From NCBI GenBank assembly GCA_902604305.1, contig CACKXS010000003.1, positions 36,714-100,713 of the forward strand: a DNA stretch of 64,000 nt, written 5' to 3'. How positions within the stretch are numbered: position 1 is the stretch's first letter; each line of letters starts with the position of its first letter. The notes below the pieces were generated by a model. That model saw only the letters and a program-made list of their open reading frames with translations, was not told the DNA's origin and made no database searches. A program made the position numbers and the translations under genes. The DNA is from an uncultured Pelagibacteraceae bacterium (GTDB lineage Bacteria; Pseudomonadota; Alphaproteobacteria; Pelagibacterales; Pelagibacteraceae). Positions 1-64,000 of the stretch are shown here, piece by piece.

Positions 1-175
1 TATCAATATGAGGTGATCTCAAAACTGTATATTTTTCAATTTTTGTTGGTAAAGGAATGGGTCCTTTAATATTAGCACCAGTTCTTTTTACTGTATTTAC
101 TATTTCTTCAGTAGATAGATCTAAAATTTTATTATCGTATGCTCTTAATTTAATTCTAATGTTTTGTTTGTCCAT
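1..175 (-). CDS. rpsJ: 30S ribosomal protein S10, 3' part cut by window edge
   Basis: Minus-strand reading from ATG at 175 gives [58 protein letters not shown], a typical S10 N-terminus; lies directly downstream of fusA. Confidence 0.95.
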
Positions 176-178
176 AAT

Positions 179-2257
179 TTAACCTGCTATTTTTTTTGTT
201 ACATCGTCTTGTACATTTTGTGGGACCTTAGAATAATGATCAAAAAACATAGAATATTGAGCTCTGCCTTGAGACATTGATCTCAAATTATTAATATAAC
301 CAAACATGTTTGCTAGAGGAACCATAGCTGTAATAACTGTCGCATTACCACGTTGTTCCTGAGTATTAATTTGTCCTCTTCTGCTATTTAAATCTCCTAT
401 TACATCTCCCATATAATCTTCGGGTGTAACAACCTCAACTCTCATTATTGGTTCTAAAAGTTTTAATGTTCCTCTTGTACATGCTTCTTTAAAACAAGCA
501 CGTGATGCTAATTCAAAAGCTAAAACACTTGAGTCTACATCGTGATGCAAACCATCTAATATTGTTACCTTATAGTCTATCATTGGAAAACCAGCTAATA
601 TTCCACCGTCAGCAATTGTTTCTATTCCTTTTTCGACACCTGGTATAAATTCTTTAGGTATAGCTCCACCTTTAATTTTACTTTCAACTTCACGCCCTTT
701 ACCAGGTTCTAATGGCTCTACTAATAGTTTAACTCTTGCAAACTGTCCAGCGCCTCCGCTTTGTTTTTTATGAGTGTAATCAAATTCAGTGGCATTTTGA
801 AGTGTCTCCCTATAAGCTACTTGAGGAGCTCCTACGTTTGCTTCAACTTTAAATTCTCTTTTCATTCTATCAACAATAATATCTAAATGAAGCTCACCCA
901 TTCCTTTAATTATAGTTTGGCCAGATTCTTCATCTGAAGTTACTCTAAATGATGGATCTTCTTTAGCTAGTCTTCCTAAAGCTTCACCCATTTTTTCTTG
1001 ATCAGCTTTAGTTTTAGGTTCAACAGCAATTTCAATTACTGGATCTGGAAATTCCATAGGCTCCAATAAAACAGGATTATCTTCATCACACAAAGTATGA
1101 CCAGTGATAGTGTATTTTAGCCCTGCTAGAGCAACTATATCTCCAGCATTAGCCTCCTTTATATCTTCTCTTGAGTTTGCATGCATTAAAAGCATTCTTC
1201 CAACTCTCTCTTCTTTTTCTTTTGAGGAATTATATATGCCGGTACCAGTTTTAATTGTACCTGAATAAATTCTTATGAAAGTTAGTGAACCAACAAATGG
1301 ATCATTTGCTACTTTAAAGGCTAAAGCTGAAAAACCTGCATTATCTTCAAATTTCATTTCTAATTCATCATCTGATCCTGGTTTAGTACCTTTAATAGAT
1401 CCTATATCCACTGGACTTGGTAAATAATTTACAACTGCATCTAATAAAGGTTGAACTCCTTTATTTTTAAAAGCTGAACCTGTAGTTATTGGTACAAAAC
1501 TAAAATTTAAACATCCTTTTCTAATACATTTAATTAAATCTGACTCTTGGATTTCTTCACCATTTAAGTATTTTTCCATAAGTTTTTCGTCTTGCTCGAC
1601 GGCCATTTCAACTAATTCTGTTCTATATTTTTGAGAAATTTCTTTAAGATCTTCTGGAATTTCTTTGTATTCCCACTCAGCACCTAATGCTTCATTTTTC
1701 CAAACTTGTGCTTTCATTTTTACTAAATCAACTACTCCAGATAAGGAAGCTTCTATTCCAATAGGAACTTGTAAAACCATTGGCTTAGCACCAAGTCTAT
1801 CCTTAATCATATCTACACATCTAAAAAAGTCAGCTCCTGTTCTATCAAGTTTATTCACAAAGCAAATTCTTGGAACTTTATACTTATCTGCTTGTCTCCA
1901 AACAGTTTCTGATTGTGGTTCAACACCAGCAACTCCATCAAAAACTGCAACCGCTCCATCTAAAACTTTTAATGATCTTTCAACTTCAATGGTAAAGTCT
2001 ACGTGACCGGGTGTATCTATAATATTAATTCTGTGATCTCTCCAAAAACAAGTTGTTGCAGCTGAAGTAATTGTAATACCTCTTTCTTGTTCTTGCTCCA
2101 TCCAGTCCATAGTCGCAGCTCCATCATGGACTTCTCCAATTTTGTGACTTTTTCCTGTGTAATATAAAACTCTTTCTGTTGTAGTGGTTTTACCAGCATC
2201 AATGTGAGCCATAATTCCAATATTTCTATATTTATCTAAAGTATGAGTTCTAGGCAT
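179..2257 (-). CDS. fusA: Elongation factor G
   Basis: 692 aa; GTPase motifs [30 protein letters not shown]; str operon context. Confidence 0.98.
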
Positions 2258-2263
2258 AATTTT

Positions 2264-2734
2264 TTACCATCTAAAATGTGCAAAAGCTTTGTTTGACTCT
2301 GCCATTTTATGGGTATCCTCTTTTTTTTTAATAGCTGATCCTTTATTTTGGTAAGCATCATAAATTTCATTAAAAATTTTATCAGACATATTTTTATCTT
2401 TTCTTTTTCTTGATGCGTCTATTAACCATCTTAAGGCAAGAGCTTGTGATCTTTTTGCCTTAACTTCAACTGGTACTTGATAAGTAGCTCCACCAACTCT
2501 TCTAGATCTAACTTCTACAGTAGGTCTAATGTTGTTTATTGCTGTATTAAATATTTCTATTGGTTCATCTTTAGATTTAGATTTAATTTTATCGATAGCA
2601 TCATAGATAATTTTTTCTGCTACAGTTTTTTTTCCATCATACATTATAGAATTAATCAATTTTGGAATGATCAAAGACTTGTATCTTGGATCAACAATTG
2701 GAATTTTTTTTGGTGCTTTTCTTTTTCTTGACAT
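2264..2734 (-). CDS. rpsG: 30S ribosomal protein S7
   Basis: 156 aa MSRKRKAPKKIPIVDPRY...; between rpsL and fusA. Confidence 0.97.
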   Translation of the reverse strand: MSRKRKAPKKIPIVDPRYKSLIIPKLINSIMYDGKKTVAEKIIYDAIDKIKSKSKDEPIEIFNTAINNIRPTVEVRSRRVGGATYQVPVEVKAKRSQALALRWLIDASRKRKDKNMSDKIFNEIYDAYQNKGSAIKKKEDTHKMAESNKAFAHFRW

Positions 2735-2742
2735 GATTATTT

Positions 2743-3114
2743 TTATTTTCCTTTTTTTGCACCGTACTTAGATCTTTGTTGTTTTCTTGCGGTTACTCCT
2801 TGAGTATCTAGATTACCTCTTAAAATATGATATCTCACTCCTGGTAAATCTTTTACCCTTCCTCCTCTAATTAAAACAACTGAGTGTTCTTGTAAATTAT
2901 GTCCTTCGCCAGGAATATAAGAAGTAACTTCATGACCATTAGAAAGTCTAACTCTTGCAACTTTTCTTAAAGCAGAATTTGGTTTTTTAGGAGTTGTTGT
3001 ATAAACTTTTACACAAACACCTCTTTTCTGAGGTGATTTTTCTAAAGCAGGAACTTTGTCCCTTGCTTTTTGTTTGACACGTTTATTTTTTAACAACTGG
3101 TTTATTGTTGGCAT
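2743..3114 (-). CDS. rpsL: 30S ribosomal protein S12
   Basis: 123 aa with [18 protein letters not shown] and GVRYHILRG. Confidence 0.98.
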
Positions 3115-3266
3115 TATATATTCCTTTAATTTTTTGATGAAATTAGCTCAGGTTTTCATTGGCAGCGTTTAGTACTGAAGTACTACATTCCAACCAAAAA
3201 ATTATCGCCAAAATACTATAGAAATGCTGTTTGTCAAATTAAATTGCTTTAAAAATAAGCTTATTT

Positions 3267-6200
3267 TTATTGATTTACTTGACTTTCTTCAGCTTCAATT
3301 TTTTCTTGCTCTGAAAGAAATTTCTTATCATCTTCTTGGGCTTTTTTGTTCCAGATGTGTTTAACTGATCCAGTACCAGCAGGAACCAGCCTACCGACAA
3401 TTACATTTTCTTTTAAACCAGCCAATTTATCAATTTTACCTTTAATTGCTGCATCTGTTAAAACTCTTGTTGTTTCTTGGAAAGAAGCAGCAGAAATAAA
3501 TGATTCTGTCTGCAGCGAAGCTTTTGTTATCCCCATCAAAACTCTCTCTCCTTTAGCTGGTTTTTTTCCCTCATTCTTTAATTTTTCATTCATTTCTTCG
3601 AATTTAATTTTATCAATAACTTCTCCTGGTAATACCGAAGAATCTCCACTTTCTTTAACTTCAATTTTTTTCAACATTTGTCTTAAAATTGTCTCTATGT
3701 GTTTATCATTAATTATTACACCTTGAAGTCTATATACTTCTTGTACCTGGTTTACAAAATAATCTGTTAATTCTTCTATTCCTAGTATTCTTAAAATATC
3801 ATGAGGTAACGGTTGCCCATCTAATAAATATTCCCCTTTTTTTATTTTTTCTCCTTGGTTAAAATTAATATGCTTTCCCTTTGGAATTAAATAGTTAGAT
3901 GTATCTCCATTTTCTGAGACTATAGACACTCTTTGTTTTCCTCTTACTTCTTTACCAAAATTTACTTTTCCATCATTTTCAGCAATGATAGCGCTATCTT
4001 TCGCTTTTCTCGCTTCAAATAGTTCAGCAACTCTTGGTAGTCCTCCTGTTATGTCTTTTGTTTTAGATGTTTCTTTTGGTAATCTTGCAATAACATCTCC
4101 TGCCGATATTTTTTGACCATCTTGTACTGATAAAATTGAATCTGGAACCAAATAATATCTAGCCTCGTTTTCATCAGCTTTTTTAATTACATTTCCTTTT
4201 TCATCTCTTAATGTAATTCTAGGTTTTAGATCAGTATTTTTTGATTGTGTCTTCCAGTCAACTACGGCTTTTGTAGATATTCCTGTAGTGTCATCTACTG
4301 TTTCAGCTAGTGATACTCCATCAATTAAATCTACATAATTTGCTAAACCATCTTTTTCTGCAATCACTGGTGTAGTATAAGGATCCCATTCACAAATTTT
4401 TGCACCCTTTTTAACTTTATCATCGTTTTGAAAAAATAGTTTCGATCCATAAGGAACTTTGTATGATGCAACTTGTAAACCATTCTCATCTTCTATTGAT
4501 AATTCAGTATTTCTTCCCATTACAACCATGTTTTTCTTTGAATCTTCAAGTAAATTTGTATTAATAACTTTTAGTATTCCGTCGGTTTTTGTAACAATTT
4601 GAGACTCTTGTTTTATAGATGCAGTACCACCAACGTGGAAAGTTCTCATGGTTAATTGAGTACCTGGTTCTCCAATAGATTGAGCAGAAATCATTCCAAT
4701 AGCTTCACCAACATGGACCATTTTTCCTCTAGAAAGATCTCTACCATAACTCATAGCGCAAACACCTTCTTTTGACCCACATGTTATTACAGAATATACT
4801 TTAATAAATTTAACACCTGCAGCATCAATTTTTTCACATCCAGCCTCATCAATCATGCTAGATTTTTTTATAATAACTTCACCAGTGATAGGATTTTTTA
4901 CATCTGCTGCAACAACTCTTCCTAAAGCTCTTTCTGAAAGACTAACAATAACATTTCCTCCCTCAATTATTTCAGATAGAGTAATGCTTCCTGCAGCTTT
5001 TCCACAATCACACTCTTTTTTAGTTATTGTTAAATCTTGAGCAACGTCACAAAGTCTTCTAGTTAAATATCCTGAGTTTGCAGTTTTTAAAGCAGTATCT
5101 GCTAATCCTTTTCTGGCTCCATGAGTTGAGTTAAAATATTCTAAGGCTGTTAAACCTTCTTTAAAATTTGACGTTATAGGTGATTCAATAATTTCTCCTG
5201 AAGGTTTAGCTATTAACCCTCTCATACCCGCAAGCTGTTTCATTTGTGCTGCAGATCCTCTAGCACCACTATCTGCCATCATAAATACAGAGTTTATTTT
5301 TAATCCTTTATCAGTAACTTCAGTTGCGGAAATTCTTTTCATCATTTCAGCCGCTACTCTATCTGTACATTTTGACCACGCATCGACAACTTTGTTGTAT
5401 TTTTCTCCTCTAGTTATAAGTCCTTCCGCATACTGATTTTCATAATCTGAAATAAGTTTCTTTGTCTCTTCAATTAATTGTTGTTTATTTTCAGGAATTA
5501 TTAAATCATCTTTTCCAAAAGAAATTCCAGCTTTAAATGCATGTTTAAAACCTAAATCTTTAAGCTTATCACAGAATATAACAGTAGATTTTTGACCACA
5601 AAATCTAAATACATGATCAATTATTTCTGAAACTACTTTTTTTGGTAATAATCTATCTATTAAAGAAAATTTATTATTAATATTTTTTGGTAAAAGATTT
5701 GCTAATAAAAATCTTCCAGCAGTACTTATATGTTTTTCATATTTTTCTTTACCGTTTTCATCGACAGTAACAAATCTTGAAACAATTCTTGAATGAACTT
5801 TTATTTGACCAGTTTCTAAAGCATGTTCAATTTCTGAATTATTCACAAAATATCCTTCTACTTTCTCAGTTTGATATGGTGATTGAGACAAATAATAAAT
5901 TCCAAGTATCATATCTTGACTTGGCACAATTATAGGTTTTCCATTTGATGGGCTTAATATATTATTGGTCGACATCATTAAAACTCTTGCCTCCAGTTGC
6001 GCTTCTAAACTTAAAGGTATATGAACTGCCATTTGATCACCATCAAAGTCAGCATTAAAAGCTGCGCAGGTTAATGGGTGTAATTCGATAGCATCACCTT
6101 CAATTAGTTTTGGTTCAAATGCTTGAACACCTAACCTATGAAGAGTTGGTGCTCTGTTAAGTATTACCGGGTGTTCTCTAACTATAATTTCTAGGGCATC

Positions 6201-7439
6201 CCAAACTTCATCTCTTTCTCTCTCAACTAACTTTTTAGCCTGTTTAATAGTTGATGCTAGACCCAATTTATTTAATCTTGCATATAAAAATGGTTTAAAT
6301 AATTCTAATGCCATTTTTTTTGGTAGACCACACTCGTGTAATTTTAAATCTGGTCCAACAACAATTACCGATCTTCCAGAGTAATCAACTCTTTTACCTA
6401 ATAAATTCTGTCTAAATCTTCCTTGTTTACCCTTTAGCATTTCTGCTAAAGATTTAAGCGGTCTTTTCCCGGTACCAGTAATTACTCTTCCTCTTCTTCC
6501 ATTATCAAACAATGCATCGACAGATTCTTGCAACATTCTTTTTTCATTTCTAACAATTATATCTGGAGCCTTTAAATCTATTAATCTTTTTAAACGATTA
6601 TTTCTATTTATAACTCTTCTGTACAAGTCATTTAAATCAGATGTTGCAAATCTTCCACCATCTAAAGGTACTAGTGGTCTTAGCTCTGGTGGTATTACAG
6701 GTATTACTGTCAATATCATCCACTCAGGTTTGTTGCCTGTTTCAATAAATGATTCTATTAATTTTAATCTTTTTATTGATCTTTCTTCAGCAACTTTCGA
6801 TTTTGTTTCATTAATTGTTTTAATCAATAAGTTTTTTTCTTCTTCTAAATTTAAAGATTTCAAAATTTCTAATATAGCCTCAGCACCAATTCCCGCTGAA
6901 AATGCTTCTTCACCATATTCGTCTTGATATTTAACAAGTTCTTCTTCATTTAATAATTGATGTTTTTTTAAATTAGTTAATCCAGGTTCTATAACTATAA
7001 AACTTTCAAAATAAAGCACCCTTTCAACTTCTTTTAGTTTCATATCTATAGTTAAAGAAATTCTACTTGGTAAAGATTTTAAAAACCAAATATGAGCAAC
7101 TGGTGTTGCTAAATTGATATGACCCATTCTTTCCCGTCTAACATTAGACTTTGTAACTTCAACTCCACATTTTTCACAAATAATTCCTCTAAATTTCATT
7201 CTCTTATATTTTCCGCACAAACATTCATAATCTTTAATTGGTCCAAATATTCTTGCACAAAAAAGACCATCCTTTTCAGGTCTAAAAGTTCTATAGTTTA
7301 TTGTTTCGGGTTTTTTTATTTCGCCATAGGTCCATGATTTTATTTTTTCAGGACTTGCGAGTGTAATTTTAATACTATTAAAGTTCTGTGATTCTGATAT
7401 TTCTGAATTTTTAAATAAATCTGTTATTTCTTTTTTCAT
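3267..7439 (-). CDS. rpoC: RNA polymerase beta' subunit
   Basis: 1390 aa with [12 protein letters not shown] catalytic motif and [22 protein letters not shown] zinc motif. Confidence 0.99.
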
Positions 7440-7441
7440 AA

Positions 7442-10400
7442 TTAATTTAATTCCACATTTAATGCTAAGGATTTGATTTCTTTAACTAGTACGTTAAAGG
7501 ATTCTGGTATTCCAGATTCGAAATTTTCTTCTCCTTTAACAATAGTTTCATAAACTTTTACTCTACCCGCCACATCATCAGATTTTACTGTTAGGATTTC
7601 TTGGAGTGTATACGAGGCTCCATATGCTTCTAATGCCCATACTTCCATTTCTCCAAATCTTTGCCCTCCAAGTTGAGCTTTTCCACCTAGTGGCTGTTGT
7701 GTAACTAAACTATAAGGACCAGTCGATCTAGCATGAATTTTGTCTTCAACTAAATGATGGAGTTTGAGCATATAAATTGTTCCAACTGTAACTGATCTAT
7801 CAAATCTTTCTCCGGTTCTTCCATCCCATAAATATGTTTGACCTGAGCTTGGTAAGTTGGCTAATTCTAGCATTTTTGTAACGTCGTTTTCTTTTGCTCC
7901 ATCGAATACAGGTGTTGCTATTGGAATTCCGTTTTGAACATTTTCACATAGATCTTTAAATTCCGAATTTGTCAAATTTTCTATCGAATTTTCATAAACT
8001 TCTTTTCCATAAACAGAAGTTAAAAAATCAGAAAATTTTTTATTTTTTTCAATTTTTTTCTGATTATCATTAATTAATTTCTTTAATGTTTCACCTAGTT
8101 CTGTACAGGACCAACCCAAGTGAGTTTCCAAAATTTGGCCAACATTCATACGACTAGGAACTCCTAAAGGATTTAAGACTATGTCAACTGCTTTTCCATT
8201 TTCTTGATATGGCATGTCTTCTACAGGAACAATTTTACTAACTACTCCCTTGTTTCCATGTCTTCCAGACATTTTATCTCCAGGTCTCAATCTTCTTTTG
8301 ATGGCAACAAACACTTTAACCATTTTCATTACACTTGGCAGCAAATCGTCACCTTGTTTTATTTTTAATACCTTATCTTCAAATCTATCCTGTATATCTT
8401 TTTTTGCTATATTGTATTGGTTTTTTAACTGAGATAAATCATCCAACTTTTTTTCATCTGACAAAGATAATTTAAAGATGTCTTTTGTGTTAAGGACCTT
8501 TATATTTTCTTCATTTATTTCAACACCTTGTTCTAATTCCTTTATTTTTTTTGACAACTTTGCTCCAGATATTATTGACAAAGCTCTTTGTTTGATACTT
8601 CTTTCTAAAATTTCTTCTTCAACTATTTTATCTTGTTGAACAGAGTCTATTTCTGCTCTTTCAATTGTAATTGACCTTTCATCTTTTTCTATACCGTGAC
8701 GATTAAAAACTCTTACATCAACCACAGTACCTCCGCTGCCACTTGGCATTTTTAATGAAGTATCTGTAACATCAATGGCTTTTTCTCCAAAAATTGATCT
8801 TAAAAGTTTTTCCTCTGGTCCTGAAGCTGAGTCTCCTTTGGGTGTAACTTTCCCAACTAGTATATCTCCTGGTTTTACTTCTGCTCCTATATAAACTACG
8901 CCAGACTCATCTAAATTTTTTAATGATTCTTCGTTAACATTAGGAATGTCTCTGGTAATATCCTCTTCCCCAAGTTTTGTATCTCTAGCCATTACTTCAT
9001 ATTCTTCTATATGAATTGATGTAAAAACATCATCGGTTACGCATCTTTCTGAAATTAGTATTGAATCTTCAAAATTGTATCCCTGCCATGGCATAAATGC
9101 TACTGTCACATTTTTCCCAAGAGCTAATTCACCAATTTTTGTAGATGGACCATCGGCAATAATGTCACCTGATTTAACTTTATCACCAACTCTTACTAAA
9201 GGTTTTTGGTTTATACATGTATTTTGATTTGATCTTTTAAATTTTTGTAAATTGTAAATATCTACACCAGATTTAGTAAAATCTTTTTCATTAGTTGCTT
9301 TAATTACAATTCTTTTACCGTCAATTTTATCAACTATACCATCTCTTTTTGCAACAATTGTAACTCCAGAATCTAGGGCTACATCACTTTCAATACCTGT
9401 ACCAACTAGTGGTGCCTCAGGTTTTAATAATGGAACTGCCTGTCTCATCATATTTGATCCCATTAAGGCTCTATTAGCATCATCATTTTCAAGAAAAGGT
9501 ATTAATGATGCAGCTACTGAAACAAGTTGTTTTGGTGACACATCTATATAATCAATATTTTCAGGTTTAGATAAAATAAAATTTAAATTTTGTCTGCAAG
9601 AAACCAATTGTTCTTTAAATTTAGAATTTTTATCAATTATTGAATTTGCTTGAGCAATTGTAAATTTTGTTTCTTCCATTGCTGATAAATATTCAATTTT
9701 TTCTTGAACAATTCCATTTTTAACTTTCTTATAAGGGCTTTCAATAAACCCATACTTATTAATTTTAGAATAAGTAGATAAACTATTTATTAATCCAATA
9801 TTTGGTCCTTCAGGAGTTTCTATAGGGCAAATCCTTCCGTAATGGGTTGGATGAACATCTCTAACTTCAAATCCTGCTCTTTCTCTTGTTAGACCGCCTG
9901 GTCCTAAAGCTGAGACTCTTCTTTTATGAGTTATTTCAGATAATGGGTTTGTTTGATCCATAAATTGTGACAATTGTGAAGTTGCAAAAAAATCTTTTAA
10001 TGAGATTGTTAATGGTTTAGCATTAATTAAGTCTTGGGGCATAGCTGACTCTATGTCTAAGGTAGTCATTTTTTCTTTGATAGCTCTTTCCATTCTGTAA
10101 ACACCAATTCTAGCCTGATTTTCTACTAGTTCTCCTACAGATCTAACTCTTCTATTTCCCAGATGGTCTATATCATCAACTTCATCCTTTCCATCTCTAA
10201 GATCGAGCATTTTTTTAACTATAGCAATAATGTCATCATTTCTTAAAATTGTAATTTTATCTGAACACATAAGATTTAATCTTGAGTTCATTTTAACTCT
10301 TCCTACGTCTGATAAGTCATAACGATCAGAGCTAAAAAAAAGATTATTAAAAATTTGTGAAGCTATCTCTATTGTTGGAGGCTCTCCTGGCCGCAACATC

Positions 10401-11524
10401 TTATAAATCTCAGTAATTGAATCGTTTTTATTATCATTTTTATCTGCTAATAAAGTTTGTAAAATGTAAGCTCCCTTGCTTATTGAATTAGTTTTTGAAA
10501 TTTCAACTGAAGTAATATTTTCTTGTAAAATTTTATCTAAAATAGTTTCATTAATTTCAGTTCCTATTTTAAAGTTTTCTTCATTAATTTTGATATCTTT
10601 GTGGAGATATTTTCCATACAAAGAGTTATTTGAAACATATATTTCTTTTAATCCATCATTAGATAATTTTTTAGCAGTTAAAAAATTTATTTTTTCACCT
10701 AATTTAACTACTACTTTTTGATTTTTTGCATCAATAACTTCCTCTGAAAAATTTTTTGTTTTATAGTTTTCAGGATCAAATTTAGTCTTCCATTTATTTA
10801 TTTTTTTATCATAATAATATGTTTCTTTTTCATAAAATTCATTAACAATTTCACTTTTTGACAAACCTAAGGCTTGTAAAAGTGTTGTGACATAAATTTT
10901 CTTTTTTCTGTCAATTCTAAAATATAAAAAATCTTTCACATCAAATTCAAAATCAAGCCATGAACCTCTGTTAGGTATTACTCTACAGTTAAAAAGTAAT
11001 TTACCACTAGCATGCGATTTTCCTCTATCATGATCAAAGAATACTCCTGGACTCCTGTGCATTTGATTTACAACTACTCTTTGGACTCCATTTGTAATAA
11101 ATGTACCACTATTAGTCATCATTGGAACTTCTCCCATATAAACCTCTTGTTCCTTAGCAGATAAAATATCTTTTGTATTATTTTCTTGATCGATTTCATA
11201 AACAACTAATCTTAATGTACACTTCAAAGCAGCAGAGTATGTTAAGCCTCTTGCGATACATTCTTCAACATCAAATTTTGGTTTTTCTAATCTGTAAGAA
11301 ATATATTCTAACGTTGCTTTATCGTTAAGATCTTCGATGGGAAATATACTTTTAAATACTCTATCAAACCCTTTAACCAAATTTTGATCGACTTCATTTT
11401 TATATTCGGTTAATTGTTTATAAGAATTTTTCTGAACTTCAATTAGATTGGGTATTGATAAACTTTCTTTAAGTTTACCAAAATTTTTTCTTATATTTTT
11501 CTTTTCAGTAAAAGATAAATCCAT
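7442..11524 (-). CDS. rpoB: RNA polymerase beta subunit
   Basis: 1360 aa with [37 protein letters not shown]. Confidence 0.99.
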
Positions 11525-11574
11525 TTATAGCAATCGTTGATTTAATAAATCAACAATTAAAATTCTTTCTTTTG

Positions 11575-11946
11575 TTACTTAAGTTCTACTTTAGCGCCTG
11601 CTGCTTCTAATTTAGCTTTAATTTCGTCGGCTTCTTTTTTATTAACACCTGTTTTTACTTCTTTAGGTGCGCCTTCAACTAAATCTTTAGCTTCTTTTAG
11701 ACCAAGTGAAGTAATAGTTCTTACTTCTTTAATCACATTAATTTTTTTGTCTCCTGCTGCTGCAAGTACAATTGTAAACTCATCTTTTTCTTCTGCAGGT
11801 GCTGCTCCACCAGCTGCTGCTGGTGCTGCTGCTACAGCTGCTGCTGCTGTAACTCCCCATTTTTCTTCAAGCTGCTTAGAAAGTTCTGCTGCTTCAACAA
11901 CAGTTAAACTAGATAAGTCTTCTATAATTTTATTTAGATCTGCCAT
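11575..11946 (-). CDS. rplL: 50S ribosomal protein L7/L12
   Basis: 123 aa, Ala-rich hinge, C-terminal [28 protein letters not shown]. Confidence 0.97.
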
Positions 11947-11961
11947 ATTAATTTGCCTAGG

Positions 11962-12471
11962 TTATTTTTTTGATTTTTCCAGCGCCAAAATAGCGATTTT
12001 TGAGGCAGGTGCAAGTAAAATACTTGCAATTTTTTGTGCTGGTGATCTCAAAATACCCACAATTTTAGCCCTTGCTTCATCTAATGACGGTAAAGTAGCG
12101 ACATTTTTTACTCCTGCAACATCCAATATATCGTTACCCATGATTCCACCAAGAATCTTAAGGTTGCTATTTTCTTTAGAAAAATTAGTTAATATTTTTG
12201 CAGATGTTATGGCATCCTTTGATAATGCAACTGCTGTTGGTCCTGTAAATAGATTTGATAATTCTTTGCATCTTGTTTTCTCAAGTGCTATTTTCGTTAT
12301 TCTATTTTTTGTAATTTTAAAAATAATTCCATGCTCTCTCATTTTTGCTCGAAGGTTATCTAGTTGATTCACCGTTAACCCTTGATAATGAGCAACTATC
12401 ACAGCTTCAGATTTATCAAACTGAGTTGTCATTTCAGAAATATAGTTTTGTTTTTTTTCTTTATTCATCAT
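11962..12471 (-). CDS. rplJ: 50S ribosomal protein L10
   Basis: 169 aa; L10 motifs SEAVIVAHYQGLTVNQLDNLRAKMRE; next to rplL. Confidence 0.95.
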   Translation of the reverse strand: MMNKEKKQNYISEMTTQFDKSEAVIVAHYQGLTVNQLDNLRAKMREHGIIFKITKNRITKIALEKTRCKELSNLFTGPTAVALSKDAITSAKILTNFSKENSNLKILGGIMGNDILDVAGVKNVATLPSLDEARAKIVGILRSPAQKIASILLAPASKIAILALEKSKK

Positions 12472-12473
12472 AA

Positions 12474-13163
12474 TTAAATATTTTTAGGTAACTTTAGTTT
12501 ATAAGATACTCCCATTGTTGATGTTAAAAAAGCGCTTTTTATTAAATCACCTTTAATTGTTTGGTTTCCTTTTTCTCTTTCCATCACATCCATTACTGCA
12601 ATAAAATTTTTAATTACTTTGTCATCAGAAAATGATTTTTTACCTAATGTTAAGCCTATATTTCCATCTTTATCATTTTTAATCTCAACTTGACCTAACT
12701 TTGCATCTGAAATAGCTTTTTTTAAATCATCTGTAACAGTGCCTAATTTTGGATTAGGCATTAAACCTTTTGGTCCAAGAACTTTACCTAATTTAGATAA
12801 TTTAATCATCATAGAGGGTGTGCAAATCAATTTTTCAAAATTTATCTCTCCTGACTTTATCTTTTCTATAAATTCATCTGATCCAACAATATCCGCTCCC
12901 GAATCTTTAGCTATTTGGGCTTTTGAATCCTCACATACTACTGCAATCTTAATTTTTTTACCTGAACCTGAAGGAAGGTTAACAATAGTTCTTAAATTTA
13001 TTTCACTTTTTTTTTGTTTGTTGTTAATTTGCAAGTTTAAATCAATCGATTCATCAAACTTGGTTGTACAATTTTTCTTTATTTCTGGAATTAATTTTTC
13101 TATTAATTCTGATGGAAGTTCTTTTGTGTTTTCAGGTAATTTTTTATATCTTTTTGAAACCAT
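12474..13163 (-). CDS. rplA: 50S ribosomal protein L1
   Basis: 229 aa; LGKVLGPKGLMPNPKLGTVT. Confidence 0.97.
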   Translation of the reverse strand: MVSKRYKKLPENTKELPSELIEKLIPEIKKNCTTKFDESIDLNLQINNKQKKSEINLRTIVNLPSGSGKKIKIAVVCEDSKAQIAKDSGADIVGSDEFIEKIKSGEINFEKLICTPSMMIKLSKLGKVLGPKGLMPNPKLGTVTDDLKKAISDAKLGQVEIKNDKDGNIGLTLGKKSFSDDKVIKNFIAVMDVMEREKGNQTIKGDLIKSAFLTSTMGVSYKLKLPKNI

Positions 13164-13591
13164 TATTCTTTAACCTCTATTCCCATGGATCTAGCCGAAC
13201 CTGCTATGATTTTAGAAGCTTCCTCTACATCATGAGCGTTTAAATCTGCCATTTTTTGTTTAGCAATTTCTTCAAGTTGTTTTTTTGATATCGATGCAAC
13301 AATATTTCTTCCTGGTTCTTGTGATCCACTTTTTAATTTTACAGCTTCTTTTATAAAGTGAGATGCTGGAGGTGATTTAATAATAAAATCAAATTTCTTA
13401 TCTTTGTAAACTGTAATTACTACTGGTACAGGCTTGCCCATGAAGTTTTTGGTTTTTTCATTAAAAGCTTTACAAAACTCCATAATATTTATTCCTCTTT
13501 GCCCTAAAGCTGGACCAACAGGTGGAGCAGGGTTTGCTTGACCTCCTTTAATTTGTAACTTTACATATCCACTAATTTCTTTTTTTGCCAT
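13163..13591 (-). CDS. rplK: 50S ribosomal protein L11
   Basis: 142 aa; [34 protein letters not shown]. Confidence 0.98.
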
Positions 13592-14121
13592 TAACTTGCT
13601 TTCTCCACTTGATTATATTCTAAATCTACAGGTGTAGGTCTACCAAATATAGAAACTGAAACCTTAAGTCTAGATTTTTCTTCATCAATATCTTCGACTA
13701 AACCACTAAATGATGCAAAAGGACCATCTATAACTTGAACTTTTTCACCAACAGAATATTCGATAGTTGACTTGGGTTGGGCAACACCATCTTTAATTTG
13801 ACCTAGTATCTTTTCAATCTCCTTATCAGAGACAGGAACAGGTATACCTTTTGATCCTAAAAAACCACTTACTTTTTTTATTCCTTTTATCATATGATAT
13901 AAATCATTATCCATTTCACTTTTTATCAGAACATAGCCAGGGAAATATTTCTTTTTTCTTTGTATCCTTTTTCCTCTTTTTACTTCAGTGACATCATGTG
14001 TAGGCACCACGATTTCTTCAATTTTCTCAGATACTTTAGCTTTTTCAGCTTCCTCTTTTATTATTTTTGCTACTTTATTCTCAAAACTAGAATGCGATTG
14101 AACAATATACCAATTTTTCAT
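13591..14121 (-). CDS. nusG: Transcription termination/antitermination protein NusG
   Basis: 176 aa; [18 protein letters not shown] region [17 protein letters not shown]. Confidence 0.97.
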
Positions 14122-14124
14122 AAC

Positions 14125-14316
14125 CTATAAGCTGATTTTTAATATCAATTCTAAAAAAAATTTTAAAAATTGATCTAAAAGTAAAAAAAACAATGAAGCA
14201 ACTATAGCCATTGCAACAACCATCAAAGTTCCCTGCATTGTTTCTTTGCCTGTTGGCCAAGTAACTTTAAAAGCTTCTTGTTTTACTTCCTGAATAAATT
14301 TTAACGGGTTTTTCAT
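14125..14316 (-). CDS. secE: Preprotein translocase subunit SecE (start placed at internal Met; the longer ORF runs into tRNA-Trp)
   Basis: MKNPLKFIQEVKQEAFKVTWPTGKETMQGT plus single TM helix; located between tRNA-Trp and nusG. Confidence 0.93.
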   Translation of the reverse strand: MKNPLKFIQEVKQEAFKVTWPTGKETMQGTLMVVAMAIVASLFFLLLDQFLKFFLELILKISL

Positions 14317-14337
14317 AGTGTTTACAATTTTATGTTT

Positions 14338-14413
14338 TGGCAGGAGCGGAGGGAATCGAACCCCCAACCTCCGGTTTTGGAGACCGGCGCTCTACCAATT
14401 GAGCTACACTCCT
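14338..14413 (-). tRNA. tRNA-Trp (anticodon CCA), 3' CCA encoded
   Basis: AGGAGTGTAGCTCAATTGGTAGAGCGCCGGTCTCCAAAACCGGAGGTTGGGGGTTCGATTCCCTCCGCTCCTGCCA folds as a cloverleaf. Confidence 0.97.
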
Positions 14414-14421
14414 ATGGGAGC

Positions 14422-15612
14422 TTACTCTATAATCTTTGTTACTACTCCAGCTCCTACAGTTCTTCCACCTTCTCTAATAGCAAAATTTAATTTTTCACTC
14501 ATAGCAATAGGTGTAATTAATTTAACAGTAAATTTAGCATCATCTCCTGGCATTACCATTTCAGTACCTGCCGGCAATTCTACTTCTCCAGTTACATCTG
14601 TAGTTCTAAAATAAAATTGAGGTCTGTACTTAGTAAAGAATGGAGTATGTCTTCCACCTTCTTCTTTTTTAAGAACATATGCTTGTGCCTCAAATTTTGT
14701 ATGAGGAGTTACTGAGCCTGGCTTGCATAAAACTTGTCCTCTTTCTACATCAGTTCTTTCAACACCTCTTAAAAGAGCGCCAATATTATCACCAGCTTCA
14801 CCTGAGTCTAAAAGTTTTCTAAACATTTCAACTCCAGTACAAACTGATTTTTTTGTATCTCTAATACCTACAATTTCTATTTCCTCACCAGTTTTAATTA
14901 CTCCAGACTCTACTCTTCCTGTAACTACAGTACCTCTACCAGAAATTGAAAAAACATCTTCAACTGGCATTAAGAAAGGTTTATCTTTTGGTCTGTCTGG
15001 TTGTGGAATAAAATCATCAACTGCTTTCATAAGTTCAAGAATTGCTTTTTTTCCTGTTTCTTCATCCTTCCCTTCAACAGCAGCTAGTGCAGATCCTTTT
15101 ATAATTGGAGTTTTATCGCCTGGAAATTTATATGATGTTAATAATTCTTTTATTTCTTCCTCAACTAAATCGATCAACTCTTTATCTTTAACTTGATCAA
15201 CTTTATTTAAAAAAACAACGATTGCTGGTACTCCTACTTGCCTTGCCAAAAGAATATGTTCTCTAGTTTGAGGCATCGGACCATCTGCTGCGTTAACAAC
15301 TAATATTGCTCCATCCATTTGAGCTGCTCCAGTAATCATATTTTTTACATAGTCAGCATGTCCTGGACAATCTACGTGAGCATAGTGTCTTTTTTCCGTT
15401 TCATATTCGACGTGGGCAGTTGATATTGTTATACCTCTCTCCTTCTCTTCTGGAGCTTTATCTATTTGATCATAAGCAACAAAGTTCGCACCACCAGTTT
15501 CTGCTAAAACTTTAGTAATTGCGGCTGTTAAAGTTGTTTTACCATGATCGACGTGACCGATTGTACCAATGTTACAGTGCGGTTTATTTCTTACAAACTT
15601 TTCTTTCGACAT
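14422..15612 (-). CDS. tuf: Elongation factor Tu
   Basis: 396 aa; [44 protein letters not shown]. Confidence 0.99.
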
Positions 15613-15658
15613 TATATTTTTACCTCTTTTTCCTTTTCTTTTATATTACTAATTTCTT

Positions 15659-15732
15659 TGGAGCGGGTAAAGGGAATCGAACCCTTACATCCAGCTTGGA
15701 AGGCTAGCGTTCTACCATTGAACTACACCCGC
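15659..15732 (-). tRNA. tRNA-Gly (anticodon TCC), 3' CCA encoded
   Basis: GCGGGTGTAGTTCAATGGTAGAACGCTAGCCTTCCAAGCTGGATGTAAGGGTTCGATTCCCTTTACCCGCTCCA. Confidence 0.97.
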
Positions 15733-15774
15733 ATCACCCAAGTTCACTCCAATATTATTTAAAGCAAAATTAAA

Positions 15775-15860
<86 letters not shown>

Positions 15861-15994
15861 TTTTCGCAGGGGAAGCGTCCCCTTGTTCAATAAAGCTTTA
15901 AACAACAAGCGGTTTATATATTTTTATCCTATAAATGCAATATCAGAAATAGTGAGCAAATAAGTAAAAAAACGTATAAAAAACAATAAAATTT

Positions 15995-16732
15995 ATGAAT
16001 AAAAGATCATTTTTTATAGTTGGTAAACACGCAGTACTGGAAGCTCTAAAAAATCCAAATCGCAAGGTATTGAGAGTTTTTTTAACTGAAGAAAGTAAAA
16101 AAAACATTCATCGAGAAAGTCAAAATCAAAATCTACTTAAAGATGTAAAAGTTTATTTTAAAAACAAAAAAGAATTAGATAAATACAGTGGTAACGAAGA
16201 TATTTTACATCAAGGATATGTGGCTGAAGTAGAGCATTTAGATAGTTTAATTATAAAAGAATTCATCAAGAATAAAACAAATTTAACTTTTGCATGCTTA
16301 GATGAAGTAACAGATCCAAGAAACATTGGTTCAATCATCCGAAGTGCGGCTTCATTTAATTTAGATGGAATTTTAATTAAAGAAAGACATTTTCCAGATG
16401 AAAGTAAATTAATGTATAAATCTGCAAGTGGGTGTATGGAATATGTGAATATTTTTAAAGTATCAAATATAAACACCGCATTAAAGTTTTTAAGAGAAAA
16501 AAATTTCTGGGTTTATGGGTTTGATGCAAAAAGTAAAACAAAATTTACAGAAGTTGAATGGAAAGGAAATAATGTTCTTCTCTTCGGTTCTGAAGGATTT
16601 GGTATTAAAAAACATACTGAAAAATATGCTGACTTTTTAGTTAAAATAGAAATTAATGATAAAATCGAAAGTTTAAATATATCAAATAGCGCAGCTATTG
16701 TATTTCATCATATAATGAAAAGTAAAAAATAA
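15995..16732 (+). CDS. rlmB: SpoU-family 23S rRNA (guanosine-2'-O-)-methyltransferase RlmB-like
   Basis: 245 aa; LDEVTDPRNIGSIIRSAASF, LLFGSEGFGI, IESLNISNSAAIVFHH motifs. Confidence 0.88.
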   Translation: MNKRSFFIVGKHAVLEALKNPNRKVLRVFLTEESKKNIHRESQNQNLLKDVKVYFKNKKELDKYSGNEDILHQGYVAEVEHLDSLIIKEFIKNKTNLTFACLDEVTDPRNIGSIIRSAASFNLDGILIKERHFPDESKLMYKSASGCMEYVNIFKVSNINTALKFLREKNFWVYGFDAKSKTKFTEVEWKGNNVLLFGSEGFGIKKHTEKYADFLVKIEINDKIESLNISNSAAIVFHHIMKSKK

Positions 16733-16770
16733 CTTGATTAGTTTAAAAAAAATTAATAAATATTCATCAA

Positions 16771-16846
16771 GCCCTTGTAGCTCAGCTGGTAGAGCAATTG
16801 ATTTGTAATCAATAGGTCCGCGGTTCGAATCCGTGCGGGGGCACCA
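16771..16846 (+). tRNA. tRNA-Thr (anticodon TGT), 3' CCA encoded
   Basis: GCCCTTGTAGCTCAGCTGGTAGAGCAATTGATTTGTAATCAATAGGTCCGCGGTTCGAATCCGTGCGGGGGCACCA. Confidence 0.96.
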
Positions 16847-17617
16847 CTAATAAATTTCTTTTCTTATCTGTTCTATTTTAATTTTCTTTTGAAGACTTCT
16901 GTTAGAATCGTATAGTAAGTTAAATTTTATTTTTTTATTAGTTTTAACTATAATATTTTTCGCATTTCTAAATTCTAAATTATCAGCTACTGCGCTTATT
17001 GGTCTTTTTTTTGAATTTAAATTTTTTATTTTTATAATTGATTTATCACTTATAATTTTACCTTTCCATCTTCTTGGTCTAAAAGGACTTATTGGTGAAA
17101 TTGAAAGTTTTTTTGAATGTAAACTCAAAATAGGACCATGAACTGATAAATTATATGCTGTACTACCTGCTGGAGTTGAAACTAAAACTCCATCAGCAAT
17201 TAATTTTTTAATAATTGTTTTTGCCCCAGTTTGAATAGATAAGGATGCAGCTTGTCTACTTTGTCTTAAAATTGATACCTCATTTATTGCAATAGATTTC
17301 TTTTTTATTCCTTGTTTATTTTTTACTATTAATTCTAAAGGAGAAATAGTTATCATTTTAGCTCTTGAAAGATTTTTAATTGTTAGTTTTGGTGAAAATT
17401 TATTCATTAAAAAACCATAATTTCCTGAATTTATTCCATAAAAAAATTTTGAAGAACTTCTGTTTCTTTTCAAAGTTTTAAGCATAAAACCGTCACCACC
17501 AATTACAATTATTAAATTAGGCTTAAAAATTTTATATTTCAAAATATTTTTTAAAAGAAATGTTTTTATACTTAACGACTTTTTATTATTGTCAGCAATT
17601 ATTTTAGGTTTAATCAT
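16847..17617 (-). CDS. nadK: NAD kinase (start placed at MIKPKII; the longer ORF reads into tRNA-Leu)
   Basis: VIGGDGFMLKTLKRN and GVLVSTPAGSTAYNLS motifs. Confidence 0.9.
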   Translation of the reverse strand: MIKPKIIADNNKKSLSIKTFLLKNILKYKIFKPNLIIVIGGDGFMLKTLKRNRSSSKFFYGINSGNYGFLMNKFSPKLTIKNLSRAKMITISPLELIVKNKQGIKKKSIAINEVSILRQSRQAASLSIQTGAKTIIKKLIADGVLVSTPAGSTAYNLSVHGPILSLHSKKLSISPISPFRPRRWKGKIISDKSIIKIKNLNSKKRPISAVADNLEFRNAKNIIVKTNKKIKFNLLYDSNRSLQKKIKIEQIRKEIY

Positions 17618-17623
17618 TTTTTG

Positions 17624-17709
17624 TGGTGCCCTCGGCCAGACTCGAACTGGCACTCCCAAAAGGGCAAGGATTTTAAGTCCTTTGTGTCTACCAATTTCAC
17701 CACGAGGGC
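17624..17709 (-). tRNA. tRNA-Leu (anticodon TAA), 3' CCA encoded
   Basis: GCCCTCGTGGTGAAATTGGTAGACACAAAGGACTTAAAATCCTTGCCCTTTTGGGAGTGCCAGTTCGAGTCTGGCCGAGGGCACCA. Confidence 0.97.
17671..17705. repeat. Left copy of the att-like direct repeat, inside intact tRNA-Leu
   Basis: ttttaagtcctttgtgtctaccaatttcaccacga, identical to 22138-22172. Confidence 0.95.
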
Positions 17710-17780
17710 ATTTGTCAATTTCATAAGTATTTATGCTAACATTTATAATTTAACAAGATCATTAATCAAATTTTTTTTTA

Positions 17781-17816
17781 GTTTATCTCCCTATGCTCTG
17801 GTCTTGCTCTTGTTAT
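17781..17816. repeat. Left copy of inner imperfect direct repeat
   Basis: gtttatctccctatgctctggtcttgctcttgttat; core atctcYcYatgctctKgtcttgctcttgtt is shared with 21985-22013. Confidence 0.8.
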
Positions 17817-17844
17817 CCTATAAAATCCCTCAAAATGAAACTAT

Positions 17845-18285
17845 CTAAATATTAATCTTATACTCAATTAATACTAGCGTTCTCCATCCATTCTTTTCTT
17901 TAAGAACTTTTTTATGAACTATTTTATATCCAGCAATACTTACATCCTCTAATTTAGAGTCAGCTGTTAAATCATAAGTCTTAGTTATGCCTTTACTATT
18001 TTCCTTATGAGTTATGATCTCATTAGATACAATCGAGTGTTGAGTAATATCTGCAATTTTTATTTTTGCTGATAAAATTGCTTTATTTTCAGAAATATTA
18101 AGATCCTTAGACCAGCCATTTCCACATACTTTAATTACTTTTTCAGTACTTTTATTTTTATCACAATAAACATTTACAAATTTTTGTAAATCATCAGGTG
18201 ATGTAATTGATTTTTTATTTTTAACATAAGAATTAGTGCAATTGCTTAATAATAATCCAATTATAATTATTGATAATATTTTCAT
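17845..18285 (-). CDS. Putative lipoprotein of unknown function
   Basis: 146 aa; N-terminal lipobox-like MKILSIIIIGLLLSNCTNSY. Confidence 0.7.
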   Translation of the reverse strand: MKILSIIIIGLLLSNCTNSYVKNKKSITSPDDLQKFVNVYCDKNKSTEKVIKVCGNGWSKDLNISENKAILSAKIKIADITQHSIVSNEIITHKENSKGITKTYDLTADSKLEDVSIAGYKIVHKKVLKEKNGWRTLVLIEYKINI

Positions 18286-18293
18286 TTTTTCTC

Positions 18294-18512
18294 CTATAAG
18301 TTTTCAAGTAATGTAAAAAATACCATTGTAAAAGCTCGATGGTATTTTTCATCAGTGATAAATTGGACAAAAATGTTGTCCTTTTCTTCACAAGTATATG
18401 TTTCTTTTTTATTCACTAATTTATTATTTTCGACGTCCGCATATGCATAATACTTGCACTTAGCATTTGCAGGACTGATTAACAAAAAAAGAACTAATAA
18501 GATTCTAATCAT
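18294..18512 (-). CDS. Small putative exported protein
   Basis: 72 aa; signal-peptide-like MIRILLVLFLLISPANAKC. Confidence 0.6.
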   Translation of the reverse strand: MIRILLVLFLLISPANAKCKYYAYADVENNKLVNKKETYTCEEKDNIFVQFITDEKYHRAFTMVFFTLLENL

Positions 18513-18744
18513 AAATCTCCTTTTCTTTTTGGCTTATTTCAAATCTAACCTGATTTAAAATAGCATCCATTAGAACAAAAAATGCCTTATGTACTTCTTG
18601 TTCAAATACTTTTTTTTGGCATACTGAGTTACACTCTGTCAGAACATGTATTAACGTTTTTTGATAATACTCATTAGATTTTGCAAATGAATGAGTTGTG
18701 AAAGTTATCAAAAACAAAAAAAATAGAGTTTTTATAAGCTTCAT
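18505..18744 (-). CDS. Small putative exported protein
   Basis: 79 aa; signal-peptide-like MKLIKTLFFLFLITFTTHSFAKS; overlaps the next gene by 8 nt. Confidence 0.6.
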   Translation of the reverse strand: MKLIKTLFFLFLITFTTHSFAKSNEYYQKTLIHVLTECNSVCQKKVFEQEVHKAFFVLMDAILNQVRFEISQKEKEIYD

Positions 18745-18977
18745 TTTTCTCCTTTCTTTTTATTAAGACCAACTAAGGTCATTATTTCTTTGTCATTTAT
18801 TAATTTGCTATCCAAGATTAGATATACGTGAATATTTTTTTTAAGAGCTACTTTTGCTACTTCTTTATTTTTTAAATATTTTTTATCCGCATGTCCTATC
18901 GCAAATGGTTCATTTTCAATAGCAGCTAAAACGATTTCTTTATTTTTTTTAAAATTGTTTGACAATGATTTGATCAC
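18741..18977 (-). CDS. DUF4116-like small protein; true start uncertain
   Basis: 78 aa with NNFKKNKEIVLAAIENEPFAIGHADKKYLKNKEVAKVALKKN, resembling the DUF4116 repeat; frame stays open upstream of the annotated Met. Confidence 0.55.
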   Translation of the reverse strand: MIKSLSNNFKKNKEIVLAAIENEPFAIGHADKKYLKNKEVAKVALKKNIHVYLILDSKLINDKEIMTLVGLNKKKGEK

Positions 18978-19246
18978 CCAACCATTTTTTTTAACTAATT
19001 TTAAAGCTTCTGATTTAGTAATAATCTTTATCCTCCATAAATGACTTCAGCAATTCTTTAATAATTTTAGAATTGTGTTCGTCTAGTTCTTTGTCTGATA
19101 GTTTTCTTAACTCATTCTCTGAGAGATTTTGTGGAGCTTGTTTCTTTTCTTTATCAGTAATAACGGCTTGTTTTATACACTTTTTAAGAAAAATTTTTCA
19201 GTGAAATAAGATTGATTATTTTTCACTAAGTAAATAAACTCAAAAT

Positions 19247-19648
19247 ATGAAAAGTAAGATTTTACAAAAAAAAGAAGATAATAAAGCTTCAGATTTTGAA
19301 CGAGATATTTCACTTAAAGATGCAAAATCATTAAAAGTGGAACTATCTTCTTTTGTGTATAATGATTTCAATCCTGACTCAGATGAATATGAAGAGCAGG
19401 AAATATCAGTTAAAAAATCTGATGTAAAATTTAAGATTAAGGATAATAAAGGCAAATTAAAGATTGTCTTAGTGTCAGCAAATATTGATTTTGATATAGA
19501 TGATGATGGGCAAAGCGAAAGATTTATGGATAAAGACTGGGAAACTGAAACAATTTTTCCTACATTAAAATTGACTGACAAAAGTAAAAAAGAAGAGTAT
19601 GTGGCTTATGATGGCGGTCATCTTTTTACTTTAGAATTAGTTTATTAA
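19247..19648 (+). CDS. Hypothetical acidic protein
   Basis: 133 aa ORF, first of three co-directional island genes. Confidence 0.65.
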   Translation: MKSKILQKKEDNKASDFERDISLKDAKSLKVELSSFVYNDFNPDSDEYEEQEISVKKSDVKFKIKDNKGKLKIVLVSANIDFDIDDDGQSERFMDKDWETETIFPTLKLTDKSKKEEYVAYDGGHLFTLELVY

Positions 19649-19677
19649 ATAGTAAATTAATTTTTCACACTTTTGTA

Positions 19678-20223
19678 ATGAATAGTTTTTTTATAAATCC
19701 TAAAGATGCTCAATTTTCAATAAAAAAATCTAAGGAAAGATTAAAAGAATATCTTTTCATTTTTAATCTATTAATTGATAAAGAAAAAAAATCCAAACTA
19801 TCAAAAGAAGAAAGCGCAAAACTAATTAGTCTTGTTGAGTCAGCTGCGATTGAGTGCACTATGCAATTTTTTTGGAAATGTGGATATTGGATTTTAAGGG
19901 AGCAACAAACTAAAGGTCCTATGGATTTATATGTTTATAAAATAGTTAACGGTGAAAAAATTGAATATGCTGTTGATGTTAAGGGTATACGTCCTAATGC
20001 CAAAAAGAAACCAGCCCATAAACCGACTTTACCTAAAGGGTACGAGAAAAAATCACATCATATTAGAGATCAAATTTTAAAAAGAATTGTTGCGATTGTT
20101 TATTTAAAAGATGAAAAAACAAGAAAAGAAATAAGCTTTACTGAAGGTTGGCACACCTCTTTTAAAGGCGGACAAGCTGGACTTACTGGAAAAAGAGTTG
20201 AAATAAATAAAAAAAAAATTTAA
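19678..20223 (+). CDS. Putative PD-(D/E)XK-like nuclease-fold protein
   Basis: 181 aa; GPMDLYVYKIVNGEKIEYAVDVKG resembles the D...(D/E)xK active-site layout; by-eye motif only. Confidence 0.5.
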   Translation: MNSFFINPKDAQFSIKKSKERLKEYLFIFNLLIDKEKKSKLSKEESAKLISLVESAAIECTMQFFWKCGYWILREQQTKGPMDLYVYKIVNGEKIEYAVDVKGIRPNAKKKPAHKPTLPKGYEKKSHHIRDQILKRIVAIVYLKDEKTRKEISFTEGWHTSFKGGQAGLTGKRVEINKKKI

Positions 20224-20275
20224 GAAAATTTAATAAAAATCTTTAATTCTAATATGGTTCGTTATAATATTAACT

Positions 20276-20671
20276 ATGCCAAATTTATATTTAAAAATTG
20301 ATATCGATACAGAACTGTTTACCGAAAGCGGTAAAAAGATGAAAGAAACTATTGAAAGAATTAATAATATAGTAATTCAATATAAAGGTTTTTCTGACGT
20401 AGAATTTAATTATGATATTTATGTTGATAAAGACGATTTTATAAAAGATTATGAGCTTACAATTAGTGAGAAATCACCTTATAAAATTAGGATTAAAGGA
20501 TTAGCAAAAGCTAAAGTTAAACCAGAATTAATTCAAGAGTTTAATATGGATAAAAAGAAAAATTTTGTTCTGTCCCAAGTTCATGTAAGTCCTTTTGAAA
20601 TATTACAAACAAAAAAAAGTAAAAAACCAAAAAAAATGGAATGTTTAGCTAGTATTAAGAAACCAAAGTAA
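20276..20671 (+). CDS. Hypothetical protein
   Basis: 131 aa ORF downstream of the putative nuclease. Confidence 0.6.
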   Translation: MPNLYLKIDIDTELFTESGKKMKETIERINNIVIQYKGFSDVEFNYDIYVDKDDFIKDYELTISEKSPYKIRIKGLAKAKVKPELIQEFNMDKKKNFVLSQVHVSPFEILQTKKSKKPKKMECLASIKKPK

Positions 20672-20709
20672 TTGGTCTAATATTTCTTGTAAAATTTCAT
20701 CCAAAATTA

Positions 20710-21165
20710 TTATTTTATAGAAAGCTTAAGCTTAGCTATTTTTTCTTCAACCTCATTTATCGCCTTGTAAATTTGATCTTTTTCAGTTTTGCTAATTTCT
20801 TTTCCCATTGGACTATCAGGGCTCATTGCATCATGAGTTGTATCCATAAGATTGCCTACCCTACCACCTATTTTAATTAATGTGCTCGCAACATTTTCAT
20901 ATACATTTACTTTATTAAATTCATCCTCAAGTGTAAGAGAGAAATTATCAATAAACGGTGTACCTAGAGATTTTCTTTGCATTAAAATATCAAGTTTTAT
21001 TGCATCAATATAATGTAAATTATGATCTTTATCATCTGGGTCACTACATTTTCTAAAGTGAGAAATTGACTTATTGGTAATATTTTTTACTTCATCTTCT
21101 TCAAGTTTACTAATTACTTGCGAAAGAACATGCTCAACAGTTAAAGGTACACGAAGTTTTGTCAT
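20710..21165 (-). CDS. Hypothetical protein, possible phage-regulator-like HTH
   Basis: 151 aa; NITNKSISHFRKCSDPDDKDHNLHYIDAIKLDILM looks like a CII/CP76-type HTH segment; weak. Confidence 0.5.
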   Translation of the reverse strand: MTKLRVPLTVEHVLSQVISKLEEDEVKNITNKSISHFRKCSDPDDKDHNLHYIDAIKLDILMQRKSLGTPFIDNFSLTLEDEFNKVNVYENVASTLIKIGGRVGNLMDTTHDAMSPDSPMGKEISKTEKDQIYKAINEVEEKIAKLKLSIK

Positions 21166-21168
21166 TTT

Positions 21169-21969
21169 CTATATAAATTCTTTTCCTGCATCTAAGTACA
21201 TACATTTTTCACAACTCTTATTAATTTCAGGAACATTGTCTAGTTCTAAAGTTTTTTTCATATCATTGATATTATCTTCTACCCAAGATGTATCTGTAAC
21301 GTACGGAACTAAAGTTATGGTAAAATTTAATTTTCCCTCAAAATTGTCAAAACTTTTTTCACCATTACATACATAAAAATACGAAGTATCTGAAACTTTA
21401 AAACCCATTTTTCTAAGAATATGGACATATATATCCATCTGTATTTTATAACCTTGGTGAAAAATACTTTCTAAATATGCTTTAGTTTCAACTTTGGTAT
21501 TACTTGATTGAGCCTTGTAATCTACTACAACTAATTCCTCTTTATCTAAATCATACCAAATATCATCTACTCCACCATGAATTTCTAAATTAGTGTCTTT
21601 ATCTAAATATGAAATTCCACCAGATAAAGAGTTTCTCCAATTATCTAATTCTTCATGCTGAAAAGGAATAAAATTAAGATTATGTTTCTTAAATATTGGG
21701 TGTGGTTTTTTTTGGCTTCTCAGTAAATCAAATTCTTTTTTAAGTAGCTCATCAACTGCAACATTTAATGACCAGCCAGGCATTCCTGGTTCTTTCAATC
21801 CCTTAACCCTATCAAGATAAAAACATCTTTTACAATCTAAAAAACTACTAAATTTTGATCGGCTAATTTTAAAAGGCTCATTGGTTCCTTTTTTATAAAC
21901 ACTTCCTTTTCGATTTCTTAAAGGATTTACTTCAACTAAATTACCTTTGCTATCTCTTTTTAAACCCAT
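21169..21969 (-). CDS. Putative PD-(D/E)XK (RecB/Cas4-like) nuclease with paired cysteines
   Basis: 266 aa; HGGVDDIWYD...LVVVDYKAQS...GYKIQMDIYVHILRKMG follows the D / DxK / QxxxY pattern; CKRC near N-terminus and CEKC near C-terminus. Confidence 0.7.
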   Translation of the reverse strand: MGLKRDSKGNLVEVNPLRNRKGSVYKKGTNEPFKISRSKFSSFLDCKRCFYLDRVKGLKEPGMPGWSLNVAVDELLKKEFDLLRSQKKPHPIFKKHNLNFIPFQHEELDNWRNSLSGGISYLDKDTNLEIHGGVDDIWYDLDKEELVVVDYKAQSSNTKVETKAYLESIFHQGYKIQMDIYVHILRKMGFKVSDTSYFYVCNGEKSFDNFEGKLNFTITLVPYVTDTSWVEDNINDMKKTLELDNVPEINKSCEKCMYLDAGKEFI

Positions 21970-21985
21970 AAGTTTATCTTACTAT

Positions 21986-22014
21986 CTCTCCATGCTCTTG
22001 TCTTGCTCTTGTTT
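21986..22014. repeat. Right copy of inner imperfect direct repeat
   Basis: ctctccatgctcttgtcttgctcttgttt; contains tgctcttg-tct-tgctcttg. Confidence 0.8.
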
Positions 22015-22137
22015 AAGAATTTAATTAAGTATTATTTTCAAATGTTATTATACAGCTAAATTAAAGGTATGTGATTTTATAGTATATTTAGACTACCTTG
22101 GATTACTATGGACTGACTTTAACTTCTATCCCTCGGC

Positions 22138-22172
22138 TTTTAAGTCCTTTGTGTCTACCAATTTCACCACGA
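22138..22172. repeat. Right copy of the att-like repeat (tRNA-Leu 5'-half fragment)
   Basis: 35/35 identity with 17671-17705, running from anticodon loop to acceptor-stem position 5. Confidence 0.95.
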
Positions 22173-22197
22173 TTCCTAAAAGTTTTTTCTTTTATTT

Positions 22198-25056
22198 TTA
22201 AGCTGCAGTATTTTTATATTCATCCATTGATGGACAAGAACAAAATAAATTTTTATCTCCGTATACATTATCCACTCTAGCTACTGGCGGCCAATATTTA
22301 AATGTTTTTAAGAATTCTGATGGATATGCAGCTTCTTCTCTTTCGTATTTATGATTCCATTTATTTGAGGCTAATTCAACATGAGTATGTGGAGCATTTT
22401 TAATTGGATTATCAATTTTATCAAATTCACCTGATTGAATTTTATCAATTTCTTCTTTAATTTTTTTCAGTGTTAAGCAAAATCTATTTATTTCTGATAA
22501 ATTTTCACTTTCTGTAGGTTCAATCATCATAGTTCCTGCTACTGGCCATGACATTGTTGGTGCATGAAAACCAAAGTCAATTAATCTTTTTGCAATATCT
22601 TCCTCGGTTATTCCTGTTTCTTTTTTTAATTTTCTAATATCAATAATACACTCATGAGCAACATTTCCACTTTTACCCTTATATAAAATTGGAAAATAAT
22701 CTTTTAACTTATGAGCAATATAATTCGCATTTAAAATTGCAACTTGAGAAGCTTTTTTTAATCCTTCTGATCCCATCATTTTAATATACATCCACGAAAT
22801 TGATAAAATACTTGCACTTCCCCAAGGTGCAGCAGAAACAGCTCCGATCCCAGTGGCAGGTCCACAATCTTTAATAACAGAATGTTTAGGTAAAAAACCT
22901 TCTAAATGTTTTTTGCATGCTATCGGCCCCATACCTGGTCCACCTCCTCCGTGTGGTATACAAAATGTTTTATGTAAATTAATATGGCAAACGTCTGGAC
23001 CAAATTTGCCAGGTTTTGCAATTCCTACTAATGCATTTAAATTTGCACCATCCATATAAACTTGACCTCCATGCTTATGAACAAGTTCACATATATCAGT
23101 TATCTTTTCTTCAAAAACACCGTGCGTTGAAGGATAAGTGACCATTAATGCGGCAAGATTATTTGAGTGTTCTTCAGCTTTATTTTTTAAATCTTCAAAG
23201 TCTACATTTCCATGTTGATCACATTTAACAACAACAACTTTCATGCCTACCATTTGTGCACTTGCAGGGTTTGTACCATGAGCTGAACTTGGTATTAAAC
23301 AAACATTTCGATTGTCTTCACGATTTTTTTCATGAAATTTACGAATAACCATTAAACCAGCAAACTCTCCTTGGGCTCCAGCATTTGGTTGTAATGATAC
23401 ACCTGAAAAACCTGTAATTGATCTAAGCCAATTTTTTAAATCTGTAAATAATTCTCTATAACCATCCATTTGTTCTACTGGAGAAAAAGGATGAGGTTGT
23501 GAAAATTCTTTCCATGTAATTGGTATCATTTCAGACACTGCATTTAATTTCATTGTACACGAACCCAATGCAATCATTGATTTATTTAAAGCTATATCTG
23601 AGTCTTCTAATCTTTTTAAATATCTAAGCATCTCTGTTTCTGAATGATAATTATTAAAGACAGGATGATCTAGATAGGTTGAGTTTCTTAATAAATTTTT
23701 AGGTAAATTAGATAAACTCTCGTTCATTGTTTCCTTTATCGTTTCAGAACAGTTAAAAATTTTTAATAATTGATTTGCTCTATAAAGATTTTTCCTCTCA
23801 TCAAAAGAAACTGCTAACATCTCAGAATTAACTTTTCTAATATTAACTCCTTGATCTAATGCATTTTTATAAATTTTATCTGTCTTATCTAAAGTTTTAA
23901 CTGTTACAGTATCAAAAAAATGATTTGAATAAAGTTCGTAACCTGATTGTTTTAACTTGTCTGCAAAATTTTTTGTTAATTGCGAAACGCTTTCTGATAT
24001 TTTTCTAATTCCTTTTGGACCATGATAAATTGCATAGGCTGCAGAAACTATTGCTAACAAAGCTTGAGCGGTACAAATATTACTAGTAGCTTTATCTCTT
24101 CTAATATGTTGTTCCCTTGTTTGAAGAGCAAGTCTGTAAGCTTTTTTTCCATGTCGATCTACTGAAACACCAACTATTCTTCCTGGCATTGATCTTTTGT
24201 ACTCATCTTTAGTAGCAAAAAATGCTGCATGTGGACCACCATATCCCATCGGTATGCCAAATCTTTGAGAGCTACCAACTGCAATATCTGCACCTAATTC
24301 TGCTGGCGTTTTTAATTTTGCTAAAGCTAGTAAGTCACAAACTAGTACAGCTTTACCATTATGTTTATGAATTTTACTTATAGCTTCACTTGGATCTTTA
24401 ATATCACCTAATGTTCCTGGATATTGAATAATACCACAAATAACTTCTTCTTTAATATCTTTATCTTCATCACCAACTATTATTTCTAATCCTAAAGGTT
24501 CTGCTCTTGTTTTAATAACTTCGATAGTTTGTGGATGACAATTTTTTGAAACAAAAATTTTTTTTGTTTTTGATTTAGTAATTCTATAACTTAAACCTAC
24601 TGCCTCAGCTGCAGCAGTACCTTCATCCAATAAAGATGCATTAGCAATATCCATTCCTGTAAAATCAATTACCATTTGTTGAAAGTTTAATAACATCTCA
24701 AGTCTTCCTTGAGCTACCTCTGGTTGATATGGTGTATAAGAAGTGTACCATCCTGGATTTTCTAAAATATTTCTTAATATTACATAAGGAGTATAAGTTC
24801 CATAGTACCCCATACCAATAAAACTAGAATATACTTTATTTTTTTTTGAAATGTTTTTTAGTTTTCTTAGTGCTTTATATTCAGAATTAGGATCACCAAT
24901 ACCTAAATCGTCTTTAAAAAGAATTTTTTCTGGTACAGTGTTTTTAATTAATTCATCTAGATTTTTAAATCCTAATTCTTGAAGCATTATATTTTGCTCT
25001 TCTTCTGAAGGACCAATATGCCTTTGAATAAAATCCTTTTGAGCGTTTTTTAACAT
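22198..25056 (-). CDS. gcvP: Glycine dehydrogenase (aminomethyl-transferring), P protein
   Basis: 952 aa; FIQRHIGPSEEEQNIML N-terminus, NLHKTFCIPHGGGGPGMGPI PLP-lysine region. Confidence 0.98.
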   Translation of the reverse strand: MLKNAQKDFIQRHIGPSEEEQNIMLQELGFKNLDELIKNTVPEKILFKDDLGIGDPNSEYKALRKLKNISKKNKVYSSFIGMGYYGTYTPYVILRNILENPGWYTSYTPYQPEVAQGRLEMLLNFQQMVIDFTGMDIANASLLDEGTAAAEAVGLSYRITKSKTKKIFVSKNCHPQTIEVIKTRAEPLGLEIIVGDEDKDIKEEVICGIIQYPGTLGDIKDPSEAISKIHKHNGKAVLVCDLLALAKLKTPAELGADIAVGSSQRFGIPMGYGGPHAAFFATKDEYKRSMPGRIVGVSVDRHGKKAYRLALQTREQHIRRDKATSNICTAQALLAIVSAAYAIYHGPKGIRKISESVSQLTKNFADKLKQSGYELYSNHFFDTVTVKTLDKTDKIYKNALDQGVNIRKVNSEMLAVSFDERKNLYRANQLLKIFNCSETIKETMNESLSNLPKNLLRNSTYLDHPVFNNYHSETEMLRYLKRLEDSDIALNKSMIALGSCTMKLNAVSEMIPITWKEFSQPHPFSPVEQMDGYRELFTDLKNWLRSITGFSGVSLQPNAGAQGEFAGLMVIRKFHEKNREDNRNVCLIPSSAHGTNPASAQMVGMKVVVVKCDQHGNVDFEDLKNKAEEHSNNLAALMVTYPSTHGVFEEKITDICELVHKHGGQVYMDGANLNALVGIAKPGKFGPDVCHINLHKTFCIPHGGGGPGMGPIACKKHLEGFLPKHSVIKDCGPATGIGAVSAAPWGSASILSISWMYIKMMGSEGLKKASQVAILNANYIAHKLKDYFPILYKGKSGNVAHECIIDIRKLKKETGITEEDIAKRLIDFGFHAPTMSWPVAGTMMIEPTESENLSEINRFCLTLKKIKEEIDKIQSGEFDKIDNPIKNAPHTHVELASNKWNHKYEREEAAYPSEFLKTFKYWPPVARVDNVYGDKNLFCSCPSMDEYKNTAA

Positions 25057-25437
25057 TTAACTGCTACTTTCTTTTGAAAATTTTTCATATTCTTCTCTAT
25101 TCATCAATGAATCCAATTCGGAGTTATCTTTGATCTTCAATTTAAAAAACCAAGCTGAACCTTCGGGATCTTCATTAATTTTTGAAGGATCATCCACAAT
25201 TGCTTGATTGGTATCCATAACTTCCCCACTTACCGGAGTATATACATCGCTTGCTGCCTTAGTTGACTCTACTACTCCTGCTGTTCCATCTTTTTCAACA
25301 TTAGATCCTTTTTCAGGAAGTTCTGCAAAAACTATATCTCCAAGCATTTCTGTTGCATGCTTTGTAATGCCTATGGTGGCTACATCTCCCTCTAAACTAA
25401 TCCACTCATGCTCCTTTGAAAATTTTACTTCACTCAT
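25057..25437 (-). CDS. gcvH: Glycine cleavage system H protein
   Basis: 126 aa; lipoylation-site region [20 protein letters not shown]. Confidence 0.97.
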
Positions 25438-26540
25438 TAATTTGCTCCTTTCACATAATTTTTTTTATAAAATGGTAACTCACAAATATTTGCTGGATAT
25501 TTTTTTCCTCTTACTTCAAGCAAAATCTTAGTATCTATTTTTGAAAATTCTTTATCAACATATCCCATAGCTATAGGTCCATTTATACTTGGACCAAAAG
25601 TTCCACTTGTGATTTCTCCAATTTGCTTGTCAGTTTCTTCAAAAATTTTTGTTTTTTCTCTCGCAATTAATCTACCTTCTGGTTTAATACCAACTCTTAT
25701 TTGGCTTGTTCCACTTTGAATTTGGTTAATAATTTTCTCAGATCCAACAAACCCTCCATTTGATAATCTTTCTTTTGATATTGCCCATTTAAGGTTTGCT
25801 TCAACTGGTGTTTTATTAATATCTAATTCATGACCATATAAACACAGTCCAGCTTCTAATCTCAAAGTATCTCTTGCTCCAAGTCCTATAAGTTGTGCTC
25901 CTTTATCAATTAATTTTTGAGTAAATTCTTCAGCAAAATTATTTAATATAGATATTTCGAATCCATCTTCGCCGGTATATCCAGATCTTGTCACAAATAA
26001 TCTTTGATTTTTAAAATCAATCCATTTGCCTGTCATAAAATTCAATTTCTCAACTCCATTTAAAACTGAGTTTAAAATTTCAACAGATCTAGGTCCTTGC
26101 AGTGCCACTAAAGCTCTTTCGTTTTCTAAAGTCATTTTAAAATTACCACCTAATAATTTCGATAAAATTTGAAAATCATTTTCTTTGCATGCTGCGTTTA
26201 ATATGATGAGATAACCTTCTTCAATTTTTGTGATTATCAAATCATCATATATTCCAGCCTCTTCATTCATTAAAAAACTATATTTTGAACTGTTTTGTTT
26301 TAAATTCTTTAAATCTAGTGGAAAAATTTTTTCAAGTTCTATAGTTAAATTTTCTCCTCCATAAATAAATAACTGACCCATATGAGAAACATCAAAAATT
26401 CCAGAATGTTTTCTTGTAAATTTATGTTCTTCAATAATACCTTTGCTATATTGTATGGGCATCTCATAACCAGCAAACTCGACAAACTTAGCTTGATTTC
26501 TTTGGTGAAGATTATTTAAAGATGTTTTTTTTGTTTCCAT
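25437..26540 (-). CDS. gcvT: Glycine cleavage system T protein (start at [13 protein letters not shown]; alternatives ATG 26552 or TTG 26555)
   Basis: [27 protein letters not shown]-terminus; operon with gcvH and gcvP. Confidence 0.95.
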
Positions 26541-26555
26541 ATTAACTCTCATCAA

Positions 26556-26696
26556 CCCCCTCTGTCTTTTTGCCTGAGAGATTTGCTCCTTCGGCGAGAA
26601 TAATTCTCTTTCCAGAGTTAATATGTACGGTCCTTTTGCCTGAGAGTTTCCGGGGTGGTTGCTCCTTCGGCGCCAATAAAATTGGTCTCTCCCGTA
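26556..26696 (-). promoter_or_regulatory. Tandem glycine riboswitch (two aptamers) upstream of gcvT
   Basis: Minus strand: GGGAGAGACC...GGCGCCGAAGGAGCAACCAC...CTCAGGCAAAAGGACCGTAC...GGAAAGAGAATT...CGCCGAAGGAGCAAATCTCTCAGGCAAAAAGACAGAGGG; both copies carry GCCGAAGGAGCAA and CTCAGGCAAAA cores. Confidence 0.96.
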
Positions 26697-26843
26697 TTAA
26701 TTTTAGTCTGTTCTAATTGTTGTAAATTGTCAAGGACTAAAAAACTAAAAAATATATTGAAAATTTTAGATTAAATAAATCAACAAACCTAGAAACTCGA
26801 TCCCTAAAAGATTTTTCATAATTATAAACTAACTGAATAATCT

Positions 26844-29800
26844 TTATTCGTTTGCACAAGACCCTTTGCAAGCTCTACGTTGTCCACCTATAATTCTCCA
26901 TTCAACATTATCACCAGGCTTAACTTCTGACCTTGACCAATAATAACCTTTTTCATCTTTAAATAAACTATCTTTCCTATCTTTTCTTGCAGATGTATTT
27001 CTGTATTCATCAACTACTTGTTTAGCAATTGAACTAATATCTCCACCTGTATCTTTTTGTATTTGAGATATTAATGATTGAACATTATCAAGTGCATAGT
27101 CAATCCCGGCATCATCCACAGCAGATTTAGCTGCTGAAGCTACTTCAGCAGAAGAAGCTGCTGCTGCTTCTGCTGCTGCTTGCGCAGCTTCTTTTGCAAT
27201 TTGTGCAGTTTGTTTTGCTGCCTCTTCAGCTGCTTCTGCAGCTGCTGCTGCTGCTTCATTGGCCACTGCTCTTGCTGCATCGGCGGCTTGTTTTGCTGCT
27301 TCTGCAGCTGCAATATTGGCCTCTGTTGCATTTTCTGTTGCTGCTGCTGCAGCAGCTATTGAAGCGCTTTCTAAGTTATTAGCTAAATCACCTGCAACAC
27401 CTGATGCGGTATCTAAAGATTTTTCAGTTGCGTTTGCTAACGCTAATGTATTAGAAGTAATAATTCCTTTTTCTAAGTCAGCAGATGCTAAATATTCTGC
27501 TTTATTTGCATCAGCAGCTTGATTTGCTGCTTTTGCAGTTCTTTCTAATAAATGTTTTTGTGTATTTCCAGATTCGTCCTCTATTTGTGCAATTTGTGTT
27601 TCAAATTTTTTTATATCTTCACTATGAGCTTTCGTTGTTGCTTTAGAGAATGATGTTTTTGCTTGAGTTGATATAGATGCATCTGAAATTATTGCACCAT
27701 CAACAACTCTAATTACAGGGTTCTTTTTTCCTTGCCCTTTAAAAGTCGCTTGACCATTTACATGGCCCGTATACCCTGTGGTTAAACCTTCAGGTATATT
27801 TAATGCTGTAGTCATATAAGCAGTTGCTTGCTCACTAGTAATATCAAACTTACAACCACCGCTGTTACAACGTCCAGCAACATTTCCTGTTAAAGGATCA
27901 GCTAAATTTTCTAATACATACATTCCTCCAAAACTGGCTGCTTTTTTACCAAAACTGCCAGTGGGTCCACAAGTTGATCCATCGCAAACTAGACTGCCTG
28001 AATGTCCAGTTACTGGATTTGCCATTTGTTCGCCAGTTTTAGCATCCACCAAAACCCAAGCCCCCAATGATCCAGATCCATATTGTGAATCATATGTTTG
28101 TTGGCCTCCAACCATTTTTCCTGTTTCTTGTAATTGTCTAGCTGCTTCCTCCGAAAAGTTAATTTTTAAATCACCTTCTTCATCAATTGTTTTAAATGAA
28201 TAAAGTAGCTCTGGTTCAACTGCGCCTGCTGTATAAACAGACCCATTAACAGTCACAGTTCCTTTTGGTGCTTCAAATTTTCCAGATTGGTCAGTTAATA
28301 AATTAGTATCGATTAGTCTATAAGTATTAATATCTCCGTTAATTGAAATAATTGATTTATTTTCAATTAATCCAATTTTTTCAACTAATTTAGCTTCTAA
28401 ATCTTTTTCAATAATTTCTAATTTTTTTGCTTCGGAATAAGCTAAATCAGCCTTTAAGTTTGTAAAATCCTTTAAATCTTGGTTTAATTTTACTATTTGT
28501 TGTTCTATTTTTGGAGAATTTAACTCAATATTTTTTATCTCATTATTTAATTCTGAAACTGATGCTGTTAAATCTTTAGCTTGATTTTGAAATTTATTTA
28601 TTTCTTCATTAATTTCTAAGTTTTTTTGATCAAATTCTGTCTTTAAAGTTTTTATATCTAATGTTTGATTATTTTCAGACTGAACTTGCTTTTCAATTTC
28701 TTCTAATTCCTTATTAAAGTTTATTGTTAACTCATTTTGTTGTGTTTCTAAGTTTTTAATAGAGTTATTAATAGGATTTAACTGATTTTCTAAATTTGAT
28801 ATAGATAATTTTTTCTGAACTACTGTACTTTGATTTAAGTTAAGTTGGCTAGTTAGTTCGTTTAACTGAGAATTTATACCCTCTTCATTTATTTTAAGAT
28901 TAGCTATTTCTTTTTCTAGTTTTATTACCTCCTTATCAATGTTTTCAATCTTAGTTTTATTTTCATTAGTTAGTGCAGAGATTTGTGCCTCTAGGCCAAC
29001 ATATTGATCTAACTCCTTATTCAATATAGATAATTTAGCTGATAAATCAGGTGTTTTAGTTTCTAAATTTTTAATTTCATTATTTAAATTAGAAATATTT
29101 GTTTTCAAAGTTTCAGAATTTGTTTTTAAAATATTTATTTTGTTATCAACTTCACTCAATTCTTCATTTAATTTATCTTTTATTTTATTAGCTTCGGATG
29201 TTATTTTTTCAGTACTAGTAGCATTATCTGCTATTATTGATAATTGTTTTTCTACTTCTATATTTAAGGTTTGTCTTTTTTGCTCTAGTTGAATTATTTC
29301 ATTTGCATATGGGTCTAATTCGGTTTGTAAACTTTGTATTGATGTTTTCTTTTCATTAATAATGTTTTGCTTTGAAAATAAATCAGAATTTAATTTTGAA
29401 ATTTCAGATTTTACTTTTTCTTCATTTAATTTTATAGAATTTAATTCTGCTTCAAGTTTTGATATATTTGTATTTAGACTATTTAATTGAGCTTTATTAT
29501 TATTTATTTGTGATTTTAAAGTATCTGTTTGTTTATTTAAAGCATTCAACTTAGGATTATTATTACCTAAGATTGATGAAAGTTCTTTTTCTATAGCTTT
29601 CCTTTCTGATGTAGATAACTGTATTCTATCTTCTTCAGCAACATATACATAATCCATGTTCCCTTCCATTTTTGATTTAACAATCATAGCTAACTTTACA
29701 TTTGTCATTTCCCAATATGGCCCTGTCATATATTGGGATGTTGGAGTTGCTCCAATTTGTTTGATTTTTTCTACAGCTGTTTTATATGCTTCATAAGTAT

Positions 29801-32789
29801 TAGGGTCCTGGTCGAGTGCTGCTCTTAAGGCAGCAGACTGATCACCAACATCTATTGGTCTACCACCAAGCCAAATATCCCTGTTTCCTATTCCTGTCAT
29901 TGCTTCATAAGCTCTATCTAATTGCTTTTGACTAAATGAAGGTATTTTAGTTATAATTTCTCCTACTTTATCAACGTAATTATAATCTGGGTTTTTGGAA
30001 ATTTCATCACTGGTTATTTTTTGTATATTTGATTTCGCTTCATTTACCATTGTAATAACATTAGCTCTTGCTTGTTTTGATGCATTCGCTTCTTTCATGA
30101 TCTTCTGTGAAGATAGGCTTATAACTTCTTGTTGTGTATTTATCCAATTATTGGTTTCTAAAGGAGGCGTGGCGTTATCAATTTGTATTTTATATATTTC
30201 ATTATTAATATTTAGTGCATCAGTCATTTTATTTTGAGCTTTAGATCTTATGTCGCCAAGCTCTTGATCGAATTTGCCAATGCTTCTCACCCAATCACTA
30301 TAATTAGGATTTCCTCTATCTCTATATAAAGCTGCGTAACCACCAATTGAATTTATATATGACATTTTTTCTAATGACTTCTGAGTATATGTTTGATTGA
30401 AATTATTCACCTGAGCATATAATCCGGTTAACTCATCTTGTAACGGTTTGATTGCTTTATTAATCTCTTGATTTTTTAATTCTTGAAAAGCTTTAATATC
30501 CGTTAACTGTTTTTGTTTTTCTTCAAGAGTTGATGTTAAAGATTTTAAATCTAAATCATTATTAACTATATTTTCAAATTCTTTATTTACCATTTCCGCT
30601 TCTAAAGAGCCTTCTTGAAGCGCAGCGTATTGAAGAGTTGTTATATTTAGTTTGGATAATTCCTGATAAGGTTTAGTTTTTTCTTCTATTATAGCATCTA
30701 CCTGTCGCTTAATTTTATCTCCATTTCGGAAAACTTCTACGGCTTGTTGTAGCGCTTTTTCTTCTGCCACCATTACGTTTAATTCTGCCTCTGAAGGAAT
30801 ATCTACTACCCAATTTGGATTTTTACTTAATTTTTCTGTAATATTTTTGTAAACTTTTTTTGTCGTTTCCCAATCATCATTATTTATTGCATTAATACCT
30901 TCTTGAATTTCAGCTTGTGATAATCCAGCAAATGTTCCGTACTTTCTTATTTCAAATGCATTAGCTTTTCTTGTGTCTCCATCTAATAAAATGCCAACTT
31001 CTTCCATTGCAAAGTCAATTTCTTTTTCTGACATTTTATCAAGTAATGGATAAAAATATTCAACAGCCTCAACTTCTTTATCAATCGATTTTGCAAATTG
31101 ACTTTCGATAAAATCTCTTTCAAGCGAAACTCTTTGTAATTGCTCCTCTAATGATTGGTTTGTTTTTGATAAATTAGTTGGAAGATTCTTCAGTCTATAT
31201 AACTCAAGTTCTTTTGATTCTAAAACTTCTTTAGATTTAGATAATTTATTATTTAGAGAAATTAAATTGCTTGATAATTCGTTTACAATATTTGTTTCAT
31301 TAGATATTTCAGTATTTAATTGAGATAGGTTTTGTTGAATTACTCCCTTTTTATTTTCTATATCTTTAATTTGATTGGTTACAGAGTTAATTTCGTTGTT
31401 TAAATTATTAGCTAAATCTTTAGATTGTATTATTTCATTACTATTTACACTATTATTTAAATTTTCTAATTCACTGTTATACTTCGATAATAGTTCAGCT
31501 TTTTTGGTGTTTAGTAAACCAATCTCATCATCTAAAGGACTTATTTCACTATTTAAATCGGCTATTTGAGACCTTTTTTGTGATAATAAAGAATTTTGAC
31601 TACTCAGTTCACTTTCTAAATCTGTTAACTGTTTTTGCAAATTTTTAGACTGCACAACTTTTTGTTCAAGCTCCAGTATACTTGTATTATTTGCATTACT
31701 GGATGTTTGATTTTTTAATTTATCTATTTCAGTTTTCTTTGTGGCTATCAAATTTTTCAGCTCAAATTTATCTCTATTAAGTTTATTTATTTTTGCTGTA
31801 ATAGAATTTGATAAGGATAAATCTGAATTTATACTTAAATTCATTTGAGAAATCTCTGATCTTAAATTAGAAGATTTTTGATTAACAGTTTCAATTTCTT
31901 TTGATATTCCTTGAAGATCTTTTTCAAATTTTTCCGTAAGTTTATTTACTTTGACATCATTAGTATTTAATCCTGCAACTCTTAATTTTGATAGTTGAGC
32001 ATTATATTCATTTGTCAATTTAGATTTTTCATCTTCCAATCTATTTATTTCTAAGGAAATTGGTTCTAGTTGATTATTTAAAGAAACAAGAGAGGCTTGT
32101 TTGCCTTGTATATTCAAATTATTTTTTTTTAGATTTTGTTCTAATTCTGTTAATTTATTTTCTATTTCTTTATCAACTATAACTTCATTGCCTGAGCTCG
32201 TAATCATTGTTCCTTTATATGAGTCAGCCAATTCTTTTTTTGATAAGTTTTTTTTTTGTTTTAATTTATTAATATCTATATTTAATTCTAACGTATCGAC
32301 TCCTATAGAATTTAAATTATCAATGATTTCAAAAGTTTTTAATCCTTTTTGGTCTAAAGAAACTAAATCATCGATTACTTTTTTTAACTTATTTTTTTTA
32401 TTTTGGTTCATTGATTTTGTTATTTTTGTAACTTCTTTAAGATCATCAGCATTTAATTTTGACATATCGAGATTGGACATGTCTGAAGTTGCTTCTTTAG
32501 GAATCAAGTTTGAAATTTCACCTAGAGTTCGATCAATAAATTCTAGACCTTTTATTGCATCATCAGAACTATTTTTAAGTGTGTCAGTTACAAAAAGTGT
32601 TGCTTTGTTTATTTCTTTGATAGCATCATCGATTATTTTAGCTTCGTTGCTTACTGGATCTTTTAATTCATTAAATTTTTCTTGAACTTCTTGTAACGAC
32701 TTTGTTAACATCTCAATTTCATCGTCAGCAAAAACTATATTGGGTAAAATTATTAATGATATAGCTAAAATTTTTATAAATTTTCTCAT
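26844..32789 (-). CDS. Giant exported coiled-coil protein of unknown function
   Basis: 1981 aa; signal peptide MRKFIKILAISLIILPNIVFA, long heptad-rich segments, Gly/Cys-containing region near aa 1600-1700, Ala-rich coiled coil near the C-terminus. Confidence 0.85.
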   Translation of the reverse strand: MRKFIKILAISLIILPNIVFADDEIEMLTKSLQEVQEKFNELKDPVSNEAKIIDDAIKEINKATLFVTDTLKNSSDDAIKGLEFIDRTLGEISNLIPKEATSDMSNLDMSKLNADDLKEVTKITKSMNQNKKNKLKKVIDDLVSLDQKGLKTFEIIDNLNSIGVDTLELNIDINKLKQKKNLSKKELADSYKGTMITSSGNEVIVDKEIENKLTELEQNLKKNNLNIQGKQASLVSLNNQLEPISLEINRLEDEKSKLTNEYNAQLSKLRVAGLNTNDVKVNKLTEKFEKDLQGISKEIETVNQKSSNLRSEISQMNLSINSDLSLSNSITAKINKLNRDKFELKNLIATKKTEIDKLKNQTSSNANNTSILELEQKVVQSKNLQKQLTDLESELSSQNSLLSQKRSQIADLNSEISPLDDEIGLLNTKKAELLSKYNSELENLNNSVNSNEIIQSKDLANNLNNEINSVTNQIKDIENKKGVIQQNLSQLNTEISNETNIVNELSSNLISLNNKLSKSKEVLESKELELYRLKNLPTNLSKTNQSLEEQLQRVSLERDFIESQFAKSIDKEVEAVEYFYPLLDKMSEKEIDFAMEEVGILLDGDTRKANAFEIRKYGTFAGLSQAEIQEGINAINNDDWETTKKVYKNITEKLSKNPNWVVDIPSEAELNVMVAEEKALQQAVEVFRNGDKIKRQVDAIIEEKTKPYQELSKLNITTLQYAALQEGSLEAEMVNKEFENIVNNDLDLKSLTSTLEEKQKQLTDIKAFQELKNQEINKAIKPLQDELTGLYAQVNNFNQTYTQKSLEKMSYINSIGGYAALYRDRGNPNYSDWVRSIGKFDQELGDIRSKAQNKMTDALNINNEIYKIQIDNATPPLETNNWINTQQEVISLSSQKIMKEANASKQARANVITMVNEAKSNIQKITSDEISKNPDYNYVDKVGEIITKIPSFSQKQLDRAYEAMTGIGNRDIWLGGRPIDVGDQSAALRAALDQDPNTYEAYKTAVEKIKQIGATPTSQYMTGPYWEMTNVKLAMIVKSKMEGNMDYVYVAEEDRIQLSTSERKAIEKELSSILGNNNPKLNALNKQTDTLKSQINNNKAQLNSLNTNISKLEAELNSIKLNEEKVKSEISKLNSDLFSKQNIINEKKTSIQSLQTELDPYANEIIQLEQKRQTLNIEVEKQLSIIADNATSTEKITSEANKIKDKLNEELSEVDNKINILKTNSETLKTNISNLNNEIKNLETKTPDLSAKLSILNKELDQYVGLEAQISALTNENKTKIENIDKEVIKLEKEIANLKINEEGINSQLNELTSQLNLNQSTVVQKKLSISNLENQLNPINNSIKNLETQQNELTINFNKELEEIEKQVQSENNQTLDIKTLKTEFDQKNLEINEEINKFQNQAKDLTASVSELNNEIKNIELNSPKIEQQIVKLNQDLKDFTNLKADLAYSEAKKLEIIEKDLEAKLVEKIGLIENKSIISINGDINTYRLIDTNLLTDQSGKFEAPKGTVTVNGSVYTAGAVEPELLYSFKTIDEEGDLKINFSEEAARQLQETGKMVGGQQTYDSQYGSGSLGAWVLVDAKTGEQMANPVTGHSGSLVCDGSTCGPTGSFGKKAASFGGMYVLENLADPLTGNVAGRCNSGGCKFDITSEQATAYMTTALNIPEGLTTGYTGHVNGQATFKGQGKKNPVIRVVDGAIISDASISTQAKTSFSKATTKAHSEDIKKFETQIAQIEDESGNTQKHLLERTAKAANQAADANKAEYLASADLEKGIITSNTLALANATEKSLDTASGVAGDLANNLESASIAAAAAATENATEANIAAAEAAKQAADAARAVANEAAAAAAEAAEEAAKQTAQIAKEAAQAAAEAAAASSAEVASAAKSAVDDAGIDYALDNVQSLISQIQKDTGGDISSIAKQVVDEYRNTSARKDRKDSLFKDEKGYYWSRSEVKPGDNVEWRIIGGQRRACKGSCANE

Positions 32790-32790
32790 T

Positions 32791-33624
32791 TTATTTTTTA
32801 TCTTCTTCTAATTTTTGTTTTAAGTTTGAAATGTTATTTTTATATTCAGTTAAAAGTCTTCTACGTTTTTTTAGTTCTGGACTTAATTTTTTAAGATTTT
32901 TTCCTTCACCTAAATCTAAAAAACTCCCAAGAACCCAATAGCCTTTTAAGGCATCTTTTGTTGTCAAACTTAAATCCATGCCTAATGCTTTTCTCATTTT
33001 TTCTCTTCCCTTGTTTAAGCCTATTAATGATCTTAAAGCATTTTCATCCATTTTTTTTTTTATATATTTTTGGTTTATATTATTTTTATATCTTTCTATG
33101 ATCTTTTGTTTTTTTCTAAAATTATTCCAATAAAATAATTCATAATAACCCATTGCTTTAATTAATTGACCTGGATTTTTCTCAGCCCATTTAGATGACC
33201 GTTTAAAAATTAACGACATTTTTTTTGTTGCTTTATCAGAAATACATACATTTGACTTACAACCTTTGGATAAAACTGAGTACATTTCTTCAGGATAATC
33301 ACTAACCTTTAGTTCTGTGTAAACCCCAAATTTTTCTAAGTCCTTTATTGTTATTGGCTCTTCATTATTAATTTTTTTATTTTTTTTTGTATTTGCAATG
33401 GACAATACTTTTTTTTCTTTATTGATTTCTTTATCTACTTTTTTTTCATTCAAAGAGAATTTTTTAATTGCTGCGTTGTATTCGGCTTCGGTTATGCCAC
33501 CTTTTTCGTATATATCTTTAATTTTATCTAAATTTGTATTATTTGTTTCAGCATTTGCTTCTGTAATTATTGTAATCGCGAATACAAAAAAAACTATAAC
33601 TGCTTTTATTTTTGGCAAAAACAT
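32791..33624 (-). CDS. Exported protein of unknown function with SHOCT-like N-terminal segment
   Basis: 277 aa; signal-like MFLPKIKAVIVFFVFAITIITEANA, then LDKIKDIYEKGGITEAEYNAAIKKF; stops 1 nt before the giant gene. Confidence 0.75.
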   Translation of the reverse strand: MFLPKIKAVIVFFVFAITIITEANAETNNTNLDKIKDIYEKGGITEAEYNAAIKKFSLNEKKVDKEINKEKKVLSIANTKKNKKINNEEPITIKDLEKFGVYTELKVSDYPEEMYSVLSKGCKSNVCISDKATKKMSLIFKRSSKWAEKNPGQLIKAMGYYELFYWNNFRKKQKIIERYKNNINQKYIKKKMDENALRSLIGLNKGREKMRKALGMDLSLTTKDALKGYWVLGSFLDLGEGKNLKKLSPELKKRRRLLTEYKNNISNLKQKLEEDKK

Positions 33625-33717
33625 TTTTTACTTTTAACATATCATATTTATTTAAAAATTTTTAAGTTAATAATGATAGAATTACTTGATCTTTGTAGTA
33701 TTTGCTTATCAATCTTG

Positions 33718-34122
33718 CTAGAAAGATTTTAATGCTTTTAATAAATACTTTTTTTCCAGTTTACAATCTCTATATCCTTGTTTAACAACATTTAAATATT
33801 TTTCAGTTGGATATCTAAATTTATTTTTTTTTACCATTGTATAAGTCATTATTTTTTTTCTATAATAATAAAAATAATGTTTCTTATATAAAACTGGATA
33901 ATCTTCATAAACATCTAGTTTTTTTTCATCGCTTTTAGAAATATTAAATAAAGCACCTGGAACTTCTGAGTTTTTTTTTGGTTCAATATCGGCTGCTCTA
34001 TATTTGCTTCTAAATGTTAAACAAAAATTTTTTAACTTCATCTTCTTCAAAAATTTGCTGTCTTTACATCTTCTTTTCATTTGAAAATGGTTAAGGTTGC
34101 TTCCATAAGCAAAATAAAGCAT
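33718..34122 (-). CDS. Gamma-glutamylcyclotransferase (AIG2)-like family protein
   Basis: 134 aa; MLYFAYGSNLNHFQMKRRC. Confidence 0.75.
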   Translation of the reverse strand: MLYFAYGSNLNHFQMKRRCKDSKFLKKMKLKNFCLTFRSKYRAADIEPKKNSEVPGALFNISKSDEKKLDVYEDYPVLYKKHYFYYYRKKIMTYTMVKKNKFRYPTEKYLNVVKQGYRDCKLEKKYLLKALKSF

Positions 34123-34123
34123 G

Positions 34124-34876
34124 TTAATCCCTATTTACTACTTCTATTTTTTTTTCTTTAACAAATTCTAGTATTTGTGAGTGACAAACATCAATTTTTT
34201 TTTGTTGCTCAGATCTAATTACTATTGAGACGCCCAATTTACCTGCTTGAAAAAACGGATAGCTTCCTATTTCAACATCTTTATTACTATCTTGAACTTT
34301 CGTTAAAGAATTTGCTATTTCGCTTTCAACAGTTCTGAGATTAATTGTGTGACTTAGTATTGGTTCCCCTCCTACTATATCATTTTTTAAACTACCTAGC
34401 ATAGATTTTAAAATTGAAGGAACACCCGGTAAACAAAATACATTTTCAACATTAAAACCTGGTGCCCCACTTGTTGGATTTAAAATTAATTTTGCATTTT
34501 CAGGCATCCAAATCATTTTTTGCCTCCCCTCATTAAACTCTCCAGGTTTATAATATTTTTCAAGAAGCTTATAACCTTCTTTGTGCATCTCATATTTAAG
34601 ATTAAATGCTTTTGATATAGACTCTGCGGTAATATCATCGTGTGTAGGGCCTATACCTCCCGTTGTAAAAACATAATCATACTGTTTTCTTAATAAATTT
34701 ACTGAACTAACAATTGTTTCTTCAACATCAGGAATTACTCTAACTTCCTCAACTTTTACTCCAATAGAATTTAACCATAATGATAATGTGCTTGTATTAG
34801 TATCTTGGGTTCTTCCAGATAAAATTTCATTACCTATTATCAGTATTGCAGCATTTACTTTTGTTTTTTCAGACAT
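34124..34876 (-). CDS. CinA N-terminal / molybdopterin-binding domain protein
   Basis: 250 aa; AAILIIGNEILSGRTQDTNTSTLS, VFTTGGIGPTHDDIT, CLPGVPSILKSM; no CinA amidase domain. Confidence 0.85.
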   Translation of the reverse strand: MSEKTKVNAAILIIGNEILSGRTQDTNTSTLSLWLNSIGVKVEEVRVIPDVEETIVSSVNLLRKQYDYVFTTGGIGPTHDDITAESISKAFNLKYEMHKEGYKLLEKYYKPGEFNEGRQKMIWMPENAKLILNPTSGAPGFNVENVFCLPGVPSILKSMLGSLKNDIVGGEPILSHTINLRTVESEIANSLTKVQDSNKDVEIGSYPFFQAGKLGVSIVIRSEQQKKIDVCHSQILEFVKEKKIEVVNRD

Positions 34877-34896
34877 TTCTTATATATATTTTGAAT

Positions 34897-35595
34897 ATGG
34901 AATTTACCAATTCTTTAATTAAAGGCAAACTTGTAAAAAGATATAAGAGATTTTTTGCTGATATAAAAGCAAATAAAGAAATTATAACAGCACATTGTCC
35001 TAATACTGGTTCAATGATGGGATTATTGGATAAAAATAATGATGTTTGGGTTTCAAAAAATGATAATCCAAAAAGAAAACTAAAATATACATTGGAAATA
35101 ATTAAGGTAAAAAATAATCTTGTTGGTGTTAACACCCATTTAGCAAATAAGATTGTTGCAGAAGGTCTTAAAAATAACTCATTTAAAGAGTTTAATAATT
35201 TAAAAAATATCCAGCCTGAAGTTTTTTATAATAAAGAAACTCGTTTTGATTTTTTAGTAAATAAAAATAATAAAAATATATTTATAGAAGTTAAAAATGT
35301 TACTCTATTTAGAGACTGCAAAGTATCTGAATTTCCTGACGCTCCTACATCTAGAGGAACAAAACATATTAAAACATTAGTGGAAGCATCAAAAAAAGGC
35401 TTTAAATCATATGTTTTATTTTTAGTACAAATTGAAAATATGAAATATTTTAAAATAGCAAAAGATATAGATAAGGACTATTATCAAAATTATTTAATTG
35501 CAAAAAAATCTGGAGTTCAATTTCTTGCATATAAATGTAAAATTGACCCTAAACAAATAAAAATAGATAAAAAATTAAAAATTATTGATGAGTGA
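34897..35595 (+). CDS. sfsA: SfsA family protein (internal Met start)
   Basis: LVKRYKRFFADI, AHCPNTGSMMGLL, FPDAPTSRGTKHIKTLVEA motifs. Confidence 0.9.
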   Translation: MEFTNSLIKGKLVKRYKRFFADIKANKEIITAHCPNTGSMMGLLDKNNDVWVSKNDNPKRKLKYTLEIIKVKNNLVGVNTHLANKIVAEGLKNNSFKEFNNLKNIQPEVFYNKETRFDFLVNKNNKNIFIEVKNVTLFRDCKVSEFPDAPTSRGTKHIKTLVEASKKGFKSYVLFLVQIENMKYFKIAKDIDKDYYQNYLIAKKSGVQFLAYKCKIDPKQIKIDKKLKIIDE

Positions 35596-36358
35596 TTATA
35601 CAGAAAAATTTGAGAAAATGCGTGCTGCAGGAAATTTGGCTGCTAGAACTTTGGATATGTTAACTGGTCATATAAAGCCAGGGGTAACAACAGAGGAGCT
35701 AGATAATCTTGGATATGAATTTATAAAAGATCATGGAGCTTATTCTGCCCCACAATTTTACAGGGGTTTTAAAAAATCTTTATGTACCTCATTAAACCAC
35801 GTTGTTTGTCATGGAATACCATCTGATAGAGTTTTAAACGAAGGTGATGCTATAAATATCGATGTAACTGCAATATTGGATGGCCATTATGGTGACACAA
35901 GTAGAATGTATACCGTTGGTGAAGTTTCAATTAAATCTAAGAATTTAATTGATGCAACTTACGATTCAATGATGAAAGCCATAAATATTTTAAAACCAGG
36001 ATTAAGTTTGGGGGATATAGGTCATGAAATTCAATCGTATGTTGAGGAAAAAGGTTTTAGTGTTGTAAGAGATTTTTGTGGACATGGAATAAGTACAACA
36101 TTTCATGAACCTCCAAATATTTTACATTACGGAAAAAAAAATACTGGAATCAAGATTTATCCTGGAATGACTTTTACAATAGAGCCAATGATTAATTCAG
36201 GAAAATATGATGTAAAACTATTAAATGATGGATGGACAGCTGTTACCAAGGATAAATCATTATCAGCACAGTTTGAACATACTGTAGGAATTACTGAAAA
36301 TGGATATGAAATCTTTACAGAATCTGCTAAAGATTATTCTAAGCCCCCATACAAATAA
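35585..36358 (+). CDS. map: Methionine aminopeptidase, type I
   Basis: 257 aa; VCHGIPSDRVLNEGDAINIDVTAILDGHYGDTSRMY, CGHGISTTFHEPPNI. Confidence 0.97.
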   Translation: MMSDYTEKFEKMRAAGNLAARTLDMLTGHIKPGVTTEELDNLGYEFIKDHGAYSAPQFYRGFKKSLCTSLNHVVCHGIPSDRVLNEGDAINIDVTAILDGHYGDTSRMYTVGEVSIKSKNLIDATYDSMMKAINILKPGLSLGDIGHEIQSYVEEKGFSVVRDFCGHGISTTFHEPPNILHYGKKNTGIKIYPGMTFTIEPMINSGKYDVKLLNDGWTAVTKDKSLSAQFEHTVGITENGYEIFTESAKDYSKPPYK

Positions 36359-36361
36359 TTA

Positions 36362-37654
36362 ATGATTAATAGATATTCAAGAAAAGAACTCACATCAATT
36401 TGGTCTGAAGAGAACAAATATAAAATTTGGCTTGTAGTAGAGATAGCTGCGGCTCAAGCAATGGAAAAATTAGGTCAAATTCCAAAAGGAGTTTCTTCAA
36501 CTGTAAGAAAAAAAGCTAAAATAAATGTAAAAAGAATCAATGCTATTGAAGCTAAAGTAAAGCATGATGTGATAGCGTTTTTAACTTCGGTTACAGAAAA
36601 AGCAGGAATTAAAGCCCGTTATCTTCACCAAGGAATGACTTCATCAGATGTATTAGACACGAGTTTTAATATTCAATTAATTCAATCAGGAAAAATATTA
36701 TTAAAAGATATAGATCTAATTTTAAAAGTTTTAAAAAGACAGGCAAAAAAACATAAGTTTACACCTTGCGTTGGAAGGAGTCATGGAATTCATGCTGAGC
36801 CAATTACTTTTGGATTAAAATTGGCATCATTTTATGAAGAATTTAAAAGAAATAGAAAAAGATTAGTTGACGCGATCGATGAAGTATCTAGCTGCGCTAT
36901 TTCAGGTGCTGTGGGAACTTTTGCAAATATAAATCCAAATGTAGAAAGACATGTTGCAAAAAAACTTGGTTTAAAAGTAGAGCCAATATCAACTCAAGTA
37001 ATCCCAAGAGACAGACATGCATTTTATTTCTCTATCTTAGGAATTATAGCTGGATCAGTGGAAAGAGTAGCAACTGAAATTAGACACCTTCAAAGATCTG
37101 AAGTTTATGAACTTCAAGAATTTTTTTCCAAAGATCAAAAAGGATCTTCGGCTATGCCTCACAAAAAAAATCCTATTTTAAGTGAAAACTTAACTGGGTT
37201 ATCAAGAATGGTGAGAAGTTATGTAAATCCTGCTTTAGAAAATATAGCACTTTGGCACGAGAGAGACATTTCGCATTCTAGTGTTGAGAGAAATATAGGT
37301 CCTGATGCAAATATTACTTTAGATTTTGCTTTAAATAGGTTGGCAAATATTTTAGATAAAATGATAATTTATCCAAAAAAAATGATTCAAAATATCAATT
37401 TAACAAAAGGTTTAATTTTTTCTCAAGAAATAATGCTAGAACTTACAAAAAGTGGATTGACCAGAGAAAAATCTTACAAAATCGTTCAATCACATTCAAA
37501 AAAATGTTTCTCTGAAAATAAAAATTTGTTTGATTTAATATCTAAAGATAAATTAATAATGAGTAAAATTAGTAAATCTAAATTAAATTCAATATTTAAT
37601 TACTCTTCTCATTTTAAAAATGTAAATTTAATTTTTAGAAGAGTATTTAAATAA
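36362..37654 (+). CDS. purB: Adenylosuccinate lyase
   Basis: 430 aa; signature GSSAMPHKKNPILSENLTG. Confidence 0.97.
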   Translation: MINRYSRKELTSIWSEENKYKIWLVVEIAAAQAMEKLGQIPKGVSSTVRKKAKINVKRINAIEAKVKHDVIAFLTSVTEKAGIKARYLHQGMTSSDVLDTSFNIQLIQSGKILLKDIDLILKVLKRQAKKHKFTPCVGRSHGIHAEPITFGLKLASFYEEFKRNRKRLVDAIDEVSSCAISGAVGTFANINPNVERHVAKKLGLKVEPISTQVIPRDRHAFYFSILGIIAGSVERVATEIRHLQRSEVYELQEFFSKDQKGSSAMPHKKNPILSENLTGLSRMVRSYVNPALENIALWHERDISHSSVERNIGPDANITLDFALNRLANILDKMIIYPKKMIQNINLTKGLIFSQEIMLELTKSGLTREKSYKIVQSHSKKCFSENKNLFDLISKDKLIMSKISKSKLNSIFNYSSHFKNVNLIFRRVFK

Positions 37655-38436
37655 TGAAAAAAGGTAAAAAACTCTACGAAGGTAAAGCAAAGATTATTTT
37701 TGCTACAAGTGATAAAAATACAGTTATTCAGCATTTTAAGGATGATGCCACCGCATTTAACAATCAGAAAAAAGCAAATATAGATGGAAAAGGAATTCTA
37801 AATAATAGAATTTCAGAGCACTTGTTAAAATCTCTTTCAGAAGTTGGAATTAAAAATCATCTTATTAAAAGATTAAATATGAGAGAACAACTTGTTGAAT
37901 TGGTAAATATCATTCCAATTGAATTTGTAATTAGAAATATTGCAACCGGATCTTTAACAAAAAGACTGGGAATTGAAGAAGGAACAGTTTTAGATTATCC
38001 ATTAATCGAGTATTGTTTAAAAGATGATAAACTTGGGGACCCAATAATTTCTCGTGAACATATTTTAAATTTTAAATGGCTTAATTTGCTCGAACTGGAC
38101 TTAATTAATAAACTGTGTTTAAGAATAAATGACTATCTCCAAGGTTTGTTTAGAGGCATTGGAATTAAATTAGTTGATTTTAAAGTAGAATTCGGAAAAA
38201 CAAAATCAGACGAAACAATAATATTAGCTGACGAAATAAGTCCTGATACTTGCAGATTATGGGACCAAGAAACTGAAAAAAAATTAGATAAAGACAGATT
38301 TAGGAAAGATTTAGGTAATGTGGTCGAAGCCTATCAAGAAGTAGCCAGGAGACTTGGAATTCTTCATGAACAATCAAATATAAGACCAATAAAATTCACA
38401 AAACCAACTGCAGTTAAAATTAAAAAAAATAAATGA
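37654..38436 (+). CDS. purC: Phosphoribosylaminoimidazole-succinocarboxamide synthase
   Basis: 260 aa; KLYEGKAKIIFAT, VEFVIRNIATGSL-like motif, LADEISPDTCRLWD. Confidence 0.97.
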   Translation: MKKGKKLYEGKAKIIFATSDKNTVIQHFKDDATAFNNQKKANIDGKGILNNRISEHLLKSLSEVGIKNHLIKRLNMREQLVELVNIIPIEFVIRNIATGSLTKRLGIEEGTVLDYPLIEYCLKDDKLGDPIISREHILNFKWLNLLELDLINKLCLRINDYLQGLFRGIGIKLVDFKVEFGKTKSDETIILADEISPDTCRLWDQETEKKLDKDRFRKDLGNVVEAYQEVARRLGILHEQSNIRPIKFTKPTAVKIKKNK

Positions 38437-38666
38437 AAGTTAAAGTAATTGTTACTCTAAAAAATGGAGTGCTTGATCCTCAAGGTAAAGCTATACAACA
38501 AACTTTGAATGGAATGAGCTTTTCTGAAGTAAAAGAAGTTAGACAAGGTAAATATTTTGATATTGAAGTTAGTACAACCGATGAAAAAAAAGCAAGAACT
38601 AAAGCTGAGGAAATGTGTAAAAAACTTTTGGCAAATCTGGTAATTGAAGATTATAAAATTCTATAA
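38433..38666 (+). CDS. purS: Phosphoribosylformylglycinamidine synthase subunit PurS
   Basis: 77 aa; VIVTLKNGVLDPQGKAIQQTL. Confidence 0.96.
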   Translation: MKVKVIVTLKNGVLDPQGKAIQQTLNGMSFSEVKEVRQGKYFDIEVSTTDEKKARTKAEEMCKKLLANLVIEDYKIL

Positions 38667-38671
38667 GATTA

Positions 38672-39355
38672 ATGAAGTCATCTGTAATAATTTTTCCTGG
38701 ATCCAATTGTGATAGAGATATGGATGTAGCATTGAAAAAATTTGGTTTTAAAAATCAAATGGTATGGCATAACGATCCTGAAATTCCAAAAAGCGACTTA
38801 ATTGTATTACCTGGAGGTTTTTCTTATGGAGATTATTTAAGATGTGGAAGTATAGCGGGAAAGTCAAAAATCATTAAATCAGTTATTGAATTTGCAAATT
38901 CAGGAGGTTTGGTTCTGGGAATATGTAATGGATTTCAAATATTAACAGAGACAGGTTTGTTGCCAGGTGTTCTTTTGCAAAATAAATATCAAAAATTTAT
39001 ATGTAAAAATGTTTATGTAAAAATAAATAATAAGGAAAATAAATATTTTAAAAATATCAAAAAAGAGATTTTAGAATTGCACATTGCTCATAATGAAGGA
39101 AATTATTTTTGTACAGAGGAAGAAATGAAATCCTTAAATGACAATGATCAAATTGCAGTTACTTATTGTAATGAAAAAGGAAAGGAAGATGAACAATTCA
39201 ACCCAAATGGTGCATTGAAAAATATTGCTGGAATTTTTAGTAAAAAAAAAAATATCTTAGGAATGATGCCACATCCTGAAAGAATGATTGATAAATATCT
39301 TTCAAGTAATGATGGAAATTTTTTCTTTGAAAATTTAATTGAAAATTTAAAATAA
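38672..39355 (+). CDS. purQ: Phosphoribosylformylglycinamidine synthase subunit PurQ
   Basis: 227 aa; [38 protein letters not shown]. Confidence 0.97.
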
Positions 39356-41547
39356 TGGAAGTTAACGAACAGATTGCAATTGATCATGGTTTAAAAAAAG
39401 AAGAATTTGTCAAAATTTGTGATCTACTAAAAAGAACACCAAATCTTACTGAACTTGGTATTTTTTCTGCCATGTGGAATGAACATTGTTCATATAAATC
39501 ATCAAGAATTCATTTGAAAAAACTTAACACTAAAGGAAAAAAAGTTATTCAAGGTCCTGGTGAAAACGCTGGAGTTATTGATATCGAAGATGATGATGCA
39601 ATAGTATTCAAGATTGAAAGTCATAATCATCCATCATTTATAGAACCTTACCAAGGAGCTGCAACTGGTGTTGGCGGTATAATGAGAGATGTTTTTACGA
39701 TGGGCGCAAGACCTATTGCAAACTTAAATTCAATACATTTCGGGTCACCGCAGCATCCTAAAACAAAAAATTTATTAAGAGGAGTTGTAAAAGGTATTGG
39801 TGGTTATGGTAATTGCATGGGTATTCCAACTGTTGGTGGACAAACAAGTTTTGATGAGTCCTACAATGGAAATATTTTAGTTAATGCTATGACCTTAGGA
39901 TTGGTTAATAAAAATAAAATTTTTTATTCAAAAGCGGTAGGTATAAATAAACCTGTAATATATGTTGGATCAAAAACCGGTCGCGACGGCATACATGGTG
40001 CAAGTATGGCTTCAGCAATTTTTGATGAAAAAATCGATGAAAAAAAACCAACTGTTCAAGTTGGAGATCCCTTCACAGAAAAATTATTATTAGAAGCATG
40101 CTTAGAACTAATGGCAGGAAAATCAATTATATCAATTCAAGATATGGGTGCTGCTGGACTAACTTCTTCAAGTATTGAAATGGCATCTAAAGGAAATCTG
40201 GGTATTGAATTGAATCTTAACAAAGTTCCATGCCGTGAAGAAAAAATGTCACCTTATGAAATTATGCTATCTGAAAGTCAAGAAAGAATGCTTATTGTAT
40301 TAGAAAATGGAAAAGAAGCAGATGCAAAAAAAATATTTGATAAATGGAATTTAGATTTTGCAGTTATAGGAAAGACCACAAATACAAAAAAAATTGAACT
40401 ATTTTTTGATAATAAAAAAGTTGCTGAAATTCCAATAAATATATTAGCAGAAAATGCACCTGTTTATAATCGAAAATGGAAAAAAACAAAACTTCCACAA
40501 AAAATAAAATTTAAAAAAGATGATTTTAAAAAATTAAAAATTGCTGAAGTTCTAAAAAAAATTTTAAGTTTGCCAAATATTTCAAGTAAAGAATGGATCT
40601 GGGAGCAATATGATCATACAGTTATGGGAGACACTATTCAAAAACCTGGTTCTGACGCAGGTGTAGTAAGAGTCCATGGAACCAGTAAAGCTGTTGCAAC
40701 ATCGGTAGATTCTTCTGCTATCTATTGTAATGCTCATCCACTTACAGGAGGAAAACAAGTTGTCTGTGAAAGTTGGAGAAATCTAATTTCATGTGGATCC
40801 AAACCAATTGCTATTACTAACTGTTTAAACTTTGGCAACCCAGAAAAGGAAAAAAATATGGGTGAATTTGTTGAATGTGTTGAAGGTATAAATGAAGCAA
40901 GTAAATTTTTAGACTATCCTGTGGTTTCGGGAAATGTATCTTTTTACAATGAAACAAAAGATAAAGGAATTAAGCCTACGCCAGCAATTGGAGGTGTTGG
41001 TTTAATTAAAGATTACAAAAAAATGGTAACTATGAATCTAAAAAATAGTGGAAATTTAATTTTAGTTATTGGTAAAACTGAAGGTCATATTGATCAAAGT
41101 ATATTTGCTATAAATATTTTAAATGAGAAAAAAGGACCTCCTCCAGTTGTCAATTTATTTAATGAAAAAAATAATGGAGAGACAATATTAAAATTAATAA
41201 ATGAGGATTTAGTTAACTCTGCTCATGATGTATCATTAGGAGGTATTATTACTGCTGTTTCAAAAATGGCAATAAAGGGTAAGAAAGGCTTTGAACTAAA
41301 CAAACCTAAAGTTTTAATTAATAAATTTGATTATTATTTTGGTGAAGATCAAGGAAGATATATAATTGAAATTGAGGCAAAAAACCTTTCAAAAGTGCAA
41401 AAAATCTTAAAAGACAATTCGGTACATTACGATGAGATTGGATTAGTTACTGAAAAAGATGTAATAATAGATAAAGAGCCAATTATACACATTGATGATT
41501 TAATCAAATCAAATAAATATTGGTTAGAAGATTATATGGATAAATAA
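39355..41547 (+). CDS. purL: Phosphoribosylformylglycinamidine synthase subunit PurL
   Basis: 730 aa; [45 protein letters not shown]. Confidence 0.98.
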
Positions 41548-41548
41548 A

Positions 41549-41776
41549 ATGGCAATGGACTTAAAAGAAATAGAAAAATTAATTAAAGAAGCAATGCCAG
41601 ATGCAAAAATAGAAATTCAAGACTTAGCTGGTGATGGTAATCATTACTCGGCAACAGTTACATCTTCTACTTTTGCAGGAAAAAGTAAAATAGAGCAACA
41701 TAAAATGGTTTATAACTCATTAAAGGGAAAAATGGGAAATGAATTACATGCACTAGCAATTAAAACAAAGGAATAA
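41549..41776 (+). CDS. BolA family protein
   Basis: 75 aa; AGDGNHYSATVTSSTFAGKSKIEQHKMVYNSL. Confidence 0.92.
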   Translation: MAMDLKEIEKLIKEAMPDAKIEIQDLAGDGNHYSATVTSSTFAGKSKIEQHKMVYNSLKGKMGNELHALAIKTKE

Positions 41777-41777
41777 T

Positions 41778-42110
41778 ATGGATCAACAAACAAATGATTT
41801 AATCAGTAAAGAAATTGAAGGAAATGAAGTTTGCCTTTTCATGAAAGGAACACCGGACGCTCCACAATGTGGATTTTCAATGGCAGTTATAAATATGTTA
41901 AAACTTTTAGAAGTGAATTTTAAAGGTGTCAATGTTTTAGAAGATGAAAAACTCAGACAAGGAATAAAAGAATTTAGTGATTGGCCAACAATACCTCAGT
42001 TATATATTAAAAAAGAATTTGTAGGCGGCTGCGATATCGTAAAAGAAATGTACGAAAATGGTGAACTTAAAAAAGTTCTTGAAGACAAAGGTATTAATTT
42101 TAAAAAATAA
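41778..42110 (+). CDS. grxD: Monothiol glutaredoxin, Grx4 family
   Basis: 110 aa; VCLFMKGTPDAPQCGFSMAV (CGFS), WPTIPQLYIKKEFVGGCDI. Confidence 0.95.
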   Translation: MDQQTNDLISKEIEGNEVCLFMKGTPDAPQCGFSMAVINMLKLLEVNFKGVNVLEDEKLRQGIKEFSDWPTIPQLYIKKEFVGGCDIVKEMYENGELKKVLEDKGINFKK

Positions 42111-42728
42111 CTATCTAGAATAATATTCAATTACCAGATTTGGTTCCATTACAACTGGATAAGGAACTTCTTCAAATTTAGGAACTCTAACAAATTTTAC
42201 TTTTTTATTTTTTTCATCTAATTGTAAATATTCAGGCACTTCTCTTTCTTTATTAGCAAGAGCTATATCAATTAAAGCTAATTTTTTTGATTTATCTCTA
42301 ATCTCTATACTGTCTTCTTCTCTAACTTGATAACTAGCAATATTAACTTTTTTTCCATTAACTCTTACATGGCCGTGATTAATTAATTGTCTTGATGAAA
42401 AAATCGTATTTGAAAGTTTTGATCTATAAATTACTGCATCGAGTCTTCTTTCTAATAAACCAATTAAATTTTCTGCAGTGTCACCTCTTTTCATTATAGC
42501 TTTCTTATAAACATTTCTGAATTGTCTTTCATTCATATTTCCGTAATAAGATTTTAATTTTTGTTTCGCACTTAGTTGAATGCCATAATCCGAAGGTTTA
42601 GATGTTTTTTTCTGTCCATGTTGTCCAGGAGGATATGCTCTTGTATTAAATGGGCTCTTCGGTCTTCCCCACAGATTCACTCTTAGTCTTCTATCAACTT
42701 TGTGTTTAGAGTTTAATCTTTTTGTCAT
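42111..42728 (-). CDS. rpsD: 30S ribosomal protein S4
   Basis: 205 aa; RLDAVIYRSKL, ARQLINHGHVRVNGKKVN-like S4 domain. Confidence 0.97.
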   Translation of the reverse strand: MTKRLNSKHKVDRRLRVNLWGRPKSPFNTRAYPPGQHGQKKTSKPSDYGIQLSAKQKLKSYYGNMNERQFRNVYKKAIMKRGDTAENLIGLLERRLDAVIYRSKLSNTIFSSRQLINHGHVRVNGKKVNIASYQVREEDSIEIRDKSKKLALIDIALANKEREVPEYLQLDEKNKKVKFVRVPKFEEVPYPVVMEPNLVIEYYSR

Positions 42729-42764
42729 TTAATAGAACGCTTTATAAACACAAGATCAATTTTG

Positions 42765-43481
42765 TCAATCAGCCTTTTTTTTACCCAAACTCGCAAATAC
42801 ACTTGATAAAATACGAGTTTCTTTTTCTGATAAATCCATTTTATAAAATATACTTCTTAAATTTTCTAACATTTTAGGTTTTTTTTCCTTCGGTTTAAAA
42901 AAATTTATTTCTTCTAAGTGTTTAATACATAAATTTGTCATATCTTGGATATTTTTTTTTGATGCAGGTTTAATTTTCTTTGATTTAGAGTATTTTGATT
43001 TTTTCATATTTAATAATTGAAAAATAGTTTGAGCCACAATTATTAAACTATGTGACAAATTTAATGATTTAAATTTACTATTACTAGGTATTTGCAATAC
43101 ATAGTTTGAAAAGCTTATTTCATTATTTGATAATCCAGAAGCTTCAGGTCCAAATAAAAAAGCAACCTTTTTACTAAAGTCTATTTTATTTAATTCATTT
43201 AACTTAATGTGTTTGATATTTTTGTTTCTAAATCTTGATGTTGTTGAAATTAAAACATCAATATTTTTCATTGCTGGTTCTAACCCCACAAAAACCTTGC
43301 TTTTTTTTATAATTTCGTTGGCTCCTACTGAAGTAGCAATAATTTTATCATTGGGGAAAGTCGGTTTAGGATTTATTACAATTAATTTAGAAAAATTAAA
43401 ATTTTTCATTGCCCTGGCGCATGCACCAATATTCTCTGATAATTGAGGTTTATGTAAAATAAAAGAAATGTTATTAAACAT
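42765..43481 (-). CDS. trmJ: TrmJ-like RNA 2'-O-methyltransferase (SPOUT)
   Basis: 238 aa; ISFILHKPQLSENIGACARAMKNF, VAFLFGPEASGLSNNEI, SLNLSHSLIIVAQ. Confidence 0.85.
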   Translation of the reverse strand: MFNNISFILHKPQLSENIGACARAMKNFNFSKLIVINPKPTFPNDKIIATSVGANEIIKKSKVFVGLEPAMKNIDVLISTTSRFRNKNIKHIKLNELNKIDFSKKVAFLFGPEASGLSNNEISFSNYVLQIPSNSKFKSLNLSHSLIIVAQTIFQLLNMKKSKYSKSKKIKPASKKNIQDMTNLCIKHLEEINFFKPKEKKPKMLENLRSIFYKMDLSEKETRILSSVFASLGKKKAD

Positions 43482-45082
43482 TAAATGCTTGCAGGTGCTT
43501 TATCTTTAAATAGTTTATAATCTAAACTATCGACAAGTGCTTTAAATGATGCATCAATAATGTTTGGAGAAACTCCAATTGTAAACCAGTTTTTACCTTT
43601 TGAATCTGTGCTCTCAATTGAAACTCTTGTTACAGCCTCTGTTCCAGTGTTAAGAATTCTAACTTTATAATCAACTAATTTTAAATCTTTTAAATACTGA
43701 GAATATTTTGCAAGTTTGTCGACATTGTTTCTTATTGCATTATCAAGTGCGTGAACAGGACCGTTGCCCTCTCCTTCACAAAGAATTAATTTCTTATCAA
43801 CTTCTAATTGAGCTTTGGCAGAAGAAACGATTTCTCCAGAAGTATTTTTTTTAACACTAACATCATATTCTTTAATTGAAATATATCTTGGAATTTCCCC
43901 CATTATTCTTCTTGCTAGTAATTCAAAAGACGCATCGGCACCATCATAGCTGTAGCCAATGAATTCCCTATCTTTTACTTCTTCTAAAAGTTTTTTTATT
44001 TTTGGGTCATCTTGTTTAAAATCTATTCCAATAGATTTTAATCTAGAAACTATATTTGATTTTCCAGATTGGTCTGAAACTACAATATTTCTTACGTTTC
44101 CTACATCTTCGGGATTAATGTGCTCATATGTTTTTGGATCTTTTTGTACGGCTGAGACATGCAAGCCTCCTTTATGTGAAAATGCAGCAGCACCAACATA
44201 AGGCAAATGTTGATTAGGTTTTCTATTTAATATTTCATCAAGCAATCTTGAACACTGAGTTAATTTACTAATATTTTCTTTTTTAATATTTATTTCATAA
44301 TTATTTGAGTAGGTTTCTTTTAAGTACAATGTTGGAATTACTGACATTAAATTTGCATTTCCGCATCTTTCACCAAGTCCATTAATTGTACCTTGTATTT
44401 GTCTAGCACCTGACAAAACAGCTGCTAGGGAGTTTGAAACTGCATTTCCTGTATCATTGTGAGCATGAATGCCAAGATTTTTTCCTGGAACAGATTTAGC
44501 TACTTCATTTACAATTTCAGACACTTCATTAGGTAAAGTTCCTCCATTTGTGTCACAAAGCACAATCCATCTAGCCCCATTATCGTATGCTGATTTAACA
44601 CATGAAAGTGCATATTCCTTATTATTTTTAAAACCATCAAAAAAATGCTCTGCATCAAACATGAATTCTTTCTTTTCTTTAACAAAAAGCTTTGCACTTT
44701 CCGAAATATTTTCTAAATTTTCTTCGTTTGATATTCCCAAAGCTACATCAACATGAAAATCCCAGGATTTACCAACTAAACATACCGCTGATGTATTGCT
44801 ATTTAAAATAGATGAAAGTCCCGGATCATTATCGGCACTTCTGCCTGATCTTTTGGTCATACCAAATGCAGTTAAAACAGAATTGTTTAATTTAATTTTT
44901 TTTTGAAAAAACTCTGTATCAGTTGGGTTAGCCCCTGGCCATCCACCTTCTATATAGTCAACACCTAAATCATCTAAAGCCTTTGCTATTTTTAATTTAT
45001 CATCTATTGAAAAATCTACACCCTGGGTTTGGGCTCCATCTCTCAATGTAGTATCAAATATATGTATTTTTTCTTTGCTCAT
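43481..45082 (-). CDS. cimA: (R)-citramalate synthase, LeuA-related
   Basis: 533 aa; IFDTTLRDGAQTQGVDFSIDDKLKIA, HAHNDTGNAVSNSLAAV; two-domain length. Confidence 0.88.
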   Translation of the reverse strand: MSKEKIHIFDTTLRDGAQTQGVDFSIDDKLKIAKALDDLGVDYIEGGWPGANPTDTEFFQKKIKLNNSVLTAFGMTKRSGRSADNDPGLSSILNSNTSAVCLVGKSWDFHVDVALGISNEENLENISESAKLFVKEKKEFMFDAEHFFDGFKNNKEYALSCVKSAYDNGARWIVLCDTNGGTLPNEVSEIVNEVAKSVPGKNLGIHAHNDTGNAVSNSLAAVLSGARQIQGTINGLGERCGNANLMSVIPTLYLKETYSNNYEINIKKENISKLTQCSRLLDEILNRKPNQHLPYVGAAAFSHKGGLHVSAVQKDPKTYEHINPEDVGNVRNIVVSDQSGKSNIVSRLKSIGIDFKQDDPKIKKLLEEVKDREFIGYSYDGADASFELLARRIMGEIPRYISIKEYDVSVKKNTSGEIVSSAKAQLEVDKKLILCEGEGNGPVHALDNAIRNNVDKLAKYSQYLKDLKLVDYKVRILNTGTEAVTRVSIESTDSKGKNWFTIGVSPNIIDASFKALVDSLDYKLFKDKAPASI

Positions 45083-46440
45083 TTAAATTTCCACAGGGTT
45101 TTATCATCTTTGTCTTCAATTAAAACTCCTTTATCTAGTAATTCATCTCTAATTTTATCTGCAGCTTTATAATCTTTATTCTTTCTGGCATTATTCCTTT
45201 CGGTAATTTTTTGTTCAATTTCTTCTTCTGAAATCTTAGATTTATTTTGCTTAAATTGATCCCATGAATTTTTATTTTCATTTAGAAGACCAATAAAATT
45301 ACATGCTGAAACAAATATTTCTTTATCCTTAATTGAACCTTTTTGTGATTTATCAAAAAGTTTATGAAGATTAGCAATATAACCCGGAGTATTTAAATCA
45401 TCATATAATGGAGAAAGATAATCTTCAGGAATTAAAACTTGTTTTTTAATATCAGTATAACTTTCATACCATTTATTAATTGTTTTTTCACACTCAGATA
45501 AAAGTTTATCATTCCAATCTAAAGGCTGTTTATAGTGGGCGCTAATCAGGGCTAACCTTAATACTTGTCCACTAACTTTATTTTTAAAATCACCTATTTT
45601 TAAAATGTTGCCTTGTGATTTTGACATTTTTTCGCTTGATATTGTTATAAATCCATTGTGAACCCAATAATTAGCAAATGTTTCATTTTCATTAGCGCAT
45701 CTGGATTGTGCAATTTCATTTTCATGATGAGGAAAAATTAAATCCATTCCTCCACCATGAATATCAAATTTATCACCTAAAAATTTTTTAGACATGACTG
45801 AGCATTCAAGATGCCAACCTGGTCTACCTTTTCCCCATGGTGAATCCCATGATGGTTCATTTTCTGTTGAAGGCTTCCATAACACAAAATCAGCTGGGTT
45901 TTTTTTATTTTCTGATACCTCAACTCTTGCCCCTGCAATCAATTCATCTAAATTTTTATTTGATAATTTTCCATAATCTTTAAATTTTTTTACTTCAAAA
46001 TAAACATGATTATTAATTTCATAAGCAAATTTATTTTTAATAAGTTTATTAATCATTTCAATCATTAATAAAATATTTTCAGTTGCCTTAGGTTCTTTTG
46101 TCGGGTTTTCACAATTTAAATATTTACAATCTTGATGAAAAATATTTGTAATATTTTTTGTAAGATCACTAATTGAAATATTCTTTTCGATTGACGAAGA
46201 TATTATTTTATCATCAATATCAGTAATATTTCTTACATAACTAACTGAATTATTTCCATATTTACATTTTAAAACTTTAAACAAAATATCAAATACAACT
46301 AGAGGTCTTGCGTTTCCGATATGTGGGTTATCATATACGGTTGGTCCACAAACATACATTCCAATATTTTTTGGATTAATTGGTATGAATTTGTCTTTTT
46401 TATTACCTAGACTATTTGTTAAAAAAATATCTTTATTCAT
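45079..46440 (-). CDS. cysS: Cysteinyl-tRNA synthetase
   Basis: 453 aa; GMYVCGPTVYDNPHIGNARP, EKMSKSQGN, WHLECSVMS. Confidence 0.98.
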   Translation of the reverse strand: MNKDIFLTNSLGNKKDKFIPINPKNIGMYVCGPTVYDNPHIGNARPLVVFDILFKVLKCKYGNNSVSYVRNITDIDDKIISSSIEKNISISDLTKNITNIFHQDCKYLNCENPTKEPKATENILLMIEMINKLIKNKFAYEINNHVYFEVKKFKDYGKLSNKNLDELIAGARVEVSENKKNPADFVLWKPSTENEPSWDSPWGKGRPGWHLECSVMSKKFLGDKFDIHGGGMDLIFPHHENEIAQSRCANENETFANYWVHNGFITISSEKMSKSQGNILKIGDFKNKVSGQVLRLALISAHYKQPLDWNDKLLSECEKTINKWYESYTDIKKQVLIPEDYLSPLYDDLNTPGYIANLHKLFDKSQKGSIKDKEIFVSACNFIGLLNENKNSWDQFKQNKSKISEEEIEQKITERNNARKNKDYKAADKIRDELLDKGVLIEDKDDKTLWKFK

Positions 46441-46485
46441 TCTTCTAGAAATATACTTTAATTTGATGTTTGTGAATCTTTTAGA

Positions 46486-47223
46486 TTACTTAGGAATCTT
46501 GCAAACTGGAATTGGCTCCATTTTGTGAAGATTTAATTTTCTTATTTTAATGTATTTTTCGTAATTAGGAGAATCTGGGTTATTCATAGCATCTTCTACC
46601 TCTTCATACTTTAAACCCAATTGACTTTCATCGGTTCTTCCATCGTCCCAGAGACCATCGGTAGGTTTTGCTTTGATAATTTCTTCAGATATTTTTAAAT
46701 TTTTTCCAAGTTCCCATACATCTGTTTTTGTACAGTCAGCAATTGGAGAAATATCAACACCACCATCTCCATATTTTGTATAAAAGCCTACACCAAAATC
46801 CTCAACTTTATTTCCTGTACCAACCACGATCCCTTTATTTGCTGCTGCCACTTGATATAGAGTTGTCATTCTTAATCTAGCTCTTGAATTAGCCATACCG
46901 TGTTCACTTTTAAAATCTGACAATGTATTTTCAAAATTATTAAATACATTATCTAGCTCTAATGAATAAGATTCTACATTATCAAATTTATCACTTAACC
47001 ATTTCTTGTGTAAAAGGCTTAGATCGTTCTGTTCTTTGTTTTGTTTAATAGGCATGGTTAGAACTATAGTTTTTAAACCAGTCATTGCACATAAGGTGCT
47101 GGTTACTGATGAATCTATACCTCCAGAAATACCAATAACTAATGACTGCGCTTTAACAGGCATTGAATTAACATAATTCAATATCCAGTCTTTTATAAAA
47201 ACAACTTTTTTAGATACTTCCAT
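46486..47223 (-). CDS. nadE: NH3-dependent NAD+ synthetase
   Basis: 245 aa; VIGISGGIDSSVTSTLC (SGGxDS), GTGNKVEDFGVGFYTKYGDGGVDISPI. Confidence 0.95.
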   Translation of the reverse strand: MEVSKKVVFIKDWILNYVNSMPVKAQSLVIGISGGIDSSVTSTLCAMTGLKTIVLTMPIKQNKEQNDLSLLHKKWLSDKFDNVESYSLELDNVFNNFENTLSDFKSEHGMANSRARLRMTTLYQVAAANKGIVVGTGNKVEDFGVGFYTKYGDGGVDISPIADCTKTDVWELGKNLKISEEIIKAKPTDGLWDDGRTDESQLGLKYEEVEDAMNNPDSPNYEKYIKIRKLNLHKMEPIPVCKIPK

Positions 47224-47261
47224 AATTCAAATATACGCTAAAAGATTTATTTTTAAATGCG

Positions 47262-48647
47262 TTAAGAAACCGCTCTAATTCCACTTCTTGCGTAAATGGA
47301 ATTTTTTTTAATTTCATCAGAAATTAAAAATGACAATTCCAAGGCTTGATTAGCATTTAATCTCGGGTCACAGTGTGTACGATATCTACTTGACAAATCT
47401 TTATCAGAAATTTTTTGTGTACCACCTGTACATTCAGTAACATTTTGTCCAGTCATTTCTATATGCAATCCTCCAGCATAAGATCCTTCGCTTTGATGTA
47501 CAGCAAAAACATTTTTAACTTCTTTTAAAACATTATTAAATGGTCTAGTTTTGAAACCTGTTGATGATTTAACTGTATTTCCATGCATAGGGTCACAAGA
47601 CCAAATAACATTTAAGCCTTCTTTTTTAATAGTTCTTACTAATTTTGGTAAAAACTTTCCAACATTTTCACAACCAAATCTCGAAATTAAAGTTATTTTT
47701 CCTTTTTCATTTTTAGGATTTATTGCATTACAAATTTTAACTATTTCATCTGGCTTTGATGTTGGTCCGCACTTAATACCAATTGGATTTTCAATTCCTC
47801 TACAAAATTCAACATGGCCTCCGTCTAATTGTCTTGTTCTGTCGCCTATCCAAACAAAATGAGCTGAAGTATCGTGATATTCTCCGGTTGTTGAATCAAT
47901 TCTTGTCATACTTTCTTCAAAAGGAAGTAATAATGCTTCATGTGAAGTCCAAAAGTTAACTGTTTTTAGTCTTCTATTAAAATCTGAATTTATTCCACAT
48001 GCATCCATAAATGCCAGTGCATCTGCAATTTTATCTTCTAATTCTTTAAATTTTTTAGCTTGTGGGCTTTTTTTAATATAACCTAAGTTCCAAAGGTGTA
48101 CTTTTTTTAAATCAGCAAATCCACCATGACAAAAAGCTCTTATAAGATTTAAAGTAGATGCTGCTTGTGAATAAGCTTTAAATAATCTCTTTGGATCGGG
48201 TTTTCTTGCTTTTTCAGTAAATTCAATACCATTTATATTGTCACCAAGATAGCTTGGTAATTCTTTATTGCCTTGTTTTTCAGTTGGTGCACTTCTTGGT
48301 TTTGAAAATTGTCCTGCAATTCTACCAAGTTTGACAACTGGCAAAGATGCTGAGTAAGTTAAAACTAGAGACATTTGCAACATAACTTTAAAATAATCTC
48401 TAATATTATCCGGGTTAAATTCTGCAAAGCTTTCCGCACAGTCTCCTCCTTGCAGTAAGAAAGCTTTACCATCAACAACATCAGCAAGTTGTTGTTTTAA
48501 ATGTCTTGTTTCTCCTGCAAACACTAAAGGAGGAAAATCTTTTATTTTTCCAAGAACCATATTGAGTTCTTTTTCATTCCCATATTTAGGAATGTGTTTT
48601 ACAGGGTAATTTCGCCAGCTATTTATTTTCCATTTTTTCATATTCAA
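47262..48647 (-). CDS. Class II 3-deoxy-7-phosphoheptulonate (DAHP) synthase
   Basis: 461 aa; KAFLLQGGDCAESFAEF, GLHIEMTGQNVTECTGG. Confidence 0.93.
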   Translation of the reverse strand: MNMKKWKINSWRNYPVKHIPKYGNEKELNMVLGKIKDFPPLVFAGETRHLKQQLADVVDGKAFLLQGGDCAESFAEFNPDNIRDYFKVMLQMSLVLTYSASLPVVKLGRIAGQFSKPRSAPTEKQGNKELPSYLGDNINGIEFTEKARKPDPKRLFKAYSQAASTLNLIRAFCHGGFADLKKVHLWNLGYIKKSPQAKKFKELEDKIADALAFMDACGINSDFNRRLKTVNFWTSHEALLLPFEESMTRIDSTTGEYHDTSAHFVWIGDRTRQLDGGHVEFCRGIENPIGIKCGPTSKPDEIVKICNAINPKNEKGKITLISRFGCENVGKFLPKLVRTIKKEGLNVIWSCDPMHGNTVKSSTGFKTRPFNNVLKEVKNVFAVHQSEGSYAGGLHIEMTGQNVTECTGGTQKISDKDLSSRYRTHCDPRLNANQALELSFLISDEIKKNSIYARSGIRAVS

Positions 48648-48676
48648 CCTAAGAGTGTTCTAACAGAGTTTATTTA

Positions 48677-50497
48677 TTATTCAACAGTGACAGATTTTGC
48701 AAGGTTTCTAGGCTTATCTATGTCATATCCTTTTTTTAGTGCAGAATAATATGCAAGTTTTTGTAGTGGAACTGTAACAAGAAAAGGAAATAAATCTTCT
48801 GAAGTATTTTCTACTTCAATTGTTTGCCAAATATTTTCTGAATAAACTTCATCTTTACTTTTATTTGTTATTAGAAGAACTTTTGCACCTCTTGCAATCA
48901 CTTCCTGCATATTAGAAATTGTTTTTTTATAATATTTATCTCTAGGAGCTAAAACTACTACTGGCATTCCATCTTCTATTAATGCGAGTGGTCCATGTTT
49001 CATTTCACCTGCTGGATATCCTTCCGCATGAACATAAGCCAGTTCTTTTAATTTTAATGCTCCTTCTAGCGCTATAGGAAAAGAATATCCTCTTCCCAAA
49101 AACATAGAGCCTTTTGCTTCAATAAATGAATTGCAAATTGATTGAATTTCATTTTCAGTTTTTAAACTTTCCTTAATTAATCCAGATAATGATTTAAGAG
49201 ATTTTATTTTTTCAGAAAAAATATCTTTTGATATATCCTTCCTACTTTTTGCAATTTTAATGCATAATAAATACAATACTAGCATTTGACCTATAAATGC
49301 CTTTGTTGATGCTACACCAATTTCTGGACCGCAATGAATAGGTAAAACAAATTTTGAGTCTCTCGCTATAGAGCTTTCCACCACATTTACTACAGAACAA
49401 GTTTTCATATTATTTTTATTGCATAAATCTAAAGCTCCATAAGTGTCTGCTGTTTCACCAGACTGAGATACGAACACATAAAGTGCATCTTTTTTAAATC
49501 TATTTTTTCTGTATCTAAATTCAGAGGCAATATCTACCGATACATCTAATGACGTTAATTGTTCAAACCAATATTTAGCCATTAAACATGAATGATAAGC
49601 TGTACCGCATCCAATTAAAACTATTGAAGAAATATCATCTGATTTCCAAGGAAAATTAAAAATATTTATATCATTATTTATTTTATCAATATACTCGTTA
49701 ATGCAATTTTTTATTGTAATTGGCTGTTCATCAATCTCTTTTGCCATAAAATGTTTGTATTCACCTTTATCGTAATTATTTTCATTTGAAGAAAGCTCTA
49801 ATATTTTCTTATTAACTTTTTTTCCTTTTTCATCAAAAAAATCAATATTATCTTTTTTAATGATGCAAAATTCTCCATCATTTAAATATGAAACTTTATT
49901 AGTCATTGATTTTAGAGCATATGAATCTGATCCAAGATAATTTTCTTTCGGACCGTAACCAACTGCTAATGGAGAGCCTCTTCTAGCACCAACAATTACA
50001 TCTGGTTGATCTTTAAAAATAATTCCTAAAGCAAAACTTCCTTTTAAGTCTTGAAGTATTTTAATTATTGAATTTTTAAGGTCATTTTTTTTTAAGTATT
50101 CTGTTATTAAATGAGTAATAACCTCTGTATCTGTTTGTGATTTAAAAACATGACCTTTTTTAACTAAAATTTTTTTCAAGATTGTAGAATTTTCAATAAT
50201 TCCATTATGTACTACAGAAACATTTTCTGAAGAATGAGGGTGTGCATTCAAAGTGCTTGGTATTCCATGCGTTGCCCACCTGACATGTCCGATACCAACA
50301 TTTCCTGACAATTTAGTTTTATTTAAATTTTTTTCTAAAGTATCAACTCTACCTTCACATTTAACTTCATTAATACTACCATTGTATAAAGTTGCAATTC
50401 CTGAAGAGTCATATCCTCTGTATTCAAGTTTTCTTAAAGAATTAATTATCATTGAAGTAACAGATTTATTACTTGTAATACCGACTATCCCACACAT
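48677..50497 (-). CDS. glmS: Glucosamine-6-phosphate synthase (glutamine-dependent)
   Basis: 606 aa; MCGIVGIT N-terminus, LRKLEYRGYDSSGIA, C-terminal DKPRNLAKSVTVE. Confidence 0.98.
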   Translation of the reverse strand: MCGIVGITSNKSVTSMIINSLRKLEYRGYDSSGIATLYNGSINEVKCEGRVDTLEKNLNKTKLSGNVGIGHVRWATHGIPSTLNAHPHSSENVSVVHNGIIENSTILKKILVKKGHVFKSQTDTEVITHLITEYLKKNDLKNSIIKILQDLKGSFALGIIFKDQPDVIVGARRGSPLAVGYGPKENYLGSDSYALKSMTNKVSYLNDGEFCIIKKDNIDFFDEKGKKVNKKILELSSNENNYDKGEYKHFMAKEIDEQPITIKNCINEYIDKINNDINIFNFPWKSDDISSIVLIGCGTAYHSCLMAKYWFEQLTSLDVSVDIASEFRYRKNRFKKDALYVFVSQSGETADTYGALDLCNKNNMKTCSVVNVVESSIARDSKFVLPIHCGPEIGVASTKAFIGQMLVLYLLCIKIAKSRKDISKDIFSEKIKSLKSLSGLIKESLKTENEIQSICNSFIEAKGSMFLGRGYSFPIALEGALKLKELAYVHAEGYPAGEMKHGPLALIEDGMPVVVLAPRDKYYKKTISNMQEVIARGAKVLLITNKSKDEVYSENIWQTIEVENTSEDLFPFLVTVPLQKLAYYSALKKGYDIDKPRNLAKSVTVE

Positions 50498-50500
50498 AAT

Positions 50501-51127
50501 TTATTTCTTTCTTTTGTAATTTTTTACTTCACTTTGATTTGATCTAGTAAGTGCCAAAGAATTTTTTTTAACATTTTTTGTTATTACAGAGCCTGCACCT
50601 ATTGTACTTTTTTCATTTAAAGTAACAGGTGCAACTAATGATGAATTTGAACCTACAAAAACTTTATGTTTAATAATTGTTTTGTTTTTGTTTTTCCCAT
50701 CATAATTACAAGTAATTGTGCCGGCACCAATATTAACAAAATTACCAATATCTGCATCTCCTATATAAGATAAATGATTTACTTTTGAATTTTTTCCTAC
50801 GTTACTTTTTTTTATTTCAACAAAATTTCCAACCCTTGATCCTGATTTTAAAACTGTTCCTGGTCTTAATCTAGCAAAAGGTCCAACTACTACATTATTT
50901 TCAATTTTAACATTTTCTAAATGAGAAAAAGATTTTATTTTGGAATTGTTTTGTATTTTAACTTTCTCCCCTAAAACCACATAAGGTTCTATTGTTACAT
51001 TTTTTCCAATTTTTGTATCTTTTGAAAAAAAAACTGTCTCTGGCGCAACCATCTTAACACCATTTTTTATAAATTTTTCTCTCAATCTCTCTTGGGCTTT
51101 TTGTAAATTTGTTTGTTTCATTTGCAA
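50501..51127 (-). CDS. GlmU acetyltransferase (left-handed beta-helix) domain only; no uridylyltransferase domain
   Basis: 208 aa; [27 protein letters not shown]...[22 protein letters not shown] matches the GlmU C-terminal half. Confidence 0.85.
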
Positions 51128-51192
51128 TTTTATTTATAGTTAAGTAAACATGATCGTTAATTCACAAATTATTTCTTATTAATACTTTTTAA

Positions 51193-51882
51193 ATGACTCA
51201 AAAATTTACCATATTATTTGATTTAGATGGCACATTGGTTGACACAGCTCCAGATCTTATGAATGCCCACAATCATGTTATGAGAAAATTTGGATATGAA
51301 ACCAAATCAACTGACGATATAAGAAAATTAGTAGGCCAAGGAGCAGGATCGCTAATTGGAAGATCGGTATGGGGCCAGGCAAAAAAAGAATTAAAAAAAA
51401 TAAATGACGATAAAATTAAAAAGGAAATGGTAACAGAATTTATAGATTTTTACGGAAAAAATATTGCAAATGAAAGTAAATTAATTAATGGAGCTTATGA
51501 TTTTTTGAAATGGTGTAAAAAAAATGAAATATCAATGGGAGTGTGTACAAACAAACAGGAACATCTTGCGATTGATTTATTAAAACAAATTAAAGTTTAT
51601 GATTTTTTTGAATATGTTGCAGGAAGCAATACTTTTGATTTTTGTAAGCCTGATCCTAGGCATTTAACTAATGTAATAGAAATTATGCAAGGAGATATCA
51701 AAAAAAGTATAATGATTGGTGATAGTGAAACTGATGGTAATGCTGCAGAAGCTGCTGGTATCCCATTTATTCTATTAGAAGATGGATATACTGAAAAAAA
51801 TGTAAATGAAATTTCACATGACTATTTAGTTAGAGATTTTGTTGGGATTGAAAAAATAGTTCTAAAATACTTACATCATTAA
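51193..51882 (+). CDS. gph: HAD-family phosphoglycolate phosphatase-like
   Basis: 229 aa; ILFDLDGTLVDTAPDLMNAHN, MIGDSETDGNAAEAAGI. Confidence 0.85.
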   Translation: MTQKFTILFDLDGTLVDTAPDLMNAHNHVMRKFGYETKSTDDIRKLVGQGAGSLIGRSVWGQAKKELKKINDDKIKKEMVTEFIDFYGKNIANESKLINGAYDFLKWCKKNEISMGVCTNKQEHLAIDLLKQIKVYDFFEYVAGSNTFDFCKPDPRHLTNVIEIMQGDIKKSIMIGDSETDGNAAEAAGIPFILLEDGYTEKNVNEISHDYLVRDFVGIEKIVLKYLHH

Positions 51883-51937
51883 TATTGATTAATCTCATCC
51901 CTGGTTGTATTAAAAAACAATTAAAATTGGAGAGAAA

Positions 51938-53440
51938 TTGAAAATTCATACTGTAAAAGTTTATCCTTCAAGAATTAGATTGAGTAAGAAAAATCAACTT
52001 GCTTGGAAACTAGCAGAAATATCTAGTGACAATGCAAAATTAAATAAAAAATCTATTGAAATGGCAATCAATAGAATTATTGATAATGCTTCAGTAGCAA
52101 TTGCTTCATTAAATAGAAAAGCAGTAATTTCTTCTAGAGAAATGGCATTAAAACATCCAAAGAAATATGGAGCAACATTGTTTGGTATTAATTCAAAAAA
52201 AAAATTTGATTGCGAATGGGCAGCTTGGGCAAATGGAACGGCGGTAAGAGAATTAGATTTTCATGATACCTTTTTAGCTGCAGACTATAGTCATCCGGGT
52301 GACAATATCCCTCCTCTCTTAGCTGTTGCCCAGCAAAAGAAAAAAAATGGAATGGATTTGTTACGAGGAATAATTACCGCTTATGAAGTTCAAGTAAATT
52401 TAGTTAAAGGAATTTGTTTGCACAAACATAAAATTGATCATATTGCACATCTCGGGCCTAGTGTAGCCGCAGGTATTGGTACAATGCTTAGATTAAATAC
52501 AAATACTATTTATCAAGCAATTCAGCAGGCACTTCATACAACAGTATCTACGAGACAATCTAGAAAAGGTGAGATTTCAAGTTGGAAAGCTTACGCACCT
52601 GCTCATGCAGGAAAGCTTGCTATCGAGGCTGTAGATAGAGTAATGCGCGGTGAAGGAGCACCAAGTCCTATTTATGAAGGTGAAGATAGTGTAATTGCTC
52701 GAATACTTGATGGAAAAAAAGCTTTATATAAAGTTCCACTACCAAAAAAAAATGAAGAAAAAAAAGCAATTTTAGAAACGTATACAAAAGAATATTCCGC
52801 TGAGTATCAAGCACAAGCTCTTATCGATATAGCTAAAAAACTTAACAAAAAAATTCAAAATCTTAGCCAAATCAAAAAAATTGATATCTACACAAGTCAT
52901 CACACACATTATGTAATTGGAAGAGGTGCAAACGATCCTCAAAAAATGGATCCAAAGGCAAGCCGAGAGACTCTAGATCATTCAATAATGTATATATTTG
53001 CTGTAGCTTTAGAAGATGCAAGCTGGCATCATGTTAATTCATATAAAAAATCTAGAGCTAATAGGAAAAGTACGATCAAGATTTGGAGATCAATTAAAAC
53101 ACACGAAGATAAAAAGTGGACTAAAAAATATCACGATCCTAATCCAAAAAATAAATCATTTGGAGCAAAAGTAGTTGTAACACTAAATAACAATAAAAAA
53201 ATTATCGAACAATTAGATAAGGCGGATGCACACCCATATGGATTAAGACCTTTTGTAAGAAAAAATTATATAAATAAATTTTTAATATTAACGAAAAATA
53301 TAATTACCAAAAAAGAGAGCAATCGTTTTTTAAAAAATGTACAAAATTTAACCAAACTAAAATCAGGACAATTAAATAAACTTAATATAGAAATCAAAGG
53401 CTCTAATTTGAAAAAAAATAACAAAAAAGGAATTTTTTAA
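51938..53440 (+). CDS. prpD: 2-methylcitrate dehydratase (MmgE/PrpD), apparent TTG start
   Basis: 500 aa; WAAWANGTAVRELDFHDTFLAADYSHPGDNIPPLLAV; ggagagaaaTTG gives SD plus TTG. Confidence 0.93.
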   Translation: MKIHTVKVYPSRIRLSKKNQLAWKLAEISSDNAKLNKKSIEMAINRIIDNASVAIASLNRKAVISSREMALKHPKKYGATLFGINSKKKFDCEWAAWANGTAVRELDFHDTFLAADYSHPGDNIPPLLAVAQQKKKNGMDLLRGIITAYEVQVNLVKGICLHKHKIDHIAHLGPSVAAGIGTMLRLNTNTIYQAIQQALHTTVSTRQSRKGEISSWKAYAPAHAGKLAIEAVDRVMRGEGAPSPIYEGEDSVIARILDGKKALYKVPLPKKNEEKKAILETYTKEYSAEYQAQALIDIAKKLNKKIQNLSQIKKIDIYTSHHTHYVIGRGANDPQKMDPKASRETLDHSIMYIFAVALEDASWHHVNSYKKSRANRKSTIKIWRSIKTHEDKKWTKKYHDPNPKNKSFGAKVVVTLNNNKKIIEQLDKADAHPYGLRPFVRKNYINKFLILTKNIITKKESNRFLKNVQNLTKLKSGQLNKLNIEIKGSNLKKNNKKGIF

Positions 53441-54336
53441 TGCATTTTGTAAAAAAAAAGCCAGAAGAAAAAAGAAAAGAATTTGATGCTAAATTAAAAG
53501 CAAAAAAAATATTAAGAATTCCTGGTGCTTATAATCCTTTAACCGCAAAAGTTATTGAAGAAATTGGATATGATGCTGTTTATGTTTCTGGGGGCGTAAT
53601 GTCTAACGATTTAGGCTATCCTGATATTGGTCTAACTACTTTAAAAGATGTAAGTAATAGAGCCAATCAAATCGCTAGAGTTACAAACCTACCAACAATT
53701 GTTGATATTGATACTGGATTTAAATCTTGTAAAGAAACTATCGAAACTTTTGAAAAATTTGGAATTACTGGAGTTCATATCGAAGACCAAGTAGCGCAGA
53801 AAAGATGCGGACATTTAGAAAATAAAGAATTAATTACTAAAGAAGAAATGATAAAAAAAATTAAAGAATGTGTAAGCTCAAAAAAAGATGAAAGTTTTAA
53901 AATAATTGCAAGATCAGATGCAAAAAGTGTTGAGGGCATTGATAAGATGATCGACAGATGTAAAAGCTATGTTGATGCTGGAGCAGAAATTATTTTTCCT
54001 GAAGCTTTATATAACGAAAAAGAATTTGAAAAAATAAGAAAGTCTCTAAATTGTTATCTGTTAGCTAATATGACTGAATTTGGTAAATCAAAATTATTAA
54101 ATTATAAAGAGTTAGAAAATATAGGCTATAATATAGTAATTTATCCTGTAACTACTCAACGATTAGCTATGAAAAATGTTGAAGATGGACTGCGTGCTAT
54201 TTTTGACGATGGACATCAAAATAATATTATTGATAAAATGCAAACTAGGAAAAGATTGTATGATTTAGTTGAGTATGAAAAATACAACTCGCTAGATGAA
54301 AAAATTTATAATTTTAGTACAGAGGGACATGAATAA
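53440..54336 (+). CDS. prpB: Methylisocitrate lyase
   Basis: 298 aa; IPGAYNPLTAKVIEEIGYDAVYVSGG, GVHIEDQVAQKRCGHL. Confidence 0.95.
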   Translation: MHFVKKKPEEKRKEFDAKLKAKKILRIPGAYNPLTAKVIEEIGYDAVYVSGGVMSNDLGYPDIGLTTLKDVSNRANQIARVTNLPTIVDIDTGFKSCKETIETFEKFGITGVHIEDQVAQKRCGHLENKELITKEEMIKKIKECVSSKKDESFKIIARSDAKSVEGIDKMIDRCKSYVDAGAEIIFPEALYNEKEFEKIRKSLNCYLLANMTEFGKSKLLNYKELENIGYNIVIYPVTTQRLAMKNVEDGLRAIFDDGHQNNIIDKMQTRKRLYDLVEYEKYNSLDEKIYNFSTEGHE

Positions 54337-55460
54337 TGGGTGATGAAATTAAAAAAGGCTTATTAGGTATTGTTGTTGATGAAACAACAGTATCTCAAGT
54401 AATGCCAGATATAAATTCCCTTACTTATAGAGGATACGCAGTTCAGGATCTTTGTGCAAAATGTAATTTTGAGGAAGTTGCTTATCTTGTTTTAAATGGA
54501 GAACTTCCAAACAAAAGACAGTTAAAAATTTTCATTAAAGAAGAAAGATCAGATCGAAAGCTTTCAAAAGAGATTTTAAGTGATATTAGAAAAATGCCAA
54601 AAAAAGCTCATCCGATGGATGTAGCTAGAACTGCTGTAAGTCTGATGGCTTTAGAAGATAAAGAGACAAAAGATAATTCTCCGAAAGCTAACATGAGAAA
54701 AGCTATAAGAATATTTTCAAAAACTCCAATTGCTTTAGCTGCCTTTTTTAGAGCTAGAAAAGGTAAAAAAATGATAGCGCCAAAAAAAAATTTATCTTTC
54801 TCTGAAAATTTTTTTTATATGTGCTTTGGAAAAGTTCCGAGTAAAGAAATTGTTAAGGCATTTGACGTATCATTAATTTTATATGCAGAGCATAGTTTTA
54901 ATGTTTCAACATTTACTGCTAGAACTATAACTAGTAGTTTATCTGATATTCATGGCGCAATAACTGGCGCTATAGCTAGTTTAAAAGGACCTTTGCATGG
55001 TGGTGCCAATGAAGAAGTAATGCATATGATGAATAAAATTAAAAAGCCTGAAAATGCTCTAAAATGGATCAATAAAGCTCTTAAAAATAAAGATGTTGTA
55101 ATGGGTTTTGGACATAGAGTTTATAAAAGAGGAGATTCTAGAGTTCCTACAATGGAGAAATACTTTAAAAAAGTTGCATCAATCAAAAAAGATAAAAAGT
55201 TTATTAAAATTTATGACATTGTTAAAAATGTTATGATTGAAAGAAAAAATATTCATCCAAATGTTGATTACCCTACTGGACCTACTTACCATCTAATGGG
55301 TTTTGATACAGATTTCTTCACACCTATCTTTGTAATATCGAGAATTACTGGTTGGTCTGCGCACATTATGGAACAACATGCAGCAAATAAACTAATTAGA
55401 CCACTCTCTAAATATAGTGGAGCAAAGCATAGAAAAGTTATGCTTTTAAATCAAAGATAA
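54336..55460 (+). CDS. prpC: 2-methylcitrate synthase / citrate synthase family
   Basis: 374 aa; SLTYRGYAVQDLC, GPLHGGANEEVMHMM, MGFGHRVYKRGDSR; follows prpB. Confidence 0.93.
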   Translation: MGDEIKKGLLGIVVDETTVSQVMPDINSLTYRGYAVQDLCAKCNFEEVAYLVLNGELPNKRQLKIFIKEERSDRKLSKEILSDIRKMPKKAHPMDVARTAVSLMALEDKETKDNSPKANMRKAIRIFSKTPIALAAFFRARKGKKMIAPKKNLSFSENFFYMCFGKVPSKEIVKAFDVSLILYAEHSFNVSTFTARTITSSLSDIHGAITGAIASLKGPLHGGANEEVMHMMNKIKKPENALKWINKALKNKDVVMGFGHRVYKRGDSRVPTMEKYFKKVASIKKDKKFIKIYDIVKNVMIERKNIHPNVDYPTGPTYHLMGFDTDFFTPIFVISRITGWSAHIMEQHAANKLIRPLSKYSGAKHRKVMLLNQR

Positions 55461-55469
55461 AAATAAATG

Positions 55470-56477
55470 TTAGCTAAAAGCTTCTGTCCAATTTCCTTGT
55501 GTAGATGCTTTTGAATATTCTGTAGCTCTACCCTCAAAGAAATTCATATGCTCAACTGCATTCAGCATAGTATCAAGCCAAGTTAAAGGATTTTTGTCTA
55601 TTTCATATATTGGCTCTAAACCTAATTGAGTAAGTCTTCTATTTCCAATAAATCTTATATAATCTTTAACTTCTTTTGCTGTTAATCCTTCCATTGGACC
55701 CATTTCAAAAGCTAAATCTATAAAAGCATCTTCATGATGAATTATAGTTCTGCAAGCTTCGTAAAGTTCTTTTTTAAGTTCAGGTGTCCAAATTTCTGGA
55801 TTTTCTTTTATAAATTCTTTGAACAATCTTATCATAGAATTACAATGTAAAGTTTCATCTCTTACTGACCAGGTAACTATCTGACCCATACCTTTCATTT
55901 TGTTAAATCTTGGAAAATTAAGCAAGATTGCAAAACTTGCAAACAATTGTAGTCCTTCAGTGAATGCACTGAACACCGCCATTGTTTTCGCAATATCTTC
56001 TTTTGAATTCACATTAAATCCTTGCATGTAATCATATTTATCTTTCATTTCTTTATATTTCATAAATGCTGAATATTCAGACTCAGGCATTCCAATTGTA
56101 TCAAGTAAATGAGAGTAAGCTGCGATATGAACTGTCTCCATAGATGCAAATGCTGTCATCATCATTAAAACTTCAGTTGGTTTAAAAACTGTTGTGTAAT
56201 GTCTTAGATAACAATTATTAACTTCAACATCAGCTTGAGTAAAAAATCTAAAAATTTGTGTTAATAAATTTTTTTCTGATTGTGATAAATTTTTTTGCCA
56301 ATCTCTTACATCATCGCCTAAAGGTACTTCTTCAGGCAACCAATGAATTCTTTGCTGTGTTAACCAAGCATCATAACACCATGGATATCTAAATGGTTTG
56401 TATACTGGGTTCTCTACTAACAGACCCATTTTTTTTGGAGTAATTATTTCTTTTTTAACATTTTTTATTACTGACAT
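55470..56477 (-). CDS. nrdB: Ribonucleotide reductase class I beta subunit (start at MSVIKN; alternative 56486)
   Basis: ADVEVNNCYLRHYTT, ASMETVHIAAYSHLLD (E-x2-H-x3-Y), RDETLHCNSMI. Confidence 0.94.
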   Translation of the reverse strand: MSVIKNVKKEIITPKKMGLLVENPVYKPFRYPWCYDAWLTQQRIHWLPEEVPLGDDVRDWQKNLSQSEKNLLTQIFRFFTQADVEVNNCYLRHYTTVFKPTEVLMMMTAFASMETVHIAAYSHLLDTIGMPESEYSAFMKYKEMKDKYDYMQGFNVNSKEDIAKTMAVFSAFTEGLQLFASFAILLNFPRFNKMKGMGQIVTWSVRDETLHCNSMIRLFKEFIKENPEIWTPELKKELYEACRTIIHHEDAFIDLAFEMGPMEGLTAKEVKDYIRFIGNRRLTQLGLEPIYEIDKNPLTWLDTMLNAVEHMNFFEGRATEYSKASTQGNWTEAFS

Positions 56478-58405
56478 GATAAACATTCCTCATATTCTTG
56501 CTCTTCGTTTTGTTGATTTTTAGATTTATAAACATTAGCTGTAACATCTGTTAATTTTGCATCATTAACATTTTCAGCCCTCTGAATTGATTTAGATCTA
56601 CAATAATAAAGACTCTTAAGACCTTTCTTCCATGCTTGAAAATGAATTTGGTGTAACTCTTTTTTATGAATATCTGCAGGAACAAAGATATTGATAGATT
56701 GTGCTTGAGATATATGAGGTGTTCTATCTGCACCTAATTCTACAATCCATTTTTGATCAAGTTCAAAAGCTGTTTTAAAAACATCTTTTTCTTGTTGGGT
56801 TAAAAAATCTAAATGAGATACAGAGCCTTGATTAGTTGTAATACTAGACCATGTTTCATCATCATTTTTATTATGTTTTTCAAGTACTTTTTCAAGGTAC
56901 CTATTTCTGACATTAAAAGACCCTGAAAGTGTTTTGTGTGTAAAACTATTGGCTGCAATTGGCTCAACACCTGGTGAAGTTCCTCCACAAATAATTGATA
57001 TCGAAGCTGTAGGAGCAATTGCTGTCTTGTTTGAAAACCTTTCTTTTATTCCATAGTCTGCAGCATCAGGACATGCTCCCCTTTCTTCTGCTAGATCTTT
57101 AGAAGCCCTATCTACATCTTTTTGGATATGTTCAAATATTTTTTTATTCCAAACTTTACTCATAACAGATTCTAATGGAATCATTTTTTGTTGAAAAAAT
57201 GAATGAAGACCCATAACACCTAAGCCTACACTTCTTTCTTTCATAGCTGAATATGTTGCATCACTAAATTCTTCAGGAGCTTTTTCGATGAAGTCTGTTA
57301 AAACATTGTCTAAAAATCTCATTACATCTGGGATAAAGTTTTTATCATCTTTCCATTGGTCGTATTTTTCTATATTTAAAGATGATAAACAACAGACAGC
57401 AGTTCTGTCTCTGCCATCTTTATCAACTCCTGTTGGTAGTGTGATTTCACTACACAAGTTAGAAGTTTTAACTGTTAGTCCGGCAAGCTTATGATGTTGA
57501 GGAATAAGTCTGTTTACTGTATCAATATAAATTATATAAGGTTCTCCAGTTTCAATTCTCGCTGTTAATAATCTTATCCACAAATTTCTAGCAGATACAG
57601 TTGATTGAACTGCTCCATCTTTTGGACTTTTTAGTGCCCATTGTTCATCAAGTTCAACTGCTCTCATAAAAGCATCACTTACAAGTACACCATGATGAAG
57701 ATTTAAAGATTTTCTATTTGGATCACCACCAGTTGGTCTTCTCATTTCAATAAATTCTTCTATTTCTGGATGATCTATTGGAAGATAACATGCTGCAGAA
57801 CCTCTTCTTAGAGAACCTTGGCTAATTGCCATAGTTAAGGAGTCCATTACTTTAATGAAAGGAATTATACCTGAAGTCTTTCCTACTCTTCCAATTTTTT
57901 CGCCGATAGATCTTAGATTTCCCCAATAACTTCCAATACCTCCACCCTTAGCAGCCAACCATACATTTTCACTCCAAAGATCTAATATTCCATGAAGACT
58001 ATCGTTTGCCTCATTTAGAAAACATGAAATTGGTAAGCCTCTTTTAGTTCCTCCATTTGAAAGGACTGGTGTTGCTGGCATGAACCAAAGATTACTAATA
58101 TAATTGTATAATCTTTGAGCGTGTAAATTATCATCAGCATAATGACTTGCTACTCTTGCAAATAAATCTTGAAAAGATTCGTCAAAACCTAAATATCTAT
58201 CGCTTAAAGTTGCTTTTCCAAATGATGTAAGATTTTCATCTTTTGATCGATTAATTTTAATTGTTATACCTTTAGAATTTTGAAATAGCTCAGTTTCATT
58301 ATTTAAAGAGAATAAATCTGGTCTTTTATCTAGATGATTATCCTGGGTAGCTGGTGAAAATTCAGAGACAGCTTTCTTAATGGCTTGAGACAAAACTTTG
58401 TTCAT
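56468..58405 (-). CDS. nrdA: Ribonucleotide reductase class I alpha subunit
   Basis: 645 aa; PATPVLSNGGTKRGLPISCFLN, CSEITLPTG-type core, C-terminal EECLSCQ; no N-terminal ATP-cone seen. Confidence 0.95.
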   Translation of the reverse strand: MNKVLSQAIKKAVSEFSPATQDNHLDKRPDLFSLNNETELFQNSKGITIKINRSKDENLTSFGKATLSDRYLGFDESFQDLFARVASHYADDNLHAQRLYNYISNLWFMPATPVLSNGGTKRGLPISCFLNEANDSLHGILDLWSENVWLAAKGGGIGSYWGNLRSIGEKIGRVGKTSGIIPFIKVMDSLTMAISQGSLRRGSAACYLPIDHPEIEEFIEMRRPTGGDPNRKSLNLHHGVLVSDAFMRAVELDEQWALKSPKDGAVQSTVSARNLWIRLLTARIETGEPYIIYIDTVNRLIPQHHKLAGLTVKTSNLCSEITLPTGVDKDGRDRTAVCCLSSLNIEKYDQWKDDKNFIPDVMRFLDNVLTDFIEKAPEEFSDATYSAMKERSVGLGVMGLHSFFQQKMIPLESVMSKVWNKKIFEHIQKDVDRASKDLAEERGACPDAADYGIKERFSNKTAIAPTASISIICGGTSPGVEPIAANSFTHKTLSGSFNVRNRYLEKVLEKHNKNDDETWSSITTNQGSVSHLDFLTQQEKDVFKTAFELDQKWIVELGADRTPHISQAQSINIFVPADIHKKELHQIHFQAWKKGLKSLYYCRSKSIQRAENVNDAKLTDVTANVYKSKNQQNEEQEYEECLSCQ

Positions 58406-58560
58406 TTAACTCCCTTATTTTAACAGTTCTTTTGTAAAACAACTAGATGTTGTATGTAGATTTCTTTAATATACTATATAAATTAGAAATCAATAGAACA
58501 TTTATAGAACATAATAAATAAATATCAATAAAAAAATAAAAAAAATATACATATATCAAC

Positions 58561-60015
58561 ATGAAAAATTCATTAAAAATTGACCCTTATGGCTTTAGAG
58601 AATACGACGCAAGATGGCTTTATGAAAAGAACATAAATCTTTTAGGTATTGAAAATCTTGGAAAAGGCCTGGGAACCCAAATTATAAAACATACAAAAAA
58701 AAATAATCCAAGAGTAACTGTTGGTCACGATTATAGATCGTATAGTGAAGAGATAAAAGAGAACTTAAAAAAAGGACTAATTTCTACAGGATGTTTTGTA
58801 GAAGACTTGGGATTATCATTGTCACCGATGGTTTACTTTGCACAATTTAATTTAAATTCTGATGCAATAGCAATGGTGACTGCGAGTCATAATGAGAATG
58901 GTTGGACTGGTGTTAAAATGGGTATCAAAAAAGGTCTAACACATGCGCAAGAAGAAATGAAAGAATTAAAAGATATAACTTTAAATGAAAAATTCACTAA
59001 AGGAAAAGGAAGTGAAAAAAAGATAAAAGATTTTCAAAAAATTTATAAAGATAATTTAATCCTTAAAAATAAAATTAATAAAAAAATTAAAGCAGTTGTA
59101 GCTTGTGGCAATGGAACGGCAGGTATATTTGCGCCTGATGTGTTAAGAGGGATTGGTTGTGAAGTTATAGAATTAGATTGTAAATTAGACTGGACTTTTC
59201 CAAAATATAATCCAAATCCAGAAGATATGAAAATGTTACATGCAATTAGTAAAGCTGTAAAAGATAATAATGCTGATATTGGTTTTGGATTTGATGGAGA
59301 TGGTGATCGATGTGGAGTAATTGATAATGACGGTAATGAAATTTTTTCAGATAAAATTGGACTTTTAATAGCAAGAGATTTATCGAATACTTATAGTAAT
59401 TCTAAATTTGTAGTAGACGTAAAATCAACTGGGTTATTTTCGACTGATGAAATACTTTTAAAGAATAAATGTGAGACTATTTATTGGAAAACTGGACACT
59501 CTTATATAAAAAGAAAAGTAAATAATGAAAAAGCATTAGCTGGTTTTGAAAAAAGTGGACATTTCTTTTTTAATCCACCTTTAGGATATGGTTATGATGA
59601 TGGTATAAATTCAGCCATTCAAGTGTGTAAATTGTTAAACAACACAGAAAAAAAAATGAGTGAACAAATAAAAGAATTACAAAAAACTTATCAAACGCCT
59701 ACTATGTCACCTTATTGTAAGGATGAAGAAAAATATGAAGTAATTATTGATATAACAAAAAAAATAGAAGAAACAAAAAAAAACAAAACTAAAATTGATA
59801 ATCAAGAAATTACAAATGTATTAACTGTTAATGGAGTAAGATTCTCTTTTGAAGATGGTTCGTGGGGTTTAATAAGAGCCTCATCAAATGTTCCATCATT
59901 AGTTGTTGTTATAGAAAGTCCGACTTCAGATAAAAGAATAAAGAAAATTTTTGAATTTATAGATAATCTACTCAAAAGTACTGGGAAGATTGGTGAGTAC
60001 GATCAAAAGATTTAA
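58561..60015 (+). CDS. Phosphomannomutase/phosphoglucomutase
   Basis: 484 aa; VTASHNENGWTGVKMG, GFGFDGDGDRCGVID, GFEKSGHFFF. Confidence 0.93.
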   Translation: MKNSLKIDPYGFREYDARWLYEKNINLLGIENLGKGLGTQIIKHTKKNNPRVTVGHDYRSYSEEIKENLKKGLISTGCFVEDLGLSLSPMVYFAQFNLNSDAIAMVTASHNENGWTGVKMGIKKGLTHAQEEMKELKDITLNEKFTKGKGSEKKIKDFQKIYKDNLILKNKINKKIKAVVACGNGTAGIFAPDVLRGIGCEVIELDCKLDWTFPKYNPNPEDMKMLHAISKAVKDNNADIGFGFDGDGDRCGVIDNDGNEIFSDKIGLLIARDLSNTYSNSKFVVDVKSTGLFSTDEILLKNKCETIYWKTGHSYIKRKVNNEKALAGFEKSGHFFFNPPLGYGYDDGINSAIQVCKLLNNTEKKMSEQIKELQKTYQTPTMSPYCKDEEKYEVIIDITKKIEETKKNKTKIDNQEITNVLTVNGVRFSFEDGSWGLIRASSNVPSLVVVIESPTSDKRIKKIFEFIDNLLKSTGKIGEYDQKI

Positions 60016-61323
60016 TTATATTTTTTGAATCATTTGTTTTGGAAGCCATAGAGCGATTTCGGGAAATATTATTATGATTATTACAGCTAATACCATTAAT
60101 AGAAAAAGTGGAAATGCACTTTTTGCAATATATCCCATGTCTTTGCCAGCCATGCCTTGAAGCACAAAAAGATTAAAGCCTACTGGTGGAGTGATTTGGG
60201 CCATTTCAACAACCACTACTAAAAAAATACCAAACCAAATCATATCGAAACCAGCTTGTCTTATCATTGGCTCTATAATTGCCATTGTTAAAACAACAGC
60301 TGATATTCCGTCTAAAAACATTCCCAAAATAATATAAAATATAGTTAAAACAAAAATTAATGCATATGGTGAAAGGCTCATTTCTTGTATCCAAATCGCT
60401 AAATTTCTTGGAAGACCTGTAAAGCCCATCGCTAGAGATAAAAATGTTGAGCCTGCTAAAATAAAAGCAATCATACAAGAAGTTTTTGTCGCTCCTAATA
60501 ATGATTCCTTAAAAGTTTTTAAATTCAAACTTTTTTGAAAGTAAGATAAAGCAAGTGCTCCAACTACACCTAAAGATGCAGCTTCGGTGGCTGTTGCAAC
60601 ACCAGTATATATTGAACCAATTACACCTAATATTAAAAGTATCACAGGCAACAATTGTTTTGATTTTTTAATTTTATCTAAAAGAGAAGATGTTTCATGT
60701 ATTTTTGGCATAATTTTATGATTTGCTAGTGACCAAATGATTACATATGACATAAAAATCAAAGCAATCATTATTCCAGGAAAAATTCCTGCTATAAACA
60801 ATTTTGCTATAGATTCTTGTACAGTCACACCATAAATAATTAAAATAATTGAAGGTGGTATCAATAATCCCAAAGTTCCAGAGCCTGCTAAGCTGCCGAG
60901 CAATATTTTTTCTGGGTATTTTCTTTTTCTAAGTTCTGGAATTGACATTTTTCCAACTGTTGCAACTGTTGCAGCTGACGATCCTGAAATTGCCGCAAAA
61001 AGAGCACATCCAACTACATTAACGTGAATCAATCCTCCAGGAAGCTTCTGCATCCAAGGTGACAAACCTTTAAATAAATTTTCAGATAATTTTGTTCTAA
61101 AAAGAATTTCCCCCATCCATACAAAAAGAGGTAATGCTGTCAAAGTCCAAGAAGATGAAGTGCCCCATATTGTAGTTGCCATAGCATCTCCAACTGGTCT
61201 TGATGTAAAAAGCATCATTCCTATTGTGGAAACACCAATCATGCTTATTGCGACCCAAATTCCGCTTCCCAAAAAGAACAACAAAACAGTAATAAAAAAA
61301 ATTGTTAATAAAATTTCAGGCAT
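60016..61323 (-). CDS. TRAP transporter large permease (DctM-like)
   Basis: 435 aa, many TM helices; GSLAGSGTLGLLIPPSIILIIYGVTVQESIAKLFIAGIFPG. Confidence 0.95.
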   Translation of the reverse strand: MPEILLTIFFITVLLFFLGSGIWVAISMIGVSTIGMMLFTSRPVGDAMATTIWGTSSSWTLTALPLFVWMGEILFRTKLSENLFKGLSPWMQKLPGGLIHVNVVGCALFAAISGSSAATVATVGKMSIPELRKRKYPEKILLGSLAGSGTLGLLIPPSIILIIYGVTVQESIAKLFIAGIFPGIMIALIFMSYVIIWSLANHKIMPKIHETSSLLDKIKKSKQLLPVILLILGVIGSIYTGVATATEAASLGVVGALALSYFQKSLNLKTFKESLLGATKTSCMIAFILAGSTFLSLAMGFTGLPRNLAIWIQEMSLSPYALIFVLTIFYIILGMFLDGISAVVLTMAIIEPMIRQAGFDMIWFGIFLVVVVEMAQITPPVGFNLFVLQGMAGKDMGYIAKSAFPLFLLMVLAVIIIIIFPEIALWLPKQMIQKI

Positions 61324-61804
61324 TAGATTTATTTAAAATTGTTAAAATAAATTGATGAAGAATGCATATAAAAAAAACTGATGAACCAATCGCAACACTA
61401 GTTTGAGGTATCCAGACCAATATTTCATCAGCTCCTTCACTTCTTTCTTGAAATTTATAAGATATGATAAGCATTTTAATAAAATAAAACGCTAAATATC
61501 CTGAAAAAAAGCTGGCGATCATTAAACACCATGTTTCTAAATATTTTTTTTTACTACCTTCTACTTTTTCTAAGAAAAGTGTAATTCTTATATGGCCTCC
61601 TTCAACAAAAGTATAAGCTAAAGCAAAAAATGAAGATGCAGCCATACAGTATCCTGAGTACTCGGCTAGGCCTCTAATATAGAAACCAAAAATTCTTGAG
61701 GCTATTCCAATTAAAATAAAACCTGCAACTAAAATTAAAAAAAAAGCTGCTATATATCCTGAATATTTATAAATACTTTTTAGATTATCGTTTAGTTTAG
61801 ACAT
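61316..61804 (-). CDS. TRAP transporter small permease (DctQ-like)
   Basis: 162 aa, four predicted TM segments, AEYSGYCMAASSFFALAYTFVEGGHIRITLFLE. Confidence 0.9.
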   Translation of the reverse strand: MSKLNDNLKSIYKYSGYIAAFFLILVAGFILIGIASRIFGFYIRGLAEYSGYCMAASSFFALAYTFVEGGHIRITLFLEKVEGSKKKYLETWCLMIASFFSGYLAFYFIKMLIISYKFQERSEGADEILVWIPQTSVAIGSSVFFICILHQFILTILNKSNA

Positions 61805-61805
61805 A

Positions 61806-61836
61806 TAAAAAGGCCGTTTATTTAACGGCCTTTTTA
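61806..61836. terminator. Perfect hairpin with A/T tracts on both sides, between dctP-like and dctQ-like genes
   Basis: aaaaaggccgtttatttaacggccttttt: perfect stem plus flanking A5/T5. Confidence 0.85.
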
Positions 61837-61848
61837 ATTATATTAATT

Positions 61849-62823
61849 TTATTTGTATGCAGCAAGCACACTAGCGCCTCTAGATCCAGCTTTTGCTTTC
61901 CACTCATCAGCCATAGTTGCTCCAACTTTTTGAAAATGTTTTTCTAAAGCTGAATTAACTTTACCAACTTTCATACCTGCGTCAGCAAGAGCTTTTTTAT
62001 CAGCAACATTACCTTTTTTAGATAAATCCCAGCCTTTTTTTTCGGCTATTGCTGCTTCAGACATAATAAGTTTTTGAGTTGCGGAATCTAATTTATTCCA
62101 AGCATCTTTGTTAACGATTACCATATTTTTTGGAAACCAAGCTGCAATATCATAAAAATATCCAACACCATTTTCCCAAATTTTACTATTTTTACCTGTT
62201 GTTGGTGATGTAATCATGCTTTCTACAGCTCCAGTTGAAAAAGCCTGACTAATTTCAGCTGCTTCGATCTTTGTTGGAGCCATTCCTGTCAGCTCAGCTA
62301 TTCTTATAGTTGCTGAGTTGTAAGCTCTAAATTTTAAACCCTTAAGATCAGCAGTACTATTAATTTCTTTTTTACTGTACAGACCTTGTGCTGGCCATGG
62401 AACAGCATATAAAAACACAAGTCCTTTAGCATCAAGACCTTTTACTATTTCTTTTTTCGAAGCTTGATAAAGTTTCATAGCATCATCATAGCTGGTCGCT
62501 AAAAAAGGTTGCGAGTCAACCTCTAACAATGGATCTTCTTTTCCAAGTGCTGACATAAACCTTTCCCCTATTTGAGCTTGACCAGTTCTAACAGCTCTAA
62601 AAATTTCGCCACCTTTGTATAATGATCCACCTGGGTGAGCTACAATAGTTAGTTTCCCACCACTTTTTTCTGAAACATTTTTGGCAAATTCTGTAGCATT
62701 TGCGGAATGAAAATTTCCAGCTCCATAAGCAAGAGCAAAATCCCATTTTTCAGCTGACATCGCAAAATTTGAATTTAACAAGAATGCAAAAAATATTACT
62801 AATAATTTATTTAATAGTTTCAT
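61849..62823 (-). CDS. TRAP transporter substrate-binding protein (DctP-like)
   Basis: 324 aa, signal peptide, FRAYNSATIRIAELTGMAPTKIEAAEISQAFSTGAVESMITSP. Confidence 0.94.
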   Translation of the reverse strand: MKLLNKLLVIFFAFLLNSNFAMSAEKWDFALAYGAGNFHSANATEFAKNVSEKSGGKLTIVAHPGGSLYKGGEIFRAVRTGQAQIGERFMSALGKEDPLLEVDSQPFLATSYDDAMKLYQASKKEIVKGLDAKGLVFLYAVPWPAQGLYSKKEINSTADLKGLKFRAYNSATIRIAELTGMAPTKIEAAEISQAFSTGAVESMITSPTTGKNSKIWENGVGYFYDIAAWFPKNMVIVNKDAWNKLDSATQKLIMSEAAIAEKKGWDLSKKGNVADKKALADAGMKVGKVNSALEKHFQKVGATMADEWKAKAGSRGASVLAAYK

Positions 62824-63006
62824 GTTCCCTCCATTTATAATTAATTTAATTCAATATGAAGATGAATTAATTGCAATAAAAAAAGTATTATATTCAAGTA
62901 TAAATTGATTAGATGCATAAAACAGAACGCCACTTATCAGTATAACAATAATTTACACGTATAACTTGTTAAAATTTTTTAAGAGAATCGAATAAAAGAA
63001 ACTTAA

Positions 63007-63045
63007 GGGGCGGTAGAGGGAGACTGAAACCGCCTCTTTTTTTTT
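63007..63045 (+). terminator. GC-rich hairpin with T9 tract on the + strand
   Basis: ggggcggt-agagggagactgaa-accgcctc-ttttttttt; 8-bp stem with one G-T. Confidence 0.7.
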
Positions 63046-63877
63046 ATAAATTTAAATATCTATAAATAAAAACAGTTCCAACAACATATAAAAAAATTCC
63101 AAAAAAAGCCTGAACTTTTGTTTTATCTATTCTGTGCACAGTATTTGCTCCGATCCTTGCCATAAATGTAGTAATTGGAATAAATATTAAAAATGCAGGA
63201 ATATTTATAAATCCAATACTTAAAGGCAAATTAGCATCTAAAAAAGAGCCTGAAATTAAAAAACCAATAGCTCCAACTAAAGCAATAACTAGTCCTATTG
63301 TTGCAGCACTACCAATTGCTTTTTTTATAGGATAACCAAAATATCTTAGAACAGGAACATTCATAATTGCTCCTCCAATTCCCATTGAAGCAGAAATAAA
63401 TCCAGATGACAAGCCAGCAATTATTCTTGATAAAAGATTAAATTTCTTTTTAGAATTAATGATCTTATTAGAGCTCAGTAATAGGTAAGTTCCTAAAAAG
63501 TAAACAACCACTGAAAAGAATAAAACTAATCCTTTTGTTTGCATTAATGCAGCAAAAACAGTTCCTGCTAAAACTCCAATTATTACAAAAATTATGTAAG
63601 TTTTTATTATATTAAGATCTACATAATTATTTTTTTTATGGGTTAGGACAGAAGATAGCGATGTTGGAACGATTATAGAAAAAGAGGTACCTACTGCTAA
63701 GTGCATTATGTAAGACTTATCTATATTTAAAGTTTCAAATATAAAAAATAGAAAAGGAACTGTAATTAATCCCCCTCCAATTCCAAATAAGCCAGCAAAA
63801 AAACCTACTGGAAAGGCTGTTAGGATCATTAAAAAAATAAAAAATGAATATTCGTTTGATAAAATTGAACTAATCAA
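63044..63877 (-). CDS. TauE/SafE family membrane permease (annotated start is TTG)
   Basis: 277 aa; FFAGLFGIGGGLITVPFLFF and GFISASMGIGGAIMNVPVLRYFG duplicated motif. Confidence 0.9.
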   Translation of the reverse strand: MISSILSNEYSFFIFLMILTAFPVGFFAGLFGIGGGLITVPFLFFIFETLNIDKSYIMHLAVGTSFSIIVPTSLSSVLTHKKNNYVDLNIIKTYIIFVIIGVLAGTVFAALMQTKGLVLFFSVVVYFLGTYLLLSSNKIINSKKKFNLLSRIIAGLSSGFISASMGIGGAIMNVPVLRYFGYPIKKAIGSAATIGLVIALVGAIGFLISGSFLDANLPLSIGFINIPAFLIFIPITTFMARIGANTVHRIDKTKVQAFFGIFLYVVGTVFIYRYLNL

Positions 63878-64000
63878 TTTGACCTTCTAGTCGTGCTTGA
63901 GGAGCTAATTTAACTTTATCCATTATATGGTCTATCTTTTTTACATCCGCATCTCTTACACATAAATTTTCACTTAAATATCTTTTCCAAAAATTAGATC
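63870..64000 (-). CDS. C-terminal end of an unidentified CDS, cut by window edge
   Basis: Minus frame SNFWKRYLSENLCVRDADVKKIDHIMDKVKLAPQARLEGQID*; overlaps the TauE/SafE start by 8 nt. Confidence 0.6.
   Translation of the reverse strand, partial: SNFWKRYLSENLCVRDADVKKIDHIMDKVKLAPQARLEGQID

Follow-up and report, generated by a model that had tools for sequence, protein, structure and literature searches.

CIMEs have been described as decayed relatives of ICEs and IMEs whose movement in cis depends on a partner to which they are accreted (PMC5704250). The island analysed in this study resembles them in that it is bounded by att sites, has no integrase and belongs to a family whose members are accreted in tandem; moreover, it keeps both attL and attR and is without integration and transfer genes. 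However, it differs from CIMEs in that the integrase-less form makes up about 95% of its family, both arms are matched, the cargo is unrelated between elements and the spread is interspecific. In addition, the relatives of the island are satellite-like, with no conjugation genes noticed. The attP of the family occurs in satellites and not in a known conjugative element. In G202, an array includes an integrase-bearing neighbour, but the island stands alone at its site in its own genome.

Known satellites need self-encoded integrases for excision (PMC10803314). PICMI-like satellites (PMC10803314) are resembled by the putative helpers of the present family, which have an integrase, an AlpA-like HTH protein and a DUF5906 primase in about 8 kb, whereas all three genes are missing from the island. 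The additive islands of Actinomarinales (PMC7771536) and Methylophilaceae (PMC10872708), as far as the available parts of their descriptions go, are likewise cassettes that lie at a tRNA gene with repeats of its fragments, in aquatic bacteria with streamlined genomes; repeats and cassettes are described there, and arms, iterons and candidate integrases are identified here. Tycheposons and VEIMEs (cited in PMC10803314 and PMC11389934) are comparable marine mobile elements with cargo, and tycheposons target tRNA genes. A published account gives tycheposons a tyrosine recombinase (PMC10872708), whereas the island has no element-encoded one, a distinction drawn from published descriptions. MITEs and CALINs (PMC11389934) are also non-autonomous DNA moved by the enzyme of a relative, but the present family has neither transposon ends nor attC sites: its attP is of the tyrosine-recombinase type, and the arm sites are specific to each element. 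Apparently novel here are an iteron pair that varies between elements yet matches at the two ends of one element, arms and cargo that are exchanged, and an attP that the cassettes share with rare satellites.

Structure of the island

The window, that is, the whole stretch of DNA analysed, is 64,000 nucleotides long, and all positions refer to it. The source genome is a SAR11 assembly, and its relatives are labelled Pelagibacteraceae. ARAGORN called a tRNA-Leu(UAA) gene at 17624-17709 on the minus strand. The preliminary description had reported an exact 35-bp direct repeat of this gene, and the repeat was borne out: the copies at 17671-17705 and 22138-22172 are identical and co-oriented (37/38 when extended), span the 5' half of the tRNA from the acceptor stem to the anticodon loop, and occur at these two sites only within the 860-kb assembly, even with up to 3 mismatches allowed. 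The probability that such a 35-mer repeat arose by chance is negligible, and the island between the copies measures 4.43 kb. That description overlooked a further pair of direct repeats, which lies subterminally at 17784-17814 and 21983-22013 (28/31 match, 0 expected by chance) and proved to be the key feature of the island. The features of the locus are as follows.

17624..17709, minus: target gene tRNA-Leu(UAA), whose 5' half comes from the element (ARAGORN; 35-bp repeat on the element side)
17671..17705, minus: att repeat copy within the tRNA gene, with the 27-mer core at 17671-17697
17710..17783, minus: inner part of the P arm, promoter-like (CTTGTTMAATTATAAATRTTAGCATAAA...), upstream of the tRNA gene (consensus of 63 P arms)
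17784..17814, minus: P-arm iteron pair, 17794-17802 and 17805-17813, ACMAGAGCA, 11-bp period
17784-17791, minus: P-arm GGGAGATA motif beside the iteron pair
17845..18285, minus: 146-aa lipoprotein-like cargo protein (lipobox by eye; no Pfam family above cut-off)
18294..18512, minus: 72-aa small secreted-like cargo protein
18505..18744, minus: 79-aa small secreted-like cargo protein
18741..18977, minus: DUF4116 repeat protein (Pfam PF13475, E 3e-12)
19247..19648, plus: 133-aa uncharacterised cargo protein, with a relative in L028
19678..20223, plus: uncharacterised 181-aa cargo protein with a 96% identical counterpart in L020
20276..20671, plus: 131-aa uncharacterised cargo protein
20710..21165, minus: 151-aa protein, weakly CII/CP76-regulator-like (PF06892, E 0.0075; phrog_101, E 0.007; both weak)
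21169..21969, minus: 266-aa PD-(D/E)XK nuclease, RecB/Cas4-like (PF12705, E 1.8e-9, 38 bits, cut-off 22)
21983..22013, minus: P'-arm iteron pair, 21993-22001 and 22004-22012, ACAAGAGCA, 11-bp period
21983-21991, minus: P'-arm GGAGAGATA motif beside the iteron pair
22091..22114, minus: three AGTC boxes at +43, +33 and +23 from the core, the +33 box degenerate (AATC here; family consensus)
22138..22172, minus: distal att repeat, with the 27-mer core at 22138-22164

The inner part of the P arm (17710-17783) is kept across elements, and the gene for the 146-aa protein is one of three genes that adjoin the P end in relatives. The 151-aa protein recurs on elements of this family and has a counterpart of 46% identity in the viral contig L121. 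The gene for the PD-(D/E)XK protein starts about 200 bp from the core, which is the position of the integrase gene in satellites.

The absence of an integrase-like ORF, noted from the start, was upheld: in Pfam, the island's ORFs gave no match to recombinases of the tyrosine or serine type, and a family profile search of its nine ORFs gave no match to integrase, AlpA, DUF5906 primase or Fis. The assembly, which is 72% complete, yielded a single tyrosine recombinase, a protein of 311 aa encoded on a different contig. The PD-(D/E)XK protein was rejected as a recombinase or iteron reader for three reasons: L019 has a 99% identical protein but different iterons, most elements lack the protein, and a paralogue is a chromosomal gene beside gltX in many relatives (gltX assigned by eye from upstream sequence).

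Occupied and empty sites in SAR11

In 250 genomes of the same genus, exact copies of the 23-bp core numbered 0, 1, 2, 3 and 4 in 75, 111, 49, 14 and 1 genomes, respectively, and at least two copies, mostly in tandem, were present in 64 of the 250; these counts are lower bounds because the assemblies are incomplete and the matching was exact. A total of 66 elements, with sizes of 0.27-15.5 kb, were delimited. About 95% of them had no integrase, an excess of approximately 20:1 over integrase-bearing relatives at the site. Comparison of the nadK-tRNA-Leu-gcvP interval, which the preliminary description had proposed, held on the nadK side only: nadK is the conserved neighbour, but the left neighbour varies among genomes, and gcvP occupied that place only in this genome among the arrays examined.

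An empty site with one core copy had been sought, and it was found in L203 and L201. Compared with the occupied L023, these sites showed 94% identity from the left flank through the core and 90-91% identity in the right flank, and the insert of L023 relative to them consisted of two elements (8.7 kb). Similarly, the empty L207 and L181, in which a satellite is inserted, were 88% identical on the left side and through the core. Alternative cargo at the tRNA-Leu-nadK site proved to be the rule rather than the exception. The cargo was mostly unique, with 111 of the 145 clusters being singletons, and included restriction-modification, GmrSD, transporters and enzymes. The hallmarks of tyrosine-recombinase elements at a tRNA are all present, namely a tRNA fragment directly repeated as att sites, a one-copy empty site and alternative cargo.

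Exchange of cassettes, arms and cargo

Divergence like that of the core genome would have counted against a mobile island. Instead, the two conflicted: where the island and its relative in L020, which is another species, have sequence in common, their DNA was 93-96% identical, as against 73-75% in the nadK-side flank, and the island has therefore moved recently. The pairs L266/L020 and L267/L022, whose contigs are of equal length, are apparently the same records, and each was counted once as evidence. In addition, a 2,852-bp element was 96-97% identical in three genomes with differing array neighbours and with flanks of 75-89% identity.

The second element of L019 (E2) has cargo 94-96% identical to that of the island and different iterons at both ends, and in L268 iterons of the island's class accompany cargo that is unrelated; therefore, arms and cargo are separable and have been exchanged independently of each other. 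Since a circle would join both arms and the core in about 270 bp, one exchange could swap them. No excised cassette circle was seen, and the IMG/VR contigs with the core included no cassette of the island's type.

Architecture of attP and matched iterons

From the distal copy toward the tRNA gene, the order of an element is core, P' arm, cargo, P arm and next core. AGTC boxes were found at +23, +33 and +43 in 53, 50 and 48 of 63 elements, respectively. In most of the 66 elements, iterons with an 11-bp period were located at -114 to -117 and at +122 to +128, and they consisted of 9-bp pairs followed by a GAGATA-like motif. We take their spacing and position to match those of the arm-type sites of tyrosine recombinases (cf. 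lambda Int). The iteron pattern is close to ACtaGnaCa, with a sequence that differs between elements and falls into about 24 classes.

The iterons of the two ends matched at 9/9 positions in 38 of the 46 two-ended elements. The within-element match score was 404, compared with at most 303 in permutations (0/10,000 reached it; 46 elements), in a test that ignores kinship (e.g., L160, L175 and L019 E1) and with about 24 distinct iteron classes remaining. The smallest arrangement, L216, is a 267-bp element with a single shared iteron pair and no cargo. Ends were lost or mismatched in few elements (L197, L168 and L216), of which L197 and L168 had hybrid ends. The P arm brings a promoter-like stretch together with the 5' half of the tRNA; what lies upstream in the tRNA gene is therefore replaced on insertion, and the conserved P-arm stretch probably acts as the promoter of the gene.

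Integrase-bearing satellites as candidate helpers

Few elements at the site encoded an integrase: L181 E1 (7.8 kb), L192 E1 (8.8 kb) and, in G202, a divergent element of 10.2 kb. Among 39 array genomes, PF00589 matches inside the array were found only in G120 and G168, plus the divergent one in G202, and helpers were rare overall (6/399 genomes). Satellites of about 8-9 kb appear circular in IMG/VR and are integrated in G120 and G168. The IMG/VR contigs L100, L115 and L119 are circular-looking, with terminal repeats of 99-123 bp, and carry the same integrase family; such circular contigs are at most consistent with induction and packaging of satellites by a virulent helper phage.

The satellite integrase is a tyrosine recombinase of about 545 aa (PF00589, E 3e-10), whose best Foldseek matches were lambda Int and Xer. 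Its structural model is confident in the catalytic domain only (mean pLDDT 58); residues 70-125 form three strands and a helix resembling an arm-binding domain, with non-significant Foldseek matches (E 1.2). The satellite group also encodes an AlpA-like HTH protein and an AEP/DUF5906 primase. Matches above the cut-off were PF00589 in L181 and PF19263 in L100, and L181, L192 and L100 all carry homologues of the two proteins; the AlpA and HTH_7 matches were below the cut-off only. Fis gave no match among the subset of satellite proteins scanned.

Satellites, including the circular-looking L100, L115 and L119 and the integrated L181 and L192, have in common with the cassettes the AGTC spacing (two or three boxes), GAGATA at -92 (in a variant form in L121) and the P iterons. 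The inner P arm of the cassettes is unlike that of the helpers, and the P' iterons of the satellites fall within the start of the integrase gene. An integrase with the island's own iteron class (ACMAGAGCA) was not found in IMG/VR or the 399 genomes, and the IMG/VR matches to this pattern (L156-L159) look like unrelated chance matches. Of the five iteron classes in satellites, three (ACTAGAAAC, ACCAGCACA and TCTAGGATC) are identical to a class found in cassettes, which is suggestive only, because the chance of such sharing is P = 0.02 in a column model and 0.15 in a Markov model.

Mobility of the island

The island is probably an integrative cassette that is not autonomous and that owes its movement to satellite integrases acting in trans. 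The preliminary description had proposed an integrated, non-autonomous element at tRNA-Leu that was either mobilised in trans or decayed; the proposal gained support, and mobilisation in trans is the better fit because the arms are matched and intact, the spread is interspecific, the integrase-less form exceeds its integrase-bearing relatives by about 20:1 and the attP design is common to satellites. At the level of sequence, the data document the architecture, the matching of ends, empty and occupied sites, the swapping of both cargo and arms, transfer from one species to another and an attP in common with integrase-bearing satellites.

It is very unlikely that the cassette is instead moved in trans by integrases of temperate T7-like pelagiphages (HTVC200P/HTVC119P type) that use the same tRNA-Leu. 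The same core does adjoin an integrase in pelagiphage and viral contigs, and T7-like phages integrate at tRNA-Leu in cyanobacteria (PMC8776855). However, the AGTC triplet, GAGATA at -92 and iterons, which satellites have, were present in 0/13 pelagiphage-type attPs, and many of these have another layout, in which about 45 bp separate the end of the integrase gene from the core downstream of it. The pelagiphage integrase was consequently rejected as the helper, its attP layout being unlike that of the cassette. Similarly small is the probability that the island is a decayed, CIME-like element, now immobile, left when the integrase was deleted from a former integrase-bearing element. The missing integrase and the few lost or mismatched ends (L197, L168 and L216) agree with decay, and ancestry by deletion is plausible because satellite P' iterons sit inside the start of the integrase gene; however, both arms of the island are intact and matched, its transfer was recent (93-96% versus 73-75%), and about 95% of the elements are integrase-less with diverse cargo.

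SAR11 bacteria recombine a lot, and homologous recombination in the flanks and in arms common to different arrays might account for the exchange of arrays, with no present site-specific recombination. Arm segments of 40-140 bp common to arrays and the hybrid ends of L197 and L168 are in line with such exchange. However, one element occurs in differing array contexts with diverged flanks (L160, L175 and L019), and both the end-specific matching of iterons and the constant distances between AGTC boxes, in DNA that is non-coding, suggest a site-specific role, so that this explanation, too, has little probability.

The cassette carries a complete attP, that is, a core from the 5' half of tRNA-Leu(UAA) and arms with matched iterons, plus cargo (the PD-(D/E)XK nuclease, DUF4116 and small secreted-like proteins) and no recombinase. 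The preferred reading is mobilisation in trans by satellites. A rare satellite with a like attP would supply the tyrosine recombinase of about 545 aa in trans, which would bind the iterons as putative arm-type sites and then recombine the cores. The cassette would thereby be excised as a circle and inserted at the attB of tRNA-Leu(UAA), where it would provide the 5' half of the tRNA and the upstream region, and repeated insertion would give rise to tandem arrays. Transfer of the island and exchange of cassettes between cells may proceed through packaging or another route. We tentatively suggest, as a scheme somewhat more apt to be wrong than right, a three-level hitch-hiking in SAR11: phages would move satellites and satellite integrases would move cassettes, with the variable iteron pair serving as an address that sets which cassettes a given satellite integrase can move, and the helper being changed through a swap of the compact attP segment while the cassette is circular.

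Implications for gene exchange in SAR11

SAR11 bacteria are among the most abundant bacteria on Earth, and they have small genomes, few prophages and a poorly explained exchange of accessory genes. If mobilisation in trans is correct, the present findings would offer a concrete and testable route for such exchange, in which a pool of integrase-less cassettes at one tRNA gene shares the recognition design of rare satellites. The same mechanism could then also account for the tRNA-bounded cassettes reported from other streamlined aquatic bacteria. Moreover, the matched, diversifying iterons could make the specificity between integrases and arm-type sites readable from sequence.

Related cassettes and the chromosomal nuclease paralogue

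The interval at 4603-12045 of locus L031 carries a 51-bp repeat of the 3' part of tRNA-Gly(GCC), together with a partial third copy, and 214 bp lie between its PD-(D/E)XK nuclease gene and the repeat. This interval is a similar cassette that is located at another tRNA and has a different attP. A paralogue of the island PD-(D/E)XK gene, with 62-67% identity, was found at L199 and about 60 loci, and it is a chromosomal gene that appears to be located downstream of gltX (read by eye) in many Pelagibacteraceae. In L052, the 3' end of this paralogue is adjoined by a minus-strand tRNA-Leu core (approximately 8755-8785) that has a P arm resembling the iteron type, and no tRNA gene was called at the core; this arrangement possibly reflects insertion at a secondary site.

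Element ends and divergent integrases

At 3520-3813 of L216 (reverse-strand coordinates), a 267-bp element was observed that has two cores, lacks cargo and shares one iteron pair between both arms. In L197 and L168, the iteron class differs between the two ends of the element, and these elements are probably fusions that followed internal core loss.

A divergent satellite-type integrase, the reading frame of which is interrupted by two TAG stops, was found near tRNA-Ser(GCU) in genome G158 (L229), and the IMG/VR contig L099 encodes a related integrase and a PD-(D/E)XK homologue. G202 C16 (L166, L232) harbors an array of five elements, in which the tRNA-adjoining element encodes an integrase and has quite different arms with GTTCCACAC iterons and without the AGTC triplet.

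Long reading frame in the window

Past the gcv genes, the window contains the following:

26844-32789, a coiled-coil-like ORF of 1981 aa with long repetitive stretches

This ORF is unusual for a streamlined genome.
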